Origin: Aquipluma nitroreducens | GTDB lineage: Bacteria; Bacteroidota; Bacteroidia; Bacteroidales; Prolixibacteraceae | Direction: 5' to 3' | DNA: 64,000 nt | Assembly: GCF_009689585.1 (NCBI RefSeq) | Contig: NZ_AP018694.1 | Location: 3,301,001-3,365,000, forward strand | Shown here: positions 1-64,000 of the stretch, piece by piece | How positions within the stretch are numbered: position 1 is the stretch's first letter | Layout of the letters: each line of letters opens with the position of its first letter | Program-made: the position numbers and the translations under genes | Notes under the pieces: generated by a model | Seen by the model: the letters and a program-made list of their open reading frames with translations, nothing else | Told to the model about the DNA's origin: nothing | Database searches by the model: none

Positions 1-705
1 AGTTTGTGTTCGGTAGTTGTTCATTTCCTTGTCGGCTTTTCGGGCGTTCGGGTAGCAATGTTCGAGCAAAAGCCAAAATTTCTCGCCATGATTTTTTACG
101 ACAGTATGAGCCAGTTCATGTAAAAGTACATAGTCAATCAGATGTTCAGGTACCCTCATCAGGTGCAGGTTTAGGTTGATGTTATTGACAGATGAGCAGC
201 TTCCCCAACGGGTTGATGCATTTTTAATGCTTACATTTTCGTACTTGAATCCATGCTTGTCGGCCAGTTCCTTCAGTCTTTTGGGTAAGTAAACTTTGGC
301 TTCCCAGCGCATGACGTCAATCAGGGTGTTTTTTATGAATTCCTGTACTTTGGGTTGCTCGTGATTCACGCGGTCAGGAATAAATATCTGGATTACGCCA
401 TTTCCAACCCGGTTATAAACTTTGTCGGTATTCCCTTTTGTAATGGCAAGTTTATGGAATCGGGTTCTGAAACAGCTTTCAGGAGCAAAAAGAGTTGACT
501 GCGCCTGTATTTTTGTTTTCTGCTTAAGTATCCAATCGACCTTTGATTCGACGAAACGTATAGCGTCGCGCATAGGAACAGAGGAGGGAATGGACACAAC
601 GATTTCGCCATCAGACTTGATGCTTAGACGAATTCTTTTTGACCGCTCATTTATTGTGAATGAAACTGATCCAACTTGTTCAATATTTATGTATTTTGTA
701 GTCAT
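1..705 (-). CDS. YgjP/SprT-like M48-family metallopeptidase, 3' end outside window
   Basis: The gene reads leftward from an ATG at 705-703 and stays open to the window edge (235 codons visible, C-terminus missing). Near the visible end is the zinc-protease motif HELAHTVVKNHGEKFW, with two His and one Glu for zinc binding and catalysis plus a third His downstream; this arrangement is typical of the YgjP (DUF45) family. About 20 residues earlier comes the family signature around TRWGSCSS. No signal peptide or membrane segment is visible, so a cytoplasmic protein is likely. It is divergent from the next gene, with only about 50 bp between the two starts. The physiological substrate of this family is not well established, so only the metallopeptidase fold is claimed. 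Confidence 0.85.
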   Translation of the reverse strand, partial: MTTKYINIEQVGSVSFTINERSKRIRLSIKSDGEIVVSIPSSVPMRDAIRFVESKVDWILKQKTKIQAQSTLFAPESCFRTRFHKLAITKGNTDKVYNRVGNGVIQIFIPDRVNHEQPKVQEFIKNTLIDVMRWEAKVYLPKRLKELADKHGFKYENVSIKNASTRWGSCSSVNNINLNLHLMRVPEHLIDYVLLHELAHTVVKNHGEKFWLLLEHCYPNARKADKEMNNYRTQT

Positions 706-757
706 TCAATCCAATTGAATATTTTGCTAAAGTAATCAAACCAGAAAAACTAAACTC

Positions 758-1465
758 ATGGAACAGAACAAACGATTTGAAGTTTTTGGAACTTTAACGA
801 AAACCGAGACAATTTTCACGATTGATCAAAAGATTTTACAGGGAACCTTGGTTTTTGAAGCGCTCAAACCTTTTCCTGATTACTTCAATGACGCAGCAAT
901 GACTGCAAAACCAATGTATTTGTATCTGGCACTTGAAGATCAATATCCGTTGGAAGATATTATTCGTGCATCACAAAAGATTCAGCTCGATTTTAATGTT
1001 TCGTTTGATGCCGGGAAAGGATTCTTGCGTATTTACGATGAGAAATACAATGTATTGCGCATCAGACATCTGGAGGATTATAATTTACTTGAGAAATTGC
1101 AACGATCGTTCTCTGGAAATGGAATTAAATTTTTGATCAGATCGAAAAAATATAAGGATGAACTGGTGAAAATCAGGATTATAAAATTTTATGATCTTGA
1201 GGAAATTGCTGAAAAAATTTACCTGGATAAGCGTGAAAAAAATCATGCCTATTTTGAAATCCCAAGTCATTTGAGTTGGGAAGAATTTGAGGTACTTACA
1301 GGCAAAGTGAAAAACAATTGGTTGGAAAGCAAATTCGATGCTGCTATGGGCGCTTTTTATTATGATGGCAGATTACATGAAATTATTCGAATTTATTCCG
1401 ATCAGATTGGGTCGGAATACCTCCAGGATCTGAGAAAACTCTACCTCAGTAAGATAAATTCTTAA
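758..1465 (+). CDS. hypothetical protein, 235 aa
   Basis: A complete ORF starting MEQNKRFEVFG, acidic and basic residues mixed, with no signal peptide and no membrane segment. I do not recognise a family. The middle third (residues about 65-160) is rich in alternating hydrophobic and charged residues, suggesting a compact mixed alpha/beta soluble protein. It starts about 50 bp from the divergent metallopeptidase gene, so the two may share a regulatory region. It stands alone; the next gene begins 176 bp downstream, after a small hairpin. Codon use and base composition look like those of the neighbouring core genes. Confidence 0.7.
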   Translation: MEQNKRFEVFGTLTKTETIFTIDQKILQGTLVFEALKPFPDYFNDAAMTAKPMYLYLALEDQYPLEDIIRASQKIQLDFNVSFDAGKGFLRIYDEKYNVLRIRHLEDYNLLEKLQRSFSGNGIKFLIRSKKYKDELVKIRIIKFYDLEEIAEKIYLDKREKNHAYFEIPSHLSWEEFEVLTGKVKNNWLESKFDAAMGAFYYDGRLHEIIRIYSDQIGSEYLQDLRKLYLSKINS

Positions 1466-1470
1466 TTTAG

Positions 1471-1492
1471 TCTGCCAGATGGCAGTTCCTTT
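1471..1492 (+). terminator. short hairpin, possible terminator
   Basis: CTGCC-AGAT-GGCAG (1472-1485) is followed by TTCCTTTTC. The 5-bp stem and impure T tract make it a weak terminator candidate for the gene ending at 1465. Confidence 0.4.
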
Positions 1493-1641
1493 TCAAAAAG
1501 GTATTGTGTTGTAATTTGATGTTCCGAAACATTATATTACAGCACAGTACAGGATTGTAAATCCGGTTGGATATTCTAATTTTATTCTTCAGTAATTTAC
1601 CTCTTGAATTTTTATAGTTAAAAAACCTAAACCACATCACA

Positions 1642-3009
1642 ATGAAGAAATTAATTTCATTATTTCTTTTAACAGCCTTGTTTATTCAAGGCTCGAATGC
1701 CCAGCAAAAACTTTTCAAGGAAACCGAAGAACAGAAAAAAGAACGCATGGCCTGGTGGACAAACGACCGCTTTGGTATGTTCATTCATTGGGGATTGTAC
1801 GCACTTCCGGCGCGCCACGAATGGGTGAAAAATCAGGAACGGATTACCAACGAAGACTACCAGAAATACTTCGATAATTTCAATCCCGACTTGTATAACC
1901 CACGCGAATGGGCAAAAATGGCCAAAGCAGCTGGAATGAAATATGCCGTGATTACCACCAAGCATCATGAAGGATTCTGCTTGTTCGATTCAAAATTTAC
2001 CGATTACAAGGCGCCTAATACGGCTATTGGAAAAGACTTGCTTAAAGAATGGGTGGAAGCTTTTCGTGCTGAAGGTTTGAAAATCGGATTCTATTACAGC
2101 CTGATTGATTGGCATCACCCAGATTTTACGATCGACCGCGTTCATCCGCAACGTACCGATGACAAAGCAAAACTGGCAGAACTCAATAAAAATCGCGACA
2201 TGAATAAATACCGCGAATACCTGCACAATCAGGTTCGCGAGCTGCTCACCAATTATGGGAAAGTGGATATGCTTTGGCTCGATTTTTCGTATCCGGGCGA
2301 AAATGGCAAAGGCCACAAAGATTGGGATTCTGAAAAGCTAATCAAAATGGTTCGTCAGTTACAACCCGGGATTCTGGTGAACGACCGCCTCGACCTGAAA
2401 GAATACGAAGATGGTTGGGATTTCACCACTCCGGAACAGTACAAAGTGTCAAAATGGCCTGAAGTGAATGGCAAAAAAGTGCCCTGGGAAACCTGCCAGA
2501 CTTTTAGCGGATCGTGGGGTTATTATCGCGATGAAAATACCTGGAAAGACACCAAGCAATTACTTGTATTATTGATCGAATCGGTGAGTAAAGGTGGAAA
2601 CTTGTTGTTGAATGTTGGACCGACCGCCCGCGGAATGTTTGACGAGCGTGCCCAATCACGTTTGAAATCGATGGGCGAGTGGATGAGCCTGAACAACCGC
2701 TCAATTTATGGTTGTACTCAGGCGCCCGAAGAGTTTAAAGCTCCTGACAACAGTTTAATGACTTATAACCCAAAAACCAATCGACTGTACATTCATTTGT
2801 TGGATTACCCGCTACAGAACCTCACTTTGCCTGGTTATGCCGGAAAAGTAAAATATGCACAGTTTCTGCACGATGCATCTGAAATTAAAATTACTGCAAG
2901 AACCGAACATGGGGCAAAGGAAGGTTCAACTTCAACGGATCTGAATTTAAGCTTGCCGGTTATCAAACCAAATGTTGAAATTCCGGTAATAGAGCTGATT
3001 TTAAAATAA
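1642..3009 (+). CDS. alpha-L-fucosidase, GH29
   Basis: A secreted or periplasmic glycosidase that removes L-fucose from glycans. The first ~20 residues form a signal peptide ending in a SNA-type cleavage site. The GH29 domain follows: RFGMFIHWGLYALPARHEW (~residues 45-63), TTKHHEGFCLFDS (His-His pocket), GFYYSLIDWHHPD, and MLWLDFSYP, whose Asp (about residue 214) is the expected nucleophile. The conserved block KGGNLLLNVGPTARG lies further on. At 455 residues it is a normal single-domain fucosidase with a short C-terminal beta domain. It is followed by a terminator, so it is probably transcribed alone, but it sits in a run of exported proteins with DUF5916 and GH9 genes. The start is the only ATG before the signal peptide. 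Confidence 0.95.
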   Translation: MKKLISLFLLTALFIQGSNAQQKLFKETEEQKKERMAWWTNDRFGMFIHWGLYALPARHEWVKNQERITNEDYQKYFDNFNPDLYNPREWAKMAKAAGMKYAVITTKHHEGFCLFDSKFTDYKAPNTAIGKDLLKEWVEAFRAEGLKIGFYYSLIDWHHPDFTIDRVHPQRTDDKAKLAELNKNRDMNKYREYLHNQVRELLTNYGKVDMLWLDFSYPGENGKGHKDWDSEKLIKMVRQLQPGILVNDRLDLKEYEDGWDFTTPEQYKVSKWPEVNGKKVPWETCQTFSGSWGYYRDENTWKDTKQLLVLLIESVSKGGNLLLNVGPTARGMFDERAQSRLKSMGEWMSLNNRSIYGCTQAPEEFKAPDNSLMTYNPKTNRLYIHLLDYPLQNLTLPGYAGKVKYAQFLHDASEIKITARTEHGAKEGSTSTDLNLSLPVIKPNVEIPVIELILK

Positions 3010-3033
3010 ATAGATCGTATTTGATCGACAGAA

Positions 3034-3068
3034 GGGCGATTCCGACAAGTTCGGGATCGTCTTTTTTG
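3034..3068 (+). terminator. rho-independent terminator after fucosidase gene
   Basis: Stem GGCGATTCC / GGGATCGTC (one GU pair) with a 9-nt loop, followed by TTTTTT. It lies 25 bp after the stop of the GH29 gene. Confidence 0.7.
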
Positions 3069-3195
3069 TTGTGAATGGGTTAGGGTGATTGTTGATGGAT
3101 ATTTGCATAAAAGAAATTGAGTGCTGTAACGTTTCTTAAAAAACGAAGTCTTTGTTTTATGAATGTCCATAGAAAACAACCTTAAATAATGTTTA

Positions 3196-5844
3196 ATGAA
3201 ACGTATCTTTCTAGCTCAAACAGTCCTAGCGCTGTTAATGATTATCTTTTTCTTTGATAGTTATTCGCAAACTATCGAAAAGAAAACCTATCAGACTTTT
3301 TTTACAAAATCGGCTCCTGAAATTGATGGAATGGAGAATGATTCCTGTTGGAATGAAGTGGAATGGAGTGGCGATTTTATTCAAACTCAACCAGCTGAGA
3401 ACAAACCGCCATCTCAGCAAACTAAATTTAAGATTCTGTACGACGATAATAACCTGTATGTATTTATCCGGGCTTTAGACACCGAACCGAAAAAGATAAG
3501 TCGTTTGATTTCGCGCCGTGATAATTTCGATGGTGACATGGTGTCGTTCATGGTTGATAGTTACTACGACCAGCAAACGGCATTCTCTTTTACGGCTACG
3601 GCTGCCGGAGCAAAAGGCGATGAGGCTGTTACAGAAGATGGAAATAATTGGGATGAGAGTTGGAACCCTGTGTGGTACCTGAAAACCGCTATCGATGACA
3701 AAGGCTGGAGTGCTGAAATGAAAATTCCACTAAGCCAGCTCAGGTTTGGGAAAAAGGAAGAGCATGTGTGGGGGATTCAGGTTATGCGCCACATTTTTCG
3801 TTTGGAGGAGCGCTCAACCTGGCAGTACATTCCCAAAGGTTCTCCGGGGCAGATTCATTTGTATGGCGAATTACATGGCATAAATAGTATCAAACCGAAA
3901 AGGAAGATCGAATTACTCCCTTATACTGTTGCCAGAATGGAGCGTTTCAAAAAAGAAGAAGGTAATCCATTTCTCGACGGGAAGAAGAGTGCTATGTCAT
4001 ATGGTCTCGATGGAAAAGCTGCGATTACCAACGACCTCACACTCGATTTTTCAATCAATCCTGACTTCGGACAGGTTGAAGCCGATCCTTCGGAAGTTAA
4101 CCTTAGTGCCTTCGAATCCTATTTTTCGGAACGCCGGCCGTTCTTCGTTGAAGGAAAGAATATATACCAGTTTCAGCCTTCTAATTCAATTGTGATTCAC
4201 AACATGGGCGCCGACAATCTCTTCTATTCCCGCCGGATAGGACGATCTCCACATAATTCCCCGGATCTCGCCGACAACGAATATGCTGATGTTCCGGAGT
4301 CGTCAACAATACTTGGTGCGATGAAACTTTCAGGCAAAACAAAAAAGGGTTTGTCGATTGGCGTTCTGGAAAGTGTAACCGCCAACGAAAATGCGCTTAT
4401 TGATAACGCCGGAGTTCGCCGGAAAGAATCGGTTGAGCCATTAACCAATTATTTTGTTGGACGTTTGCAAAAGGATTTCGATAAGGGTGAAACTGTTCTT
4501 GGCGGAATTATTACGGCTGTGAACAGGGATATTACGAACCCGGCGCTCAACTATTTGCCAACTGCGGCCTACACCGGAGGAATCGATTTCAGTCATAAAT
4601 GGAAAGAACGAACCTGGTATGTGACTGGAAATGCTGAGTTCAGTTATTTGAAAGGAAAGGAAGAAGCTATTCTGAATGCCCAGCAATCGTCTGCCAGATA
4701 TTTTCAGCGACCCGATGCCAGTTACGTTTCGGTTGATTCTTCCAGAACATCGTTGGCCGGTTATGGTGGAACTTTTAAGCTGGGGAGATCGAGTAAAAAG
4801 AGGTTGCAATTTGAAACTAGTTTAACCGTTCGTTCGCCCGGATTGGAATTCAACGATATTGGTTATATGCGTTATTCCGACGTTATTCACCACGGCTCCT
4901 GGGCTGCTTATTACATTCGCAATCCTTTTTCGATTTTCAATAATTTCTATCTGAATACCAATTACTGGATGTACTGGAATTTTTCAGGAAAGCTTTTATC
5001 AACCTTTGTGAACACCAATTTTTATTCTCAGTTTAAGAATCGATGGCAAATCAATGGCAACTTTACCCGGATTGGCGAAAATACTTCGACGAACCTGTTG
5101 CGCGGTGGCCCATCGTTCATTCAGCCAGGTGGTGAAGAAATGAATTTAAATATCTCGACTGACCAATCCAAGAAATTTTCATTCAATATTGGAAGCTATC
5201 AGGGATTTGGCGATGTGAATAGTTACCGGAATCAGGAATACTGGATGGGTTTTAATGCCAAACCAACGAATGCACTATCTATATCTATTTCGCCGAGCTA
5301 TGGTATTACGAACAGCGAATTACAATATGTTTCGACCACGAAAATGGGCAACGACCCCCGGTATATATTTGCCCGGTTAGATCAGAAAACAGCAAGCTTT
5401 ACCTTCCGTTTGAATTATACTTTTACTCCTGAACTCTCCCTTGAATATTATGGCCAACCGTTTATTTCGGCAGGTAAATATTCCGACTTTAAGCGAACCA
5501 CCAATACAAAAGCCAATCGATTCAAGGATAGGTATCGCATCTTTTCAGGGAACGAAATAGGCTTTCGCTCAGTTAATAACGACTATGCAATTGATGAGGA
5601 TCATGACGGTAGCACAGATTATTCATTCGATAACCCCGATTTTAATTTCCGGCAATTTCGGTCGAATTTGGTTGTTCGGTGGGAATATTTGCCTGGATCG
5701 ACATTGTTCCTGGTTTGGTCGCAAGGCCGGACAAGCTCAGCCGAAGACGGATCGTTTGCCTATGGGAAGGATATGAAGGATCTGTTTGGAATCCAGCCTC
5801 ATAATGTCTTTCTGATCAAATTTTCATACTGGTTCTCGTTGTAA
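3196..5844 (+). CDS. DUF5916 outer-membrane beta-barrel protein with CBM9-like N-terminal domain
   Basis: The 882-residue product starts with a signal peptide (about 25 residues) and then a CBM9-like domain (about 40-220: APEIDGMENDSCWNEVEW, LYDDNNLYVFIRALD). This is followed by the DUF5916 region with the signature FSINPDFGQVEADPSEVNL and ERRPFFVEGKNIY. From about residue 430 on, alternating aromatic and polar beta strands continue to a C-terminal Phe/Trp/Leu ending (FSYWFSL), as in outer-membrane barrels. The family is abundant in Bacteroidota, but its substrate is unknown; sugar or metabolite binding at the cell surface is an inference from the CBM9-like part. It lies between two secreted glycosidases and has its own strong terminator. 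Confidence 0.9.
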   Translation: MKRIFLAQTVLALLMIIFFFDSYSQTIEKKTYQTFFTKSAPEIDGMENDSCWNEVEWSGDFIQTQPAENKPPSQQTKFKILYDDNNLYVFIRALDTEPKKISRLISRRDNFDGDMVSFMVDSYYDQQTAFSFTATAAGAKGDEAVTEDGNNWDESWNPVWYLKTAIDDKGWSAEMKIPLSQLRFGKKEEHVWGIQVMRHIFRLEERSTWQYIPKGSPGQIHLYGELHGINSIKPKRKIELLPYTVARMERFKKEEGNPFLDGKKSAMSYGLDGKAAITNDLTLDFSINPDFGQVEADPSEVNLSAFESYFSERRPFFVEGKNIYQFQPSNSIVIHNMGADNLFYSRRIGRSPHNSPDLADNEYADVPESSTILGAMKLSGKTKKGLSIGVLESVTANENALIDNAGVRRKESVEPLTNYFVGRLQKDFDKGETVLGGIITAVNRDITNPALNYLPTAAYTGGIDFSHKWKERTWYVTGNAEFSYLKGKEEAILNAQQSSARYFQRPDASYVSVDSSRTSLAGYGGTFKLGRSSKKRLQFETSLTVRSPGLEFNDIGYMRYSDVIHHGSWAAYYIRNPFSIFNNFYLNTNYWMYWNFSGKLLSTFVNTNFYSQFKNRWQINGNFTRIGENTSTNLLRGGPSFIQPGGEEMNLNISTDQSKKFSFNIGSYQGFGDVNSYRNQEYWMGFNAKPTNALSISISPSYGITNSELQYVSTTKMGNDPRYIFARLDQKTASFTFRLNYTFTPELSLEYYGQPFISAGKYSDFKRTTNTKANRFKDRYRIFSGNEIGFRSVNNDYAIDEDHDGSTDYSFDNPDFNFRQFRSNLVVRWEYLPGSTLFLVWSQGRTSSAEDGSFAYGKDMKDLFGIQPHNVFLIKFSYWFSL

Positions 5845-5891
5845 AAGTATTTCACAGGTGACATTTCTGTCACCTGTGAAATACTTTTTTA
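5844..5891 (+). terminator. strong rho-independent terminator
   Basis: A perfect ~19-bp stem, AAGTATTTCACAGGTGACA paired with its complement, around a 4-nt loop, ending in TTTTTT. The A-rich left flank makes it potentially bidirectional. It overlaps the stop codon of the DUF5916 gene. Confidence 0.93.
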
Positions 5892-6047
5892 GGAGGTTAG
5901 TTATTTAGTTTTCTGATAGAGGTGAAAATTTTCTTTCTCAAAGAAGATATTTTCTATCTTTAAACTTAATTCATTGTAATTATTACAATAAGAGTTAAGG
6001 GTAGAATCTTTCTCGGTTGTTATAGATCTGAAACTTAAACCTAACCA

Positions 6048-8534
6048 ATGATGAAGAACAAAATTTCTTGGTGCTTTGCACTTTTATTATTTCTACTTAC
6101 CGGTTCAAGACTGAATGCTCAGTCGTTGAAAATCAATGAAAACGAGTATTTCGAAAAGCCAGGGTTGAATGTCATGGTCTTTTTCGATATTTACCCTGAA
6201 GGCCATCAGGGAGCCGTCGGTATCATTCAGAACGGAACCCGGGTGGCTACAAACGGCGATTTGCGTCTGGAGCCAACTCCCGGTCAATGGCAGCCTATTC
6301 CCAAAGTGGGCAAACGCTCCGTTGACCGAAGTAAAAACGAAATCAGTGTAAAATGCACTTTCCCCGATTCAAGCATCAACCGCAAAGGTTTTAATCCGGT
6401 TGAATATCCTGATTTGTACTTTAATTACCACGTTCGTGTCGTTGGCGAAGGAAACAAATTCCGAATCCTTGTCGATTTAGATAAACCGCTTCCTGCCGGA
6501 TGGGAAAAGAAAGTTGGCTTCAACTTCGAATTGTTTCCGGCCATTTTATTTGGTAAAAGCTGGTATCTCGATGAGCAATCCGGAATCTTTCCAACTCAGG
6601 CCAACGGACCAATGGAAAAGGACAGTGATGGCAACTGGCAGGCTTTTCCAATGGCTTCAGGCCAAAAACTAACCATTGCTCCGGAAACGGCTGCTCAAAC
6701 CATGGTGATCGAAAGTAAAGGTCAGCCATTGCAATTGCTCGATGGCCGTTTCTACCACAACAATGGATGGTTTGTAGTTCGTTCGCTGGTCACTCCGGGG
6801 AAAACTGTTGGAGCTATCGAGTGGGTGGTCGATTGCAATGTGTTACCCAATTTTCAGTCGAAACCGGTGGTTCATATCAGTCAAATTGGCTACGAGCCCA
6901 ATCAGGAAAAAATAGCAGTAATCGAAGTCGATAAAAACACCCCGACAGCTGAGAAAGCAAGTTTGTACCGAATTTCAGAAGATGGCGGTTTGAAAGAAAT
7001 CCGAACCATTGAACCGAAGAAGTGGGGCAAATTTCTTCGTTTTAATTATTATCAGTTCGATTTTTCGGATGTGACAACTCCCGGAATTTATCAGGTTAAA
7101 TATGGCGAAAACACTTCAGAACCTTTCCGGATAAGCTCAACCATTTACGATCGAAATGTGTGGCAGCCGGTTGTTGAATATTTCCTGCCGGTACAGATGT
7201 GCCACATGCGTGTGAACGAAGGTTACCGCGTATGGCATGGCCTGTGTCACATGGACGATGCGCTGATGGCTCCGGTTGATACCAACCATTTTGACGGTTA
7301 TTTACAGGGACATTCAACACTCACCAAATTCAAACCTCTGGAACAGGTGCCAGGACTGAACCGTGGTGGATGGCACGATGCCGGCGATTACGATTTGCGC
7401 GTAGAGTCGCAGGCAGGCGAAGTCTGGATATTGTCTCAAGCTTACGAATTGTTTCATCCCGAGTGGGATCAAACTACGGTTGACCAGCAAAATCATCTGG
7501 TTGAAATACACCGGCCTGACGGAAAAAACGATTTGCTTCAGCAAATAGAACACGGAACAATTACCATTTTAGCCGGATATCAAAGTCTCGGTCGATTGTA
7601 TCGCGGAATCATTGAAAATAGTTTGCGCCAGTATGTTCATTTGGGCGATGCGTCTACAATTACCGACGGACGCAAATACAATCCAGGTTTGAAAAAAGAG
7701 GAGGTTACTGCGCATGAATCAGGTGTTTTGGACGATCGTTTGGTTTTTACCGAAGAAAATCCGTGGCGAGAACTGGACGTAGCCAAAGATCTGGCAACGG
7801 GAGCTCGTGTTTTGAAAGGTTTTAATGATACATTGTCCGCACAATCGGTTATTGCTGCTGAGGCACTTTATGCCTCAGTGGATGCCGCTAAAAATCAGCG
7901 GATGGCTGGTGCAAAAGTAAAAGCAGCCGTTGAGTTGCTGATCACTACTGGAAATAAGAAGTATAAGGAAGATATTCTGAAATTCACCAATCCTGAAGTG
8001 CTGAAATGGAACGAAATAATTGGATATGTGGGTCGTGTTTTGAAACAGATCGGCGACGCGAATCTTTCCTCGATGGTTTTAACAGCCGCCAAAAATTACA
8101 AGGTTGAGGTTGATAATCTGCAAAAGGAAAATCCGTTTGGAGTACCTTATCGTCCACACATTTGGGGTGATGGCTGGAACATTCAGAGTTTCGGGGTAAA
8201 CCAGTATTTTCTTCAGAAAGGCTTTCCCGAAATATACGATTCGAAATACATGCTGAATGCCTTGAATTTTGTTTTGGGAAATCATCCGGGCGAAAACACT
8301 TCATCGTTTGTTTCCGGTGTGGGTTCTCGATCAGTAACTCAGGCCTATGGCGTAAACCGAGCTGACCGATCCTTTATTCCCGGAGGTTCAGTTTCAGGAA
8401 CCGGAATTATTCGTCCCGATTTTCCAGAGTTAAAAGAATGGCCCTATTTCTGGCAACAAACCGAATACGTTTTGGGCGGAGGTTCTTCCAATTTTATGTT
8501 TTTGGTACTTGCTGCGAAAGATGTACTGAAATAA
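6048..8534 (+). CDS. glycoside hydrolase family 9 with N-terminal Ig-like domain
   Basis: An 828-residue secreted hydrolase. After the signal peptide (residues 1-~24) there is a ~250-residue beta-rich N-terminal region of the kind found before Bacteroidota GH9 enzymes. A CelD_N Ig-like domain follows (HISQIGYEPNQEKIAVI, about residues 282-370), then the (alpha/alpha)6 GH9 catalytic domain. GGWHDAGDYDLR holds the two Asp residues (about 444 and 447) expected to activate water. The C-terminal GRSVTQAYGVN-like and WQQTEYVLGGGSSNF segments contain the candidate acid Glu. GH9 enzymes mostly cleave beta-1,4-glucans or related glycans; the actual substrate here is not decided by sequence. It converges on the helicase gene through a shared terminator. 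Confidence 0.9.
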   Translation: MMKNKISWCFALLLFLLTGSRLNAQSLKINENEYFEKPGLNVMVFFDIYPEGHQGAVGIIQNGTRVATNGDLRLEPTPGQWQPIPKVGKRSVDRSKNEISVKCTFPDSSINRKGFNPVEYPDLYFNYHVRVVGEGNKFRILVDLDKPLPAGWEKKVGFNFELFPAILFGKSWYLDEQSGIFPTQANGPMEKDSDGNWQAFPMASGQKLTIAPETAAQTMVIESKGQPLQLLDGRFYHNNGWFVVRSLVTPGKTVGAIEWVVDCNVLPNFQSKPVVHISQIGYEPNQEKIAVIEVDKNTPTAEKASLYRISEDGGLKEIRTIEPKKWGKFLRFNYYQFDFSDVTTPGIYQVKYGENTSEPFRISSTIYDRNVWQPVVEYFLPVQMCHMRVNEGYRVWHGLCHMDDALMAPVDTNHFDGYLQGHSTLTKFKPLEQVPGLNRGGWHDAGDYDLRVESQAGEVWILSQAYELFHPEWDQTTVDQQNHLVEIHRPDGKNDLLQQIEHGTITILAGYQSLGRLYRGIIENSLRQYVHLGDASTITDGRKYNPGLKKEEVTAHESGVLDDRLVFTEENPWRELDVAKDLATGARVLKGFNDTLSAQSVIAAEALYASVDAAKNQRMAGAKVKAAVELLITTGNKKYKEDILKFTNPEVLKWNEIIGYVGRVLKQIGDANLSSMVLTAAKNYKVEVDNLQKENPFGVPYRPHIWGDGWNIQSFGVNQYFLQKGFPEIYDSKYMLNALNFVLGNHPGENTSSFVSGVGSRSVTQAYGVNRADRSFIPGGSVSGTGIIRPDFPELKEWPYFWQQTEYVLGGGSSNFMFLVLAAKDVLK

Positions 8535-8551
8535 TAATGGATTCAAAAAGA

Positions 8552-8596
8552 AAAAGGGAAAGAGTGAAATCGGTTAGATTTCACTCTTTCCCTTTT
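8552..8596. terminator. bidirectional terminator between convergent genes
   Basis: A perfect 20-bp stem, AAAAGGGAAAGAGTGAAATC and its complement, with a 5-nt loop. The A-rich and T-rich edges serve both the GH9 gene (plus) and the helicase gene (minus). Confidence 0.92.
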
Positions 8597-8615
8597 CGAA
8601 ATTACATCTGATTTT

Positions 8616-9947
8616 TCAGGAAGGTTTTCTTCTTCCTCTAAACCTTTTTTCCTTGGCTTTATCCTTGGGTAAGTTTCTTTTTTCTTTTTTAGCATCCCTA
8701 CCATAAATAAACTTTTTCTCGTGGAAAGCTCCTTTAAAAGTGGGATCGGCGATTCTCTTCTGACGGTCGATCTCACGCAACTGAATTTGACTTTCTTCAC
8801 TTTTTGTAGCTACCAAATCCAGATCTACCGGAAGTTCAAGTCTTGGAATTTCCATCCGGATCAGTTCTTCTATTTTCCGGAGGTTGAGCTCTTCTGCCGG
8901 ATTGACCAGCGAAATGGCTGTTCCTGTATTGTTGGCGCGGGCCGTGCGACCAATGCGGTGAACGTAATCTTCGTGGTTCGATGGCAGATCAAAATTAATG
9001 ACATGGCTGATCAGTTCTACATCAATTCCGCGCGACGAAATATCGGTAGTAATCAGGATGCGAACGACACCGCTTTTAAAAGCATTGATAGCGTTTAAGC
9101 GTGTGCTTTGTCCTTTGTTTGAGTGCAGAATTCGTTTTTCGCCTTCCGATCTGCGTTTGATGATTTTGAAAACCTGTTCGGCATTTTCTTTGGTCCCGAC
9201 GAAAATAATCACCCTGGAGAATGTTTCCTCGTCGCGAAGCAAATAATTGATCAGGTTTAATTTGGTCTGAAAATTAGGTACTTGATAATAAACCTGATTA
9301 ATCAGTTCGGCTGGCGTTGCCGATGGTGCAACCTCAACGCGCTCCGGAAAATCCAGGAATTCGTGACTCATCTCTTCAACTTTTTCGTTGAAGGTAGCCG
9401 AGAAAAGCAGGTTTTGCCTTTTCAGCGGAAGGATTTCCAGGAAATTGCGGATTTGCGGCATGAAACCCATATCCAGCATCCGGTCGGCTTCGTCAATAAC
9501 TAATGTCTTTACTTTTTTGAACGAAACAGCTTCTGCTCTATACAGATCCCACAAACGGCCTGGAGTTGCAACCAGGATATCCACTCCGGGTTTAATCAGC
9601 TCGGCATGCTTGGTCCAGCCAACGCCACCATAAACAGTTGCCCGTCGCAAATTAGTGAATTTGGTCAGGTCTTCCAGATCTTCACCCACCTGAATAGCCA
9701 ATTCGCGTGTAGGAACCAACACGATGGCACGGGGATCGTTTCCCTCGGCTTTAACCAGTTTCATAATTAAAGGAATGAAATAGGCTGCCGTTTTGCCTGT
9801 TCCTGTTTGTGCAATTCCCAAAACGTCCACTCCCGAGCGAATCATCGGGATCGCCTTCTCCTGAATGGGCGTTGGTTCGGTAAAGCCCAGTTCTTCAATC
9901 GCTTTTAAAACCGATTTACTTATTTTTAAATCTTCGAATGTTGCCAT
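8616..9947 (-). CDS. DEAD-box ATP-dependent RNA helicase (RhlE-like)
   Basis: A 443-residue cytoplasmic RNA helicase. The Q motif is FTEPTPIQ (22-29), Walker A AQTGTGKT (46-53), PTREL for motif Ia, DEAD at 152-155, SAT in LLFSATF, and motif VI HRIGRTARA near residue 335. A basic tail ends ...RFRGRRKPS, typical of Bacteroidota RhlE proteins and probably RNA-binding. Family role: ATP-driven unwinding of short RNA duplexes in ribosome assembly or RNA decay. The ATG at 9947 is used because the protein begins with the usual ATFEDL-type Q-motif helix. A TAnnTTTG box lies only 4 nt upstream, so the message may be leaderless or nearly so. Confidence 0.95.
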   Translation of the reverse strand: MATFEDLKISKSVLKAIEELGFTEPTPIQEKAIPMIRSGVDVLGIAQTGTGKTAAYFIPLIMKLVKAEGNDPRAIVLVPTRELAIQVGEDLEDLTKFTNLRRATVYGGVGWTKHAELIKPGVDILVATPGRLWDLYRAEAVSFKKVKTLVIDEADRMLDMGFMPQIRNFLEILPLKRQNLLFSATFNEKVEEMSHEFLDFPERVEVAPSATPAELINQVYYQVPNFQTKLNLINYLLRDEETFSRVIIFVGTKENAEQVFKIIKRRSEGEKRILHSNKGQSTRLNAINAFKSGVVRILITTDISSRGIDVELISHVINFDLPSNHEDYVHRIGRTARANNTGTAISLVNPAEELNLRKIEELIRMEIPRLELPVDLDLVATKSEESQIQLREIDRQKRIADPTFKGAFHEKKFIYGRDAKKEKRNLPKDKAKEKRFRGRRKPS

Positions 9948-9951
9948 GCTG

Positions 9952-9959
9952 CAAAGATA
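9952..9959 (-). promoter_or_regulatory. -7 box TATCTTTG for the helicase gene
   Basis: An exact match to the Bacteroidota TAnnTTTG consensus on the minus strand, 4 nt before the helicase ATG. No clear -33 TTG is seen at the normal spacing. Confidence 0.5.
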
Positions 9960-9975
9960 GTGGCTTATTTTGATT

Positions 9976-11085
9976 TTACTTCAACCGGTACATCTTCCCA
10001 GGAAGGCTGACAATTATTCCTTTAAATTCAAGACCAAGCAGCAAGGCTGAAACTTTACTCACCGACATTTGGGCTTCGGTGGTTATCTCGTCAACAAAAC
10101 GATCACCTGCTTTTAAGAGATCAACCAGCTTCTGTTCTGCCGGAGTTAATTCTACAAAAAGTGAGGTTTGGTAAGCCCGGCTGGTTGAAACTTTGACGTC
10201 CCAATTCATGGCTTTTTCAATGTCAGCCTGACCTTCAACCAAAACAGCTTCGTTCAGTTTAATGATTTTATTGCAGCCCCTGGAATAAAGATCAGTGCTG
10301 CGACCCGGAAAGGCAAAAACATCGCGGTTGTACGAATTGGCAATGTCGGCAGTCACCAGTGCCCCGCCTTTTTCAGCACTTTCTACAATAATGGTGGCAT
10401 CTGCCAAGCCTGCAATGATCCGGTTACGGCGAAGGAAATTTTGCCGGTCGATTTTGGTTTCGCTGATAAAATCGGAAATCAGACCTCCTTTTTCGAGCAT
10501 TTTGCTGGCAATTGGGGCATGGAGCGATGGGTAAATTGTATCCAATCCATGGGCAAAAACGCCGACAGTTGGAATGTTGTATTTCAGGCAGGCTTTGTGC
10601 GCATGAACATCAATTCCGTAGGCCAGTCCTGAAACAACGAGAATTGGATAGCTTTTTTCAGAAAAACTTCGGATCAATTCTTCACAAATTTCTTTTCCAT
10701 AGTTTGTCGCACTTCGGGTTCCTACTACCGAAATAATCCGTTGCTCGTTGAGGTTGGCATTTCCTTTAAAATACAAAATAATTGGAGAATCGCTGCATCC
10801 TTTCAATCGGGTTGGGTAGTTGTCGTCGAGGTAAAAGAAGGTTTGTATTTTGTTTTTCAGGATAAAATCCACTTCGCGTTTGGCTCGATCCAACACATTT
10901 TGCCGTACAACCCGTTTGGCATTCACCTCGCCAATGCCCGGTATTTTCATCAGGTTTTTCTCTTTTTCCTGAAAAACACCTTCAACACTACCGACGTAAG
11001 CAATCAGGTTGCGGGCGGTTACCGAACCAATCCCGGGAATTAGTGAAATGGCTATTTTGTATGCAAGATTATCTGGATTTTCCAT
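9976..11085 (-). CDS. dprA: DNA-processing protein DprA
   Basis: A 369-residue DprA/Smf protein. The N-terminal helix-hairpin-helix segment (SLIPGIGSVTARNLI, about 15-29; second HhH PGIGEVNAKRVV) precedes the Rossmann-type DprA domain, with GTRSATNYG, VVSGLAYGIDVHAH, and the RRNRIIAGLADATIIVE block. A C-terminal winged-helix segment (about 305-369) ends ...LPGKMYRLK. DprA binds incoming single-stranded DNA and loads RecA during natural transformation. It lies just upstream of the helicase gene on the same strand, about 30 bp away. Length and domain order are normal. Confidence 0.95.
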   Translation of the reverse strand: MENPDNLAYKIAISLIPGIGSVTARNLIAYVGSVEGVFQEKEKNLMKIPGIGEVNAKRVVRQNVLDRAKREVDFILKNKIQTFFYLDDNYPTRLKGCSDSPIILYFKGNANLNEQRIISVVGTRSATNYGKEICEELIRSFSEKSYPILVVSGLAYGIDVHAHKACLKYNIPTVGVFAHGLDTIYPSLHAPIASKMLEKGGLISDFISETKIDRQNFLRRNRIIAGLADATIIVESAEKGGALVTADIANSYNRDVFAFPGRSTDLYSRGCNKIIKLNEAVLVEGQADIEKAMNWDVKVSTSRAYQTSLFVELTPAEQKLVDLLKAGDRFVDEITTEAQMSVSKVSALLLGLEFKGIIVSLPGKMYRLK

Positions 11086-11138
11086 TCAACCGGTTTTCTA
11101 TAAAATTAAGAAATCCGGCACTCAAAGTAAATACCTGA

Positions 11139-11639
11139 TTAGCGATTTTTCATAATTTCAGACAATTCTAAACTTATTTGATCGATTTCGGCTTTACTCA
11201 TGGCGGCCAAACTGATGGTCGGATACTCGGCAATTCCGCGTTTGGTTTTAATGGCGATGGTAAGGTCGGTAAATCCCATCGCTTTTTCAATGTTAAAATT
11301 TACAAGTGCCGAGTGAGCGAATTCAATGGCTTCATATTCCTTTTTCAGGATTGAAATAACCGGGTAGTATCGGAATAGAACCTTCCCGTTTCCGGAATTG
11401 AAATACACATAACATAGATTGGCAAATTGAGCAATACCAACATAAACAGCAAACACCCCAGCTGTAATTAAAACAGCAGTATCCTGTTTTAATCCGAGAA
11501 AAGCCAGGCCAATCACAACAATTACGATACCCGTGAGGTTAAAGGTTCTTTTAATTTGCTTACTTCTCTTTTGATTCGAAATTTCCATGGTTCCTGATAA
11601 AATTGTAAATAGTTCGGGCTTTTTGCTGACAAATTCCAA
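11139..11639 (-). CDS. small membrane protein with two transmembrane segments
   Basis: The longest frame gives 166 residues from 11639. A second ATG at 11588 (reading MEISNQKRSK), preceded by AGGAACC, is the more likely start and gives 149 residues. Two hydrophobic stretches follow (LTGIVIVVIGLAFLGL and AVLITAGVFAVYVGIAQF), then a ~80-residue soluble C-terminal part with beta-strand character, resembling the PH-like domains seen after paired membrane helices. I do not recognise the family. It is divergent from aroB, whose promoter lies in the 48-bp gap, and is tail-to-head with dprA. Confidence 0.7.
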   Translation of the reverse strand: MEFVSKKPELFTILSGTMEISNQKRSKQIKRTFNLTGIVIVVIGLAFLGLKQDTAVLITAGVFAVYVGIAQFANLCYVYFNSGNGKVLFRYYPVISILKKEYEAIEFAHSALVNFNIEKAMGFTDLTIAIKTKRGIAEYPTISLAAMSKAEIDQISLELSEIMKNR

Positions 11640-11656
11640 GCTTTGGCAAAATAGCT

Positions 11657-11664
11657 TAACTTTG
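11657..11664 (+). promoter_or_regulatory. -7 box TAACTTTG for aroB
   Basis: An exact TAnnTTTG match 23 bp before the aroB ATG, predicting a short leader of about 17 nt. Confidence 0.55.
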
Positions 11665-11687
11665 CCGGAGCATAATTTAGAACGTGT

Positions 11688-12779
11688 ATGACTGATTCAA
11701 AAGTACATTCAAATATCATCTTTTCACAGCAGATTGATGTGGAACTTCGGAAAATAGTTCAAAAGTATCCCGCCGGAAAAGTGTTTCTGTTGACTGATCA
11801 AACGGCTGCGGGATTTTGTCTTCCGCTAATTCAATCGGTTATCGATGAATTTTCAATCCGGATGGTAGCAATTCCTTCGGGGGAAGAGAACAAAAATATC
11901 CAATCAGTAGGTCTAGTTTGGGATTTTCTGAGCAATTACGGAGCCGATCGCAAATCGCTGTTGATCAACATTGGAGGCGGAATGCTTACCGATTTGGGCG
12001 GTTTCGCTGCTTCAACCTTCAAGCGCGGATTGGATTTTGTGAATATCCCGACTACACTTTTGGCTCAGGTTGATGCTTCGCTTGGCGGAAAAACCGGCTT
12101 CAATTTTAACGGCTTGAAGAATGAAATTGGTGTATTTATGGAGCCGAATTCGGTGATCATCAATGTTAATTTCCTGAAAACTATTGATCAGGCTAATTTT
12201 CTTTCGGGTTATGCCGAAATGCTGAAACATGGCTTAATCAAAAGCCGTGAGCATTGGGACGAATTGCTGACTTTTGATATGGAAAGCATCGATTACGATG
12301 CCCTTCAGGAAATAATTGCACATTCGGTGGCTGTGAAAGAATGGCACGTGCTGAATGATCTGACCGAACAAAACATACGAAAAGCCTTGAATTTTGGACA
12401 CACGGTTGGTCATGCGTTCGAAAGTTATGCCATGAAAACCGGTCGCCCGATTTTGCATGGTCATGCAGTAGTTTACGGAATGATTGCCGAACTTTATTTG
12501 TCGGCGAAACAATGCGGATTGGGAATCGACGAACTGAACTCCATTTCTTCGTGGATGATTGCCAGATATGGCAAATTCGAAATTCAGGAAAGTGATTTTG
12601 AAGCCCTGTATCAACTGATGACACACGATAAAAAGAACGAAGGCAAACGCATCAATTTCACGCTTATTCCTGAAATCGGGAAGGTTGAAATCAATGTCGA
12701 TTGCTCGAAAGAGCTGATCATTGAAGCGCTCAATTATTATAAAAGTTGCGGGTTACGGGATTCGAGTTCCGAGTTGTAA
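11688..12779 (+). CDS. aroB: 3-dehydroquinate synthase
   Basis: Second step of the shikimate pathway: DAHP to 3-dehydroquinate, with NAD+ and a divalent metal. The NAD-binding block GGGMLTDLGGFAASTFKRG (about 93-111) and the metal/substrate block PTTLLAQVDASLGGKTGFN are intact. The metal-binding His residues appear in NFGHTVGHAFES and later HGHAV. At 363 residues the length is normal, but the last ~11 codons (SCGLRDSSSEL) are encoded by a copy of the GGGTTACGGG-type intergenic repeat rather than by family-conserved sequence. It forms an operon with aroA, 42 bp downstream; that gap is the rest of the repeat. Confidence 0.96.
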   Translation: MTDSKVHSNIIFSQQIDVELRKIVQKYPAGKVFLLTDQTAAGFCLPLIQSVIDEFSIRMVAIPSGEENKNIQSVGLVWDFLSNYGADRKSLLINIGGGMLTDLGGFAASTFKRGLDFVNIPTTLLAQVDASLGGKTGFNFNGLKNEIGVFMEPNSVIINVNFLKTIDQANFLSGYAEMLKHGLIKSREHWDELLTFDMESIDYDALQEIIAHSVAVKEWHVLNDLTEQNIRKALNFGHTVGHAFESYAMKTGRPILHGHAVVYGMIAELYLSAKQCGLGIDELNSISSWMIARYGKFEIQESDFEALYQLMTHDKKNEGKRINFTLIPEIGKVEINVDCSKELIIEALNYYKSCGLRDSSSEL

Positions 12780-12812
12780 ATTACCCGTAACATGAAACTC
12801 GCAACCCGAAAC
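12744..12812 (+). repeat. GGGTTACGGG-type dispersed repeat, copy 1 (in aroB 3' end)
   Basis: GTTGCGGGTTACGGG at 12745-12759 is followed by TTCGAGTTCCGAGTTG and then by an inverted partner, CCCGTAAC (12784-12791) and ACTCGCAACCCG (12797-12808). The same vocabulary recurs at 31281-31340 and 41133-41216. The left half lies inside aroB. Confidence 0.8.
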
Positions 12813-12821
12813 AATTAAAAA

Positions 12822-14057
12822 ATGAAATACCTCGTTTCCAAATCCGATAAAACCCTGAAAGGAAGTATCGTTCTTCCCGGTTCGAAAAGTATTGCCAACC
12901 GCGCGCTGATTATTCATGCGCTGAGTTATAGCCCGTATTCGATTGAAAATCTATCGGATAGTGACGATGTTCGGGTGATGAGTCAGGTTTTTAATTCGAA
13001 TACGAATCATTTCGATATTGGTCATGCCGGAACTGCCATGCGGTTTCTGACGGCTTTCCTTTCACAAATTGTGGGTGAGTGGACAATTACCGGATCGGAT
13101 CGGATGAAGCAGCGACCTATCGGAATTTTGGTTGATGCCCTGAATAAACTTGGGGCGCGGATTGAATATCTCGAAAATGATGGTTTCCCTCCGCTGAAAA
13201 TTTACGGTTCGCACTTAAAAGGTTGTGTGCTCGAATTGGATGGGAGCGTAAGCAGTCAGTATATTTCGGCGCTTTTGATGATTGCTCCAACCATTGAAGA
13301 TGGCCTGACTTTGCGCCTGAAAAATAAAATCACGTCGCGTTCGTACATCGAAATGACGTTGAAACTAATGGAGCAATTTGGAGTTCAGCACGTTTGGAAA
13401 GGCAACGAAATACGCATTTCAGAACAAAAATACAAAGCTCTTCCGTTCTCGGTTGAGGCCGATTGGTCGGGAGCATCGTATTGGTATCAGATGGCTGTTT
13501 TGGCTGAAAATGTGGATGTAGAGCTTATTGGTTTGACTACCGAAAGTCTTCAGGGAGACGCCATGATTGCTCAATGGTTCGAACAATTGGGTATCCAGAC
13601 CACAGCAACCGAAAAAGGGTCGCGTTTGACTAAGAATGGGCAATCACTTCCAAAATATTTGCAACTCAATTTCATTGAAAATCCTGATGTGGCACAGACT
13701 TTCGCTGTTTTGTGCGTGATGAAACAGATACCATTTCATTTTACCGGACTGGAAACATTGAAAATAAAAGAAACCAACCGGATTGCCGCACTTCAGGATG
13801 AGCTGGCCAAATTTGGTGTCCAAATCACCGAAACCGCTCACGGAGAACTGAAATGGGATGGCACTTTTCCGCTCGAAAAGCAAGCTGTTCCTGAAATTGA
13901 AACCTACCACGATCACCGCATGGCGATGGCTTTTGCTCCGGCTTGCCAATCGTACGGGCCGGTTGCTATTCTCGATCCGATGGTCGTCACTAAATCGTAT
14001 CCGGCCTTCTGGGAAGATTTGAAAAAGGTGGGCTTTGTGGTGGAAAAAGTAATGTGA
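12822..14057 (+). CDS. aroA: 3-phosphoshikimate 1-carboxyvinyltransferase (EPSP synthase)
   Basis: Sixth step of the shikimate pathway: shikimate-3-phosphate plus PEP to EPSP. The PEP/S3P-binding signatures are present: PGSKSIANRALIIHALS (about 19-35), GHAGTAMRFLTAFL (about 68-81), the catalytic region MKQRPIGILVDALNKLGA, and LKIKETNRIAALQDELAKFG near residue 310. The C-terminal DHRMAMAFAP motif is also there. The 411-residue length is slightly short of the ~430 typical of the family but standard for Bacteroidota. It follows aroB as a two-gene operon, and a REP pair begins at its stop codon. Confidence 0.96.
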   Translation: MKYLVSKSDKTLKGSIVLPGSKSIANRALIIHALSYSPYSIENLSDSDDVRVMSQVFNSNTNHFDIGHAGTAMRFLTAFLSQIVGEWTITGSDRMKQRPIGILVDALNKLGARIEYLENDGFPPLKIYGSHLKGCVLELDGSVSSQYISALLMIAPTIEDGLTLRLKNKITSRSYIEMTLKLMEQFGVQHVWKGNEIRISEQKYKALPFSVEADWSGASYWYQMAVLAENVDVELIGLTTESLQGDAMIAQWFEQLGIQTTATEKGSRLTKNGQSLPKYLQLNFIENPDVAQTFAVLCVMKQIPFHFTGLETLKIKETNRIAALQDELAKFGVQITETAHGELKWDGTFPLEKQAVPEIETYHDHRMAMAFAPACQSYGPVAILDPMVVTKSYPAFWEDLKKVGFVVEKVM

Positions 14058-14171
14058 TCGATGTCCTTCAGCTAAAGCAGACGGCAAAATATATCATTGT
14101 TTCATATCAGGAGTAACGTTATTCAAAGCTAAGCCTATGCTTTGCCGTTGGCTTCAGCCAACGGACATCGA
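14058..14171. repeat. REP pair (BIME-like) A, downstream of aroA
   Basis: The outer arms TCGATGTCC (14058-14066) and GGACATCGA (14163-14171) are inverted. The left REP reads CAGCTAAAGCAGACGGCAAA. The right one is TTTGCCG followed by a perfect hairpin CCGTTGGCT-TC-AGCCAACGG (14145-14164). Both keep the GGCAAA/TTTGCC foot next to the stem. The unit abuts the transposase gene and may also terminate aroA transcription. Confidence 0.85.
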
Positions 14172-14177
14172 ATCAGA

Positions 14178-14612
14178 TCAGTCCTTCAATTTTTCGAACC
14201 CATATTTTTCTTCGAGTAGTTTTATTTCATCATCTAGTGTAATTCGCTGATGATGTGTGTCTTGATTTTGAATGTATTTGCGGATTCGTTCTACTTGAGA
14301 TTGCCCTATGGAGACTGCATAATAGTCGTCCTGCCATGCAAAATGATAGGGAAATATTTTGAGGCTGTTTATCCAAAATGAACTTTCGCCTTTCATGTAT
14401 TGCATAATGGTGGAGATATTCTGCTGCTTGCCCATGTTTATCAGGGCATGCACATGATTTTCATGTACATTGATGAAATCGAGGTTGATGTTTTTATCTT
14501 CAGTATTTGCCCTGAAATGTTTCAGAAGTTCTGGATGAAAGGAATGCGGGATGTAATAGGCTCTGTCTTTGACACACCATACGCAATGTATCCAGATTTT
14601 CACATACGACAT
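14178..14612 (-). CDS. REP-associated tyrosine transposase (IS200-like, RAYT)
   Basis: A 144-residue single-domain Y1 transposase. The HUH motif is in ENHVHALI (His53 and His55) and the candidate nucleophilic Tyr is Y113 in RIRKYIQNQ; this Y1/HUH pair cuts single-stranded DNA at hairpins. The N-terminus (MSYVKIWIHCVWCVKDR) is the usual first strand of the family. It lacks the ends of a complete IS200 element. Instead, REP-type hairpin pairs lie directly on both sides (14058-14171 and 14724-14821), which is the arrangement that defines RAYTs: domesticated transposases that process REP sequences. Expressed alone, opposite to aroA. Confidence 0.93.
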   Translation of the reverse strand: MSYVKIWIHCVWCVKDRAYYIPHSFHPELLKHFRANTEDKNINLDFINVHENHVHALINMGKQQNISTIMQYMKGESSFWINSLKIFPYHFAWQDDYYAVSIGQSQVERIRKYIQNQDTHHQRITLDDEIKLLEEKYGFEKLKD

Positions 14613-14723
14613 AATTTTGATCTTTGGAGTTGAGCTAATTTAATGAATTTTAGTTGGATATTCTGTTCTTTGGTAAAAGCCAGCAGAAATCAATTCAATT
14701 CTTCTTAGTTGAACTACATGCTT

Positions 14724-14821
14724 GTCAGCTAAAGCAGACGGCAAAGTATATCAGTTTTCAACTCAGCTTTACTGTTATTCAAAATTAAGCTTATCCTTTG
14801 CCGTTTCGCTTTAGCGAACGG
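14724..14821. repeat. REP pair (BIME-like) B, other side of the transposase
   Basis: The left REP at 14724-14746 reads GTC-AGC-TAAA-GCA-GAC followed by GGCAAAG. The inverted right REP at 14797-14821 reads TTTGCCG followed by TTTCGCTTTAGCGAACGG. Spacer about 50 bp. Together with pair A it brackets the RAYT gene. Confidence 0.85.
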
Positions 14822-14837
14822 ATTGGAGTAACAATTT

Positions 14838-15278
14838 TTACCTTTTCTGCTGAAAAAAATCTTTCATTAATTGTGCACATTCATTTTCAAGTACTCCAAA
14901 AACAACTTCAGTTTTGGGATGTAAAGCTGCTGGTGCAAACTTGTTGAATCCCCTTTTTTCGTCGGATGCGCCATACACTACTTTGCCAATTTGCGACCAG
15001 CCCAAAGCGCCAGCGCACATTACGCATGGTTCCAGAGTAATATACAACGTGCATTCGTTGAGGTATTTTCCGCCCAAAAGATTGGCGGCGGCGGTAATGG
15101 CCTGCATTTCGGCGTGGGCGGTTACGTCGGTGAGTGTTTCAGTCAGGTTGTGAGTACGGGCAATGATGCGGTTTTGCGAAACCACCACCGCACCAACCGG
15201 AATTTCGCCTTCAGCAAAAGCAAGTTCTGCCTCTTGAAGTGCGCGGCGCATAAAATATTCGTCGTTAAAAAGCTCCAT
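14838..15278 (-). CDS. tadA: tRNA-specific adenosine deaminase
   Basis: A 146-residue cytidine-deaminase-fold enzyme that converts A34 to inosine in tRNA-Arg(ACG). Zinc and catalytic residues are visible: H55-A-E57 in TAHAEMQAI, and C85 and C88 in PCVMCAGAL. The IPVGAVVV strand before them is typical of TadA. Length is normal. The start ATG at 15278 gives MELFNDEYFMRRAL, which aligns with the usual first helix. A TAnnTTTG box lies about 25 bp upstream. A related nucleoside deaminase role (guanine deaminase) is possible but less likely, given the TadA-like length and motifs. Confidence 0.92.
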   Translation of the reverse strand: MELFNDEYFMRRALQEAELAFAEGEIPVGAVVVSQNRIIARTHNLTETLTDVTAHAEMQAITAAANLLGGKYLNECTLYITLEPCVMCAGALGWSQIGKVVYGASDEKRGFNKFAPAALHPKTEVVFGVLENECAQLMKDFFQQKR

Positions 15279-15302
15279 CTGTTCAAGGCAAAAGTTTCAA
15301 GG

Positions 15303-15310
15303 CAAAAGTA
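15303..15310 (-). promoter_or_regulatory. -7 box TACTTTTG for tadA
   Basis: An exact TAnnTTTG match on the minus strand, 25 bp before the tadA ATG. A direct repeat of ACTTTTGCCTTGAA lies across the leader. Confidence 0.55.
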
Positions 15311-15340
15311 AAAGAAAATGTTGGTAAGCTTTCAAAATAA

Positions 15341-15381
15341 AAAAGACACTCCGAAAGTTATCCTTTGATGAGTGTCTTTTT
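15341..15381 (-). terminator. terminator of the DUF362 gene
   Basis: AAAAGACACTC (15341-15351) pairs with GAGTGTCTTTT (15370-15380). Read on the minus strand it ends in a T run, just after the DUF362 stop. Confidence 0.8.
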
Positions 15382-15404
15382 CTGAAATAATTCAAAAGTA
15401 AAAT

Positions 15405-16964
15405 CTATTGGATAGTGGCCTGAATCAATTCAATGCCATCTTTCTTGCCCAGATTTTTACTGTACTTTTTGTCTTTCGCGTTGTTCCAGTGTTCCATCAC
15501 GCCTAAACTCGATAATTTGCTGCCATCTCTTTCCGGATCGTAAACCGCTTTCGATGGCGGGTTGTTGGCCTGGGCAGCTTCAATGAGGTACTGGTCGCTA
15601 AACTTAATGTCAAGAGCATCGGGCCATTCAGAACGAATAAAATCGAGGCCAACAGCATCAATGGCAACACCATCCTGCGAGGCAAATAAACTAGAAGGCC
15701 AGTTGTTGTTGAAAGGCGCCATCTGCCATTTTGGTGCTGGAATACCGTTCACGAGTTTCGCTCCGTACAATCCGTCGATCAGGAAAAGCATTGTTTTTCC
15801 ACCCAAATCCTTGTGCCCCAGAAAATCGACAAAAGTCATGTACTTGGGCTTTCCTTCCCTGTTCTGATCAAAATTATCGTGTGCATTTTTTCGCCAGTCG
15901 CTGTTGATGCTGGTCACTCCGTAGTAATTCTTTCCGCAAAGGGTAACTCCCTGCCCAACGTGGCCTTTCAGTAATGCAACATTGATGAGGTAATCAGCTT
16001 CCACGGCGCAAGTTGCCAATCCCTGATCAAGTTTTCCGTTGTCAACCGAATACGGAATCGCTCTCTCTACATAAGTTGATTTTACGCGGCCATTCCCGCC
16101 AACATTATCCACAAAAATAACCTCCGGAAATTCAGCATGGCATTTGTCGTAGATGTTGTCGGTAATAAAGCGGCTGGCATCAAAAACGCTAATGTTTTTC
16201 TGCGGAATGCCGGCGTCGTGAATCATTGTCCGCAGCAAAGCCAGAGTCATTTGGGGCGAAGCGTTTATTTCGTTCGAGTTGGTTTGTGCGCTGTTGTTGT
16301 TGGCATTTATTTTTACGGCAATCTTCTGGTTCGGCTGATAACCTTCAGCATTCCCTTTCTTGGTCTGATTGAAAGATACGAAAAGCGCTTTCCATGCTTT
16401 AGCCAGACTCTTTTCTCCGGTCAACGATAAAAGCGTTCGGTTCATCATTTTGTCCGTTTCAGGCTGCGAGTTGTATTTATCGTCCCACCAGAAACCAGTA
16501 GAGCCATTCCAATTGGCTGCCTTGGGGTTATGAACCCAAACCACACGTCCCGGATTTATACCGTGCGAAGTACCAACTGGTGCATTGGGTGTAATGATCC
16601 ACTCCGGAGTAGAATTGGCAAACACATTTTCAGGATTTTGAACAAAGAATGCAATGGAACCACCAAAGGCAACGACCAGAAAAGCGATGAAATAAAAATA
16701 TCTGGCTTTTTTAAAATTAAGCTGAGCCAAACGGAATGCCTTGAAAGTCCCGGTAAGGGTGAGAAGATAAATTACAAAGCCCGACATAACCGGAGCACTG
16801 GCTTGCATGCATGGGTAGGCTGCGCGTTGAGGCTTCGGAATGACCCGAATCAGGAACCATACGGTTGTTGCTATTCCCAGCGAAAGGAAAATAAGCTTGC
16901 CAAAAATAGGGTTTGAAACAGAACTCTCCCGGTATTTTTTCAGGAATTGGATGAGTGATTTCAT
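15405..16964 (-). CDS. DUF362 domain membrane-anchored protein
   Basis: 519 residues. The N-terminal ~110 residues contain three hydrophobic segments (FLSLGIATTVWFLIRV, VMSGFVIYLLTLTGTF and YFYFIAFLVVAFGGSIAFF), so the protein is anchored in the inner membrane. The rest is the DUF362 domain, starting with VKINANNNSAQTNSNEINASPQ and including LINVALLKGHVGQGVTLCGKNYYG and FLIDGLYGAK. DUF362 proteins are often linked with ferredoxins, but no CxxCxxC cluster is seen here. The function is unknown; a redox or ligand-binding periplasmic role is only inferred. It has its own terminator and no operon partner. Confidence 0.85.
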   Translation of the reverse strand: MKSLIQFLKKYRESSVSNPIFGKLIFLSLGIATTVWFLIRVIPKPQRAAYPCMQASAPVMSGFVIYLLTLTGTFKAFRLAQLNFKKARYFYFIAFLVVAFGGSIAFFVQNPENVFANSTPEWIITPNAPVGTSHGINPGRVVWVHNPKAANWNGSTGFWWDDKYNSQPETDKMMNRTLLSLTGEKSLAKAWKALFVSFNQTKKGNAEGYQPNQKIAVKINANNNSAQTNSNEINASPQMTLALLRTMIHDAGIPQKNISVFDASRFITDNIYDKCHAEFPEVIFVDNVGGNGRVKSTYVERAIPYSVDNGKLDQGLATCAVEADYLINVALLKGHVGQGVTLCGKNYYGVTSINSDWRKNAHDNFDQNREGKPKYMTFVDFLGHKDLGGKTMLFLIDGLYGAKLVNGIPAPKWQMAPFNNNWPSSLFASQDGVAIDAVGLDFIRSEWPDALDIKFSDQYLIEAAQANNPPSKAVYDPERDGSKLSSLGVMEHWNNAKDKKYSKNLGKKDGIELIQATIQ

Positions 16965-17268
16965 TTTGTAGTTGATTTAGGATTTAGGTTAACTTGCTGT
17001 TCGAACTACAATATTGCTAAAAATTTAACGGTCGGCAAAATATTTCAGTTTTGAAATGTAACCTGAGCAGATGTAAGTTGCTGTTCTACTTTGTGTCAAA
17101 GTTGACTTGTTTAAATAGATGGCGGTCTATAACCATTTTGGGATTTGAGAATTAAAATTGGTTGATGAATTCAACAAGTATATTCGAATATCACATATTG
17201 TATTCTGGCATTAATTTCAAATATCTCCCGAATCTGATTTTTTCCAACCAATTATTCCAAAAACTGCT

Positions 17269-17276
17269 TATTTTTG
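17269..17276 (+). promoter_or_regulatory. -7 box TATTTTTG for aspS
   Basis: An exact TAnnTTTG match 23 bp before the ATG at 17300. It lies inside a possible N-terminal extension of the reading frame, so it supports the downstream start. Confidence 0.6.
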
Positions 17277-17299
17277 CAGCAAATAAAAATGAAACAACT

Positions 17300-19057
17300 A
17301 TGTACAGAACACATACATGCGGCGAAATACGCATCAATCATCAGGGTTCGGAAGTGACCCTTGCAGGCTGGGTTCAGCGCGTTCGTAACCTGGGCGGAAT
17401 GACTTTTATCGATCTTCGCGACCGTTACGGCATTACACAGCTGGTTTTCGACGAAAAAACAGAGCAGTCTGTTGCTGAATTGGGCAATCAACTGGGTCGC
17501 GAGTATGTGGTTCAGGCAACCGGAACGGTTCGCGAACGCAGCAGCAAAAACAAAAATATCCCAACCGGCGAGGTCGAACTGGCCGTAACTGCTTTAAATA
17601 TCCTGAATAGCTCGGATACCCCGCCGTTTACCATCGAAGACGAAAGCGATGGCGGTGACGAAATCCGTATGAAATACCGTTACCTCGATTTGCGTCGTGC
17701 ACCGGTTCGCGATACATTGATTCTGCGTTCGAAAATGGCATTTGCCACCCGCTCATACCTTGATAGCCAGAATTTCATCGAAACCGAAACGCCGGTTCTA
17801 ATCAAATCGACTCCGGAAGGGGCGCGCGATTTTGTGGTACCTTCGCGTATGAATCCAGGCGAATTTTACGCCTTGCCTCAGTCGCCACAGCAGCTGAAAC
17901 AATTGTTGATGGTGGCCGGTTTCGACCGCTATTACCAGATCGTGAAATGTTTCCGCGACGAAGATTTGCGTGCCGACCGTCAGCCTGAATTTACACAGAT
18001 CGACTGCGAAATGTCGTTCGTTGAACAGGAAGATATTTTGAACATGTTTGAAGGCCTGACCAAATACCTCTTCAAACAAATTAAAGGAATTGACATTACT
18101 GAATTTCCACGAATGCCTTATTCTGAAGCTATGGGAAGCTATGGCTCGGATAAACCAGACATTCGTTTCGGAATGAAAATCAAAGATATTACGGCATTAG
18201 CAAAAGGACACGGGTTTTCGGTTTTCGACGATGCCGAATTTATTGGAGGAATTTGTGCCGAAGGTTGTTCCGAATATACACGCAAACAAACCGATGCGCT
18301 GACCGAATGGGTGAAACGCCCGCAGATTGGCGCCAAAGGGTTGGTTTATGTGAAAGTGAATACCGATGGAACGATCAAGTCGTCAGTCGATAAATTCTAT
18401 AGTGCCGAAGACCTTCAGAAATGGGTTGAGCTATTTGGAGCAAAACCAGGCGATTTGCTTTTAATCCTTTCCGGAGTGAAAGAAAAAATGCTGAAAGCCA
18501 TTGGCGACATGCGTTTGGAAATGGCCAATCAATTGGGATTGCGCGACAAAAATGTGTTTCAGCCATTGTGGGTAGTCGATTTCCCATTGTTGGAATGGGA
18601 CGAAGATACGGCACGTTTCTACGCGATGCACCATCCATTTACTGCGCCAAAACCTGAAGATATTCCGCTTTTGGAAACCAATCCGGGTGCGGTTCGTGCC
18701 AATGCCTACGATTTGGTAATCAATGGCGTTGAAATTGGTGGTGGTTCGGTTCGTATTTTCGATAAAGCACTTCAGGCCAGAATGTTTGGTTTACTTGGAT
18801 TTACTCCTGAACAGGCCGAATACCAGTTTGGCTTCCTGATGAACGCCTTCAAATTTGGCGCTCCGCCACATGCCGGTATTGCCTTTGGATTTGACCGTTT
18901 GACGTCAATGTTCGCCGGGTTGGACAGCATTCGGGATACCATTGCATTCCCTAAAAACAATTCGGGCCGCGATGTGATGATGGATAGCCCTTCAATGATT
19001 TCGTTGGAGCAATTGGATGAGTTAAATTTAGTTGTGAATTTGAAAGAAAAGAAATAA
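17300..19057 (+). CDS. aspS: aspartyl-tRNA synthetase
   Basis: A 585-residue class II synthetase that charges tRNA-Asp. The N-terminal OB-fold anticodon-binding domain starts [19 protein letters not shown] and contains [22 protein letters not shown]. The catalytic core has the motif 2 loop [18 protein letters not shown], and near the C-terminus the motif 3 segment [16 protein letters not shown] bacterial-type GAD insertion lies in the middle (about 285-420). The frame is open 46 codons further upstream, but that part is not conserved and contains the -7 box, so the ATG at 17300 is chosen. A terminator follows at 19079. Confidence 0.96.
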
Positions 19058-19078
19058 GTAATTATTCATTTTGTAGTT

Positions 19079-19114
19079 AAAGGCGAATATTCATTCTTTG
19101 GATATTCGCCTTTT
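19079..19114 (+). terminator. terminator of aspS
   Basis: AAAGGCGAATAT pairs with ATATTCGCCTTT, followed by TCTCTTT; loop about 11 nt. Confidence 0.85.
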
Positions 19115-19198
19115 CTCTTTATAAAAGTAGCGTAAATTCATTTATTCCAAAATTTTACCTATTTTTCTAAAATCATAACTAACTTAAACGAATACCGC

Positions 19199-21172
19199 TT
19201 GCGCAGATCTATTCAAATATTGTTTTTGGTCTTATTATTAGCAAGTTCGGTTGCTGGTATTTCTGCATTTCCTGCAAGGAATGGGATTAAAAACGTATTG
19301 TTGATAAACTCTTATCATCAAGGCCTTGCCTGGACGGATAGTTTGACTATCGGGATAGTTAAAACATTTAAAACCCATCCGGATTATAATCTTTTCATTG
19401 AATATTTGAACTCCAAACAATTTGGCAAATCAACCTTTGAAATTGAAAAAGAATATTTTCAGAAGAAATATTCAGGGATTCAATTGGATGGATTATTAGT
19501 AACTGATAATGATGCGCTCGATTTTGTGATCCAATATGAAAAGGCGTTTTTCCCAGATGTTCCTGTGGTTTTTGCCGGAATTTCTAATCCGGAAGATTAT
19601 TCGTTAGACGGATCGAGGTATTATGGATTAAAGGAGAGTGGAAGCAATGAGAATGTTGTGGGGCTTATTCGGAATTTATTACCAAATTCTACACGATTAC
19701 TCGTTATTACTGATTTAACAACTACCGGATTAATTTACAGGAAAGAGTTTCTCAGACAGGCTCAAGTATTTAAGGATTTTACAATTTTGTTTCCTGAGGT
19801 GATTGATTTGGACACCATTTATCGAATGGTAAGTTCGGGAAAAGATTATGACGCTATTTATTACATCGGAATTAGTCAGGACAAGAATGGCAGGTTGGTG
19901 GATCCAATGCCACTTGTAAAACAAATTTGTCTTAGGGCGAAAGTACCGGTATTTACAAACGATCCGATTTATAACGGAGTTGGCATTGTTGGTGGCCTTT
20001 TCCAAAGTGGTAAAAGGCATGGAGCTAAATCGGTTGATTTGCTTATTAACCTGATGAATAAGACGTCAGTAGATTCAGTCCAACACGTTTATATAGAAGG
20101 ACAGAGTAGTTTTTTCGATCATAAAATGCTTGATAAGTACAATATCTCAGCAAAAAAACTTCCATTATATGCTGAAATTATCAATCAGAAAACTCTTTTT
20201 GACAAAGAAAAACTTGGCGTGTTATTTATCGTTTTGGTATTATTGAGTTTTGTTGTTGTCGTTCTTTCTGTTGTAAACCGAAGGCGCAAAAACAAACAAA
20301 AGAGAACCAATAGTCAACTTCGGGAAATAGAATCGCAGAAATTGGAATTAGAAGAAGCGCATGAACAACTTCGCAGGGTAATTTTAGAGTTAGAAAATGC
20401 TAACGATCGTCTGCTAGATACAAATGTCAGGTTAATGGAAGCTAAAAAGAAAGCCGAAGAATCGGATAATTTGAAATCAGCTTTCCTAGCCAATGTTTCG
20501 CACGAGATACGGACGCCACTGAATTCGATTGTTGGTTTTTCATCGTTGTTAAGTGAACCGGATTTAAGCGACGAGACAAAAAAAACATATATTGATCTGG
20601 TCGAATCAAATACCGAATCCCTGTTGGTTTTGATTGATGAAATTATCGACCTGTCAAAAATTGAGGCACAGCAGCTTACAATTAAGAAACTGAATTTCAG
20701 CATCGATTCGCTGATGTCTGAATTATTTCAGATCTTCAGTCAAACTCAAAATAACCCAAACGTTGAGCTGAGGATGAAGAAGCTTTCGGACGATAAAGAA
20801 CTGATTGTTAATTCTGATCGGATTCGGATTAGACAGATATTCATTAATTTACTTTCGAATGCAGCGAAATTTACCAATAATGGCTTTATTGAGTTTGGAT
20901 ACAGGGAAGATGATATTTATGGAATTGTATTGTACGTAAAAGATACAGGAATCGGGATCAGTAAAGAATATCACAAAGCTGTTTTCCATCGTTTCAGGAA
21001 ACTTAACGAGAACTCGGGAAAAGTATTCAGAGGGACTGGCTTAGGTTTGGCAATTACTCAAAAGTTGGTTGAGTTACTTGGAGGGAAAATCTGGATAGAG
21101 TCGAAATTGGGAGAAGGGACCTGTTTTATGTTTACAATCGAGAATTTTGTACTTCAGGATATTGGCCAATAA
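19199..21172 (+). CDS. sensor histidine kinase with ABC-type substrate-binding sensor domain
   Basis: 657 residues. The start codon is TTG (19199): no ATG exists in this frame before the signal peptide, and the next Met is deep in the sensor domain. Order: signal peptide (1-~24); a periplasmic ABC_sub_bind-like sensor domain (about 32-310, starting VLLINSYHQGLAWTDSL); one transmembrane helix (about 340-360); a coiled coil (about 370-420); a HisKA domain with the phospho-acceptor His near residue 435 in NVSHEIRTPLNSIVGF; and HATPase_c with N box FINLLSNAAKFT and GTGLGLAIT. No receiver domain and no response-regulator gene is adjacent, so it is an orphan kinase. The ligand is unknown. Confidence 0.9.
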   Translation: MRRSIQILFLVLLLASSVAGISAFPARNGIKNVLLINSYHQGLAWTDSLTIGIVKTFKTHPDYNLFIEYLNSKQFGKSTFEIEKEYFQKKYSGIQLDGLLVTDNDALDFVIQYEKAFFPDVPVVFAGISNPEDYSLDGSRYYGLKESGSNENVVGLIRNLLPNSTRLLVITDLTTTGLIYRKEFLRQAQVFKDFTILFPEVIDLDTIYRMVSSGKDYDAIYYIGISQDKNGRLVDPMPLVKQICLRAKVPVFTNDPIYNGVGIVGGLFQSGKRHGAKSVDLLINLMNKTSVDSVQHVYIEGQSSFFDHKMLDKYNISAKKLPLYAEIINQKTLFDKEKLGVLFIVLVLLSFVVVVLSVVNRRRKNKQKRTNSQLREIESQKLELEEAHEQLRRVILELENANDRLLDTNVRLMEAKKKAEESDNLKSAFLANVSHEIRTPLNSIVGFSSLLSEPDLSDETKKTYIDLVESNTESLLVLIDEIIDLSKIEAQQLTIKKLNFSIDSLMSELFQIFSQTQNNPNVELRMKKLSDDKELIVNSDRIRIRQIFINLLSNAAKFTNNGFIEFGYREDDIYGIVLYVKDTGIGISKEYHKAVFHRFRKLNENSGKVFRGTGLGLAITQKLVELLGGKIWIESKLGEGTCFMFTIENFVLQDIGQ

Positions 21173-21174
21173 AA

Positions 21175-21192
21175 AACCAGCCGGAGCTGGTT
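21175..21192 (-). terminator. terminator of the sufE/sufT-like operon
   Basis: AACCAGC-CGGA-GCTGGTT, read on the minus strand, is followed by a T run (TTTTTTATT). It lies 15 bp past the stop of the leftward operon, at the end of the kinase gene. Confidence 0.75.
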
Positions 21193-21206
21193 GAAATTTA
21201 TAAAGA

Positions 21207-21512
21207 TTAAAAAAATCCAAGTTCCAGACGAGCTTCTTCGCTCATCATCGATTTATCCCAGGGCGGATCAAATGTTAGTTCCACATCGGCTTCACTAATG
21301 CCATCAACAGCAAGAGCGGCCTGCCGCACATCTTCGACCAATATATCGGCAACGGGGCATCCCGGAGCAGTTAAAGTCATGATTATATTTGCCTTATTGG
21401 TCTCGTCAATGTCAACATTATAAATCAATCCCAAATCGTAAATGTTCACAGGTATTTCCGGATCATATACGTCTTTTAGTCTTTCAATTATTAAATCAAT
21501 TCTTGCATCCAT
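21207..21512 (-). CDS. MIP18/DUF59-family Fe-S assembly protein (SufT-like)
   Basis: 101 residues, a single DUF59 domain: VYDPEIPVNIYDLGLIYNVD near the N-terminus, TLTAPGCPVADILVEDV around the conserved Cys (about residue 51), and ELTFDPPWDKSMMSEEARLELGF at the C-terminus. All are hallmarks of the PaaD/SufT/MIP18 group, which helps load Fe-S clusters onto target proteins. It begins 3 bp after the sufE stop and is co-transcribed with it. The family name is clear; the exact target is not. Confidence 0.9.
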   Translation of the reverse strand: MDARIDLIIERLKDVYDPEIPVNIYDLGLIYNVDIDETNKANIIMTLTAPGCPVADILVEDVRQAALAVDGISEADVELTFDPPWDKSMMSEEARLELGFF

Positions 21513-21515
21513 CGC

Positions 21516-21947
21516 TCATTCTCCTTTTTCTGAAATTCTGTTATATGCAACAGCATAGAGTTTAATTTGTTTGATCATCGAAAGCAATCCATTTGACCTT
21601 GTTGGCGAAAGATGCTGTTTCAGGCCGATTTCGTCGACAAAGAAAAGTTCGTTGTTCAATATTTCTTCAGGTGTCCGGTTCGATACTACCCGTAATAACA
21701 GGGCGACCAATCCCTTTACAATTACAGCGTCACTTTCGCCCCTGAAAACGATTTTCCCGTCAACAAAGTCGGAAACCAACCAGACCCTCGACTGGCAACC
21801 TTTGATCAGGAATTGATCCGTTTTGTCTTTCGGATCCAAATCCTTCAGGTCGTTTCCCAATTCGATCAGGTAACTGTATTTATCCATCCAGTCATCGTAG
21901 ACCGAAAATTCTTCGATAATCTCTTTCTGTATCTCGTTTATTGTCAT
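21516..21947 (-). CDS. sufE: SufE-family sulfur acceptor protein
   Basis: 143 residues. SufE takes persulfide sulfur from the cysteine desulfurase SufS and passes it to the SufBCD scaffold. The acceptor Cys is C51 in LIKGCQSRVWL, the same position as in Escherichia coli SufE. The second half has VIVKGLVALLLRVVSNRTPEEI and LSPTRSNGLLSMIKQIK, both typical. First gene of a two-gene operon with the SufT-like gene. The partner desulfurase gene lies about 2 kb to the right, also on the minus strand but separated by rubrerythrin. Confidence 0.93.
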   Translation of the reverse strand: MTINEIQKEIIEEFSVYDDWMDKYSYLIELGNDLKDLDPKDKTDQFLIKGCQSRVWLVSDFVDGKIVFRGESDAVIVKGLVALLLRVVSNRTPEEILNNELFFVDEIGLKQHLSPTRSNGLLSMIKQIKLYAVAYNRISEKGE

Positions 21948-22212
21948 GGACTAAAGCTTAAAGGATGCAAATGTCGTTATTTTTTAATTTCCTGCAAAAA
22001 TATATTTGTCGACCTTGTGAATACTTAAGAAAGCTTAACAAATTGGTCAGTTTGCTGACTTGAAGGAACTTAATTTTTTATTTTGGATGAATTCCTTTCA
22101 AAACTACTTTTGAATGAGTCTAAATAGTCTAAAATTCTTTTTCACGCCTGATTAATTTGTATTTTTAGGAGATAGTTCAGTAAAAAATAAACAACAATAA
22201 AATGATTAATCT

Positions 22213-22788
22213 ATGGAAACATTAGCTGGATCACAAACTGAAAAAAATCTACTAAAAGCCTTTGCAGGAGAATCGCAGGCCCGCAATCGTTACGATTATT
22301 TTGCCAAGGTAGCAATGAAAGAGGGATTGGAGCAAATTGCTGCATTATTCGAAGAAACTGCCTTGAACGAACGTTCGCATGCTAAGCAGTTTTTTAAACA
22401 TCTGGAAGGTCGTCCAGTTGAAATCACGGCCACTTATCCCGCCGGAAAGATTGGCACAACACTCGAAAACCTGAAAGCTGCAGCCGATGGTGAAAACGAA
22501 GAATGGACTGAATTGTATCCTGAATTTGCCCGTATTGCCGACGAAGAAGGATTCAAACGGATTGCATTGCTTTTCCGATCGATTGCCAAGGTTGAACAAG
22601 CGCATGAGAAGCGTTACCGGAAGTTGTATGAAAACCTCGAAGAAGGTAAAGTTTTTAAACGCGAAGGCAAAGTTGTTTGGAAATGCCGTGTTTGCGGATT
22701 CCTGCACGAATCAACCACTCCACCATTGAAATGCCCGGTTTGCGAACATCCTCAGGCTTATTTCGAAATTGAAGCTGAGAATTATTAG
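22213..22788 (+). CDS. rbr: rubrerythrin
   Basis: 191 residues. The N-terminal ferritin-like four-helix domain carries the di-iron Glu/His ligands: AGESQARNRYDYFA, ETALNERSHAKQFFKHLEG, EGFKRIALLFRSIAKVEQAHEKRY. The C-terminal rubredoxin domain has CRVCG and CPVC knuckles binding one Fe. Rubrerythrin reduces hydrogen peroxide in anaerobes and microaerophiles, which suits the surrounding Fe-S assembly genes. Transcribed divergently from sufE and convergently with sufS; it has its own terminator. Confidence 0.96.
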   Translation: METLAGSQTEKNLLKAFAGESQARNRYDYFAKVAMKEGLEQIAALFEETALNERSHAKQFFKHLEGRPVEITATYPAGKIGTTLENLKAAADGENEEWTELYPEFARIADEEGFKRIALLFRSIAKVEQAHEKRYRKLYENLEEGKVFKREGKVVWKCRVCGFLHESTTPPLKCPVCEHPQAYFEIEAENY

Positions 22789-22810
22789 TGTGTGTATAGT
22801 CTTCTAAATA

Positions 22811-22844
22811 AAAGAGCTTGATTCAGGATCGAATCAAGCTCTTT
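22811..22844. terminator. terminator between rubrerythrin and sufS
   Basis: A perfect 14-bp stem AAAGAGCTTGATTC / GAATCAAGCTCTTT with a 6-nt loop, then TATTTTT. It serves the rubrerythrin gene and lies just past the sufS stop. Confidence 0.92.
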
Positions 22845-22861
22845 TATTTTTGCCGGTGGTG

Positions 22862-24103
22862 TTAAAACATGGCGATTACCTTTTTCAAGGCTTCAACAAA
22901 TACATCAATCTCTTCTTTGGTATTGTAAACAGCAAACGAAGCGCGAACCGTTCCCTGAATGTCGAAATGGTCCATCAGCGGATCGGCGCAATGATGACCT
23001 GTCCGGACGGCAATTCCAAACTTATCGAGCATGGTTCCCAAATCGAAGAAATGTATGCCTTCAACATTGAACGAAATTACACCCGATTTTAGCGCTTGTA
23101 TGCCGTAAATCCGCAAACCCGGGATCACAATTAATTTTGATGTGGCATACTCGAGCAATTCATGCTCCCATGAAGCCAGATTTTCAAGGCCAATACTTAG
23201 CAAATAATCGATGGCCGCACCAAATGCAATTACATCACTAATGTTTGGTGTTCCGGCCTCAAATTTATAAGGTAACTCGTTGTATGTTGTTCCTGAAAAT
23301 TTCACTTCCGAAATCATTTCTCCACCGCCCTGGTAAGGTGGCATTTGTTCGAGCAACTCCTTTTTCCCATACAACACACCAACGCCGTTGGGGCCGTACA
23401 TTTTGTGGGCTGAAAAAGCATAAAAGTCAACATCCAAATCCTGAACGTCGATTTGCCGGTGGGGCGCTGCCTGCGCGCCATCCACAAAAATGCGGATGTC
23501 TTTTGTGTGAGCTATTCGAGCAATCGTTGCTACCGGATTAATTGTTCCCAAAACATTCGAAACATGTGCGACAGCAATCAATTTGGTTTTTGGCGTGATT
23601 AATTGGTCGAGTTTTTCAATTTGCAAACGTCCGTCATCATCAATCGGGAGCATCACAATTTTGGCGCCTTTTCGGCCAGCCATCAGTTGCCACGGAACAA
23701 TATTCGAATGGTGTTCCATTTCCGAAACGATAATTTCATCCCCTTCCCGAACAAAGGCTTCACCAAACGAAAAGGCTGCCAGATTGATGCTTTCAGTAGT
23801 TCCTTTGGTGAAAATAATTTGTTCACGGCTTTCTGCATTGATCAGGTTTTTCACCTTTTCGCGGGTTTCTTCATAGGCAGCGGTGGCTTTGTCGGCCATG
23901 AAATGCGCTCCACGGTGAATGTTTCCGTAGTATTCGGTGTAAGTTTGGTTCAGTGCATCAATAACCTGCTGCGGGCGTTGCGTTGTTGCCGCATTGTCGA
24001 AATAAACCAGTTGCCGCTTGTAGATTTTTTGATCCAGAATAGGAAAATCTTCGCGTATTTTTTGAATTTCTATCGTCATTTTCGTTTGTTTTGGGTACTT
24101 CAT
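22862..24103 (-). CDS. sufS: cysteine desulfurase SufS
   Basis: A PLP-dependent cysteine desulfurase that supplies sulfur for Fe-S clusters and delivers it to SufE. The PLP Lys is in FYAFSAHKMYGPNGVG, and the active-site Cys is at about residue 372 in RTGHHCADPL, the group II (SufS) form with a short catalytic loop. The full frame gives 413 residues; the ATG at 24103 sits 20 bp behind a TATATTTG box and is kept, although a second Met 8 codons later (MTIEIQ) is also plausible. The genes sufBCD are not in the window. Confidence 0.95.
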   Translation of the reverse strand: MKYPKQTKMTIEIQKIREDFPILDQKIYKRQLVYFDNAATTQRPQQVIDALNQTYTEYYGNIHRGAHFMADKATAAYEETREKVKNLINAESREQIIFTKGTTESINLAAFSFGEAFVREGDEIIVSEMEHHSNIVPWQLMAGRKGAKIVMLPIDDDGRLQIEKLDQLITPKTKLIAVAHVSNVLGTINPVATIARIAHTKDIRIFVDGAQAAPHRQIDVQDLDVDFYAFSAHKMYGPNGVGVLYGKKELLEQMPPYQGGGEMISEVKFSGTTYNELPYKFEAGTPNISDVIAFGAAIDYLLSIGLENLASWEHELLEYATSKLIVIPGLRIYGIQALKSGVISFNVEGIHFFDLGTMLDKFGIAVRTGHHCADPLMDHFDIQGTVRASFAVYNTKEEIDVFVEALKKVIAMF

Positions 24104-24123
24104 GAAGTGCCGCTAATCCGTTT

Positions 24124-24131
24124 CAAATATA
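24124..24131 (-). promoter_or_regulatory. -7 box TATATTTG for sufS
   Basis: An exact consensus on the minus strand, 20 bp before the sufS ATG. Confidence 0.6.
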
Positions 24132-24275
24132 ACAGAATTAAACAAAGGATATTCTTGTCCGGATTTTCTGTTTGATGCAATTGCTTAATCTTCCTATAAC
24201 TTTTTTGTAAAAATCCTTTCCACAAAAGATTATTGGTTATTTTTATCGTGCTTAAAAATTAAAAGGTCAATTGAT

Positions 24276-25646
24276 ATGAGGGGGATTTTATTATTTATTG
24301 GAATTCTGGCTACAGGAAGCCTGTTGGCACAAGAAATTTCTAAACCTGAAATGGACAAAATCAGGTCAGGATTTAAAAAGGACGCCTACACCAAGGCGAT
24401 GCAAAATGCGCTTTCGTCAAACGACATAAGCAAGCTGGCATGGAATCGTGATAATGTGGGAACAACCGACCAGTTATTTACTTACCGGGTCGATGTTTCA
24501 GGAATAACAGACCAGAAAAGTTCGGGACGTTGCTGGATGTTTTCTTCGTTAAACCTTTTCCGTCCGATGGCGATGAAACAATTCAACCTGGCAGAATTCG
24601 AGTTTTCTGAAACTTACCTGTATTTCTACGATTTGCTCGAAAAAGCCAATCTCTTCCTGAATAATATGGAAAATTCGGCCAATCTGCCGATCGAAAACGA
24701 AAAGGTTCGTTGGTATTTGAAATCACCTGTTGACGATGGTGGGCAGTGGATTAACTTTGTGAACCTGGCCAATAAATACGGAATGGTTCCCAAAGAAACG
24801 ATGGGTGAAACCAATTCGAGCGAAAACACTTCGCTTTTGACCAGGTTCATCAACACTAAATTGCGTGAAGATGCGATTGAAATCCGCGAACTGAAAAATG
24901 TCAAAGCCGATCCGAAGAAGTTGGCAGCCCGCAAAACTGAGATGCTTTCGGAAATTTACCGGATGTTGGCGCTCAATCTGGGCGAGCCTCCAACCGAGTT
25001 TCAATGGAGGTATAAAAACAAGGACAAAAAGATTGCTGATGTAAAAACATATACGCCTCAGAGTTTCATGGCCGATGTTTTTGGCGACACCAAACTCGAA
25101 GATTATGTGATGATTATGAATGATCCATCTCGTCCGTTCTGGAAACATTACGAAGTGGAGAATTATCGCAACACCGAAGAAGGGAAAAACTGGCACTATG
25201 TAAATCTTCCGAACGATGTGATTAAAGAATTTTGTATTGCTTCGATCAAAAACAATGAAGCGCTTTATGCATCGTGCGATGTGGGCAAACAATTGCGTCG
25301 CGATGTTGGGATTCTGGATGTTGATAATTTCGATTACGAATCGGTTTACGGTGTGAAGTTCGGCATGAACAAAGCACAACGAATTGAAACCGGCGAAAGC
25401 GGTTCGAGCCACGGTATGGCCTTGATTGCTGTGGATGTTGATGCACAACAAAAGCCTGTTAAATGGCAGTTCGAAAATAGTTGGGGGCCAACAGCCGGAG
25501 AGAAAGGCTATCTCACCTTTACCGATGCGTGGTTTAACGAATACATGTTCCGGTTTGTGGTGAATAAGAAATATTTGACAGCCAAAGTTCTTGAAATCTA
25601 CGGTCAGAAACCCGAAATGCTTCCTCCCTGGGATCCAATGTTCTAA
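24276..25646 (+). CDS. C1-family cysteine peptidase (bleomycin hydrolase / aminopeptidase C type)
   Basis: 456 residues with an N-terminal signal peptide (1-~18, ending LLAQE), so probably periplasmic or lipid-anchored, unlike the cytoplasmic PepC of Firmicutes. Papain-type catalytic triad: Cys86 in SSGRCWMFSSL, His379 in SGSSHGMALIAV, and Asn401 in FENSWGP. The C-terminus (LPPWDPMF) ends shortly after the fold, close to the position where bleomycin hydrolases use their C-terminal tail to enforce aminopeptidase activity. The gene stands alone, followed by a clear terminator. Confidence 0.93.
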   Translation: MRGILLFIGILATGSLLAQEISKPEMDKIRSGFKKDAYTKAMQNALSSNDISKLAWNRDNVGTTDQLFTYRVDVSGITDQKSSGRCWMFSSLNLFRPMAMKQFNLAEFEFSETYLYFYDLLEKANLFLNNMENSANLPIENEKVRWYLKSPVDDGGQWINFVNLANKYGMVPKETMGETNSSENTSLLTRFINTKLREDAIEIRELKNVKADPKKLAARKTEMLSEIYRMLALNLGEPPTEFQWRYKNKDKKIADVKTYTPQSFMADVFGDTKLEDYVMIMNDPSRPFWKHYEVENYRNTEEGKNWHYVNLPNDVIKEFCIASIKNNEALYASCDVGKQLRRDVGILDVDNFDYESVYGVKFGMNKAQRIETGESGSSHGMALIAVDVDAQQKPVKWQFENSWGPTAGEKGYLTFTDAWFNEYMFRFVVNKKYLTAKVLEIYGQKPEMLPPWDPMF

Positions 25647-25658
25647 CGAATATATTCC

Positions 25659-25693
25659 TGATCCGATGACCCAAAATCATCGGATCAGTTTTT
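25659..25693 (+). terminator. terminator of the peptidase gene
   Basis: CTGATCCGATGA pairs with TCATCGGATCAG around a 7-nt loop and is followed by TTTTTAT. Confidence 0.9.
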
Positions 25694-25721
25694 ATAAGAA
25701 ATTTCAATCTTAAATTTTTGG

Positions 25722-27221
25722 ATGAATTCAATTGAATTTAAACATATTTCTTTTAAAACTGACGACAAAACGATTCTGAAAGATATTTCGTTTGATTTGC
25801 CAGAAGGTCATTCCATGGCTATTGTTGGCCCATCGGGTTGCGGAAAAACAACGTTGGGAAGATTGATCGCACAAAAACTGATTCCTTCTTCAGGCGAGAT
25901 TCTGTTTCCTGAAGGTGCGGTTTGCCAAATGGTGGAGCAGCAGGATAATTTTATGACGGTTTCCCGCATCGGATCGAGTTATTATGGCCAACGATACGAA
26001 AATCAGGGGATGGATGAAGCCCCTTCGGTACAGTCGTTTTTGCAACAAACAACTTCCGATGTCGATTGGGTAATGCTGTTGATGGATATTGCTCATCTGA
26101 AGAACAGCAAGTTGATGCAGTTGAGTAACGGCGAACGTAAACGTACCCAATTGGCTGCTGCATTGCTCGAACATCCTGATTTGCTGGTACTCGATCAGCC
26201 TTTCGTTGGACTCGATGTTCTTTCGCGACAAAAACTGACCACGCAGATTGGCGAGTTACACCAATCGGGGAAGGCCATTGTTTTGATTTGTGATCCGCTG
26301 CATCTTCCGGAGCAAATGGATTGGGTACTTGTGCTTGGAAATGGGCGATTGGTTCAGTGGGTTCGGCGAGCCGATTATATTCCGGAACGACTGGTGGAAG
26401 ATGCACCTGAAACAATGGAACACAGTTTTGCTGAATTGCAGGTTTCGTCGGAAGATCAGTTTGAATTTGCGGTAAAGATGAACGCGGTAAATGTTGTTCA
26501 CGGCGAACGCGAAATCCTGAAAAATATCAATTGGACGGTGCGAAAAGGAGAGCGTTGGGCGCTGATGGGACCAAATGGTGCAGGAAAAACAACTTTACTT
26601 AGCCTGATTACGGCCGATAATCCGCAGGGATATGTGAACGACTTGACTCTTTTTGACCGGAAACGTGGCAGTGGCGAAAGCATTTGGGATATTAAAAAGC
26701 GAATTGGCTATGTTTCTCCTGAACTCCACCTGTATTTTTTGCGTGGAAAGGGTATTTTCAATACCATTCCTGGATTGGAAAAATCAATTTCTTCCGGCGG
26801 TAACTCGCTTCGTTGCGATGAGGTGATTACTTCCGGCTTTAACGATCAGATTGGGTTTTCGTCATCGAACAGCGATTATCAGAAAAAAGCGGTAAAGGCC
26901 TGGTTCCCAATTCTACAGTTGGAACATTTGTCCGATAGCCGGTTTGCTGATGCCTCGCTGAGCGAACAACGTTTGTTGCTTTTGGCTCGCGCCTTGGTGA
27001 AGATGCCTTCACTTCTGATTTTGGATGAACCTTGTCAGGGGCTCGACTCGCATCAAATACGCCGTTTTACCCGAATGCTCGACGTGATTTGCTCTCATTT
27101 GGAAACAACGGTGATTTATGTAACCCATTATCCGGAAGAAATTCCACAATCTGTGACCAAATTGCTGCAACTCGAAAATGGGCAAGTGAAATTTTGTGGG
27201 TCATTTTTTCCGGAATCGTAA
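25722..27221 (+). CDS. tandem ATP-binding cassette protein (ModF/PhrA-like)
   Basis: 499 residues with two ABC nucleotide-binding domains and no membrane segment. First domain: Walker A GPSGCGKTTLGR (about 36-47), signature LSNGERKRTQLAAALLEHP, Walker B LLVLDQP. Second domain: Walker A GPNGAGKTTLLS (about 286-297), degenerate signature LSEQRLLLLARALVKMP, Walker B LLILDEP. This matches the ModF/PhrA family, linked with molybdate transport in some bacteria. No permease gene is adjacent, so the partner is unknown. The weak second signature suggests asymmetric ATP use. Confidence 0.88.
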   Translation: MNSIEFKHISFKTDDKTILKDISFDLPEGHSMAIVGPSGCGKTTLGRLIAQKLIPSSGEILFPEGAVCQMVEQQDNFMTVSRIGSSYYGQRYENQGMDEAPSVQSFLQQTTSDVDWVMLLMDIAHLKNSKLMQLSNGERKRTQLAAALLEHPDLLVLDQPFVGLDVLSRQKLTTQIGELHQSGKAIVLICDPLHLPEQMDWVLVLGNGRLVQWVRRADYIPERLVEDAPETMEHSFAELQVSSEDQFEFAVKMNAVNVVHGEREILKNINWTVRKGERWALMGPNGAGKTTLLSLITADNPQGYVNDLTLFDRKRGSGESIWDIKKRIGYVSPELHLYFLRGKGIFNTIPGLEKSISSGGNSLRCDEVITSGFNDQIGFSSSNSDYQKKAVKAWFPILQLEHLSDSRFADASLSEQRLLLLARALVKMPSLLILDEPCQGLDSHQIRRFTRMLDVICSHLETTVIYVTHYPEEIPQSVTKLLQLENGQVKFCGSFFPES

Positions 27222-27261
27222 AAATCAGTTCAGGGAGAACCAATCTAAATTAAAACTGTTC

Positions 27262-27269
27262 TACCTTTG
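27262..27269 (+). promoter_or_regulatory. -7 box TACCTTTG for the dapF-like gene
   Basis: An exact TAnnTTTG match 22 bp before the ATG at 27292. It decides against the in-frame start 32 codons upstream, which overlaps the ABC gene. Confidence 0.6.
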
Positions 27270-27291
27270 CTCAGGAACAAAAACTCTTCTT

Positions 27292-28158
27292 ATGCAAAAC
27301 TTTTTTGTCAAATCACACGGGCTCGGAAACGACTATTTTGTTTTGAACGAGGCCGAACTTTCCTTTAAGCTGAATGAAAAAAACATCCAGTTGCTTTGCG
27401 ATGTACATTATGGAATCGGATCAGATGGAATTCTCCTGAAAGTGCCTTCCGATAAAGCAGACTTTGGTTTGAAAATATACAATCCTGATGGATCGGAAGC
27501 CGAAAAGAGTGGAAACGGATTGCGTATTTTCGCGAAATACCTGTACGATTATAGTCATACTTCAGGTAAAAAATTCACCATCGAAACGCTTGGTGGAATT
27601 GTAACTGCTGAAGTGACCCGCGAAACTAAGGGAATTGCCAGTCAGGTGAAAGTTGATATGGGAAAAGCCATTTTTGATTCGCACCAGATTCCGGTTACTT
27701 GCGATTCGCCAGAATGCCTGGATCATCCGCTGAATATAGTTGACGAAACCTACCTGATTAACTGTGTGTCAGTTGGGAATCCGCATTGTGTTATTCTTCG
27801 CGATCGACTGGTTGAAGGTGAAATATTGAAACATGGTTCAGAAATTGAGAACCATCCCATGTTTCCGCACCGGATTAATGTTCAGTTTGCCAAAGTAATT
27901 TCGCGTAACGAGGTGGAAATTCTAATTTGGGAGCGAGGTGCCGGTTACACGCTGGCCTCCGGGAGTTCGTCGTGCGCCGTAGCTGCTGTAATGGTAAAAA
28001 AAGGACTAACTGATCGGGTATTAAGCCTGAAAATGCCCGGAGGAACCCTTCACATTGAAATTGATGAAGATTGGAATATCCGCATGATTGGCGAAGTTCG
28101 CGAAATTGCTTCAGGCTATTTAAGTGATGAATTGATTGCAGATGCACTTTGTTTGTAA
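27292..28158 (+). CDS. diaminopimelate epimerase family protein with Ser/Ser in place of the catalytic Cys pair
   Basis: 288 residues, DapF fold, starting MQNFFVKSHGLGNDYFVL. The family blocks are present: NPDGSEAEKSGNGLRIFAKY, SVGNPHCVI, and WERGAGYTLASGSSSCAVAA. In DapF both active-site positions are Cys, in the motifs CGNG and ACGTG. Here the codons are AGT (residue 73) and TCC (residue 223), both Ser, so the classic two-base cysteine epimerisation is not expected unless Ser can substitute. The next gene is a DAP-decarboxylase-type enzyme, so a lysine/DAP-related role remains likely. The upstream in-frame start is rejected because a promoter box lies between. I therefore do not assign the gene symbol. 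Confidence 0.85.
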   Translation: MQNFFVKSHGLGNDYFVLNEAELSFKLNEKNIQLLCDVHYGIGSDGILLKVPSDKADFGLKIYNPDGSEAEKSGNGLRIFAKYLYDYSHTSGKKFTIETLGGIVTAEVTRETKGIASQVKVDMGKAIFDSHQIPVTCDSPECLDHPLNIVDETYLINCVSVGNPHCVILRDRLVEGEILKHGSEIENHPMFPHRINVQFAKVISRNEVEILIWERGAGYTLASGSSSCAVAAVMVKKGLTDRVLSLKMPGGTLHIEIDEDWNIRMIGEVREIASGYLSDELIADALCL

Positions 28159-28165
28159 AAATCTG

Positions 28166-28173
28166 TAAATTTG
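28166..28173 (+). promoter_or_regulatory. -7 box TAAATTTG for the lysA-like gene
   Basis: An exact TAnnTTTG match 25 bp before the ATG at 28199, directly after the dapF-like stop. The downstream gene can therefore be transcribed on its own. Confidence 0.55.
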
Positions 28174-28198
28174 CAGCATCAAAAAATAATAAATTGTA

Positions 28199-29464
28199 AT
28201 GACAACGAAATACATTCCATTTTCTAAACCGCAGCTCGAAAAAATCATTGAGCAATATCCAACTCCTTTTCATATTTACGATGAGAAAGGAATACGTGAA
28301 TACGCCCGGAAATTCACCAAAGCATTTTCCTGGAATTCAGGATTCAAAGAATATTATGCCATCAAATCGGCTCCAAACCCGTATTTGATGAAAATCATGC
28401 GCGAAGAGGGCTTCGGTATTGATTGCAGTTCGTATGCCGAATTAGTGATTGCCGAAAAGTTAGGCATGTCGGGCGACGAAATCATGTTCACATCAAACGA
28501 TACCCCAGCCTACGAATATAAAAAAGCCATTGAGCTCGGAGCAATCATCAATCTCGACGATATTTCACACATCGAATACCTCGAAAAGAATGTAGGTTTG
28601 CCTTCGTTGGTTTGCTTCCGTTATAATCCGGGGTCGTTGAAAGAAGGAAATACCATTATTGGTCATCCGGAAGAAGCTAAATATGGTTTTACCCGCGAAC
28701 AATTGTTCGAAGGCTACCAAATGCTGAAAGACAAAGGTGTAACGCGTTTTGGACTTCATACCATGGTTGCGTCCAACGAATTGGATGCTGCGTATTTTGT
28801 GGAGACCGCTCAGATTCTTTTCGATCTGATTGTGGAAATCAAACAAAAAGTTGGTATTCAAATTGAGTTTGCTAATCTTGGCGGAGGTATCGGAATTCCA
28901 TACCGTCCAACCGAACAACCTGTTGATTTGGATTTTATGAGCCAGGGAATTAAGAAGTTGTATCAGGAAAAGATTGAAGCCAATGGACTTGCTCCACTTC
29001 GGGTTTATTTCGAATCGGGAAGAGCCATGACCGGTCCATTTGGATATTTGGTTTCAACGGTACTTCACATTAAAAAAACATACAAGCAATACGCCGGACT
29101 TGATTCGAGTATGGCGAACCTCATGCGTCCGGCTCTTTACGGGTCGTACCACCACATTACGGTGATGGGCAAGGAATACGAGCCACTCGATCAGGTTTAC
29201 GATGTAACCGGCTCGCTTTGCGAAAACAACGATAAATTTGCCATTAACCGTAAATTGCCAAAGGTTGAATCAGGTGACATTGTGGTGATTCACGACACTG
29301 GGGCGCACGGGCATGCCATGGGTTTCAACTACAACGGCAAATTGCGCTCGGCCGAATTGCTGATACGCGAAAACGGAGAAGTTGTACAGATTCGCCGTGC
29401 CGAAACACTCAACGATTATTTTGCAACTTTGGATTTTGGCGGACTGAGCGATTTTAAGGTTTAG
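28199..29464 (+). CDS. lysA: diaminopimelate decarboxylase-type PLP enzyme (LysA family)
   Basis: 421 residues, fold III PLP decarboxylase. The PLP Lys is in YYAIKSAPNPYLMK (about residue 52). The phosphate-binding Gly-rich loop is NLGGGIGIPYRP, and the C-terminal barrel holds DVTGSLCENNDKFA (Cys of the active site) and IHDTGAHGHAMGFNYNG. Wording differs from the classic LysA (CENND instead of CESGD, IKSAP instead of VKAN), as in a widespread longer LysA subfamily. Likely reaction: meso-diaminopimelate to L-lysine. It follows the dapF-like gene by 40 bp; a terminator follows. Confidence 0.85.
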   Translation: MTTKYIPFSKPQLEKIIEQYPTPFHIYDEKGIREYARKFTKAFSWNSGFKEYYAIKSAPNPYLMKIMREEGFGIDCSSYAELVIAEKLGMSGDEIMFTSNDTPAYEYKKAIELGAIINLDDISHIEYLEKNVGLPSLVCFRYNPGSLKEGNTIIGHPEEAKYGFTREQLFEGYQMLKDKGVTRFGLHTMVASNELDAAYFVETAQILFDLIVEIKQKVGIQIEFANLGGGIGIPYRPTEQPVDLDFMSQGIKKLYQEKIEANGLAPLRVYFESGRAMTGPFGYLVSTVLHIKKTYKQYAGLDSSMANLMRPALYGSYHHITVMGKEYEPLDQVYDVTGSLCENNDKFAINRKLPKVESGDIVVIHDTGAHGHAMGFNYNGKLRSAELLIRENGEVVQIRRAETLNDYFATLDFGGLSDFKV

Positions 29465-29488
29465 TAAATCCAAAATATTTAGGAAGAG

Positions 29489-29526
29489 GAAAGGATGTCA
29501 GAATTGCGTTTTGGCATCCTTTTTCA
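29489..29526 (+). terminator. terminator of the lysA-like gene
   Basis: AAAGGATGTCA pairs imperfectly with TTGGCATCCTTT, followed by a T run. Confidence 0.7.
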
Positions 29527-29565
29527 TATATTTATGAAGCGCTTTTGACTATTAATTGAACTTTC

Positions 29566-30684
29566 ATGAGAATCGGATTTGATGCCAAGCGAGCTTTTAA
29601 TAATGCTGCCGGTCTGGGAAATTTCAGCCGCAACTCCATTCGTGCGCTTTCACGTCAATTCCCCAACGACCGGTATTTTCTTTTTCATCCGGGCAATTCG
29701 AACCCACTTTTTAAGGCTCCGGTTAACTCTTCAGAAATTAAACCAAGGAGTATTTTGTGGAAGACACTGAAGTTTGGATGGCGAAGTTTTCGGGTAGGTG
29801 AGTTAGCTAAAAAACTTGATCTCGATATTTATCATGGATTAAGTCATGAACTGCCAATCTGGATCGAAAATTCAAACATCAAGACGGTAGTTACCATACA
29901 CGATCTGATTTATCTTCGTTATCCGGAATATTATCACCGGATTGACCGAAAGATTTACGATCAGAAATTTAGACGAGCCTGTAAAGTAGCTACTTGCATT
30001 CATGCCATTTCGGAACAAACCAAGCAGGATTTGATGACCTATTTTTTCATTCCTGAAGACAAAATAAAAGTTATTTACCAGTCGATTAATCCTGTTTTTT
30101 TTGAACGTATTGATGACGAAAAAAAGCTTGAATTACGGAAAAAATATCAATTGCCAGCTAAATTTATACTTTCGGTTGGAACTGTTGAACCTCGAAAAAA
30201 TTTATTGGGATTACTCGAAGGAATGGTTCAGTCAAAGGCATATGTTCCGCTTGTTGTTGTTGGTAAACTGACTGATTATCAGCTAAAAGTTCAGAAATTT
30301 ATTGAGGCAGATCTTAATCGCCTGGAGGTGTTTTTTCTGTCGCAAATTCCTGATGATGAGCTTGCCGTAATTTACCAAATGGCAGAGGTTATGGTCTATC
30401 CTTCATTTTTCGAAGGATTTGGTCTTCCGGTCGCGGAAGCACAGGCGTCAGGATGTCCTGTAATTACATCCCATACAAGTAGTTTGCCCGAAGTTGGTGG
30501 TGACGCTGCTTTGTATATTAATCCGTTGAGGCCTGAAGCGATAGGGAACGCTCTTACAACGATTTTGTCGGATGCTACCTTGCGCGAGTCGCTTGTTGCT
30601 AAGGGATTAATCAATGCTCAACGTTATACTCCGGCAAATTTTGCCCGACAATTAAAACATCTTTATAACACGATTGCTGAATGA
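29566..30684 (+). CDS. glycosyltransferase family 4
   Basis: 372 residues, GT-B fold. The N-terminal half starts MRIGFDAKRAFNNAAGLGNFSR and has VVTIHDLIYLRYPEYY. The C-terminal half has FILSVGTVEPRKNLLGLLEG and the donor-binding VYPSFFEGFGLPVAEAQASGCPVITS (E-x7-E type). A retaining sugar transferase, probably for cell-surface polysaccharide or lipopolysaccharide; the donor and acceptor are not decided. Its stop codon overlaps the start of the next gene (ATGA), so the two are translationally coupled. Confidence 0.92.
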   Translation: MRIGFDAKRAFNNAAGLGNFSRNSIRALSRQFPNDRYFLFHPGNSNPLFKAPVNSSEIKPRSILWKTLKFGWRSFRVGELAKKLDLDIYHGLSHELPIWIENSNIKTVVTIHDLIYLRYPEYYHRIDRKIYDQKFRRACKVATCIHAISEQTKQDLMTYFFIPEDKIKVIYQSINPVFFERIDDEKKLELRKKYQLPAKFILSVGTVEPRKNLLGLLEGMVQSKAYVPLVVVGKLTDYQLKVQKFIEADLNRLEVFFLSQIPDDELAVIYQMAEVMVYPSFFEGFGLPVAEAQASGCPVITSHTSSLPEVGGDAALYINPLRPEAIGNALTTILSDATLRESLVAKGLINAQRYTPANFARQLKHLYNTIAE

Positions 30685-31244
30685 TTGAAGATATTAAAGC
30701 TGCACTCGATGTGTTGCAAAAAGGAGGCGTAATTTTATATCCTACCGATACGATTTGGGGGATTGGCTGTGATGCCTGTAACGAAGAAGCGGTAAAAAAG
30801 GTGTATGCCATTAAAAACAGGATCGACTCGAAAAGCATGCTCGTTTTAATGGAAAATGCTGCACTTATAGAACGCTATGTGACAGAAATTCCGGATGTTG
30901 CCTACGATTTAATCGAATTGACAGACAAACCACTTACCATTATTTTTGATGGCGCCAGATCGTTGGCAAAAAACCTGATTGCTGAAGATGGAAGTATTGG
31001 CATTCGGATTACAACAGAGAAGTTTAGCAGTGAACTGATTCGCCGGTTTAAACGTCCGATCGTTTCCACATCGGCCAACATCAGCGGAAAACCTTCACCT
31101 TCTTGTTTCGACGAAATTGAATCTGAGATTATTGATGCTGTTGACTATGTGGTGAAATATCGTCAGGATGATTTGCAAAAGTCAGTTCCATCGGGGATCA
31201 TCAAACTCGGACGGAGTGGGGAAATCAAGATAATCAGGGAATAA
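30681..31244 (+). CDS. L-threonylcarbamoyladenylate synthase (Sua5/YrdC/YwlC)
   Basis: 187 residues, a YrdC domain only. It makes threonylcarbamoyl-AMP from threonine, bicarbonate and ATP, for t6A37 of ANN-decoding tRNAs. Signatures: GGVILYPTDTIWGIGCDA (residues ~15-32), KVYAIKNRIDSKSMLVL (KRP-type loop), GSIGIRI, and RPIVSTSANISGKPSP. Length corresponds to the short YrdC form without the Sua5 C-terminal domain. Overlaps the glycosyltransferase gene by 4 bp. A GGGTTACGGG-type repeat follows. Confidence 0.94.
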   Translation: MIEDIKAALDVLQKGGVILYPTDTIWGIGCDACNEEAVKKVYAIKNRIDSKSMLVLMENAALIERYVTEIPDVAYDLIELTDKPLTIIFDGARSLAKNLIAEDGSIGIRITTEKFSSELIRRFKRPIVSTSANISGKPSPSCFDEIESEIIDAVDYVVKYRQDDLQKSVPSGIIKLGRSGEIKIIRE

Positions 31245-31280
31245 ATAATTAAGCAGTAATAACTCATAGTGTTCAAATAA

Positions 31281-31340
31281 TGTTACGTGATGCGGGTTGC
31301 GAGTTTCGCGACAACCCGTAACCCGTAACCCGTAACAATT
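31281..31340 (+). repeat. GGGTTACGGG-type dispersed repeat, copy 2
   Basis: GATGCGGGTTGCGAGTTTCG is followed by three head-to-tail AACCCGT units (about 31314-31336). The two halves are inverted relative to each other. It fills the gap before the RluA-family gene. Confidence 0.8.
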
Positions 31341-31345
31341 TATAA

Positions 31346-32257
31346 ATGAAATACCCACAAAAGAAGATCGGTTTTAACCCGACTAAGCTGAAGGAAGTTG
31401 CAGTGAAAGTCTCTGAAACGACCGAACTGATGAAATTTTTGATCGAGAAATTTCCGGAGAAAAGCCGAACTGCAATCAAATCGATGCTGGCTCACAAGCA
31501 AGTAACTGTTGGTGATTTAGTAACTACCCAGTTCGACTTTCCACTCAAACGTGGTCAAATGGTCTTTCTCAACAAAAAAAAATCGGAAGAGAAGCCGAGG
31601 TTCAGAGGAATGCGGATTGTACACGAAGATGCTGATCTTATTGTAATTGAAAAGGGTAGTGGCCTGCTTTCGATAGCTACCGATAAAGAAAAGGTAAAAA
31701 CAGCCTATAGCATGTTAAGTGAATATGTGAAAAGGTTCGATCCTAAGAATTTGATTTTCATCGTCCATCGGCTCGACCGCGATACTTCCGGATTAATGAT
31801 GTTTGCCAAAAGCAAAAAGGTACAGGAAGCGTTGCAAAAGGATTGGAACGAATCAATTATTGAGCGATCTTACGTGGTTGTCGTTGAGGGAGTTGTTGAA
31901 AAGGCAGAAGGAACTGTCACTTCGTGGCTCAAGGAGAATAAAGCGCTTGTAATGTATTCGAGTCAAAATCCGGAAGACGGGCAAAAGGCAGTTACCCATT
32001 ACAAAGTACTTAAAACCGATAAACAATTTTCGTTGCTGGAAGTGAAACTTGAAACCGGTCGCAAAAATCAGATTCGTGTACACATGAAAGATTTAGGTTT
32101 CCCGGTAACAGGCGACAAAAAATATGGTGCCAAACTAAATCCTATCGGACAAATGGGGCTGCATGCACGCGTCTTAGCTTTTAAACATCCGGTAACGGGA
32201 AGAATGCTTCGCTTCGATACACCCATTCCCGGTAAATTTCTGAAAGCTATCAGGTAG
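31346..32257 (+). CDS. RluA-family pseudouridine synthase
   Basis: 303 residues. An N-terminal S4 RNA-binding domain (about 28-80: LMKFLIEKFPEKSRTAIKSM) is followed by the RluA catalytic domain with VHRLDRDTSGLMMFAKS, whose first Asp after HRL is the catalytic residue. GRKNQIRVHMKDLGFPVTGD and LHARVLAFKHP are the other family motifs. It isomerises specific uridines in rRNA or tRNA; which RluA-group target (RluC/D-like rRNA sites are the most common) is not resolved. The start 6 bp after the repeat gives MKYPQKKIGF. Confidence 0.92.
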   Translation: MKYPQKKIGFNPTKLKEVAVKVSETTELMKFLIEKFPEKSRTAIKSMLAHKQVTVGDLVTTQFDFPLKRGQMVFLNKKKSEEKPRFRGMRIVHEDADLIVIEKGSGLLSIATDKEKVKTAYSMLSEYVKRFDPKNLIFIVHRLDRDTSGLMMFAKSKKVQEALQKDWNESIIERSYVVVVEGVVEKAEGTVTSWLKENKALVMYSSQNPEDGQKAVTHYKVLKTDKQFSLLEVKLETGRKNQIRVHMKDLGFPVTGDKKYGAKLNPIGQMGLHARVLAFKHPVTGRMLRFDTPIPGKFLKAIR

Positions 32258-32311
32258 AAACAAAAGATTCATTTTTGACACGGCATTCTTTTACGAGGAT
32301 GCTATTTTTTA

Positions 32312-32319
32312 TAGTTTTG
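32312..32319 (+). promoter_or_regulatory. -7 box TAGTTTTG for mntP
   Basis: An exact TAnnTTTG match 19 bp before the mntP ATG. Confidence 0.55.
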
Positions 32320-32338
32320 TCGCTCAATCATTTGCTGA

Positions 32339-32902
32339 ATGGAGATTTTAACTGTCCTTTTGCTGGCCATCGGGTTATCGTTCGATTCATTTGCTGTATC
32401 AGTGTGCAGCGGATTAAATCTGCCTCACATCCGATTTTTTCAGGCTGCAAAAATTGCCATATTTCTCGCTTTGTTTCAGGCTTTTATGCCATTAATTGGC
32501 TGGCTGGTGGGAAATAGTATGAAATCGTTGATAGAACCTGTTGATCATTGGATCGCCTTTGGACTTTTGAGCCTGATTGGTGGGAAAATGATTATCGAAA
32601 GTCTGATCAGTTCTGAAGAAAGGGAAATTAAGAATCCACTTCACATCAAGGTAATCCTCACACTATCAGTCGCTACCAGTATCGATGCGCTGGCCGTTGG
32701 ATTCAGTTTTTCAACCATTCTGGATAAAATTTTGTTCGCCGTTGTGGTTATTGGTGTGGTCACATTTATCGCGTCGATGCTTGGAATTTTATTAGGGAAG
32801 AAAACCGGGCCGAAAATAAACAAGTATGCCGAGATTCTTGGGGGGGCGATCCTAATCATTATAGGCGTGAAGATATTAATTGAGCATTTACTTGTCAATT
32901 AG
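32339..32902 (+). CDS. mntP: manganese efflux pump MntP
   Basis: 187 residues with six hydrophobic helices, an inner-membrane Mn2+ exporter of the MntP (DUF204) family. The two related halves each carry an Asp-containing helix motif: AIGLSFDSFAVSVCSGL (about 10-26) and SVATSIDALAVGFSFS (about 110-125). These Asp residues are required in the characterised homologue. Length is standard. No Mn-riboswitch (yybP-type) is recognisable in the ~80 bp upstream, so control is probably protein-based or constitutive. Confidence 0.95.
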   Translation: MEILTVLLLAIGLSFDSFAVSVCSGLNLPHIRFFQAAKIAIFLALFQAFMPLIGWLVGNSMKSLIEPVDHWIAFGLLSLIGGKMIIESLISSEEREIKNPLHIKVILTLSVATSIDALAVGFSFSTILDKILFAVVVIGVVTFIASMLGILLGKKTGPKINKYAEILGGAILIIIGVKILIEHLLVN

Positions 32903-33061
32903 TTGATCCATAGTCTGATAGGTTTTTCTACATTCTTATTCACCCTGTTTTAAGCTAAAAAACATAACCTCCCAATTTTGATTTCTCTTCATCTTCGGCA
33001 TTATTTTCTATTTTCGCATGCGCATTTATCGATGATGATTTTTGTGTAATGACAGTGGCCT

Positions 33062-34855
33062 ATGAGTAACATGGAACCGAATATTGACAACTATATCATT
33101 ACCCCTCTTTTTCTGCTTCTGTTGATTGGTGGTTTAATTGGCGTTGTCACGTTCTTTTTCCTGCTTCGGTTTCGCAAAACTCCAGGAGTTAAATATTGGC
33201 TGGTATGGCAAATTGCAGCATCAATTTGGGCATTTACTTATGCTTTCGAGTTTGCAGCCACCAACATTGAAACCAAGATATTGTGGTCGAAATTCTCATA
33301 CTTTGGCATTGTTTATGGTCCGGTTGCCTTCTTGCTTTTCTCATTATCTCTTTCTTCAAAATTCAGGTTGTTGCAAAAAAAATATGTAATCCTGTTTTTT
33401 GCACTGGCTACTTTGTTTATCTTATTCCCGTTTACCAACGATTACCACCATCTTCACTGGATAAGTTATGGGGTAAATCCTGAAACCAATGCAACCGACT
33501 ATGTTTATGGCCCTTTGTTTTGGATCATGATGGGCTTTGCTTACATCGCCTTAATTTCAGGAATTGTCAATATTCTGACACTCTATTTCAAACTTTCAGG
33601 ATACTATAAACGGCAGATTGCCTTACTTTTTATTACCTCGCTTCTTCCATTGACTGGAAATATAATGTATGTCTTTCATTTAAATCCCTTGCCCGGATTC
33701 GATTGGACACCATTTTCTTTTCTTCTTACAGGAATTCTTATTGCCATCAATATCTCACAGTTTAAGATGTTTGATTTGGTTCCCTTTGCCCGAAATAAGT
33801 TGTTTGAAGTGTTACCTGATGCAATTCTGATTGTAGATAATCGCAAGCGGATTGCTGATTTTAACCCTGCAATGAAAAGACTCATCGAGATTGACGATCA
33901 GAAAATTATTGGGGAAAGTGTGGATGAAATTTTCCCGAAATGGAAGAAGATGATCCGAAAAATCATGGAGGTTTCTGATTTCCAAACCATCGTTTCGCAA
34001 GTGATAGATGGCAAGATTTGTTATTTCGATTTGAGTTCATTAACTCTTTCTGATTATGACAATCACAATGATGGAAGGCTGATTGTTTTGAAAGACGTAA
34101 CTCGTCGGATAAGAGCCGATGAAGAAATTACAGAAACACACATTAATCTAATCAATGAAATTCAGGAAAAAGAAAAGCTGATTCATGATCTGGATGCCTT
34201 CTCGCATACTGTTGCTCATGATTTGAAAGGCATGTTGGGCGCTATCGTTTCAGCTAGTAGCATCATAAAGACTGGATTCGGCGATATGTCCAGAGATGAA
34301 CTTCTGGAAATAAATGACCTGATTGGTCAATCGGCCACGAAGACCATACAAATTACGAATGAATTGCTGACATTGGCTTCGGTTCGTGATCAGGAAATTA
34401 AAATGACGACTGTTAACATGCAGACTGTAGTTCAGGAGGCTATGTTTCGATTGAAGGATGTAATCAGCGACAATGAAGCCGAAATAATTCTTCCGGAGTC
34501 GTGGCCTGAAGCTTTAGGTTACGAAGCCTGGCTGGAGGAAGTGTGGTTGAACTACATCAGCAATGCCATCAAATACGGTGGAATTCCTCCCTGTATTCAG
34601 ATTGGAAGTGATATTTTGCCGGATAACCGGGTTAAATTCTGGATCAAGGATAATGGCGTAGGGCTTTCGGCAGATGATATTGATTTGCTCTTTACTAAGT
34701 TTACCCGTTTAGATACCTTGCGGGCCGAGGGTCATGGCTTGGGGCTTTCTATCGTAAAACGGATTATGGAAAAATTAGATGGAGAAGTGGGTGTTGAAAG
34801 TGAAAATATTCCTGGCCAGGGTAGTACATTCTATTTCATTCTGCCAATGCGATAA
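33062..34855 (+). CDS. sensor histidine kinase with N-terminal 7TM domain and PAS domain
   Basis: 597 residues. Seven hydrophobic helices occupy residues ~12-235, beginning IITPLFLLLLIGGLIGVV: the 7TM region often found at the start of such kinases. A PAS domain follows (about 255-365, DAILIVDNRKRIADFNPAMK). HisKA has the phospho-acceptor at about residue 386 in HTVAHDLKGMLGAIV, and HATPase_c has WLNYISNAIKYG, DNGVGL and GHGLGLSIVKRI. There is no receiver domain and no adjacent response regulator, so it is an orphan kinase. The signal sensed is unknown. Confidence 0.92.
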   Translation: MSNMEPNIDNYIITPLFLLLLIGGLIGVVTFFFLLRFRKTPGVKYWLVWQIAASIWAFTYAFEFAATNIETKILWSKFSYFGIVYGPVAFLLFSLSLSSKFRLLQKKYVILFFALATLFILFPFTNDYHHLHWISYGVNPETNATDYVYGPLFWIMMGFAYIALISGIVNILTLYFKLSGYYKRQIALLFITSLLPLTGNIMYVFHLNPLPGFDWTPFSFLLTGILIAINISQFKMFDLVPFARNKLFEVLPDAILIVDNRKRIADFNPAMKRLIEIDDQKIIGESVDEIFPKWKKMIRKIMEVSDFQTIVSQVIDGKICYFDLSSLTLSDYDNHNDGRLIVLKDVTRRIRADEEITETHINLINEIQEKEKLIHDLDAFSHTVAHDLKGMLGAIVSASSIIKTGFGDMSRDELLEINDLIGQSATKTIQITNELLTLASVRDQEIKMTTVNMQTVVQEAMFRLKDVISDNEAEIILPESWPEALGYEAWLEEVWLNYISNAIKYGGIPPCIQIGSDILPDNRVKFWIKDNGVGLSADDIDLLFTKFTRLDTLRAEGHGLGLSIVKRIMEKLDGEVGVESENIPGQGSTFYFILPMR

Positions 34856-34966
34856 GTGCACGAAACACAAGGTTACGCGAAAATATTCCGGCAATTCTAC
34901 CAAAGAAATAACCCTTTGCTAACAAAAACATGATGAACATTTGCTGAAGTTCTAGTAAATTGCGAC

Positions 34967-36976
34967 ATGGAACTTGCTATTTTAACAGATATCGTCATTA
35001 TTTTCGCTTTTTCGACAGCGGTAAACTACCTGTTTACCAAAATCAGGATACCAACCATTATCGGTTATCTGCTTACCGGAATTGTTGTTGGGCCTTCGCT
35101 GCTGTCTATTATCCAGTCTCCGCACGAGATTGAGTTTATGGCCGAGATCGGTATCATTTTACTCATGTTTACCATTGGGCTCGAATTTTCGCTCAATCAC
35201 CTGATCAAAATCCGGAACATTGTTTTCTTTGGTGGTTTTATCCAACTGGTTTTTACTGCGGGTGTGACGGCTTTATTTGCCCACATGTACAACATGAGTT
35301 GGGGCTCTGCCGTTTTCGTCGGTTTCCTGACCGCCTTGAGTAGCACCGCGTTGGTTTTAAAAATCCTTCAGGAGCGAGGCGAACTCACTTCAAACTATGG
35401 GCGCACAGTGGTAGGTATTCTTATTTTTCAGGATATTATTTTGATTCCTTTGATTTTATTCACGCCAATGCTGGGCGGACAGACCGCCGATGTCGGAATG
35501 AAGTTAATTGGAATGGGAAGTAAAACACTATTTATGGGCGCTTTGGTTTACCTTGGGAACCGTTGGATCATGCCCCGGGTGTTGCACCTGATTGCCCTGA
35601 CCAAAAATCAGGAATTGTTCCTGATGAGCATTTTACTGGTTTGTCTTGCCGTCGCTTTATTGACTTCAGAATTAGGAATGTCGCTGGCTTTTGGCGCTTT
35701 TTTAGGCGGTTTGATGATTTCCCGGTCTGAATACAGTCAGGATGCTTTTAGTCACTTGATCCCCTTTAAAGATACATTCACGAGTTTCTTTTTTGTTTCA
35801 ATCGGTATGTTGCTCGATTTGAGTTTTGTTATCGATAATATCGGATTAGTTTTAGCAACCGTTCTTTTGGTGATTGCCATCAAAATGGTGGTGGCCGGTG
35901 GAACTGCATTTCTGCTGGGGCATACGTTCCGGGGTACAGTTGTTGTTGGATTGGCGATGGCTCAAATCGGAGAATTTTCATTTATTCTGGCAAAAACAGG
36001 TCAGACTTACCAAATCCTAACTGATTATTATTACCAGTTATTTTTATCCGTTACAATTGTTTCCATGGCTGCCTCTCCATTCCTGATTATGATTTCAAAG
36101 CCTGCGGCGAACATCTTGCTAAAACTGCCGATTCCGGATATTCTGGTAAAAGGGATCTTCCCACTTAAGGAAATTGAGGTGCCAGCTATGCAGAACCATA
36201 TTGTATTGATTGGCAAAGATTCCCGTTCGCTCAATCTTTCGCGAATGGCCAGTCAAATGAAACTACCATACGTGTCGATTATTTTTGATGCGGCAGCAGC
36301 GCGTGCCCGGCAGATGAAAGGTGAAATGGTGGTTTACGGAGATGCAATGAACGAACCCATTCTCCATAAAGCATACATAGAATTTGCCGAAATTGTGGTC
36401 GTCAGTATTGGCGATGCCATCACGGCCATCGGGGTTATCGAAAAAGTGCGCAGCCTGAATAAGCACGCTTACATCATGGTTCGGTCAAAGCATGTTTCGG
36501 ATATCGAAGATTTGTATGAAATGGGCGCCGATCAGGTTATTCCTGAGGAGTTTAAGACTGCCATTGAAATGTTTGAACGTATATTGAAGAAATTACTGAT
36601 CCCAAAAGGTGAAATTGAATCGGCCATTTCGCACATTCGCGATGATAATTATGGAATTTTCAGGGAAAAAGAAGAAAATAGCACGTTTACACTGACCGAT
36701 GAAATTCCGGATATTGAAATAGTAGCGTTGAAGGCGAGTAACTACCCATTATTTCTGGGAAGTTCGCTAAAAGATCTCCAATTGCGAAAGGATTTTGGAC
36801 TTACGGTGGTGGCAGCCAAAAGAGGCGAAAAGATATTTGAAAATCCGGGTTCAGGCTTTATTTTTGAAACGGATGATGTGGTTTACGTTCTGGGCAAACA
36901 TGAAAAAATAGCACTGCTATCGGCACATTTTGACAAGCCTGATGAAGATAAATACCTCGTCAGCAGCTCCGTTTAA
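34967..36976 (+). CDS. KefB-type monovalent cation:proton antiporter with RCK domains
   Basis: 669 residues. About 12 membrane helices (residues 1-~385) form a CPA2 antiporter core, with motifs ILLMFTIGLEFSLNHL, LSSTALVLKIL and AQIGEFSFILAKTG. A soluble TrkA-N-like domain follows (about 405-520: HIVLIGKDSRSLNLSRMA, VVYGDAMNEPI), where the Rossmann glycine pattern is partly degraded. Then comes a TrkA-C domain (about 580-660). Likely role: K+/H+ or Na+/H+ exchange gated by a cytoplasmic ligand. It is a single-gene unit; its stop is followed by a short dispersed repeat. Confidence 0.92.
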   Translation: MELAILTDIVIIFAFSTAVNYLFTKIRIPTIIGYLLTGIVVGPSLLSIIQSPHEIEFMAEIGIILLMFTIGLEFSLNHLIKIRNIVFFGGFIQLVFTAGVTALFAHMYNMSWGSAVFVGFLTALSSTALVLKILQERGELTSNYGRTVVGILIFQDIILIPLILFTPMLGGQTADVGMKLIGMGSKTLFMGALVYLGNRWIMPRVLHLIALTKNQELFLMSILLVCLAVALLTSELGMSLAFGAFLGGLMISRSEYSQDAFSHLIPFKDTFTSFFFVSIGMLLDLSFVIDNIGLVLATVLLVIAIKMVVAGGTAFLLGHTFRGTVVVGLAMAQIGEFSFILAKTGQTYQILTDYYYQLFLSVTIVSMAASPFLIMISKPAANILLKLPIPDILVKGIFPLKEIEVPAMQNHIVLIGKDSRSLNLSRMASQMKLPYVSIIFDAAAARARQMKGEMVVYGDAMNEPILHKAYIEFAEIVVVSIGDAITAIGVIEKVRSLNKHAYIMVRSKHVSDIEDLYEMGADQVIPEEFKTAIEMFERILKKLLIPKGEIESAISHIRDDNYGIFREKEENSTFTLTDEIPDIEIVALKASNYPLFLGSSLKDLQLRKDFGLTVVAAKRGEKIFENPGSGFIFETDDVVYVLGKHEKIALLSAHFDKPDEDKYLVSSSV

Positions 36977-37001
36977 TGTAACGATGCCTGAGTATCAAAG
37001 G

Positions 37002-37036
37002 CAAACCTGGAACCTGAAACTTTAAACCTGGAACTT
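37002..37036 (+). repeat. CTGGAAC..GAAACTTTAAAC dispersed repeat, copy 1
   Basis: AACCTGGAACCTGAAACTTT is followed by AAACCTGGAACTTC. It fills the gap between the antiporter and purF stops. A second copy lies at 44227-44257. Confidence 0.75.
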
Positions 37037-37038
37037 CT

Positions 37039-38937
37039 TTAGTACGCTCTTCCGTCTTTGCCTTCCACGTAGTTGATGAACGAGGTGTTTACCACTTTGT
37101 TTCCGCCCGGAGTCGGATAGTTTCCGGTGAAATACCAGTCGCCGGTATCGTTGGGGCAAGCTTCGTGCAAATTTTCAATGGTTTGGTATATAATTTCCAC
37201 TTCAGCATTACAGTCGTCAGGCTTCAGTAATTCAGCAATTTTGGCCGATACTTCTTCAGCCTTAAACTGCTTGTATATTTCTTTCACGTAGTTGACAATC
37301 TCTTCTTTCGGAAGGTTTTCCTGCTCTTTACACTTACGGTAAACCTCATCAATCACATGCGTCTGGTTGGTATCTTTCAGTAACTCGATGGTGGCATTAA
37401 AAGCAATAAACTTATCGAGCACAGCCATATCGATTCCGTAACAATCGGGGTAGCGAATCTGCGGCGCTGAGGAGACAACAATAATTTTCTTTGGATGCAA
37501 ACGATCCAGAATTTTCAGGATACTTTTCTTCAGAGTCGTACCGCGCACAATTGAATCATCGATAATGACCAACGTATCCTTATCGTTTTTGATAATACCA
37601 TAAGTTACATCATAAACGTGGGCAACCAAATCGTCGCGACTGGCATCATCGGCAATAAAAGTACGCAATTTCACGTCTTTGATGGCCAATTTCTCCACAC
37701 GCGGTTCAACCGACAGTACCTCAACCATTTCTTCGTTGGTTATGCTACCATTACGTTCGCGCAATTCCTTGATTTTCCAATCGACACAATACTGACGAAC
37801 ACCCTGAACCAAACCATAAAAAGCAGTTTCAGAAGTATTTGGAATAAATGAAAAAACAGTATTCTCGATGTCGTAATTAATTGATTTCAGGATGGCAGGC
37901 GACAACAAACGACCCAATGTTTTTCGCTCCTGATAAATATCTTTGTCGCTCCCACGCGAAAAATAGATGCGCTCGAACGAACACGACCGGCGCGTATGAG
38001 GAACACGGATCATTTTATTCGAAACCGATCCATCTTTTTTGATGATCAAAGCCTCGCCAGGTTTCACTTCGCTAACGTCATCAGCCCTCACATTCATCAC
38101 GGTTTGAATCACCGGACGTTCTGAGGCAACCACTACAATTTCGTCGTCGTAATAATAAAACGCTGGGCGGATTCCCCACGGATCGCGCATCACAAAAGAA
38201 TCGCCATGTCCAAACATTCCGGCAATGGCATAACCACCATCCCAGTCTTTGCTCGAATTTTCGAGTACTTTCTGCACGTCGAGATTTTTTTCGATCAGTG
38301 GCGAAATATCACGGTTCGAATAACCTTCGTTTTTATAATTCCTGAAGTGCAACTGATTTTCTTCATCGAGGAAATGACCTACTTTTTCGAGAACAGTTAC
38401 TGTATCGGTATAAGCTTTTGGGTGTTGGCCCAAAGCAATCAGTTTGCGGAAAAGCTCGTCAGTATTGGTTAAATTAAAGTTTCCGGCCAATACCAGAGTC
38501 CTCGATTTCCAGTTGTTCTGACGCATCACCGGATGCACAAATTCGATGCTGTTTCGTCCGAACGTTCCGTAGCGCAAATGCCCGAGGTAAACTTCGCCCG
38601 AGAAAGGTACATTTTCGTATATCCAACGGATGTCGGCGTTTTTAGGTTTATTTTTCTCTGCTTTTTTAATTCCTTTGGCAACTTTATCGAACACATTTTT
38701 GATCGGGTTTTCTTCAATCGAGCGATGACGGTTGATATACTCCTGACCCGGTTCAAGTTCCATTTTTACGTTCACAATTCCGGCGCCGTCCTGCCCACGA
38801 TTGTGCTGTTTCTCCATCAGCAAATACAGCTTATTCAGGCCATATTGCCAGGTGCCGTACTTTTCCTTGTAATACTCAAGTGGTTTACGTAAACGTATCA
38901 ATGCAATCCCACACTCATGTTTAATCAATTCGCTCAT
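37039..38937 (-). CDS. purF: amidophosphoribosyltransferase (PurF-type)
   Basis: 632 residues; first committed step of purine synthesis (PRPP plus glutamine to phosphoribosylamine). The glutaminase domain begins after an 8-residue propeptide at Cys9 (HECGIALIRL), with GHLRYGTFG and NFNLTN. The phosphoribosyltransferase domain has TLVIIDDSIVRGTTLKKS, the PRPP loop. It is longer than the ~500-residue enterobacterial enzyme, in the form usual for Bacteroidota, with insertions in the glutaminase half. It overlaps the upstream SPOR-domain gene by 4 bp, so both are likely translated together. Confidence 0.93.
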   Translation of the reverse strand: MSELIKHECGIALIRLRKPLEYYKEKYGTWQYGLNKLYLLMEKQHNRGQDGAGIVNVKMELEPGQEYINRHRSIEENPIKNVFDKVAKGIKKAEKNKPKNADIRWIYENVPFSGEVYLGHLRYGTFGRNSIEFVHPVMRQNNWKSRTLVLAGNFNLTNTDELFRKLIALGQHPKAYTDTVTVLEKVGHFLDEENQLHFRNYKNEGYSNRDISPLIEKNLDVQKVLENSSKDWDGGYAIAGMFGHGDSFVMRDPWGIRPAFYYYDDEIVVVASERPVIQTVMNVRADDVSEVKPGEALIIKKDGSVSNKMIRVPHTRRSCSFERIYFSRGSDKDIYQERKTLGRLLSPAILKSINYDIENTVFSFIPNTSETAFYGLVQGVRQYCVDWKIKELRERNGSITNEEMVEVLSVEPRVEKLAIKDVKLRTFIADDASRDDLVAHVYDVTYGIIKNDKDTLVIIDDSIVRGTTLKKSILKILDRLHPKKIIVVSSAPQIRYPDCYGIDMAVLDKFIAFNATIELLKDTNQTHVIDEVYRKCKEQENLPKEEIVNYVKEIYKQFKAEEVSAKIAELLKPDDCNAEVEIIYQTIENLHEACPNDTGDWYFTGNYPTPGGNKVVNTSFINYVEGKDGRAY

Positions 38938-39428
38938 TGTTCTTCGTTTTGCTCTACACTTTCTGTAAATAGTTCGGGAAATCGGATATTATCTTTTACA
39001 ATAAAGGCATTCGGGTATTTCGAAGCAATGTAGGCTTTGGTTTTCAAAGCTTCACTTTTGTTTCTGAAATCGCCGATCCGCACTTTAAAATTGGGGGTTT
39101 GAAATAACATATAGCTTGCAATGTCAGGAAAAACAAGGTTAAATTCGTTTTTTACCCTCACTGCCTGTTCGCGTGCTTTATTCTCGGAACTAAAAAAAAT
39201 CTCCAGCCGAAAGCCTTCTGTTCCGTTACGTCTTTGATTGATTTGGTTGTGCCGTATGAGCATGTCAGTTATTCGAGGGTCCTGCCTCACTGGCAATTTT
39301 CCGAGAAAATCTTCCAGATTTGCAGCCTGATTTGAGATGCCAGAATTTATTCCAAGTGTATCGGTTTGAGCATATCCCAGCGAGCTGAGAAGAACAAAAA
39401 TGAAGATTACACTACACAAATACCTCAT
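38934..39428 (-). CDS. exported SPOR-domain protein
   Basis: 164 residues. A signal peptide (1-~20) is followed by a linker and a SPOR-like domain at about residues 72-155, with two repeated alternations (FRLEIFFSSENKAREQAVRV and FKVRIGDFRNKSEALKTKAY). SPOR domains bind peptidoglycan stripped of stem peptides at division sites. Its stop overlaps the purF start (ATGA). The pairing with purF has no obvious functional meaning and may simply be an operon of convenience. A TATATTTG box lies 20 bp upstream. Confidence 0.85.
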   Translation of the reverse strand: MRYLCSVIFIFVLLSSLGYAQTDTLGINSGISNQAANLEDFLGKLPVRQDPRITDMLIRHNQINQRRNGTEGFRLEIFFSSENKAREQAVRVKNEFNLVFPDIASYMLFQTPNFKVRIGDFRNKSEALKTKAYIASKYPNAFIVKDNIRFPELFTESVEQNEEQ

Positions 39429-39448
39429 ACGATCAGTTTTTGAGTGAG

Positions 39449-39456
39449 CAAATATA
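39449..39456 (-). promoter_or_regulatory. -7 box TATATTTG for the SPOR-purF operon
   Basis: An exact TAnnTTTG match on the minus strand, 20 bp before the ATG at 39428. Confidence 0.6.
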
Positions 39457-39631
39457 AGATTTTAATAGAACAACTTCGTTAGGTGTTTTGATTTCGATGC
39501 AAACAATTTCGACATTGAATTGGCTGTTAAGATACTGATTGTATTTGCTTTAAAACTAATTTAAGTGCAAATAAAATTTAAAAATCAGGAACTCCGGATT
39601 GTATTTTTTTACTGAATGTTAAATTTTTGTT

Positions 39632-39735
39632 TTCCCTTCGACAAGCTCAGGGAACGGTTCTCCCATTTCCTTATTCCAGACTTCCGTCTCCAGTCTCCTG
39701 TCTTCCGTCTTCGGTCTTCTGACTTCGGTCTCCTT
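39632..39735. repeat. CTTCGACAAGCTCAGGG plus GTCTTC-rich tract
   Basis: CCCTTCGACAAGCTCAGGG at 39635-39653, with inverted ends CCCT/AGGG, is followed by a ~55-bp tract built from GTCTTC, GTCTCC and ACTTCC variants (about 39679-39733). Such word-like repeats are frequent between Bacteroidota genes. The tract is open in frame with miaB, creating a false N-terminal extension. Confidence 0.75.
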
Positions 39736-39798
39736 TTTTTGTTCTCTTGCTTATTCCTGAAAAATAGTGAAATTTGCAGGCTCAAAATCGAATACAAA

Positions 39799-41127
39799 TT
39801 GGAAAAGAAAAAATTATTCCTTGAAACCTATGGCTGCCAGATGAATGTGGCCGACAGCGAAGTGGTTGCAGCCATCCTTCAGGACAGAAGTTACGAGGTG
39901 GTTGAAAAAGCCGATGGCGCCGATGCCATTTTCTTAAACACCTGTTCGGTACGCGATAACGCAGAGCAACGTATCTGGCATCGTCTCGATTATTTTAAGA
40001 GCCTGAAGAAAAAGAATAAGAAACTGATTGTTGGCGTATTGGGCTGCATGGCCGAACGCATTGGCGACGAATTATTGGCTCACCCTTCTGTCGATTTGGT
40101 TGCAGGACCAGATGCTTACCGCGATCTTCCTTTCCTAATCGACAAAGCACAAAAGGGAACCGAAGCCATCAATGTTGAACTTTCGGAGAACGAGACTTAC
40201 GATAAAATTACACCAGTCCGAATTGGCGAGAAAACGCTTTCCGGATTTGTAAGCATTACACGTGGATGCAACAATTTCTGCACCTATTGCATTGTTCCTT
40301 ACACTCGTGGCCGCGAACGAAGCCGCGATCCGCAGGACATTGTGAACGAAGTGCGAGACCTGGCACAAAAAGGCTACCGCGAAGTGACTTTGCTTGGTCA
40401 AAACGTGAACTCGTACAAATGGCTGCCTGAAGGCGAACGCAAGCCAGTCCGTTTTTGGGATTTGATTGAACTGGTTGCCGAAGTTGATCCGTTGGTGCGA
40501 ATACGTTTTACCACCTCGCACCCCAAAGATATGTCGGATAAAGTATTGAAGGCGATTGCCAAACATCCGAACCTATGCCGCCACATCCATTTGCCGCTTC
40601 AGTCGGGCAGTTCGCGCATCCTGAAGCTGATGAACCGCAAATATGACCGCGAATGGTACCTTGATCGCATTCGTGCTATCCGCGAGATTTTACCTGATTG
40701 TGGTTTGAGTACCGACGTTTTCTGCGGTTTCTGCACCGAAACATTGGAAGACCACCAAGAAACACTTTCGTTGATGGAGGAAGTGAAATTTGACATGGCG
40801 TTCATGTTTAAATATTCGGAGCGTCCCGGAACTTATGCGCATGAACATTTAGCCGACGATGTTCCGGAAGAAGAAAAACTCCGGAGACTCGACGAAATCA
40901 TTCAGCTTCACAACCGGTTGTCGCTCGAAAGCAATAAACGAGATATCGGTAAAACGTTTGAAGTGCTGGTGGAAGGAACTTCGAAGAAAAGCAAAGAAGA
41001 ACTTTTTGGAAGGACATCGCAAAATAAGGTGATTGTTTTTCCGGCGAAAGATTTCCAGAAAGGCGATTACGTGATGGTGAAAGTGCTAAGATGCACGCAG
41101 ACCACGCTGATTGGCACTGCTGTATAA
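39799..41127 (+). CDS. miaB: tRNA-2-methylthio-N6-dimethylallyladenosine synthase
   Basis: A radical-SAM methylthiotransferase acting on i6A37 of tRNA. The N-terminal UPF0004 domain starts KKLFLETYGCQMNVADSEVV, with the auxiliary-cluster cysteines in ETYGCQM, LNTCSVRDNAEQRI and VLGCMAER. The radical-SAM cysteines are in RGCNNFCTYCIVPYTRG, and a TRAM domain is at the end. No ATG lies between the repeat tract and the conserved domain; TTG at 39799 fits, giving 442 residues. A near-consensus -7 box (GAAATTTG) lies 22 bp upstream. The in-frame ATG at 39616 would translate the repeat and is rejected. Confidence 0.9.
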   Translation: MEKKKLFLETYGCQMNVADSEVVAAILQDRSYEVVEKADGADAIFLNTCSVRDNAEQRIWHRLDYFKSLKKKNKKLIVGVLGCMAERIGDELLAHPSVDLVAGPDAYRDLPFLIDKAQKGTEAINVELSENETYDKITPVRIGEKTLSGFVSITRGCNNFCTYCIVPYTRGRERSRDPQDIVNEVRDLAQKGYREVTLLGQNVNSYKWLPEGERKPVRFWDLIELVAEVDPLVRIRFTTSHPKDMSDKVLKAIAKHPNLCRHIHLPLQSGSSRILKLMNRKYDREWYLDRIRAIREILPDCGLSTDVFCGFCTETLEDHQETLSLMEEVKFDMAFMFKYSERPGTYAHEHLADDVPEEEKLRRLDEIIQLHNRLSLESNKRDIGKTFEVLVEGTSKKSKEELFGRTSQNKVIVFPAKDFQKGDYVMVKVLRCTQTTLIGTAV

Positions 41128-41132
41128 TAAAT

Positions 41133-41216
41133 TGTTGCGAGATACGAGTTACGGGTTAACTCGGAACCCGAATCCCGCAACTCGGAACGAACTCATAATT
41201 CATAACTCATAACTTC
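41133..41216 (+). repeat. GGGTTACGGG-type dispersed repeat, copy 3
   Basis: Contains TTGCGAGATACGAGTTACGG, AACTCGGAACCCGAATCCCG and then AACTCATAATTCATAACTCA; inverted halves as in the other copies. It fills the miaB to carboxymuconolactone-decarboxylase gap. Confidence 0.75.
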
Positions 41217-41222
41217 TCAGAC

Positions 41223-41567
41223 ATGGGCAAACTAATTGACGATTTTAACAGCTACCGCGAGAAAATGAACGAAAAGATTCTGGCGGCCGACAACAAAGTA
41301 ATGAAACGCATTTACAGTGTTGACACGCTGACTTACCAGGATGGCGCGCTAAGTTCGAAAACGAAGGAAATGCTCGGACTGGCGACTTCGATGGTGTTGC
41401 GATGCGACGATTGTGTGAAATATCATTTGGGGAAATGTTATGACTTGGGTGTTACAACCGCAGAAGTATTCGAAATATTCTCGGTAGCTAATCTGGTGGG
41501 CGGAACCATCGTAATTCCTCATACACGCCGAGCTGTGGAATATTGGGAAGAATTGCTGAATCAGTAG
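41223..41567 (+). CDS. carboxymuconolactone decarboxylase family (AhpD-like) protein
   Basis: 114 residues, a single CMD domain. Redox pair C-D-D-C in MVLRCDDCVKYHLGKCYDLG with the conserved His three residues later, the AhpD-type active site. ATTAEVFEIFSVANLVGGTIVIPHTRRA completes the fold. It probably acts as a small thiol peroxidase or disulfide reductase rather than a true decarboxylase; no partner peroxidase gene is near. It is preceded directly by the repeat and followed by a single REP element. Confidence 0.9.
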   Translation: MGKLIDDFNSYREKMNEKILAADNKVMKRIYSVDTLTYQDGALSSKTKEMLGLATSMVLRCDDCVKYHLGKCYDLGVTTAEVFEIFSVANLVGGTIVIPHTRRAVEYWEELLNQ

Positions 41568-41582
41568 AAGAAAATCAGCTCC

Positions 41583-41606
41583 CCGTCAGCTAAAGCAGAC
41601 GGCAAA
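41583..41606 (+). repeat. solitary REP element C
   Basis: CCGTC-AGC-TAAA-GCA-GACGG followed by GGCAAAG: the same hairpin and foot as the elements around the RAYT at 14.2 kb. Alone here, without an inverted partner. Confidence 0.85.
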
Positions 41607-41627
41607 GGATATTCTCGCCATTGCATT

Positions 41628-42155
41628 TTACGAATACAATTCCGAATTCAGGAAAGGAATAAATGCCATTTGAACGGCAGGCAGGTAAAGCGATTTACGG
41701 GTAATTGCATCGTGCGTTAATAAGCCGATGGCGCCATTTTGTTGCTTCGAATTACTTTTCCTGAAAACCACATCGTCGGCATGGCCCAATTCCATTCCCT
41801 CGTGAACCAATTTAGCCACTTCAGGAGGAAGGAAGAAACTTGCCGTACGTGCTTTTCCAATCTTTTCACCATTACTGATTATCATCCAGGCAAAAGCCAT
41901 CAACCCGGAAGAGTGTGGCTCAACTCCACCTTCCAGTCCAATGTAATAATCGTATCCGGGAAACAGGTTCATGGCCCGCATCACCCGATTCGAGGCTCCT
42001 TTTAACGTTTCAACTTCGCTCATGGGTTGATCTGAAACACCACTTTCAACTGAAACGCCAATCAGTTCAACTTCTTCGCTGATTAATGCCGCCAATCCGT
42101 CTCTGACGGCTTCTATTTTTACCGGATTTTTCGATGCAACAACAATTCTTATCAT
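41628..42155 (-). CDS. inosine/xanthosine triphosphatase, DUF84 family (YjjX-like)
   Basis: 175 residues. Begins IRIVVASKNPVKIEAVRDGL, the phosphate-binding N-terminus of the DUF84/ITPase fold. It continues with GVSDQPMSEVETLKGASNR and YYIGLEGGVEP, both diagnostic for YjjX-type NTP phosphatases that clear non-canonical purine nucleotides (ITP, XTP). Length is normal. Convergent with the gene to its left, with only a REP element in the 60-bp gap, and divergent from the GNAT gene. Confidence 0.9.
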   Translation of the reverse strand: MIRIVVASKNPVKIEAVRDGLAALISEEVELIGVSVESGVSDQPMSEVETLKGASNRVMRAMNLFPGYDYYIGLEGGVEPHSSGLMAFAWMIISNGEKIGKARTASFFLPPEVAKLVHEGMELGHADDVVFRKSNSKQQNGAIGLLTHDAITRKSLYLPAVQMAFIPFLNSELYS

Positions 42156-42254
42156 ATCTGGAGAATCAAATTTTCGTGCAAATTACAAAAAACGCAAATG
42201 AACATACAAGGATCTTTCAGGTTTTATGTCTGGGTAAATTCAGGAGAGCAAAAC

Positions 42255-42262
42255 TAATTTTG
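42255..42262 (+). promoter_or_regulatory. -7 box TAATTTTG for the GNAT gene
   Basis: An exact TAnnTTTG match 32 bp before the ATG at 42295. Confidence 0.5.
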
Positions 42263-42294
42263 TAATTTAGCCCGTCAAATCAAACAACGAACAA

Positions 42295-42744
42295 ATGATC
42301 ATCAGACAAGCAAAAGAATCGGATTCGGCAAGCATTGTAGAATTTCAATTGGCCATGGCTTGGGAGACCGAGGAACTCCAACTCGACGAACCAACAGTTA
42401 TAAAAGGTGTAGCAGCCGTTTTTGAAGATCCGGCAAAAGGCATTTATTATGTAGCCGAAACGGAAGGAAAGGTTGTTGGCTCGCTGCTCACCACTTTCGA
42501 ATGGAGCGACTGGCGCAATGGAACAGTACTTTGGATTCAATCGGTTTATGTACGGCCCGAATATCGTAAACGAAGCATCTTCAGCAAGCTTTACAAACAC
42601 ATTCAGGAAAAAGTAAACGGTAATCGTGATTTACGGGGCATTCGGTTGTATGCCGACAAGACCAACATTCTGGCGCACGGAGTTTACGAACATCTGGGAA
42701 TGACTGCCGAACATTACCAAATGTTTGAGTGGATGAAAGGTTGA
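42295..42744 (+). CDS. GNAT family N-acetyltransferase
   Basis: 149 residues, a single acetyltransferase domain. MIIRQAKESDSASIVEFQ is the typical first strand and helix. The acetyl-CoA loop is in VYVRPEYRKRSIFSKLYKHI (a variant R-x-x-R-x-x-x-x pattern). The terminal VYEHLGMTAEHYQMFEWMK is the conserved beta-bulge region. Substrate unknown. A second, unrelated GNAT gene follows after 31 bp, so both could be in one transcript. Confidence 0.9.
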   Translation: MIIRQAKESDSASIVEFQLAMAWETEELQLDEPTVIKGVAAVFEDPAKGIYYVAETEGKVVGSLLTTFEWSDWRNGTVLWIQSVYVRPEYRKRSIFSKLYKHIQEKVNGNRDLRGIRLYADKTNILAHGVYEHLGMTAEHYQMFEWMKG

Positions 42745-42775
42745 AGCTGAACCCTGTCATAATATTTACAAGAAT

Positions 42776-43174
42776 ATGGAAATAACTTATCGACTTGATT
42801 TTACTCCTGAAACCACATTGATTATTGATTTATACAACAGTTCAGGAATAAACCGGCCAACTTCCGACAGCAAACGAATCGCCGAGATGTACGCAAATTC
42901 AAATTTAGTTGTCACCGCCTGGGAAGAAGACAAGCTTGTTGGAATAGCACGTTCGCTGACTGATTTTTGCTACTGCTGTTATTTATCAGACTTGGCGGTA
43001 AGAAAAGAATATCAAAAGTACGGTATCGGGAAAAAACTAATTGCATTGACCAAAGAAAAAATTGGACACCAAACCATGCTTCTACTGCTTGCTGCGCCTT
43101 CAGCAATGGATTATTACCCTAAAGTAGGCTTTCAGAAAGTGAATAATGGGTTTATTATTAATCGGACAGAGTAA
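42776..43174 (+). CDS. GNAT family N-acetyltransferase (second)
   Basis: 132 residues. LVGIARSLTDFCYCCYLSDL is strand 4, the acetyl-CoA loop VRKEYQKYGIGKKLIALTKE matches the R-x-x-G-x-G pattern well, and DYYPKVGFQKVNNGFII ends the fold. It is smaller than the preceding GNAT protein and not closely related to it. Substrate unknown. It follows 31 bp after that gene; an 80-bp gap with no clear promoter precedes the ferritin-VIT gene. Confidence 0.9.
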   Translation: MEITYRLDFTPETTLIIDLYNSSGINRPTSDSKRIAEMYANSNLVVTAWEEDKLVGIARSLTDFCYCCYLSDLAVRKEYQKYGIGKKLIALTKEKIGHQTMLLLLAAPSAMDYYPKVGFQKVNNGFIINRTE

Positions 43175-43254
43175 TGAATGCTGTAAAACCAAGCAGTAAA
43201 TATAATTGTTTAGAATAACTGAAATACAAACGGAAGTTTAATGCACCAATTGTC

Positions 43255-44136
43255 ATGATTAAGAAGCCCATTTCACCCGAGATTCGCCAGCAGTTGATTT
43301 TTGCCCAGCGGGAAGAAATTACAGAGTATCACATATACAGCAAGCTAGCTGAACAGACTAAAGATGCCGAAAATCGAAAGGTATTAACCCAAATCGCCAA
43401 CGACGAACTGAAGCATTACAAACTCTGGGGTGCCTACACCAACAAAGAAGTTTCGCCAAGTTATTGGGAAATCAAAAAATACTACTGGATCGCCAAAATT
43501 TTCGGTCTCACTTTTGGACTGAAACTCATGGAAAAGGGGGAAGAGAAGGCGCAAATCAATTATGCTTTGATCGCCACTGAGGTTCCGGAAGCGTTGGAAG
43601 TTGCCAACGACGAGAACCAACACGAAAAAGAATTGCTTGGACTCATTCAGGAAGAGCACCTGAAATACATGGGATCGATTGTATTGGGTTTGAACGATGC
43701 GCTGGTAGAAATTCTGGGAACACTGGCCGGCTTGACTTTTGCACTTCAGAACACCAAATTAGTTGCCCTAGCCGGAATTATTACCGGAATTGCAGGCGCA
43801 CTATCCATGTCATCCTCCGAATATTTATCGAACCGCGCCGAGGGCAAGAACGATATGGCCATTAAATCTTCAGTATTTACAGGCATCGCCTACATTGTTG
43901 CCGTAATTTTCCTCGTAGCGCCATTCCTGATTTTCAGTTCAGTGTTTATTGGGTTACTGGTTGCTCTGTTTGATTCAATCCTGATTGTCTTCCTGTTTAC
44001 TTATTACATATCGGTAGCTAACGACCAGCCTTTCCGGAAACGTTTTTTGGAAATGGTGGTTTTAAGTTCAGTCGTAGGTCTGATTTCGTTTGGATTGGGA
44101 TATGTTGTGAGGATTTTCTTTGGAATTGAGGTGTAG
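43255..44136 (+). CDS. ferritin-like domain fused to VIT1/CCC1-family iron/manganese transporter (MbfA-like)
   Basis: 293 residues. The N-terminal ferritin-like domain (about 1-135) has Glu/His metal ligands in REEITEYHIYSKLAEQ, NDELKHYKLWG and TEVPEALEVANDENQHEKEL. The C-terminal VIT1/CCC1 membrane domain (about 140-293) starts GSIVLGLNDALVEILGTLAG and has about five hydrophobic helices. This fusion is known in membrane-bound ferritin (MbfA)-type proteins, which oxidise and export iron. It fits the peroxide and Fe-S theme elsewhere in the window (rubrerythrin, Suf). Single gene; a REP element follows. Confidence 0.9.
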   Translation: MIKKPISPEIRQQLIFAQREEITEYHIYSKLAEQTKDAENRKVLTQIANDELKHYKLWGAYTNKEVSPSYWEIKKYYWIAKIFGLTFGLKLMEKGEEKAQINYALIATEVPEALEVANDENQHEKELLGLIQEEHLKYMGSIVLGLNDALVEILGTLAGLTFALQNTKLVALAGIITGIAGALSMSSSEYLSNRAEGKNDMAIKSSVFTGIAYIVAVIFLVAPFLIFSSVFIGLLVALFDSILIVFLFTYYISVANDQPFRKRFLEMVVLSSVVGLISFGLGYVVRIFFGIEV

Positions 44137-44151
44137 ATCATGATTAAAATG

Positions 44152-44178
44152 TCCGTTCGCTAAAGCGAAACGGCAAAG
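44152..44178 (+). repeat. solitary REP element D
   Basis: CCGTTCGC-TAAA-GCGAAACGG followed by GGCAAAGAATATT. Same foot as elements A-C, with a different stem sequence that keeps pairing. Confidence 0.85.
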
Positions 44179-44226
44179 AATATTAGCACAATGAGTAAAA
44201 GGTTGCTGAATATTAAACACACTTCC

Positions 44227-44257
44227 AACCTGGAACTTGAAACTTTAAACTTGGACC
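44227..44257 (+). repeat. CTGGAAC..GAAACTTTAAAC dispersed repeat, copy 2
   Basis: AACCTGGAACTTGAAACTTT followed by AAACTTGGACC, closely matching the copy at 37002-37036. Confidence 0.75.
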
Positions 44258-44266
44258 TATTCAGTT

Positions 44267-44938
44267 GTGAACAACTATATTACAAAACTCATTCAGCAGG
44301 GTGAGCATCAAACTCAGGATTTTAAATATTGCATCAGCGATTCCAGAAAAATTGCCAGATCGTTGGTTGCATTTGCCAATACCGACGGAGGTCGTTTGCT
44401 CATTGGCGTGAAGGATAATGGCCGGATCGCCGGTGTTCGTTCCGAAGAAGAATATTACATGGTTGAATCGGCTGCTAAAATGTACTCGAAACCACCGATT
44501 GATTTCACGACCAAGCAGCATCATGTTGAAGGGAAAACAGTTCTGGAAGTCATTGTGGAACCTAGCCCGGAGAAACCACATTTTGCACGCGACGATGATG
44601 GGAAATGGTGGGCTTATTTCAGGAAGGACGACGAAAACCGGTTGGCCAATAAAATCATGATTGAAGTTTGGAAACGCCAGAAAAGCCCGGATGGAATCCT
44701 GATTAATTATTCGGAGGACGAAAAAATACTGCTCGATTACCTGGCAACCAACGAGAAGATTTCAGTCAGCAAATATTCACGAATTGCACATCTGACCTAT
44801 AAAAAGGCCGAAGAAATCATTATCAATTTCCGCACATTAAACATCCTGAAAGATTGTGTTGGCGACACCCGTATCGATTACGCCATCAACGAGGAGTTCG
44901 ACCGGGAAGAATGGGAAAATAAAAATTTTAAGAAATAA
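44267..44938 (+). CDS. AlbA_2 (Schlafen-type) DNA-binding protein
   Basis: 223 residues from a GTG start (44267; no ATG in this frame precedes the conserved part). The AlbA_2 domain covers about residues 10-130: QTQDFKYCISDSRKIARSLVAFANTDGGRLLIGVKDNGRIAGV, with the typical E/Q-x-x-D-F-K and FANTxGG motifs. The second half is a winged-helix-like segment (about 140-215: EKILLDYLATNEKISVSKYSR). Such proteins bind nucleic acid; some are putative regulators, others sit in defence loci. It stands directly upstream of the operator array and ATPase genes and is a good candidate for the factor that binds those sites. Confidence 0.88.
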   Translation: MNNYITKLIQQGEHQTQDFKYCISDSRKIARSLVAFANTDGGRLLIGVKDNGRIAGVRSEEEYYMVESAAKMYSKPPIDFTTKQHHVEGKTVLEVIVEPSPEKPHFARDDDGKWWAYFRKDDENRLANKIMIEVWKRQKSPDGILINYSEDEKILLDYLATNEKISVSKYSRIAHLTYKKAEEIIINFRTLNILKDCVGDTRIDYAINEEFDREEWENKNFKK

Positions 44939-45020
44939 TTTTGACAATATATTTGTTGTTTAAATATTTTGACAATATATTTGTTGTCAAAATCAAATGA
45001 CAATAAAGTCACTGTCAAAA
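44939..45020 (+). promoter_or_regulatory. three tandem operator-like inverted repeats with embedded promoter
   Basis: TGACA starts at 44942, 44970 and 44998, exactly 28 bp apart. The second and third are each followed after 10 bp by TGTCA (44985, 45013). The first has TGTTT there. The second site has perfect 9-bp arms TTTTGACAA/TTGTCAAAA (44967-44975, 44984-44992), and the 8 bp between them are TATATTTG (44976-44983), an exact -7 box. TTTG at 44952-44955 in the first unit lies 20 bp upstream, the right place for a -33 element. A protein bound here would cover the promoter. Confidence 0.85.
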
Positions 45021-46213
45021 TGAATGCAAGATGGATTCCACCAAAAATTATAGTAGGCTCGGCAGCTACCGGAGATTACTACTACCCCAGAACAGAGATC
45101 GTCAATGAAATATGGGATGAACTTGAAAAAGGAAATTTCATACTGATCGCTGCGCCCAGGAGAGTCGGGAAAACTTCTATCATGCGCGACATAGAAGCAA
45201 ACCCAAGAGAAAACTACAAAGTTATATTTGAGAATATTCAAGCAGTCAAATCAGAAATCGACTTTTATAAGACCCTGTACAAGTTAATTTTGAATTGCCT
45301 CAGTACAAGTAAAAAAGCATCAAAATGGTTTTCTAGCTATATAAAGACAAAGCAAATAATCGAGATTTCAACCTCTGGAGTAAAGTTTGAAAATAAAGTC
45401 CCAGACTACCTTCACGAGATCAATAACATCTTCAGAGAATTAGACAAAAGCACCGAAACAATCGTCCTGTTACTGGATGAACTACCCGAAGTTCTACACA
45501 AATTGGATAAGGCTGAAAAAAAGGACGAAGCCATCGCTATCCTGCACCAATTAAGGGCTTGGAGACAAACGGATTTCAAAAAATTGCAATTTATATTTGC
45601 CGGATCAGTGGGAATCCACTATGTCGTAAAAAACATTGAAGGAAGAACATCCAGCCTGAATGATCTAATACCAGCGATCTGCAACCCATTGAGTAAAGAC
45701 GAAGCAAAAGACTACATCAAATGGGTTACAAGCAATAATGCTAGTGTCCAATATGATACTGAACGACAAACCCAACTACTTTTTAAAATCCAACATTATT
45801 ACACCCCTTATTTCATCAACCTAATGTTGGGAGAAATAGACAAAAACGCAAAAAAAAGAAACAACCCAACAATTACGGAACAAGATATTGATCAGGCATT
45901 TCTGAATGTTGAAAAGAGCAATGAGCATTTCGCCGATTGGAAAAAACGCCTTTACGATTACATGCCCAAAAGTGATTTCAATTTTGTGAACAACATTTTG
46001 ATTCACATTGCTCACCGAAACTCTATAGGAATCCAGGCAATCTACGACAAAGCCGTCAAACAAGAAAAGACCATTGATTACATGGATATGATTCACGATT
46101 TGGTTAACGACGGATATCTTACAGAAACTACAGAGGACAGCCAAAAATACATTTTTATCTCTCCATTTCTGAAAGCATTTTGGAAACGAAATAATCCCAT
46201 TTACAATGAATAA
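45020..46213 (+). CDS. AAA/STAND-type ATPase, small
   Basis: 397 residues from the ATG at 45020; an in-frame TTG at 44969 is rejected because it lies inside the operator and upstream of the predicted RNA start. P-loop APRRVGKTS (about 45-53), Walker B ETIVLLLDELPEVLHKL (about 148-164), an arginine-containing sensor region FAGSVGIHYVVKN, then a helical lid and a C-terminal winged-helix-like segment (about 310-397). It resembles archaeal-type AAA ATPases that regulate or sense. No effector domain is visible. Its last 8 bp overlap the start of the next gene, so the two proteins are likely made together. Confidence 0.87.
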   Translation: MNARWIPPKIIVGSAATGDYYYPRTEIVNEIWDELEKGNFILIAAPRRVGKTSIMRDIEANPRENYKVIFENIQAVKSEIDFYKTLYKLILNCLSTSKKASKWFSSYIKTKQIIEISTSGVKFENKVPDYLHEINNIFRELDKSTETIVLLLDELPEVLHKLDKAEKKDEAIAILHQLRAWRQTDFKKLQFIFAGSVGIHYVVKNIEGRTSSLNDLIPAICNPLSKDEAKDYIKWVTSNNASVQYDTERQTQLLFKIQHYYTPYFINLMLGEIDKNAKKRNNPTITEQDIDQAFLNVEKSNEHFADWKKRLYDYMPKSDFNFVNNILIHIAHRNSIGIQAIYDKAVKQEKTIDYMDMIHDLVNDGYLTETTEDSQKYIFISPFLKAFWKRNNPIYNE

Positions 46214-49025
46214 CACACAACGTTCGAGCAGTTGGTTTCTGGACCAACTGGCAGTTTTTCAAACGGCAAACAGCGACTATCAGTCGGTAAAAAATAATTT
46301 TATCATCCGCAAAACTGAGTTTTCGACTATTGTCGATTCTATCCAAAATAAAAAGGCAAAAGATCCCCTCCAGCACGAACTTATTTTAGGTCGCAGGGGT
46401 AGTGGAAAATCAACCTTGCTCAAACGCATTGAAATTGAAGTTGTTGAAAACCCAAAACTCAACAAGAAGTTCGTTCCCATAAATTTGGCTGAAGAACAAG
46501 CTGGTATTTACCGACTGTTTGATTTGTGGGAACAGGTGTTAGAAGAACTAAAAATCCAGACAAAAGCAGAAATTAGCATTCCTGAATATGCTGCGTTTGA
46601 CGACGTTCAGTCCTATACCCGCCAACTTTACAACTCCATACACGAAGTTTGCCTGCAAAGCAAGAAACGCATTATTCTGTTGCTCGATAATTTTGATCGT
46701 ATCGTTGAAAATCTGGATGATGATGGAAGCTTGCTTAGAGAAACACTGATCAATTATAACGACATACAGATTATTGCTGGAAGCACCCGAATGGACGAGC
46801 ATTTCTGGGGATACGACAAGCCATTTTATGAATTTTTTAGAAGGCATCGGCTCGAAGCGTTGAGCCGCGAAGAAATCGACCTACTCCTTAATCATTGGAG
46901 CGATTCGCTTGAAATTCCGATTCTGAGAACCTTTGTAAAAGACAATCCCGGAAAGATTGAGAACATCCGACTGCTAACCGATGGGCTGCCCCGCACCTTG
47001 CAGTTTTTCATCCAGATTGTTTTGCAAAAATCGGAAACCAGCACTTACGATTACCTAAAAAAAACGATGGACAATGTCTCCCCGTTGTTTCAGGAGCGTT
47101 TGAATGCGCTTACTGCACCCATGCGCAAAATTGTATTAGAAATGGCCTTTATCTGGGAAGCCTGCTCGACCAAACAACTGGTTGAAAAAGCTCGGATGGA
47201 AAGCAAACTGATTTCGGCTAATTTAAGCACACTGGTTGACAAAGGCATAGTTGACAAGATTGAAACCAGCAAAAAACAGCACCTCTACCGCATCTCCGAA
47301 CGGTTCTTTAATATGTGGCTGATTGTTACTCAGGGAAATCCCGAACAAAAACGAAAAGCCCGCTGGTTAAGTGTATTCTTAGAAAACTGGTACGATGCCA
47401 ACGAATTTAAACGGTTAACCGGCGAACATATTTCAAAACTCCAAAATGGGGAAACTGATTGGTATCATGCACTAGTTTTTTCAAAAGCCTTAAGCCAGAG
47501 CAAATACCTTACAACTGATGAACGGGATACTATAATTGAGCTAACCGAAAAAATTAGGTGTAAGGATATTCGTAATTGCATGGTTGAGTTACCAGAGAAA
47601 TTCAAAAGCATTTTTCCTAAAATTGAAAGATACATTGATGAGAAAAATTACACCAAAGCGATAGGATTAGTAAAAGGAATTGAAAACGAAGCCGATGGAC
47701 AAAAATTTATGCTACTAGGTTTTCTTTTTGCTATGCAAAAAGCATATCCAGAAGCTGAGGAAAATTGTCTCCTAGCAATAGAAAAAGGTGCCAAAGATGC
47801 GATATTTAATCTTGCTCTTTTATTCGAGGACCAAAAGAAATTCCAAAAGGCGGATATGTATTATAAGCTAGCAATAGAGGCAGGAATTGATGAAGCAATA
47901 TTCAGCTTAGCATTTTCTTTAGATGAGCGTGAGAAAATAAATGAAGCTGAAAAATACTACCTTATGGCTGTAGAAAAGGGTTATGATAAAGCATTAAACA
48001 ACCTTGCTACCGTGTATGTAAAGTTAGGGGAAATGGATAAAGCCGAAGCTTATTATTTGTCAGCTATAAAAAAAGGCGATATTAAAGCTATGTCTAATCT
48101 AGCGTTAATGTACAAAGATCAAGGGAGACTAGACGAAGCTGAAAAATACTATTTAAGAGCTATAAAAAACAATAATTTGAATGCGATTCTAAACTTAGCG
48201 CACTTATATGACTTCCAAGAAAAGCTAAACGAAGCTGAAAAATATTATCTACTGGCAATTGAAAAGGGAGACATGAACGCATTGAACAGTTTGGCAGGCT
48301 TATATTTCAGACAAGAAAAATACACGGAATCAGAAAAATATTGTTTACTAGCTATTCAAACTGGAAACAAAATGGCTTTAAATAATTTAGCTCTTTTATA
48401 CAACAATACGGGAAAGCTGGACGAAGCTGAAGAATACTATTGCTTGGCAATAAAAGAAGGTGTCAATGAGGCACTTTTTAATCTTGCACTATTGTACTCA
48501 AAACAAGAAAAATACGATAAGTCAGAACATTATTATTTGTTATCTATCAAAAAGGGAATTGATAAGGCATATAACAACCTATCTGTTTTATATTATCAAA
48601 CTAATACTAAAAAAACAGAAGCGCTTGAATATGCACGAAGAGTTCTGATAACTAACAATGATTTAGAATGCAATGAAACTTTACTCATCATTGAAATTTG
48701 GAATGGTATTTTTAATGACGTTGAGAATCGGTCGATTGAAATTATTAGAGATGTGAATGATAAGGTCACAGAAGAATTGCTGTTTGACTTGCTAGTCCAA
48801 CAGCAAAAAAACCTCGTTCTCCGTCTGTTTCAACATCCTGAATTAGGCTCGAAGCTTCAGGAAAAATACTTGGTTTTGTACTACGTTACCTTACTTTTAA
48901 GCAGCCCACAAGACGAAAACCTGCGGTTACGGATTCCCCCAGAATTGCAGTCAACCATCGATGATGTTTTGGAAAAGATTGCAAAACAGCAGCAACTCTA
49001 CGCCTCAGGGAAAAGCCTTTTGTAA
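46206..49025 (+). CDS. AAA/STAND-type ATPase with C-terminal array of 32-residue TPR-like repeats
   Basis: 939 residues. P-loop GRRGSGKST (62-70), Walker B RIILLLDNFDRIV (about 155-167), GSTR sensor, and a winged-helix region (about 310-370: CSTKQLVEKARMESKLISAN). From about residue 500 to 810 come about ten repeats of 32 residues with the pattern A-x-x-NLA-x-LY-x-x-Q-x-K-x-x-EAEKYYL-x-AI-x-KG; the C-terminal ~130 residues are unrelated. TPR arrays on STAND NTPases act as sensor or partner-binding arms. It overlaps the preceding ATPase gene by 8 bp. The repeat region is richer in A/T than the ATPase part. No nuclease or protease domain is recognised. Confidence 0.87.
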   Translation: MNNTQRSSSWFLDQLAVFQTANSDYQSVKNNFIIRKTEFSTIVDSIQNKKAKDPLQHELILGRRGSGKSTLLKRIEIEVVENPKLNKKFVPINLAEEQAGIYRLFDLWEQVLEELKIQTKAEISIPEYAAFDDVQSYTRQLYNSIHEVCLQSKKRIILLLDNFDRIVENLDDDGSLLRETLINYNDIQIIAGSTRMDEHFWGYDKPFYEFFRRHRLEALSREEIDLLLNHWSDSLEIPILRTFVKDNPGKIENIRLLTDGLPRTLQFFIQIVLQKSETSTYDYLKKTMDNVSPLFQERLNALTAPMRKIVLEMAFIWEACSTKQLVEKARMESKLISANLSTLVDKGIVDKIETSKKQHLYRISERFFNMWLIVTQGNPEQKRKARWLSVFLENWYDANEFKRLTGEHISKLQNGETDWYHALVFSKALSQSKYLTTDERDTIIELTEKIRCKDIRNCMVELPEKFKSIFPKIERYIDEKNYTKAIGLVKGIENEADGQKFMLLGFLFAMQKAYPEAEENCLLAIEKGAKDAIFNLALLFEDQKKFQKADMYYKLAIEAGIDEAIFSLAFSLDEREKINEAEKYYLMAVEKGYDKALNNLATVYVKLGEMDKAEAYYLSAIKKGDIKAMSNLALMYKDQGRLDEAEKYYLRAIKNNNLNAILNLAHLYDFQEKLNEAEKYYLLAIEKGDMNALNSLAGLYFRQEKYTESEKYCLLAIQTGNKMALNNLALLYNNTGKLDEAEEYYCLAIKEGVNEALFNLALLYSKQEKYDKSEHYYLLSIKKGIDKAYNNLSVLYYQTNTKKTEALEYARRVLITNNDLECNETLLIIEIWNGIFNDVENRSIEIIRDVNDKVTEELLFDLLVQQQKNLVLRLFQHPELGSKLQEKYLVLYYVTLLLSSPQDENLRLRIPPELQSTIDDVLEKIAKQQQLYASGKSLL

Positions 49026-49077
49026 AAATGTCACAAACTTTTAACTGGATTGCATAATTTAAAAATACAAATTCATC

Positions 49078-49085
49078 TATTTTTG
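49078..49085 (+). promoter_or_regulatory. -7 box TATTTTTG for the alkaline phosphatase gene
   Basis: An exact TAnnTTTG match 46 bp before the ATG at 49132. Confidence 0.5.
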
Positions 49086-49131
49086 TCCGATCATTTTACA
49101 TCAACCTAAACCATTATAAATTCGAATAAAC

Positions 49132-50283
49132 ATGAATTTTAAATCCATTCTTTTCATTGTTCTGGCGTTTACTGCCCAGCAGCTCTTCAGCCAGGAAAAC
49201 TACAAAACGATTTCGAAAGCCGATTCGACCAAAACTTATTTGGGAGGCAAACCCTACGAAGTAAAAACCTTCACCCAAAAGTTTAAAAGTAAAACTCCCA
49301 AAAACATAATCATGATGATTGGCGACGGGATGGGCACGGCACAGATCTTTGCCGGTTTAACTGCAAATCAGGGTCACTTATTCCTGGATAATTTTAAGTG
49401 TGTCGGCTTCTCAAAAACTCAATCGGCTAACAATTACATCACCGACTCGGCCGCTGGCGGGACAGCGCTTTCAACCGGACAAAAAACATACAATGGGGCG
49501 ATTGGTGTAAATACCGACACTGTTGCCATTAAAACCATTCTTGAAATGGCCGAGGGGAAAGGGCTGGCAACCGGATTGGTTTCAACATCAGCAATTACCC
49601 ATGCCACCCCGGCATCGTACATTGCTCATCAGGGAAGCCGTGGAAGTTACGAAGACATTGCTGCCGATTTTATGAAAACCGATGTCGATGTGTTTATTGG
49701 CGGCGGATATAAACATTTTGCCGTACGAAAAGACAAACGAGACCTGACCAAAGACCTTCAGGCCAATGGATACCAGGTTTTACGCAATATGGACGATATT
49801 GCCAAAGTGAAAAGTGGAAAACTTGCCGGACTTACTGCTGATGAACACAATGAAGTTTATCCAAAACGCAAAATGGATCTCCCGCTTTCGACCCAAACGG
49901 CATTGAATATCCTGAGTCAGAATAAAAAAGGTTTTTTTATTATGGTTGAAGGATCACAGATTGACTGGGGTGCTCATGCAAACAATACCATTTATGTTGT
50001 GAACGAAATGCTCGACTTTGATCGCACCATTGGTAAGGCGCTCGAATTTGCTTCGAAAGACGGAGAAACCCTCATCATTGTAACTGCAGACCATGAAACT
50101 GGCGGCCTTGCATTGGTTGGCGGCGATATGAAATCAGGAATGGTAAAGGGCGCTTTTTCTACTGGCGATCATACCAGTGTTATGGTTCCTGTTTTTGCGT
50201 ATGGGCCAGGAGCAGAAAATTTTACCGGAATCATGGAAAATACGGATGTTGCAAAAAAAATGATGAGTTTAATGGGTTTCTAA
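49132..50283 (+). CDS. alkaline phosphatase
   Basis: 383 residues with a signal peptide (1-~20), so periplasmic. Metal and catalytic motifs: IMMIGDGMGTAQ (Asp for Zn/Mg), the nucleophile Ser106 in TDSAAGGTALSTG, GSQIDWGAHANN, TADHETGG and GDHTSVMVPVF. It is a phosphomonoesterase releasing inorganic phosphate; length is short but normal for this Bacteroidota subgroup. No PHO-box-like element was recognised upstream. A terminator separates it from the symporter gene. Confidence 0.94.
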   Translation: MNFKSILFIVLAFTAQQLFSQENYKTISKADSTKTYLGGKPYEVKTFTQKFKSKTPKNIIMMIGDGMGTAQIFAGLTANQGHLFLDNFKCVGFSKTQSANNYITDSAAGGTALSTGQKTYNGAIGVNTDTVAIKTILEMAEGKGLATGLVSTSAITHATPASYIAHQGSRGSYEDIAADFMKTDVDVFIGGGYKHFAVRKDKRDLTKDLQANGYQVLRNMDDIAKVKSGKLAGLTADEHNEVYPKRKMDLPLSTQTALNILSQNKKGFFIMVEGSQIDWGAHANNTIYVVNEMLDFDRTIGKALEFASKDGETLIIVTADHETGGLALVGGDMKSGMVKGAFSTGDHTSVMVPVFAYGPGAENFTGIMENTDVAKKMMSLMGF

Positions 50284-50304
50284 CCCAAAACCATTCACTT
50301 TCTC

Positions 50305-50347
50305 AAAAAAACTATGGAAGACCGCTTGGGGTGATCCATAGTTTTTT
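50305..50347 (+). terminator. terminator of the phosphatase gene
   Basis: AAAAAACTATGGA pairs with TCCATAGTTTTTT around a ~16-nt loop. Confidence 0.88.
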
Positions 50348-50386
50348 ACTTTTAGGCTCTCTAACTTTTTAAAATTTGAGACTTTT

Positions 50387-51334
50387 ATGACCAATTCACT
50401 TGAGGTTCTTGACCATGTACGCCTTAATTTTTCTCCTTCCGGATTGGTTTTCCTGAATATTGCCCTCGCATTTATCATGTTTGGTGTGGCTCTGGGCATA
50501 AAAGTCGAAAATTTCGAGGAAATTATCCGGAAGCCAAAATCAGCGATAGTCGGTTTTATCAGTCAGGCTTTTTTGTTGCCTGCATTTACTTTTTTGCTGG
50601 TGCTTTTACTGAACCCAACACCAACCATCGCATTGGGAATGATCCTGGTTGCTGCCTGCCCCGGCGGAAACATATCGAATTTTATCAGTTCGATGGCCAG
50701 AGGTAATGTTGCACTCTCAGTAAGTCTAACTGCTGCGTCAACCTCGGCTGCCATCTTTTTCACTCCTTTCAACTTTGCCCTTTGGGGAAATTTTTACATT
50801 AATTTTTACAATACTCATGAAGCGGCAGCGTTACTTAGACCACTGGAAATTGACAAAGCCCAAATGTTTCAGACCGTATTTATTCTACTGGGGATTCCTG
50901 TGATTATCGGGCTGTTTGTAGCAAATAAATTTCCGAAGCTGACTTCAAAAATCATAAAACCAATCAATAAAGGTTCTCTTTTGTTTTTTGTTATGATGGT
51001 AATTGCAATGCTCTCGGCCAATTTTACGCAGTTTTTAAGCTATGTTCATTTGGTGTTTTTCATTGTGTTATTGCACAATGGGCTGGCATTATCAACCGGT
51101 TACTTTTTTAGCAAATTAATGAAGCTCCCCAGCAACGATCAGCGTACGGTTGCGATCGAAACTGGCATTCAGAATTCAGGATTAGCGCTTGCTCTCATGT
51201 TCAATCCTAAAATTTTCCCTCCTGAAATGGAATTGGGAGGAATGGCCATTATTGCAGCGTGGTGGGGAATCTGGCACATCATTAGTGGATTAACCCTTGC
51301 ATTTTTCTGGTCGAGAAAACCCATTTTAGCTTAA
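50387..51334 (+). CDS. bile acid:sodium symporter family (BASS) transporter
   Basis: 315 residues with about nine or ten hydrophobic helices. Family motifs: VAACPGGNISNFISSMARGNVALSVS (crossing segment with the Na+-binding polar residues) and the later VAIETGIQNSGLALALMF, the second crossover. Transport of an organic anion with Na+ is expected; the substrate (bile acid, pantoate, pyruvate or others) cannot be told from sequence. Its stop lies 1 bp before the start of the acyltransferase gene, so the two form an operon. Confidence 0.92.
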   Translation: MTNSLEVLDHVRLNFSPSGLVFLNIALAFIMFGVALGIKVENFEEIIRKPKSAIVGFISQAFLLPAFTFLLVLLLNPTPTIALGMILVAACPGGNISNFISSMARGNVALSVSLTAASTSAAIFFTPFNFALWGNFYINFYNTHEAAALLRPLEIDKAQMFQTVFILLGIPVIIGLFVANKFPKLTSKIIKPINKGSLLFFVMMVIAMLSANFTQFLSYVHLVFFIVLLHNGLALSTGYFFSKLMKLPSNDQRTVAIETGIQNSGLALALMFNPKIFPPEMELGGMAIIAAWWGIWHIISGLTLAFFWSRKPILA

Positions 51335-51335
51335 A

Positions 51336-52679
51336 ATGAAGAATTGGTCAATCGGATACGAAATAATCAGAATCTATGTGCGATTTGGTTTTTGGCTGAC
51401 GCACAAAAGAATCGTGGTTACCGGTCGCCATTTAATTCCGAAAGGAAAGCCTGTCATTTTTGCGCCCAATCATCAAAATGCGCTAATGGATCCACTGGCG
51501 CTGGTTTGCACAAATTCGCACCAGTCGGTTTGGCTGGCCAGAGCCGACATCTTCAAGTCAAAAAGGGTCGGCGCCATATTGAAATACCTAAAGTTATTAC
51601 CTGTTTACCGCATTCGCGATGGGAAAGATAATCTGTCGAATAACGAAGAAATATTTGCGCAGGTTATTCAGCTACTCGAAAATAATCAAACTATTGCACT
51701 TTTTCCTGAAGCCGCACATTCAGGGAAACGGCAAATGTTGCCACATAAAAAAGCCATTCCTCGCATTGCACTGGAGGCCGAGGCAAAGAACGATTTCAAG
51801 CTCGATTTGCAAATTGTCCCGGTTGGGATAACTTACAGCCACTACTGGAAATTCAACCGCTCGCTGATTATTCAATACGGACAACCGATTCAGGTTAAAG
51901 ACTATTGGATTGATTACGAATTGAACTCCCAAAAAGCAATGCTCGATCTTCGTGATGAGATTCATCGCAAACTGGTTTCGTTAATCCTTCAAATCGACAG
52001 CAAAACAAGCTATCCGGAAATTGAAAATATCAGGCAATTGGTCGGAAAAGAATACTCCAAAAGGCGCTACTTTTGCAAAGATCCAAGTTTGCAACTGTTT
52101 TATTCAGAAAAAGAACTAGTTAGCAAATTAGAACAACTCGAAGAACTTCAATCAGAACATTTCCAAAATATTATAGCAGCAACGCGCCAGTATTTCATCG
52201 GGATTGAAAAGGATGACATTTCTGACGATCAGATTGAAAATGCAGAAAAAGCCTGTTGGAGCAAGGTTTTTAGCAGTCTTACACTGGCTGTTTTAACTCT
52301 TCCGATATTTGTTTTTGGCTTTGTTTTTAATGCTATTCCATTTGTTATTCTCCGAACTATTTTACGCAAGAAAGTAAAAGACGTAGCCTTCCTGAGTACT
52401 TTCAATTTTGTTGGTGGATTGATCTTATTTCCTTTGTTTTACCTGATTGCAGCTTGTGTCCTTTTTAGTTGGTCCGACTCTGTTTTAGTTGCATCGTTTA
52501 CCCTCGTCGGAATGCCATTCGGTGGTAAAATCGCATATCAGCTATATCCTTTTTACCGGATAATTCTACTCAAAATCCTTTATCTGGGGGGGAGCAAATC
52601 GCATAAAAATACCATCAATAGCTTATTGGAACAGCGGAGTGGGCTGATTGCCCTGATTCTTGAAAAAGTAAATTTTTGA
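51336..52679 (+). CDS. 1-acyl-sn-glycerol-3-phosphate acyltransferase family (PlsC-like) with C-terminal membrane domain
   Basis: 447 residues, longer than the usual ~240 because of a C-terminal part with two or three membrane helices (about 315-400). The acyltransferase motif is NHQNALMDPLAL: His46 and Asp52 are separated by five residues, H-x5-D, rather than the classic H-x4-D. The second motif is LFPEAAHSGKRQMLPHKKAIPRIA (E-x-x-x-S). Likely acylates a lysophospholipid or a related acceptor at the inner membrane. It starts 1 bp after the symporter stop, in one operon; a tRNA promoter follows. Confidence 0.9.
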   Translation: MKNWSIGYEIIRIYVRFGFWLTHKRIVVTGRHLIPKGKPVIFAPNHQNALMDPLALVCTNSHQSVWLARADIFKSKRVGAILKYLKLLPVYRIRDGKDNLSNNEEIFAQVIQLLENNQTIALFPEAAHSGKRQMLPHKKAIPRIALEAEAKNDFKLDLQIVPVGITYSHYWKFNRSLIIQYGQPIQVKDYWIDYELNSQKAMLDLRDEIHRKLVSLILQIDSKTSYPEIENIRQLVGKEYSKRRYFCKDPSLQLFYSEKELVSKLEQLEELQSEHFQNIIAATRQYFIGIEKDDISDDQIENAEKACWSKVFSSLTLAVLTLPIFVFGFVFNAIPFVILRTILRKKVKDVAFLSTFNFVGGLILFPLFYLIAACVLFSWSDSVLVASFTLVGMPFGGKIAYQLYPFYRIILLKILYLGGSKSHKNTINSLLEQRSGLIALILEKVNF

Positions 52680-52729
52680 AATCCGCTTAAATTATCATCA
52701 ACAAACCGCAACACAATGGTTAGTTTTAT

Positions 52730-52737
52730 TATTTTTG
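52730..52737 (+). promoter_or_regulatory. -7 box TATTTTTG of tRNA-Gly
   Basis: An exact TAnnTTTG match ending 11 bp before the mature tRNA 5' end. Confidence 0.65.
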
Positions 52738-52748
52738 GGCGTTCAAAT

Positions 52749-52820
52749 GCGAGAGTAGCTCAGTGGTAGAGCATCAGCTTCCCAAGCTGAGGGTCGCGGG
52801 TTCGACCCCCGTTTCTCGCT
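52749..52820 (+). tRNA. tRNA-Gly (anticodon CCC)
   Basis: 72 nt. Acceptor GCGAGAG pairs with TTCTCGC (one G-U). The D-arm is GCTC...GAGC, and the anticodon stem TCAGC/GCTGA encloses TTCCCAA, giving anticodon CCC. The T-arm CGGGTTCGACCCCCG is intact, and CCA is not encoded. The 3' 54 nt including 2 nt beyond the discriminator recur at 62072-62125, making this the attachment site of the neighbouring island. Confidence 0.96.
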
Positions 52821-52822
52821 CT
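52769..52822 (+). other. attL core (tRNA-Gly 3' part)
   Basis: GAGCATCAGCTTCCCAAGCT through GCTCT, identical over 54 bp to 62072-62125. The crossover point should lie within this segment. Confidence 0.85.
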
Positions 52823-52826
52823 GATA

Positions 52827-52866
52827 ATCAGTTAGTTGCAATAAAAAGCGATTAGCTGATTTTTGT
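52827..52866 (+). terminator. terminator after tRNA-Gly, supplied by the island
   Basis: ATCAGTTAGTTGC pairs over 13 bp (with three G-U pairs) with GCGATTAGCTGAT, followed by TTTTTG. It lies on the island side of the att core, so integration replaced the original terminator. Confidence 0.7.
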
Positions 52867-52898
52867 TTTTATACTGATTTATCTGGTACAATTTACAG

Positions 52899-52928
52899 GC
52901 ATGTAAACCAAGATGTAAACCAGTTTAC
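52899..52928 (+). promoter_or_regulatory. integrase/excisionase arm-type sites, left end
   Basis: GCATGTAAACCA (52899-52910), then a second GTAAACC at 52915-52921, period 12; the second forms the palindrome GTAAACCAGTTTAC with its right neighbour. Matched by the same 12-bp-spaced pair at 61952-61974. It lies immediately upstream of the integrase ATG. Confidence 0.7.
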
Positions 52929-52932
52929 ACTC

Positions 52933-54150
52933 ATGAATGCCTCAATTTCAGTAGTTTGCTACAAATCAAAGACACTTTCTAACGGTGAAAATCCGTTAAT
53001 GCTCCAAGTTTCCAAAAATGGTAAGCGCAAATACCAAAGTTTGGGAGTATCAATCAACCCTAAATACTGGGATTTTACAAAGAACAAGCCCAAACCTAAT
53101 TGTCCAAATGGTGACTTTATTCAAAAGATTGTACTTGATAAGGTTACTGAGTATCAAAAGCAAATCTTAGAATTCAATGCAAATAAGAAGGACTACACTC
53201 TAACCAATTTACTTGATGGGAACAAAACGACAATTAAAGAAAAAACTGTTGGTGAGTTCTATAATGAATTGATTTTGCAATATACGCAAACCAATAAAAC
53301 AGGTAACAGATTGATTTATAAAGGTTCATTTAATTCCATAAAGACGTTTTCAAAAGGTCGTGTGAATTTCCTATTTACTGATATTGATTTGGATTGGTTG
53401 AACCGTTACGAAAAATGGCTACGTTCAAAAGGCAACAAAGAAACTACCATCAGTTTACTTTTCCGTACCCTTAGAAGTGCATATAATAAAGCTATTGAGG
53501 CGAAATGTACAAAAAAGAACAACTATCCTTTTGATGATTTTAAGGTGAGCAAATTCGATATTTCAACCTCTAAAAGGGCAATATCAAAAGAAGAAATTTT
53601 GCTTATAAAAGATATTGATTTAACCAAAGAAAGTGAATCCATTCAATTTACTAGGGATATTTTCGTTTTCAGCTACTTATGTGGTGGAATCAATTTTACA
53701 GATATTGCAAACCTCAAACATGAAAATATAGCTGATAACAGGCTGCAATATATAAGGCAAAAAACTGGAAAGAAAATTAGTTTACAACTTTCACCAGAAG
53801 CAAACCAAATCATTAATTGTTACAAACAAGTAACAGTGCAAAGTGGTTATCTTTTACCAATATTGGACATTAAATCCCACAAAACAGCGATACAGAAGCA
53901 AAACCGAATTCATAAGATTTTAGTAAAAACAAATGAAGGATTGAAACGGATTGCAGAACTGGCAAAAATCAATATGAATTTATCTACTTATGTGGCAAGA
54001 CATTCATTTGCTACAATCCTTAAAAATTCAGGGGTTAATATAGCTTTGATTAGTGAAGCTTTAGGGCATTCTGATTTGGCAACTACTCAAATATATCTGG
54101 ATGGTTTTGGCAGTAGCCAAATAAATGAAGCAATGAAAAATTTGCTTTAA
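52933..54150 (+). CDS. tyrosine recombinase (site-specific integrase)
   Basis: 405 residues in the usual Bacteroidota layout: an N-terminal Arm-DNA-binding domain (about 1-95, SLGVSINPKYWDFTKN), a SAM-like core-binding domain (about 100-200, DWLNRYEKWLRSKGNKETTI), and the catalytic domain. C-terminal catalytic residues are visible: Arg-His in YVARHSFAT, GH in ALGHSDLATT, and nucleophile Tyr in TQIYLDGF. At the first catalytic Arg position the sequence is LCGGINFTDI, with no Arg, whereas many relatives have CRGMNF. The gene lies next to the tRNA attachment site and most likely integrates and excises the island. Confidence 0.93.
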   Translation: MNASISVVCYKSKTLSNGENPLMLQVSKNGKRKYQSLGVSINPKYWDFTKNKPKPNCPNGDFIQKIVLDKVTEYQKQILEFNANKKDYTLTNLLDGNKTTIKEKTVGEFYNELILQYTQTNKTGNRLIYKGSFNSIKTFSKGRVNFLFTDIDLDWLNRYEKWLRSKGNKETTISLLFRTLRSAYNKAIEAKCTKKNNYPFDDFKVSKFDISTSKRAISKEEILLIKDIDLTKESESIQFTRDIFVFSYLCGGINFTDIANLKHENIADNRLQYIRQKTGKKISLQLSPEANQIINCYKQVTVQSGYLLPILDIKSHKTAIQKQNRIHKILVKTNEGLKRIAELAKINMNLSTYVARHSFATILKNSGVNIALISEALGHSDLATTQIYLDGFGSSQINEAMKNLL

Positions 54151-54425
54151 AAACAACAATTCAAATTTAAAATGGAGAGGTTTTTTAATCTTTACATGAA
54201 ATATTTCTTATTAAAAATTAATCATTTACCTTATGAAAGACAGGATTGAAGTAGAAGCCGTTATGAATGATGAACTACTAAGTTATGTAAATGAAATAGT
54301 AGCAGCGCATCTTCCAATGGTTGATGTTAATGAAGAAGGCAATTTTTCAATATATGAATCCATGTCCTCATTAATATTATTCAAGAATAGATACAGCAAT
54401 AAAGAAATAAAAGGAAATTTCAAGT

Positions 54426-54434
54426 ATGAAGATT
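54426..54434 (+). repeat. target-site duplication, left copy
   Basis: ATGAAGATT, repeated at 55643-55651 on the other side of the IS4-type element. Confidence 0.88.
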
Positions 54435-55642
54435 CTTAGTACATGACAAAAACATAAACAATTGATTATCAACAAAATAAGTATTAAAATATTTGCATAA
54501 AACCCTGAATATCATTATCTTACAAGGGATTACCACATCACTTAGTAAGAAATATGACACCCAGGGTAGATGCTAAAAGTAGTGAATTAGTTTCCATTTT
54601 CCATAAGCAATCAGGTTGGAATCTGGCACGAGTAAAGTTCTTTGTTTTCATGATCAGTGCACTATGTAAGGTGCAAACAGTTGGTTTTGAGAAGTTGGCT
54701 ACAGCTTTTGACAGTAATGCCAGTACCAGTTCCTCTCTGAGGAGAATACAGCGGTTTATGTCTGAATATCTACTTGATACAGATTTGATCGCCAAATTAA
54801 TATTCAGACTATTACCTCATGAACCACCTTTCCGTCTGGCAATGGATAGGACAAATTGGAAGTTTGGACAGCAGAATATCAATGTATTGGTAATTGCAGT
54901 TGTTTATCATGGAGTTGCTTTTCCGCTGTTGTTTAAGTTGTTGCCCAAGTTTGGTAATTCAAACACCAATGAACGCATTGAATTGATTGAACGGTTTATC
55001 CGTCTTTTTGGATCTGCTTCGTTGGATTGTTTGACCGCAGATCGGGAGTTTGTTGGAGAACGATGGATCAAGTATCTGAATGAGAACCGGATTCGTTACT
55101 ATATCCGCATCCGCGAAAACTTTTGGGTTTTGCAACCTCACAATGGCAAACGAGTTAAAGCCAGTTGGCTGTTTGCCGATTTGCCGCTAAATGGTTGCCG
55201 AGTGAACCACCGTATTATTTATCTGAACGATCAACTGTGTTATCTGTCAGCCTCTAAAGTAAAGAACAAAGATGGAAAGCCTGAATTGCAGATTGTTATC
55301 TCATTCAACAAGCCAGAAGATGCACTTTGTATTTACAAAGAACGATGGCAGATTGAAACTGCTTTTAGAGCTTTAAAAACAAGTGGCTTTAATATTGAAG
55401 ATACACACTTGACTGAAATTGGAAGAATTGAAAAACTGTTTGCATTGGTGATAGTAGCTTTTACATGGGCATACCTTGTCGGTGATTATTTGCACAGATA
55501 CATCAAACCAATCCCGATCAAGAAACATGGAAACAAAACTAAAAGTCTATTCAAATATGGTCTAACATATATTGCAACTGTTCTTTTAAACGCTTTCTTT
55601 CAAGATGATATCGATATTTTTAAATTTTTGTCATGTACTTAG
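54435..55642 (+). mobile_element. IS4-family insertion sequence, 1208 bp
   Basis: 18-bp terminal inverted repeats: CTTAGTACATGACAAAAA (54435-54452) and, reversed at 55625-55642, CTAAGTACATGACAAAAA, with one mismatch. Flanked by 9-bp direct repeats. One transposase gene, whose TAG stop lies in the right inverted repeat. It appears intact and recently inserted, as the duplications are perfect. Confidence 0.92.
54554..55642 (+). CDS. IS4-family transposase
   Basis: 362 residues, a DDE transposase with a full catalytic set. First Asp in LAMDRTNWKFG (about residue 98), second Asp in CLTADREFVGERW, and Glu in the Y-x2-R-x3-E-x6-K signature KERWQIETAFRALKTSGFN. Length is normal for this group, and no frameshift is seen. 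It covers nearly the whole element. Base composition is close to the flanking chromosome rather than to the A/T-rich cargo. Confidence 0.95.
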   Translation: MTPRVDAKSSELVSIFHKQSGWNLARVKFFVFMISALCKVQTVGFEKLATAFDSNASTSSSLRRIQRFMSEYLLDTDLIAKLIFRLLPHEPPFRLAMDRTNWKFGQQNINVLVIAVVYHGVAFPLLFKLLPKFGNSNTNERIELIERFIRLFGSASLDCLTADREFVGERWIKYLNENRIRYYIRIRENFWVLQPHNGKRVKASWLFADLPLNGCRVNHRIIYLNDQLCYLSASKVKNKDGKPELQIVISFNKPEDALCIYKERWQIETAFRALKTSGFNIEDTHLTEIGRIEKLFALVIVAFTWAYLVGDYLHRYIKPIPIKKHGNKTKSLFKYGLTYIATVLLNAFFQDDIDIFKFLSCT

Positions 55643-55651
55643 ATGAAGATT
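55643..55651 (+). repeat. target-site duplication, right copy
   Basis: ATGAAGATT, matching 54426-54434. Confidence 0.88.
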
Positions 55652-56320
55652 ATAAAAAGGATAATGAGATTCAGAGAATATTATCTGGATTTGGATTTGA
55701 TTCTGAAAAATTCTGGTATTTGCTATTATTCATCTTTGATTATAGTTATGGCTCATGCATCGATGGCGTTTATTGGGCCGAATCTCCTAGAGAACAACTA
55801 GATAAACTAACCGACGCTATTGATGATAATACCAGTGTTATAGATATTAATGGAATACCAACTTTTATTAAGGAGGCTAAGCTGACACTAAAAATAAAAG
55901 GAAATCATAGCATAACTATTAATAATCCCATTGCTATATATTATCTGGCTTTTTCCACTGATTCTGCACTAAAAAAAATCAAGCCTGACAGCATTATGAA
56001 CATTTCAACTGAATTGGAACAAGATAAATCTATATCAAATTCAGTACATATTTGGTTCTTTGCAAAAATGTTCCAAGCTTTTTTTGACTTGCACCCATTA
56101 ATAAAAATTAAATCCTCCAAGGGTGAAAATAAACCATTTAGTAAAAAACAGCTTATTTCAGATCTGATATACTTTACGAGAATATCTAAAAATTCAGAGT
56201 TGCTTGCTTCAGACGAAACATTAAAGGGGATTTTAAATAAGTACAAAAATTATAAACTGAATACAAAAAATAGTTACTATTTTGAAAGGTGGATGTAGTC
56301 CCAATCTCAAATACTTTAAC

Positions 56321-56373
56321 AATCCTACTTCCACGCTCCCAAATAAGGGGGTAAGAAAAGTAGGATTTTTTTT
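56321..56373 (+). terminator. terminator of the split gene
   Basis: AATCCTACTT pairs with AAGTAGGATT around a ~27-nt loop and is followed by TTTTTT. Confidence 0.75.
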
Positions 56374-56657
56374 ACCCATAGAGCCCCCTAATAAAACCAG
56401 CAAATTTGTGTCGTAATCAGAATGTTACTGACAATGTTGTTGGAACTTATTCCTGATACAAAATTAAAAATGACAAAACTAAATGAATCAAAAAAAATTA
56501 GTGAAGTGTCTATTTACGTTGGATTTGCCGGTTAAATTGACCAGTCCGCGCCGTTTTATATTGACCACCTTTCGCCGGAGTAAATTGACCACCTATTTTC
56601 AATATTGAGAACGATCATTTCCTTGTTTTGATTAGAGTTATACAAAATTAGATTTAT

Positions 56658-57437
56658 TTATTCTGATTCAACAGTTTCTACGATTTTGTTTCGTTGTCTT
56701 CTTCGTATTGATTCTCCTACAAGTTCCATTCGATGAGCATCATGAACAATGCGGTCAAGTATTGCATCCGCTATTGTTTGTTCTCCGATAACCTCATACC
56801 ATTGTGCCACTGGCAACTGAGAGGTTATAATGGTTGAACGGTTTCCGTGACGATCTTCCACGATTTCCATAAGTACCGACCTGTTTGATGCATCAAGCGG
56901 CTGCAAGCCAAAATCGTCCAGAATCAAAAGATCCTGTCTTTCTATCTTTGCAACTTCTCTGATGTACGAACCATCTGCTTTGGCCATTTTTAATCTTGTA
57001 AACAGCTTTGTAGTGTTGGCATAAAGTACTTTGAACCCAAGGGTACAGGCTTGATTTCCGATAGCAGAAGCAATGAAGCTCTTGCCTATTCCGGTACTCC
57101 CGGTGATCAGAAGATTCTCTTTTCTTCCGATAAAAGTACACTCAGCCATACGCATGAACTGATTTTTGTCCAGGTTGCGATCTATATCAAAGTGCAACTG
57201 CTCAATGTTGGCTTTATAACGGAACTTTGCATTGCGCATTTGCCTCTCTATGCGGCGATTGTTACGATCATCCCATTCGGCATCAATAAGCATCGATACC
57301 ATTTCATCGCCTGTCATTTGAATCATGCTGCCATTCTCGATGCTTGTTCTAAAGGCACGAACCATACCGAAGAACTTCATCTGTCTCATTTTTTGAAGCG
57401 TTTGCTCATTCATTTTATTCGATTTAAGGTTAAACAA
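56658..57437 (-). CDS. istB: IS21-family helper ATPase IstB
   Basis: 259 residues, an AAA+ DnaC-like ATPase needed for IS21 transposition. Walker A is ITGSTGIGKSFIASAIGN (about 109-126), Walker B LLILDDFGLQPLD, and sensor TIITSQLPVAQW. The N-terminal IS21 helper region starts NEQTLQKMRQMKFFGMVRAF. It follows istA by 42 bp on the same strand, the standard order. The first two codons could be omitted in favour of Met at position 8 (MNEQTLQ), the more usual start. Confidence 0.95.
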   Translation of the reverse strand: MFNLKSNKMNEQTLQKMRQMKFFGMVRAFRTSIENGSMIQMTGDEMVSMLIDAEWDDRNNRRIERQMRNAKFRYKANIEQLHFDIDRNLDKNQFMRMAECTFIGRKENLLITGSTGIGKSFIASAIGNQACTLGFKVLYANTTKLFTRLKMAKADGSYIREVAKIERQDLLILDDFGLQPLDASNRSVLMEIVEDRHGNRSTIITSQLPVAQWYEVIGEQTIADAILDRIVHDAHRMELVGESIRRRQRNKIVETVESE

Positions 57438-57479
57438 TACCCGGAGGGGTAGCCGTTACAGCTTTCCTCCGGGGAGATA

Positions 57480-59072
57480 TTACCGGTAATAGTTTTTACC
57501 ACGTATGTTCAGGTGAGGGGGCATTGACTGATCAACATGCTGCTGATCATCAACGTTTCGGTCAAGTCCTTTTTCAAGGATTACCCGGATGGTCTGATAG
57601 CTGTAATCGCCATATTGAAGTGCACGCAGACAAGCATTGTTAAGCCGCTCTTTTCCGGCACGTACCGAAAAACTTAAAACTCCCTGGCAGGATCGATAGG
57701 TCTGCTCCGGATGCTGCCGGGCATTTAGCAACTGGATAATATATTCTTTTGTTTGAGGGCCTACCTCTGCGGCTCGTTCGATAAATTTATCGGGGTTCCA
57801 GTCGCTCATGAAGCGGTGCTGCGAGGCCAGATGATCTGTTATTGTTGTGTGTCCAAAAAGGTGCCTGTTCCTTTTGTGCACTGCAATTCGCTCGTAGCGG
57901 TGATAAATTTCAACCTCAGATTGGCTGTAAAGCAAGGTTACCTTCTTGCCGATAAAATGGTAAGGAACACTGTAATAATGCTTATCCTCGGCAAGGCAGA
58001 CGTAATTGTTCTTCATCACAGAAGCGATATAGCGTCGCTTCAACTCATATCTCTTTTCAGGTAAAGGGTGCAAAAAGTGTCGTTCAGTATCTTCGAATAA
58101 CTGTCGCCTGCTGAATGGCCTTCCTGTAAGCGGCCTGTTATTATGAGCTTCCAGTGCCTCCCTGATCGCGCTATTTAGCAGTTCAATGCAAGAATATACA
58201 TTACCCTTTAAAATGCTGTAAATCGAACGGTAAATGATTTTGACGGCACCTTCTACCAACGCTTTGTGTTTGGGTTTATACGGAGCTGCCGGTAAAGCCG
58301 CCATCGAATAATAGCTTACGAAGTCACGAAAAGCCTCATTAAGTGTTGGCTCATAACGATTACTCTTGATTACCGCCGATTTTAAGTTATCCGTAACGAT
58401 GGCATTAGGAACACCTCCGAAGTAATGTAATGCATTTTCGCAGGAGTTGATGAAGTCTTCCTTCTGTTGGGTATAACTGGCCTCTACGTAGGTCAACTGG
58501 CTTGCACCCAGTATGGCGACAAAAACCTCTACCTCTGTGATGTCTAATGTTTCCGGATCTAAAACCTTGAGTTTTTCGCCTGCATAATCAACATACATCT
58601 TCTCCCCGGCCTTATGCTCAATGTGCATAACCGGATTACGAACCTTCTTCCAGAGAAGATAATAATGCTTGAACTGTGAAAACCGATAGCCTGCAGGATG
58701 CTGTTCAAAATATTGCTCCCAAAGCTTCTCCTTGGTGTTTCCCCGGATCTTCAATGCTTTTTCCATGGTGGGGAAAAATGCTTCCAGAGATTGATAACGC
58801 AGATCATTCTCAATATGATTGCGTGGAACCATATCCAGAAACATCTGCTCAAGTTCAGTGTCACTCATCAGTTGAATCTCCTGGGGCGATTTGCCCGAAG
58901 CCAGGAACAACCTGATATACTTCTTAACACTATTGCGGGGAAGACCTGTCCGTTCCCCGATGGACTGTTTACTTACACCCTCGGTGTAAAGCCTGATAAT
59001 GCTTCTTACCTTGCTCATAATGATTAGTTTATTTGACATTTTGATTATATTGAACAAAGCCAACTTAATCAT
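57480..59072 (-). CDS. istA: IS21-family transposase IstA
   Basis: 530 residues. An N-terminal helix-turn-helix (RSIIRLYTEGVSKQSIGERTG, about 22-42), then an integrase-core RNase H-like fold with DDE residues: YVDYAGEKLKVLD (Asp), FGGVPNAIVTDNLKSAV (Asp), and HKALVEGAVKIIYRSIY (Glu). A C-terminal Mu-like beta domain ends ...RNYYR-type. The true start is probably the Met at MSNKLIIMSKVRS or MSKVRS. Intact; it probably still acts together with istB. Confidence 0.94.
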   Translation of the reverse strand: MIKLALFNIIKMSNKLIIMSKVRSIIRLYTEGVSKQSIGERTGLPRNSVKKYIRLFLASGKSPQEIQLMSDTELEQMFLDMVPRNHIENDLRYQSLEAFFPTMEKALKIRGNTKEKLWEQYFEQHPAGYRFSQFKHYYLLWKKVRNPVMHIEHKAGEKMYVDYAGEKLKVLDPETLDITEVEVFVAILGASQLTYVEASYTQQKEDFINSCENALHYFGGVPNAIVTDNLKSAVIKSNRYEPTLNEAFRDFVSYYSMAALPAAPYKPKHKALVEGAVKIIYRSIYSILKGNVYSCIELLNSAIREALEAHNNRPLTGRPFSRRQLFEDTERHFLHPLPEKRYELKRRYIASVMKNNYVCLAEDKHYYSVPYHFIGKKVTLLYSQSEVEIYHRYERIAVHKRNRHLFGHTTITDHLASQHRFMSDWNPDKFIERAAEVGPQTKEYIIQLLNARQHPEQTYRSCQGVLSFSVRAGKERLNNACLRALQYGDYSYQTIRVILEKGLDRNVDDQQHVDQSMPPHLNIRGKNYYR

Positions 59073-59184
59073 AAATGCCCGCTAATCAACAAGGATAAAT
59101 CGTTCTTAGAGGGTGGTCAATTTGCTCCGGCGCAACCCAACCATTTTGACCGGCGGAAGGTGGTCAATTTGTTCCGGCGAACAC

Positions 59185-60309
59185 TGGATATTTTATCCGG
59201 CGTGTCCACTGTTATCAATGTTTATTAGAAACTATGAATATCACCCAGAAATACCTATTCAAAAAAGCAGTTTCTATTTTAACTTATTTGATACATTATA
59301 TCAACGCCATGGTGGTGAGAATAAATTAGGTTTTATACATAAAAAAGAGACAGGATTTATACGGGAAGACTTTGAGCTTTTACTACAATATTTTTCTTTT
59401 TTAACATATTTCGAGGGGAAATATTCGTTTAATCGACAATATATTTATGAAATTTTCAACAAAATAAAACAAAGCAGCAAATACAAATTTGACAATAGAA
59501 AACTTCTAAATGACCTTCATATTGCTATTAATATACTTATTTCAGACAGTAATGAATTTTCATTCCCTCATCGCTCTTTGCAAGAGTATTTCGCAGTTTT
59601 GCGAATTAAAAACATAACAAGTGAGGACATAAAAGAAAGAATATACAAAAACAACCTTGACGTACTTTTTAATAATTCAAAGGATAATTTATTAAATCTT
59701 TTTTCTCTATGTATTGAGCTTGATAAATCGAATTTTTATCGAAACTTTCTTATTCCTAAATTGAATGATTTATTGCATGTCTTAAATGATCGTAATAAGT
59801 CACAACTTTCAGCTGCTCATTTTTTCAATTTAAAGTTTGAAGTAATAATTGATCGTGCAGGACAACTATCATTATATCCTGATGTCATTATAAAATATTC
59901 AACTGACAAAATCTTTGAACAGATATCCATTGGAATAGACATAAACGAATACATAAAACAAGCATTTAATAAAAATAATTTAGAAATTTTCGTATTAAAA
60001 ACATTTATAAAAACAAAACACAGTCATAATACTACACTGGACGGTTTTCAAATAACTGAATATATTCCCAATAAAAAGCAAAAAAGAACATTTCGAAGAG
60101 ATTATGAATATGAAAATCAATTATTGGTTTCTTTTAATGTAGATGATGTTATAACAACTAATGATTTTTTGAAAATAATAGAGGCTTCAGAATTAACTCC
60201 AATAATTGAAAAACTCATTTGCACTATAAATGACAAAATATTAGAAATAAATAATGAATTAAATTCGGATAGAAAATTAGATGAAAATCTATCTCTATAT
60301 ATCAATTAG
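59185..60309 (+). pseudogene. C-terminal remnant of a NACHT-type STAND NTPase
   Basis: An open frame of about 370 residues whose first part is in the IS21 end (a GTG at 59113 would start there; the first internal ATG is 59218). CPLLSMFIRNYEYHPEIPI followed by FYFNLFDTLYQRHGG is the region after the NACHT core, and FPHRSLQEYFAVLRI is the hallmark helix seen in NACHT proteins. The P-loop and Walker B parts are missing. Left of the IS21 the matching frame has TAG-TGA stops, so the N-terminal part is not simply on the other side. A degraded anti-phage-type NTPase is inferred from family resemblance. Confidence 0.75.
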
Positions 60310-60849
60310 GAACAACAGAAATATTTTAATAAAAACGTGCTACAATAAATAGGTCTCTGAGTGGTATGCAAGACCCAGCGTTGAGTGGGTGTTGAATTAC
60401 ACCCCAGCCTAAATTTTAGGATTTTTGTTCTTTGTACTTATCGACGATTTTAGCTTTTAATCTCATTGAATTTCATGAGATTATCGTGTTTTTTAATTGG
60501 CCCTTGTAATGAACATTATAACATAAATTTAAGAACTAAACGGCATTGTATTTTAAACATGAATATAGTAATAATCGAATTGGCTCAGTAAAGGGATGAA
60601 AGTGAAGTGCTTCGAAATCGACACCTTCGGGGTAGCTGCAAAACGTTGTAGGACATATTAAAAGCTGCTAATAGAAATTCTATTAATTCTTCCAAGTTTG
60701 TCGAAAACTTGAGATATTAAGAGTAGATAGCGAAGAAGTAGTCATCATTGGTGACAGAATATTGAATGTTTGTAATTATTGTAGCGAAAAATAATCTATT
60801 GTATTAAGTACGTGTATAATATCACCATTTAAAGAGTAAAATAGTCAGT
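60310..60849. other. non-coding A/T-rich stretch in the island
   Basis: No frame of useful length on either strand. The only clear structure is an 8-bp inverted repeat AATCTCAT/ATGAGATT (60459-60482) followed by TCGTGTTTTTT, a possible weak terminator. I see no gene. Confidence 0.4.
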
Positions 60850-61488
60850 ATGGAAACAATTGAAACATTTAAAGTCGGGCTTAACGATTTACCAACAAGA
60901 GAAGTGTGGTATTTTGGACCAAAAATGATTTATTGCTCAGAAAAAACAATAATTAAGCATAAAAATTACACATTTGAACTTTGTATTTATGACATAAAAG
61001 GTAATGGAGCAGAATATGTTAAAATATTTGATTCTGAAAACAAACAAGTATTTGAAAATCTAACTATAGTAAGAAGTTATAGTTGGAATAGTTGTTATGT
61101 TATGTTTCATAACGAATTTAATCCATTATCTAATTGCTATTTTAAGTTTGGGGCAAAAACCGAATTTGACTTAAAAGCTTTTTTAAACAAATTAGTTTTA
61201 ATGGCTGAAAAATTCAAATTGTGTAGAAGCAATTACCCATCTTTTCAATATGTTTATGTCTATATCATTTTTTTATTCTTTCATTTAAAAGAAAAGAATA
61301 TAAGTGCATCTCAATATTCTGAAAGATACAACACTCTGAAAAAAATGAGGTTTTATATTTCAAAGGAATTAACTGACAATGTATCAAGTTATAGCTTTTC
61401 AAAAGAGACAATTTATTACAAAATATTTGATCGAATTCTGAATAAACAATTGGATGTTTTTAAAAATAAACCTATCCATTTTGATTAG
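60850..61488 (+). CDS. hypothetical protein, 212 aa, island cargo
   Basis: Starts METIETFKVGLNDLPTREVW. Unusually rich in Phe, Tyr, Asn and Lys, as expected of its A/T-rich DNA. One hydrophobic stretch, VYVYIIFLFFHL (about residue 135-146), is too short and mixed to call a membrane helix with confidence. I do not recognise a family. No partner gene follows; 540 bp of non-coding DNA separates it from the NACHT remnant, so it is probably transcribed alone. Confidence 0.6.
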   Translation: METIETFKVGLNDLPTREVWYFGPKMIYCSEKTIIKHKNYTFELCIYDIKGNGAEYVKIFDSENKQVFENLTIVRSYSWNSCYVMFHNEFNPLSNCYFKFGAKTEFDLKAFLNKLVLMAEKFKLCRSNYPSFQYVYVYIIFLFFHLKEKNISASQYSERYNTLKKMRFYISKELTDNVSSYSFSKETIYYKIFDRILNKQLDVFKNKPIHFD

Positions 61489-62020
61489 TAATCTTAAATG
61501 GCCAAATAACAGCATTCCACTTTAAACCCAAATTAGGTGCTGTATTTCAAGAATGAGATAATTTTTGGTTTCTGGCATATATAGGAGGGAAATAATAAAT
61601 TTTTTATCTCTCTGGGAGAATATCAATTTAAAACTTATTTTCCATCTGAAAAATATTTTTTTATATTAGTCAGACAAGACCAGTCATCTCTCCCTCCCCC
61701 GTGGCTTAATTCAGGAAAATCCAAAATATTTTGATTTGACTTACTGAAATCTCTATATACAAATCAATAAAATGAGTCAATTATCAAAATCGATTTAATT
61801 ATAGATATTTACGCCAAGATATTATGCTTTTTTACAATTTTATTCTTTTAAATACACAAATTAAATACAATAACTAGTTGAAAATGACTATCTTTAAGAA
61901 TACAAAACAGTTTGAAATAACAATTATTTATTAATCGATCTTTGTTTTAGTGCATGTAAACCATATCGTAAACCGATAAAACAGAAATCAGTTTCTAACT
62001 GAAATATTTGAGCGGTAAAA
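61489..62020. other. non-coding right end of the island
   Basis: A/T-rich, no ORF. It contains the arm-type motif pair at 61952-61974. Otherwise I see nothing. Confidence 0.5.
61952..61974 (+). promoter_or_regulatory. integrase/excisionase arm-type sites, right end
   Basis: GCATGTAAACCA (61952-61963) and a second GTAAACC at 61968-61974, period 12, as at the left end. It lies about 100 bp inside the right att core. Confidence 0.7.
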
Positions 62021-62022
62021 GG

Positions 62023-62124
62023 GAGTAGCTCAGTGGTTTGCATTCAAAAGCGCAGCTTTTGGATGCTTTAGGAGCATCAGCTTCCCAAGCTGAGGGTCGC
62101 GGGTTCGACCCCCGTTTCTCGCTC
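62023..62124 (+). pseudogene. tRNA-Gly-like copy interrupted by a hairpin (attR region)
   Basis: GAGTAGCTCAGTGGT (62023-62037) matches the tRNA 5' part (52753-52767), and 62072-62125 matches the 3' 54 bp. Between them are about 33 extra bases with a perfect 12-bp stem-loop, GCATTCAAAAGC-GCA-GCTTTTGGATGC (62040-62066), one pair being T-G. The acceptor 5' strand is not conserved. A degenerate -7 box (AATATTTG) ends 10 bp upstream, spaced as at the real tRNA. Confidence 0.8.
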
Positions 62125-62125
62125 T
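62072..62125 (+). other. attR core
   Basis: 54 bp identical to 52769-52822. The sequence after it should be the pre-integration chromosomal flank. Confidence 0.85.
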
Positions 62126-62133
62126 TAATTTTC

Positions 62134-62168
62134 AAGGACTTGCAAATTCAATTTTGCGAGTCCTTTTT
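62134..62168 (+). terminator. terminator downstream of the tRNA-like copy
   Basis: AAGGACTTGCAAA pairs with TTTTGCGAGTCCTT around a 5-nt loop and ends TTTTATTTG. It is probably the original terminator of the tRNA-Gly gene before the island inserted. Confidence 0.85.
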
Positions 62169-62640
62169 ATTTGCACCTGAATTTGCACCCGATGATATTT
62201 TTAATGTAAACGTTTCAAGTTGCTTTTAGACACTGAATTACTTGTGTTTAAAGCTTTAATTATTAAATGTTTTCGAGCTGAATTAATCCACAAGAATCAT
62301 TCTAGCGATCATTGCCATTGTAATAGTATCCTGGCATATTTTACGGATCATTCAAAATCACATATGTATTTCAATATTTTTCGTAGGGACAAATCAATCC
62401 TTCTGAAAGTTTAGATTATGTGTAAGTTGTTGGTCTTTATTGGTTTGTGTTCATTTCGTCCGCATCGAAATTAGTTGTTATTTATTAAAACTTTTTCGTT
62501 AACTTTAGATAAACCAGAAATGAGCTCTCCAGAGTCATCGGGAATAATTGATGTCAACTGACAGAACAATTATTCATCCGGATTTATTTAGACCAGGTCT
62601 TCCCTTTAGATGATAAAATCTTTAAATAAATTCTATAATT
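62169..62640. other. intergenic stretch before the patatin gene
   Basis: About 470 bp with no convincing ORF. TAACTTTA at 62500-62507 is a near-consensus -7 box. Nothing else is recognised. Confidence 0.4.
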
Positions 62641-64000
62641 ATGACCGATCAAAAAACATTCAGAATTGGCCTTTCCATGGCAGGTGCTGTATCTGCCGGA
62701 GCCTATACCGCCGGAGTAATGGATTATTTGCTCGAAGCTCTTGAAAATTGGCAAAAAGCAAAAGACCTGAACTTACCTGGCGTTCCCAGGCATAATGTAC
62801 TTGTTGAAGTCTTAAGCGGTGCATCTGCCGGTGGAATGACGGCTGTTATAACTGCCGCCGCAGTTCAAAAAGATTTCCCGCATGTAAATCAGCAGAACTA
62901 TTTATCGGGAGTGAATAAAGAAAACCCGCTATTTGATTCGTGGGTTAATTTAACCGAAGATGAAAAAAACGATATGATGAATCAAATGCTCAGCAATGAT
63001 GATATCGTTGGTTCTGAATCTATTAATCCGGATAAGGAAGTCCGTTCAATCTTCAATTCCCTGTTTATCGAAAAAATTGCCCGACGCACATTAGACAGCA
63101 TTGTAAAAGATCCTAAAACTAAAAGGAGTTATATTGCTGATAATCTGGAGTTGTTTACCACCATCACCAATCTTCGGGGGTTCAATTACGAGTTGCAGTT
63201 CATCACAGCCCTTGGGCCACGCCAGGACCGGATGACCATGCATAAAGACCTGGTTCATTTTCAACTTAACCCTCTCGGAACATACAATAACGATGGAAAA
63301 ATCCCAATTCATTTTTTAACTCCGGAAGGACTAAACAGACAATTGCTCATCGATGCGGCCATTTCAACAGGCGCTTTCCCGGTGGGATTATCGCCACGGG
63401 TACTTGTTCGCGAAGCCAAGTACATCAATGATAATCCATTGCTAAAAATCAACCATAGCAAAAGCAATCTGGTTGACCCTACAAAAGATTACAATACAGT
63501 TTGTGTCGATGGCGGAGTAATAAACAATGAACCTTACGATTTAACCGAGACGCTGCTAATGAACCGGAGAAAAGCTGAAATAGAAAAAGAAAAAGATTCA
63601 GCAACGGCAACGGCCTATAAACCTGCAACAAATGTTTCCGATTTTGATACTACGATCTTAATGATCGACCCTTTCCCAAATTATGATGAATCTCCTGCCG
63701 ATTACTTCAACCTTCAGGCCATAAAATTTGCCTCAACTCAACTTTTGGGAGCCATGCGCCAACAATTAATGGTAAAATCTGACTTGCTTGAAAAGGCTTA
63801 CGACGACTACGACTATTCCAGATTTATGATTGCACCTATCCGGACGAGTGGTGGTGTAACTCAGAAAGAGAGCATTGCATGTGGGGCGCTGGGTGGTTTT
63901 GGTGGCTTTTTCAACCGCGATTTTCGGGTTCACGATTTTATGCTTGGACGACGGAATTGTCAGCGTTTTATCCAATGCTATTTTAGTGTTCCTGAATCCG
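62641..64000 (+). CDS. patatin-like phospholipase, 3' end outside window
   Basis: 453 codons visible from the ATG at 62641. The oxyanion-hole region is SMAGAVSAGAYTAGVMDYLL (about 14-33), the nucleophile Ser62 is in SGASAGG (G-x-S-x-G), and the dyad Asp290 is in VDGGVINNEP. Patatin-type enzymes release fatty acids from membrane lipids. The long form, with a region after the DGG motif (about 330-450 and beyond), is common in Bacteroidota. It lies just outside the island, so it is probably core genome, although patatins also occur in defence systems. Confidence 0.9.
   Translation, partial: MTDQKTFRIGLSMAGAVSAGAYTAGVMDYLLEALENWQKAKDLNLPGVPRHNVLVEVLSGASAGGMTAVITAAAVQKDFPHVNQQNYLSGVNKENPLFDSWVNLTEDEKNDMMNQMLSNDDIVGSESINPDKEVRSIFNSLFIEKIARRTLDSIVKDPKTKRSYIADNLELFTTITNLRGFNYELQFITALGPRQDRMTMHKDLVHFQLNPLGTYNNDGKIPIHFLTPEGLNRQLLIDAAISTGAFPVGLSPRVLVREAKYINDNPLLKINHSKSNLVDPTKDYNTVCVDGGVINNEPYDLTETLLMNRRKAEIEKEKDSATATAYKPATNVSDFDTTILMIDPFPNYDESPADYFNLQAIKFASTQLLGAMRQQLMVKSDLLEKAYDDYDYSRFMIAPIRTSGGVTQKESIACGALGGFGGFFNRDFRVHDFMLGRRNCQRFIQCYFSVPES

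Follow-up and report, generated by a model that had tools for sequence, protein, structure and literature searches.

REP hairpins accompany a transposase-like gene of putative TnpA-Y1 subclass 1.2 in Aquipluma nitroreducens and its relatives

The organization of one locus and the distribution of its hairpins make it probable that a small transposase-like gene of Aquipluma nitroreducens encodes a HUH/Tyr endonuclease of TnpA-Y1 subclass 1.2 with its own REP family, which it processes. The stretch of DNA analyzed, here called the window, is 64,000 nucleotides long (positions 3301001-3365000 of the 5.71-Mb single-contig genome, designated G000). An earlier note on this DNA had described a complete RAYT/REP system. 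The REP system stands, but the identification as a RAYT does not. This is a REP system on an IS200-proximal subclass that has been reported to lack REPs, not a RAYT with an odd foot.

The tnpA-like gene (14178..14612, minus strand) encodes a single-domain HUH/Y1 protein of 144 amino acids. Its only Pfam domain is Y1_Tnp (E 5e-25). The Y1/HUH transposase with His53, His55, and Tyr113 that had been recognized earlier is borne out by an alignment of the window protein with 25 relatives, as H53, H55, W93, Y113, Q117, H120, and H121 are all invariant in the 26 sequences. The HUH motif H53-V-H55 is encoded at 14448..14456 and the presumed catalytic Tyr113 at 14274..14276, both on the minus strand. 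An AlphaFold model of the protein has a mean pLDDT of 86.5, and its nearest PDB folds by Foldseek are the TnpA proteins of ISDra2 and IS608 (best E 1e-8), many of the matching structures having been solved with hairpin DNA. The E. coli TnpA-REP structure 4er8 is at rank 30 among the fold matches (E 1e-5). The closest named relative found is a 90% identical protein from a Prolixibacteraceae MAG, which agrees with the Bacteroidota-type genome proposed in the earlier note. The gene lies between an EPSP synthase gene (aroA, 12822..14057, plus strand; Pfam EPSP_synthase) and a deaminase gene (14838..15278, minus strand; Pfam dCMP_cyt_deam_1 / MafB19-deam). No Rfam RNA reaches gathering scores in 13500-15500. 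Identity as a defence protein was rejected, as a PADLOC search gave no match.

By its sequence the protein is IS200-like and bears the signature of TnpA-Y1 subclass 1.2. It scores 27.2 bits with the RAYT model (NCBIfam NF047646, class 2), for which the cut-off is 80, while the NCBIfam IS200 transposase model gives 63.2 bits and a cut-off of 55 is passed. Y---Q--HH (YIQNQDTHH, with Q117, H120, and H121 invariant) replaces the Y---NP of RAYTs. Membership in the RAYTs is ruled out because of these scores and this motif. All 26 aligned proteins match the IS200 model, and 24 of them also match the RAYT model with E 0.001 or better. The features of subclass 1.2 are present: Y---Q--HH, WQ, a length close to about 148 amino acids, and a low copy number without IS behaviour. 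The HuH motif is NHVH in the window protein and DHVH or DHIH in many relatives, and that of subclass 1.2 is DH[IV]H.

The system resembles RAYT/TnpA-REP REPtrons (class 2) in its organization but not in its protein or its foot. In both, a low-copy HUH/Y1 gene lies between inverted REP pairs, the REPs are dispersed, paired, and intergenic, and some of them have stem irregularities. REPs of E. coli TnpA-REP are of the GTAG type. The window protein, unlike those of RAYT REPtrons, belongs to class 1 by its Y motif and the IS200 model. The foot is CAAAGRATA (5' TATCCTTTG on the opposite strand) and not a 5' GT[AG]G; the difference from GTAG had been noted before. The TRAA loop is conserved while the stem varies.

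Subclass 1.2 was described by Quentin et al. (2018, PMC6006769) as having Y---Q--HH, WQ, about 148 amino acids, and low copy number, and as occurring mainly in Cyanobacteria and Bacteroidetes. The window gene is like the subclass in all of these respects, Bacteroidetes included. The main survey of that paper enters subclass 1.2 with REP 'no', but here REPs flank and match the gene, and this statement, which is not a defining property of the subclass, is contradicted by hairpin-flanked loci. The automatic REP finder of the survey needed GT[AG]G, so REPs with a CAAA-type foot would escape it. Hand searches for REPs are mentioned for 2.1, 2.3, 2.6, and class 3, and in the parts of the paper covered here 1.2 is not among them. 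Searches of an open-licence part of PubMed Central, preprints excluded, turned up no report of REPs tied to subclass 1.2.

Four hairpin units at the locus form two foot-to-foot inverted pairs, each pair being a direct repeat of the other. Two inverted REP pairs had been said to bracket the gene, and this arrangement is correct, but two of the four hairpins (units 1 and 3) have decayed. Unit 1 (14065..14093, plus strand) is a degenerate copy with stem CCTTCAGC, loop TAAA, and GCAGACGG (hairpin 14065-14084), followed by foot CAAAATATA (14085-14093). Unit 2 (14136..14164, minus strand) is CCGTTGGC(TGAA)GCCAACGG with foot CAAAGCATA (14136-14144). The degenerate unit 3 (14722..14750, plus strand) is TTGTCAGC(TAAA)GCAGACGG with foot CAAAGTATA (14742-14750), and unit 4 (14792..14821, minus strand) is CCGTTCGC(TAAA)GCGAAACGG with a one-base bulge and foot CAAAGGATA (14792-14800). 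All have a TAAA or TGAA loop and a CAAA-type foot. Folded alone as single-stranded DNA, only unit 2 is strong (-10 kcal/mol, z -4.1); the bulged unit 4 is moderate (z -2.7), and units 1 and 3 fold no better than shuffles (z 0.2 and -0.4). The left-hand copies at the locus are degenerate versions of the genome consensus. As wholes, the REPIN-like left pair (14058..14171, an inverted repeat) and right pair (14715..14826) fold better than shuffles, with z -3.2 and -3.8. The window also contains two dispersed solo REPs on the plus strand, CCGTCAGC(TAAA)GCAGACGG CAAAGGATA at 41583..41611 and CCGTTCGC(TAAA)GCGAAACGG CAAAGAATA at 44153..44182. The latter is the bulged form of unit 4, which thus recurs at 14792-14821 and 44153-44182. 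At locus L076 this bulged form has an additional GC-rich stretch inserted within its hairpin. When up to 3 mismatches are allowed, CCGT-N4-TRAA-N4-ACGGCAAAG matches four sites in the window, compared to 0.22 expected, and misses both bulged units.

The REPs are dispersed in the genome and in the genus. By eye, the genome form has an 8-bp stem starting with CCGT, a TRAA loop, and the foot CAAAGRATA. The exact pattern CCGT-N4-TRAA-N4-ACGGCAAAG has 42 matches in the genome, while its reversed control has none. Dispersal had been predicted in the earlier note; its 20-mer has 16 exact genome matches and the 18-base core of the 20-mer has 21, so the motif also occurs away from the locus. The initial 1.1 Mb of the contig (5.7 Mb in all) contains none of these 21 copies, and a regional bias is possible. 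Within the GTDB family the pattern is found in 39 of 140 genomes, with one match to the reversed control in all 140, and near-identical 35-nt units occur at many places in many genomes of the genus. Only one of the 31 distinct REP loci retrieved is inside an ORF of at least 100 amino acids, although 83% of the same DNA falls within ORFs of this size. This locus, L030, is a 3-mismatch match without a hairpin. The 44 units in the loci retrieved, counted with a stem-requiring pattern that misses decayed units, include 10 foot-to-foot pairs within 110 nt and no other arrangement; a truncated unit at 3879470 is 89 nt from another unit in direct orientation.

The stem arms of the REPs co-vary. The pattern places no constraint on the four inner pairs, and among the matches listed in three genomes these are perfectly paired in 17 of 28 (G000), 22 of 23 (G003), and 23 of 28 (G005); shuffling the arms between copies gives 2.7, 5.9, and 3.5. 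In G000, 9 of the 11 imperfectly paired copies are a single recurrent form with an A.A mismatch.

Other small hairpins are less widely dispersed. GGGC(TAAA)GCCC has six copies in the genome (reversed control 1), each within about 110 nt of a REP, so some REP copies belong to larger units with several hairpins. G000 also has two distant paralogues of the gene, at 110200 (L032/L153) and 4676949 (L033/L154), with their own small flanking hairpins of the GTA-loop and GAA-loop types. The GTA-type REP CTCCGTAGGAG has only four copies in G000 (control 0), one of them beside the paralogue at 110200, so its dispersal there is weak. A second foot type, TAAA-N4-GGGGTTAGT, was considered as a general dispersed family and rejected. 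It is present in 22 of the 140 genomes, but 21 of these have only 1-5 matches, about the level of the reversed control. G110 alone, with 25 copies, has clear dispersal of this type, and dispersal is therefore not universal.

An ordinary IS200/IS605 insertion sequence with terminal hairpins that are REP-like by accident would account for the IS200 model score and for the fold closest to ISDra2 and IS608 TnpA, and like those elements the locus has HUH/Y1 catalytic residues and hairpins beside the gene. This explanation is very improbable. Several near-identical genomic copies are expected of such an element, but the window gene is single-copy and its next homologue is 34% identical. The hairpins form inverted, outward-facing pairs, and about 40 of the 42 REP-pattern matches are gene-free copies away from the tnpA-like gene. 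Fixed LE and RE ends with hairpins on one strand would be expected of an IS200/IS605 element. A tnpB beside the gene is optional in such elements, and the immediate neighbours here are EPSP synthase and the deaminase gene.

Hairpins are associated with the genes of relatives as well. A homologue is found by protein search in 120 of 140 genomes of the GTDB family, although some weaker matches may be subclass 1.1. Part of this list was taken for study: 69 loci of the near clade A, including that of the window, and 41 of the more distant clade B, in batches of 21 and 20. Of the 110 proteins, 109 have HH at the end of the Y motif and one, L099, has YH. For clade A a hairpin was defined as an 8-bp stem with at most one mismatch and a TRAA or TTYA loop. 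It is found within 300 bp upstream of 49 of 67 genes, downstream of 46 of 67, and on both sides of 35 of 65, in a sample where some loci are close relatives and not all are independent; in the controls, 6 of 465 distal windows and 2 of 1340 shuffles have one.

A second set comprised the best 80 of at least 559 relatives in named genomes, from which 16 copies of first-set loci were removed to leave 64, possibly still with a few members of the same GTDB family. Here the hairpin is upstream in 53 of 61, downstream in 50 of 62, and on at least one side in 56 of 59, compared to 5 of 645 distal windows. No such hairpin is present on either side of 9 of the 69 clade A loci and 3 of the 64 second-set loci. 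Homologues without flanking hairpins, which the earlier note had named as evidence against its reading, are thus the minority among those tested. The nearest upstream hairpin has minus orientation in 42 of 49 clade A and 44 of 55 second-set cases and the nearest downstream hairpin plus orientation in 42 of 46 and 45 of 52, so that both face outward. With the closing pair required, mismatches in the stem fall most frequently at the third pair counted from the loop (30 of 62 and 29 of 75).

The association does not depend on the choice of loop. When the loop is ignored, hairpin density in clade A flanks is 3.57/kb (0.24 shuffled, 0.29 distal). In clade B the first batch of 21 loci has 5.79/kb (0.22 shuffled, 0.45 distal), and the 20 loci that were previously unexamined have 4.77/kb (0.32 shuffled, 0.42 distal). 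In distal intergenic DNA the densities are 0.45/kb (clade A), 1.29/kb (clade B), and 1.05/kb (second set). In clade B the most frequent loops are GTA/TAC and GAA/TTC, which make up 23 of 62 in the first batch and 25 or more of 47 in the second; some clade B genes also have TTTA or TGAA loops.

The type of hairpin is specific to the clade of transposase. Loop class follows the protein tree, requiring 5 changes compared to 21.4 with shuffled labels, and none of 200 shuffles was as low. The tree is poorly resolved (166 proteins, 127 with a loop class, 147 columns), and the shuffles test clustering only, to which near copies contribute and which shared ancestry could also produce. TRAA hairpins are absent from all 58 flanks of RAYT genes in the same family (the 30 best genes above the RAYT cut-off, one per genome), and those flanks have other hairpins at 2.82/kb. 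TRAA stems of at least 7 bp are rare in distal intergenic DNA, with none in 18.0 kb (clade A), one in 14.7 kb (clade B), and one in 23.8 kb (second set). These results bear on the idea that the hairpins are host elements, such as terminators or mRNA stabilisers, with no special tie to the transposase. Their intergenic location and frequent position directly past stop codons are what such elements would show, but the clade-dependent loop, the RAYT flanks, and the scarcity of TRAA stems in distal DNA make it a very doubtful explanation. Some of the hairpins are inside a gene pair that we take, from our own reading of the protein sequences, to be leuA-leuC, so a terminator role is unlikely for these.

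Within the genus, genomes with the cognate gene have more REPs on average, but the link between REP number and gene is not strict. In the genus the mean is 29.7 REPs in the 12 genomes with the gene and 11.6 in the 11 without it (Mann-Whitney p 0.007), in a test that ignores relatedness and uses gene status assigned by us from homologue and flank data. A strict rule that REPs occur only with the gene is contradicted by G003 (23 REPs), G008 (36), and G010 (23) in the genus and by G055 (47) outside it. Draft assemblies and gene loss may account for some of these. The REPs of G055, a member of another genus, are of the genus type, and its own gene (L106) has a different foot; a lost enzyme or transfer are possible origins. 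Seven genomes outside the genus (G038, G042, G060, G064, G065, G095, and G121) have 0-5 REPs despite a close gene. In G095 and G121 the REPs are undercounted, since the local foot differs from the pattern.

REPs are present in some species and absent in others at orthologous sites. Among 22 genus members, the gap between the presumed leuA and leuC contains a REP in 7, an interrupted REP in 1, none in 13, and N-masked sequence in 1. REP stems at this same place differ by compensating changes between species. A second site carries a REP, in some cases bulged or decayed, in 9 of 17 members and lacks one in the other 8. The window junction between EPSP synthase and deaminase was compared in the 14 genomes with both neighbours on one contig, leaving nine one-sided genomes uncounted. 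There is no REP in G007, G010, and G016, where the genes are 22-68 nt apart; a single REP pair or remnant in G006, G008, G011, G014, G017, and G019; and the pair-gene-pair arrangement in G000 and G004. In G004 the tnpA-like gene is between the same neighbours (89% and 93% identical). Gaps of 664-985 nt are found in G001, G003, and G005. The right half of the G014 pair matches window unit 4, and from this sequence match the gene was likely gained or lost within a REP pair at the junction. Taken as a series, the empty, pair, and pair-gene-pair states of one junction shed light on the build-up of a REP system. Cleavage and target sites cannot be read from the empty sites because the flanks are too diverged.

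Several other subclades have the tnpA-like gene at other fixed positions, which fits mostly vertical inheritance. A low-copy gene that is mostly kept vertically, resembling a domesticated transposase, fits these data. In an alternative reading, the domesticated protein might cut or bind REPs in some host role, such as replication-fork or chromosome handling, with transposition now absent and the REPs being old relics spread only by inheritance and recombination. The fixed gene positions, the loose relation of REP counts to the gene, the diverged spacers between paired REPs, and the compensating stem changes at one site would agree with this. This alternative is nevertheless unlikely, as near-identical 35-nt units are found in many places of many genus genomes, and presence or absence at orthologous sites among species suggests that REPs spread within the lifetime of the genus.

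The favoured explanation is an enzyme that acts on its own REPs. The gene product would be a single-domain HUH/Tyr single-strand DNA endonuclease of subclass 1.2. Each REP of its family would combine a TRAA-looped hairpin of 8 bp, in many cases mismatched three pairs from the loop, with a foot that is specific to the lineage (CAAAGRATA in this genome), and such units would be used alone or in foot-to-foot pairs. The protein would bind hairpin and foot on exposed single-stranded DNA, for example the lagging-strand template, and Tyr113 would cleave beside the REP via a 5'-phosphotyrosine. Rejoining of the cut strand elsewhere would copy or move REPs and REP pairs into intergenic DNA. We infer this binding, cleavage, and transfer from the conserved catalytic residues, the fold, the co-segregation of gene and REPs, and the known chemistry of IS608, ISDra2, and TnpA-REP. 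TnpA of IS200/IS605 acts as a dimer.

On a broader scale we lean towards the view that subclass 1.2 is a separate, multi-phylum REP system derived from IS200-like class 1 and not from RAYTs, in which the loop (TRAA, GTA, or GAA) is a recognition key kept within clades while stem and foot drift. Second-set records include some titled Bacteroidota, Chlorobi/Ignavibacteria, Balneolaceae, Acidobacteria, and Neomarinimicrobiota, and many of them are MAGs, so contigs may be misassigned to taxa. With this reservation, genes of the subclass 1.2 type extend beyond the Cyanobacteria and Bacteroidetes of the published description (PMC6006769). Class 3 of the same paper also combines an IS200-like Y motif with dispersed hairpins and is said there to 'resemble both IS and REPtrons'. 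It differs as described in having Y----Q, a median of 178 amino acids, and a distribution in Planctomycetes, Acidobacteria, and Proteobacteria. The CGTC-tagged REPs (PMC3733652) include some with 8-bp stems and loops of 4, and they are said to lack a dedicated transposase. This family was rejected for the window hairpins on its published description, which gives a terminal CGTC tag, A-T first pairs, and a CCA tail, while the window REPs have CCGT within the stem and the foot CAAAGRATA.

If the broader view is true, IS200-type enzymes gave rise to partnerships between REPs and transposases on at least two occasions. A substrate and a role open to testing would be assigned to a group of small transposase-like genes that have been described as neither IS nor linked to REPs, and a candidate enzyme to a set of intergenic hairpin repeats in Bacteroidota and neighbouring phyla. 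With loop, stem mismatch, and foot matched by clade, recognition can be tested directly by swaps.

Some hairpins are placed at the ends of the tnpA-like genes themselves. For 15 of 68 genes and 21 of 64, the stop codon itself lies within the TRAA loop of a hairpin whose stem is 4 bp or longer. In clade A genes such as L068, L071, L072, and L076 the stop codon TAA is within the GGGC(TAAA)GCCC loop, and some clade A genes have a matching hairpin about 21-26 nt upstream of the ATG. Control of the gene's own expression by these hairpins is possible. A different multi-hairpin composite recurs in the leuA-leuC gap of L280, L282, L284, L286, L287, L291, and L292. Its parts are CCCTGAAAGGG or similar, GCCCGGGG..CCCCGGG, and CCGTCCGCG..CGGACGG, and its GAA loop resembles some clade B hairpins.
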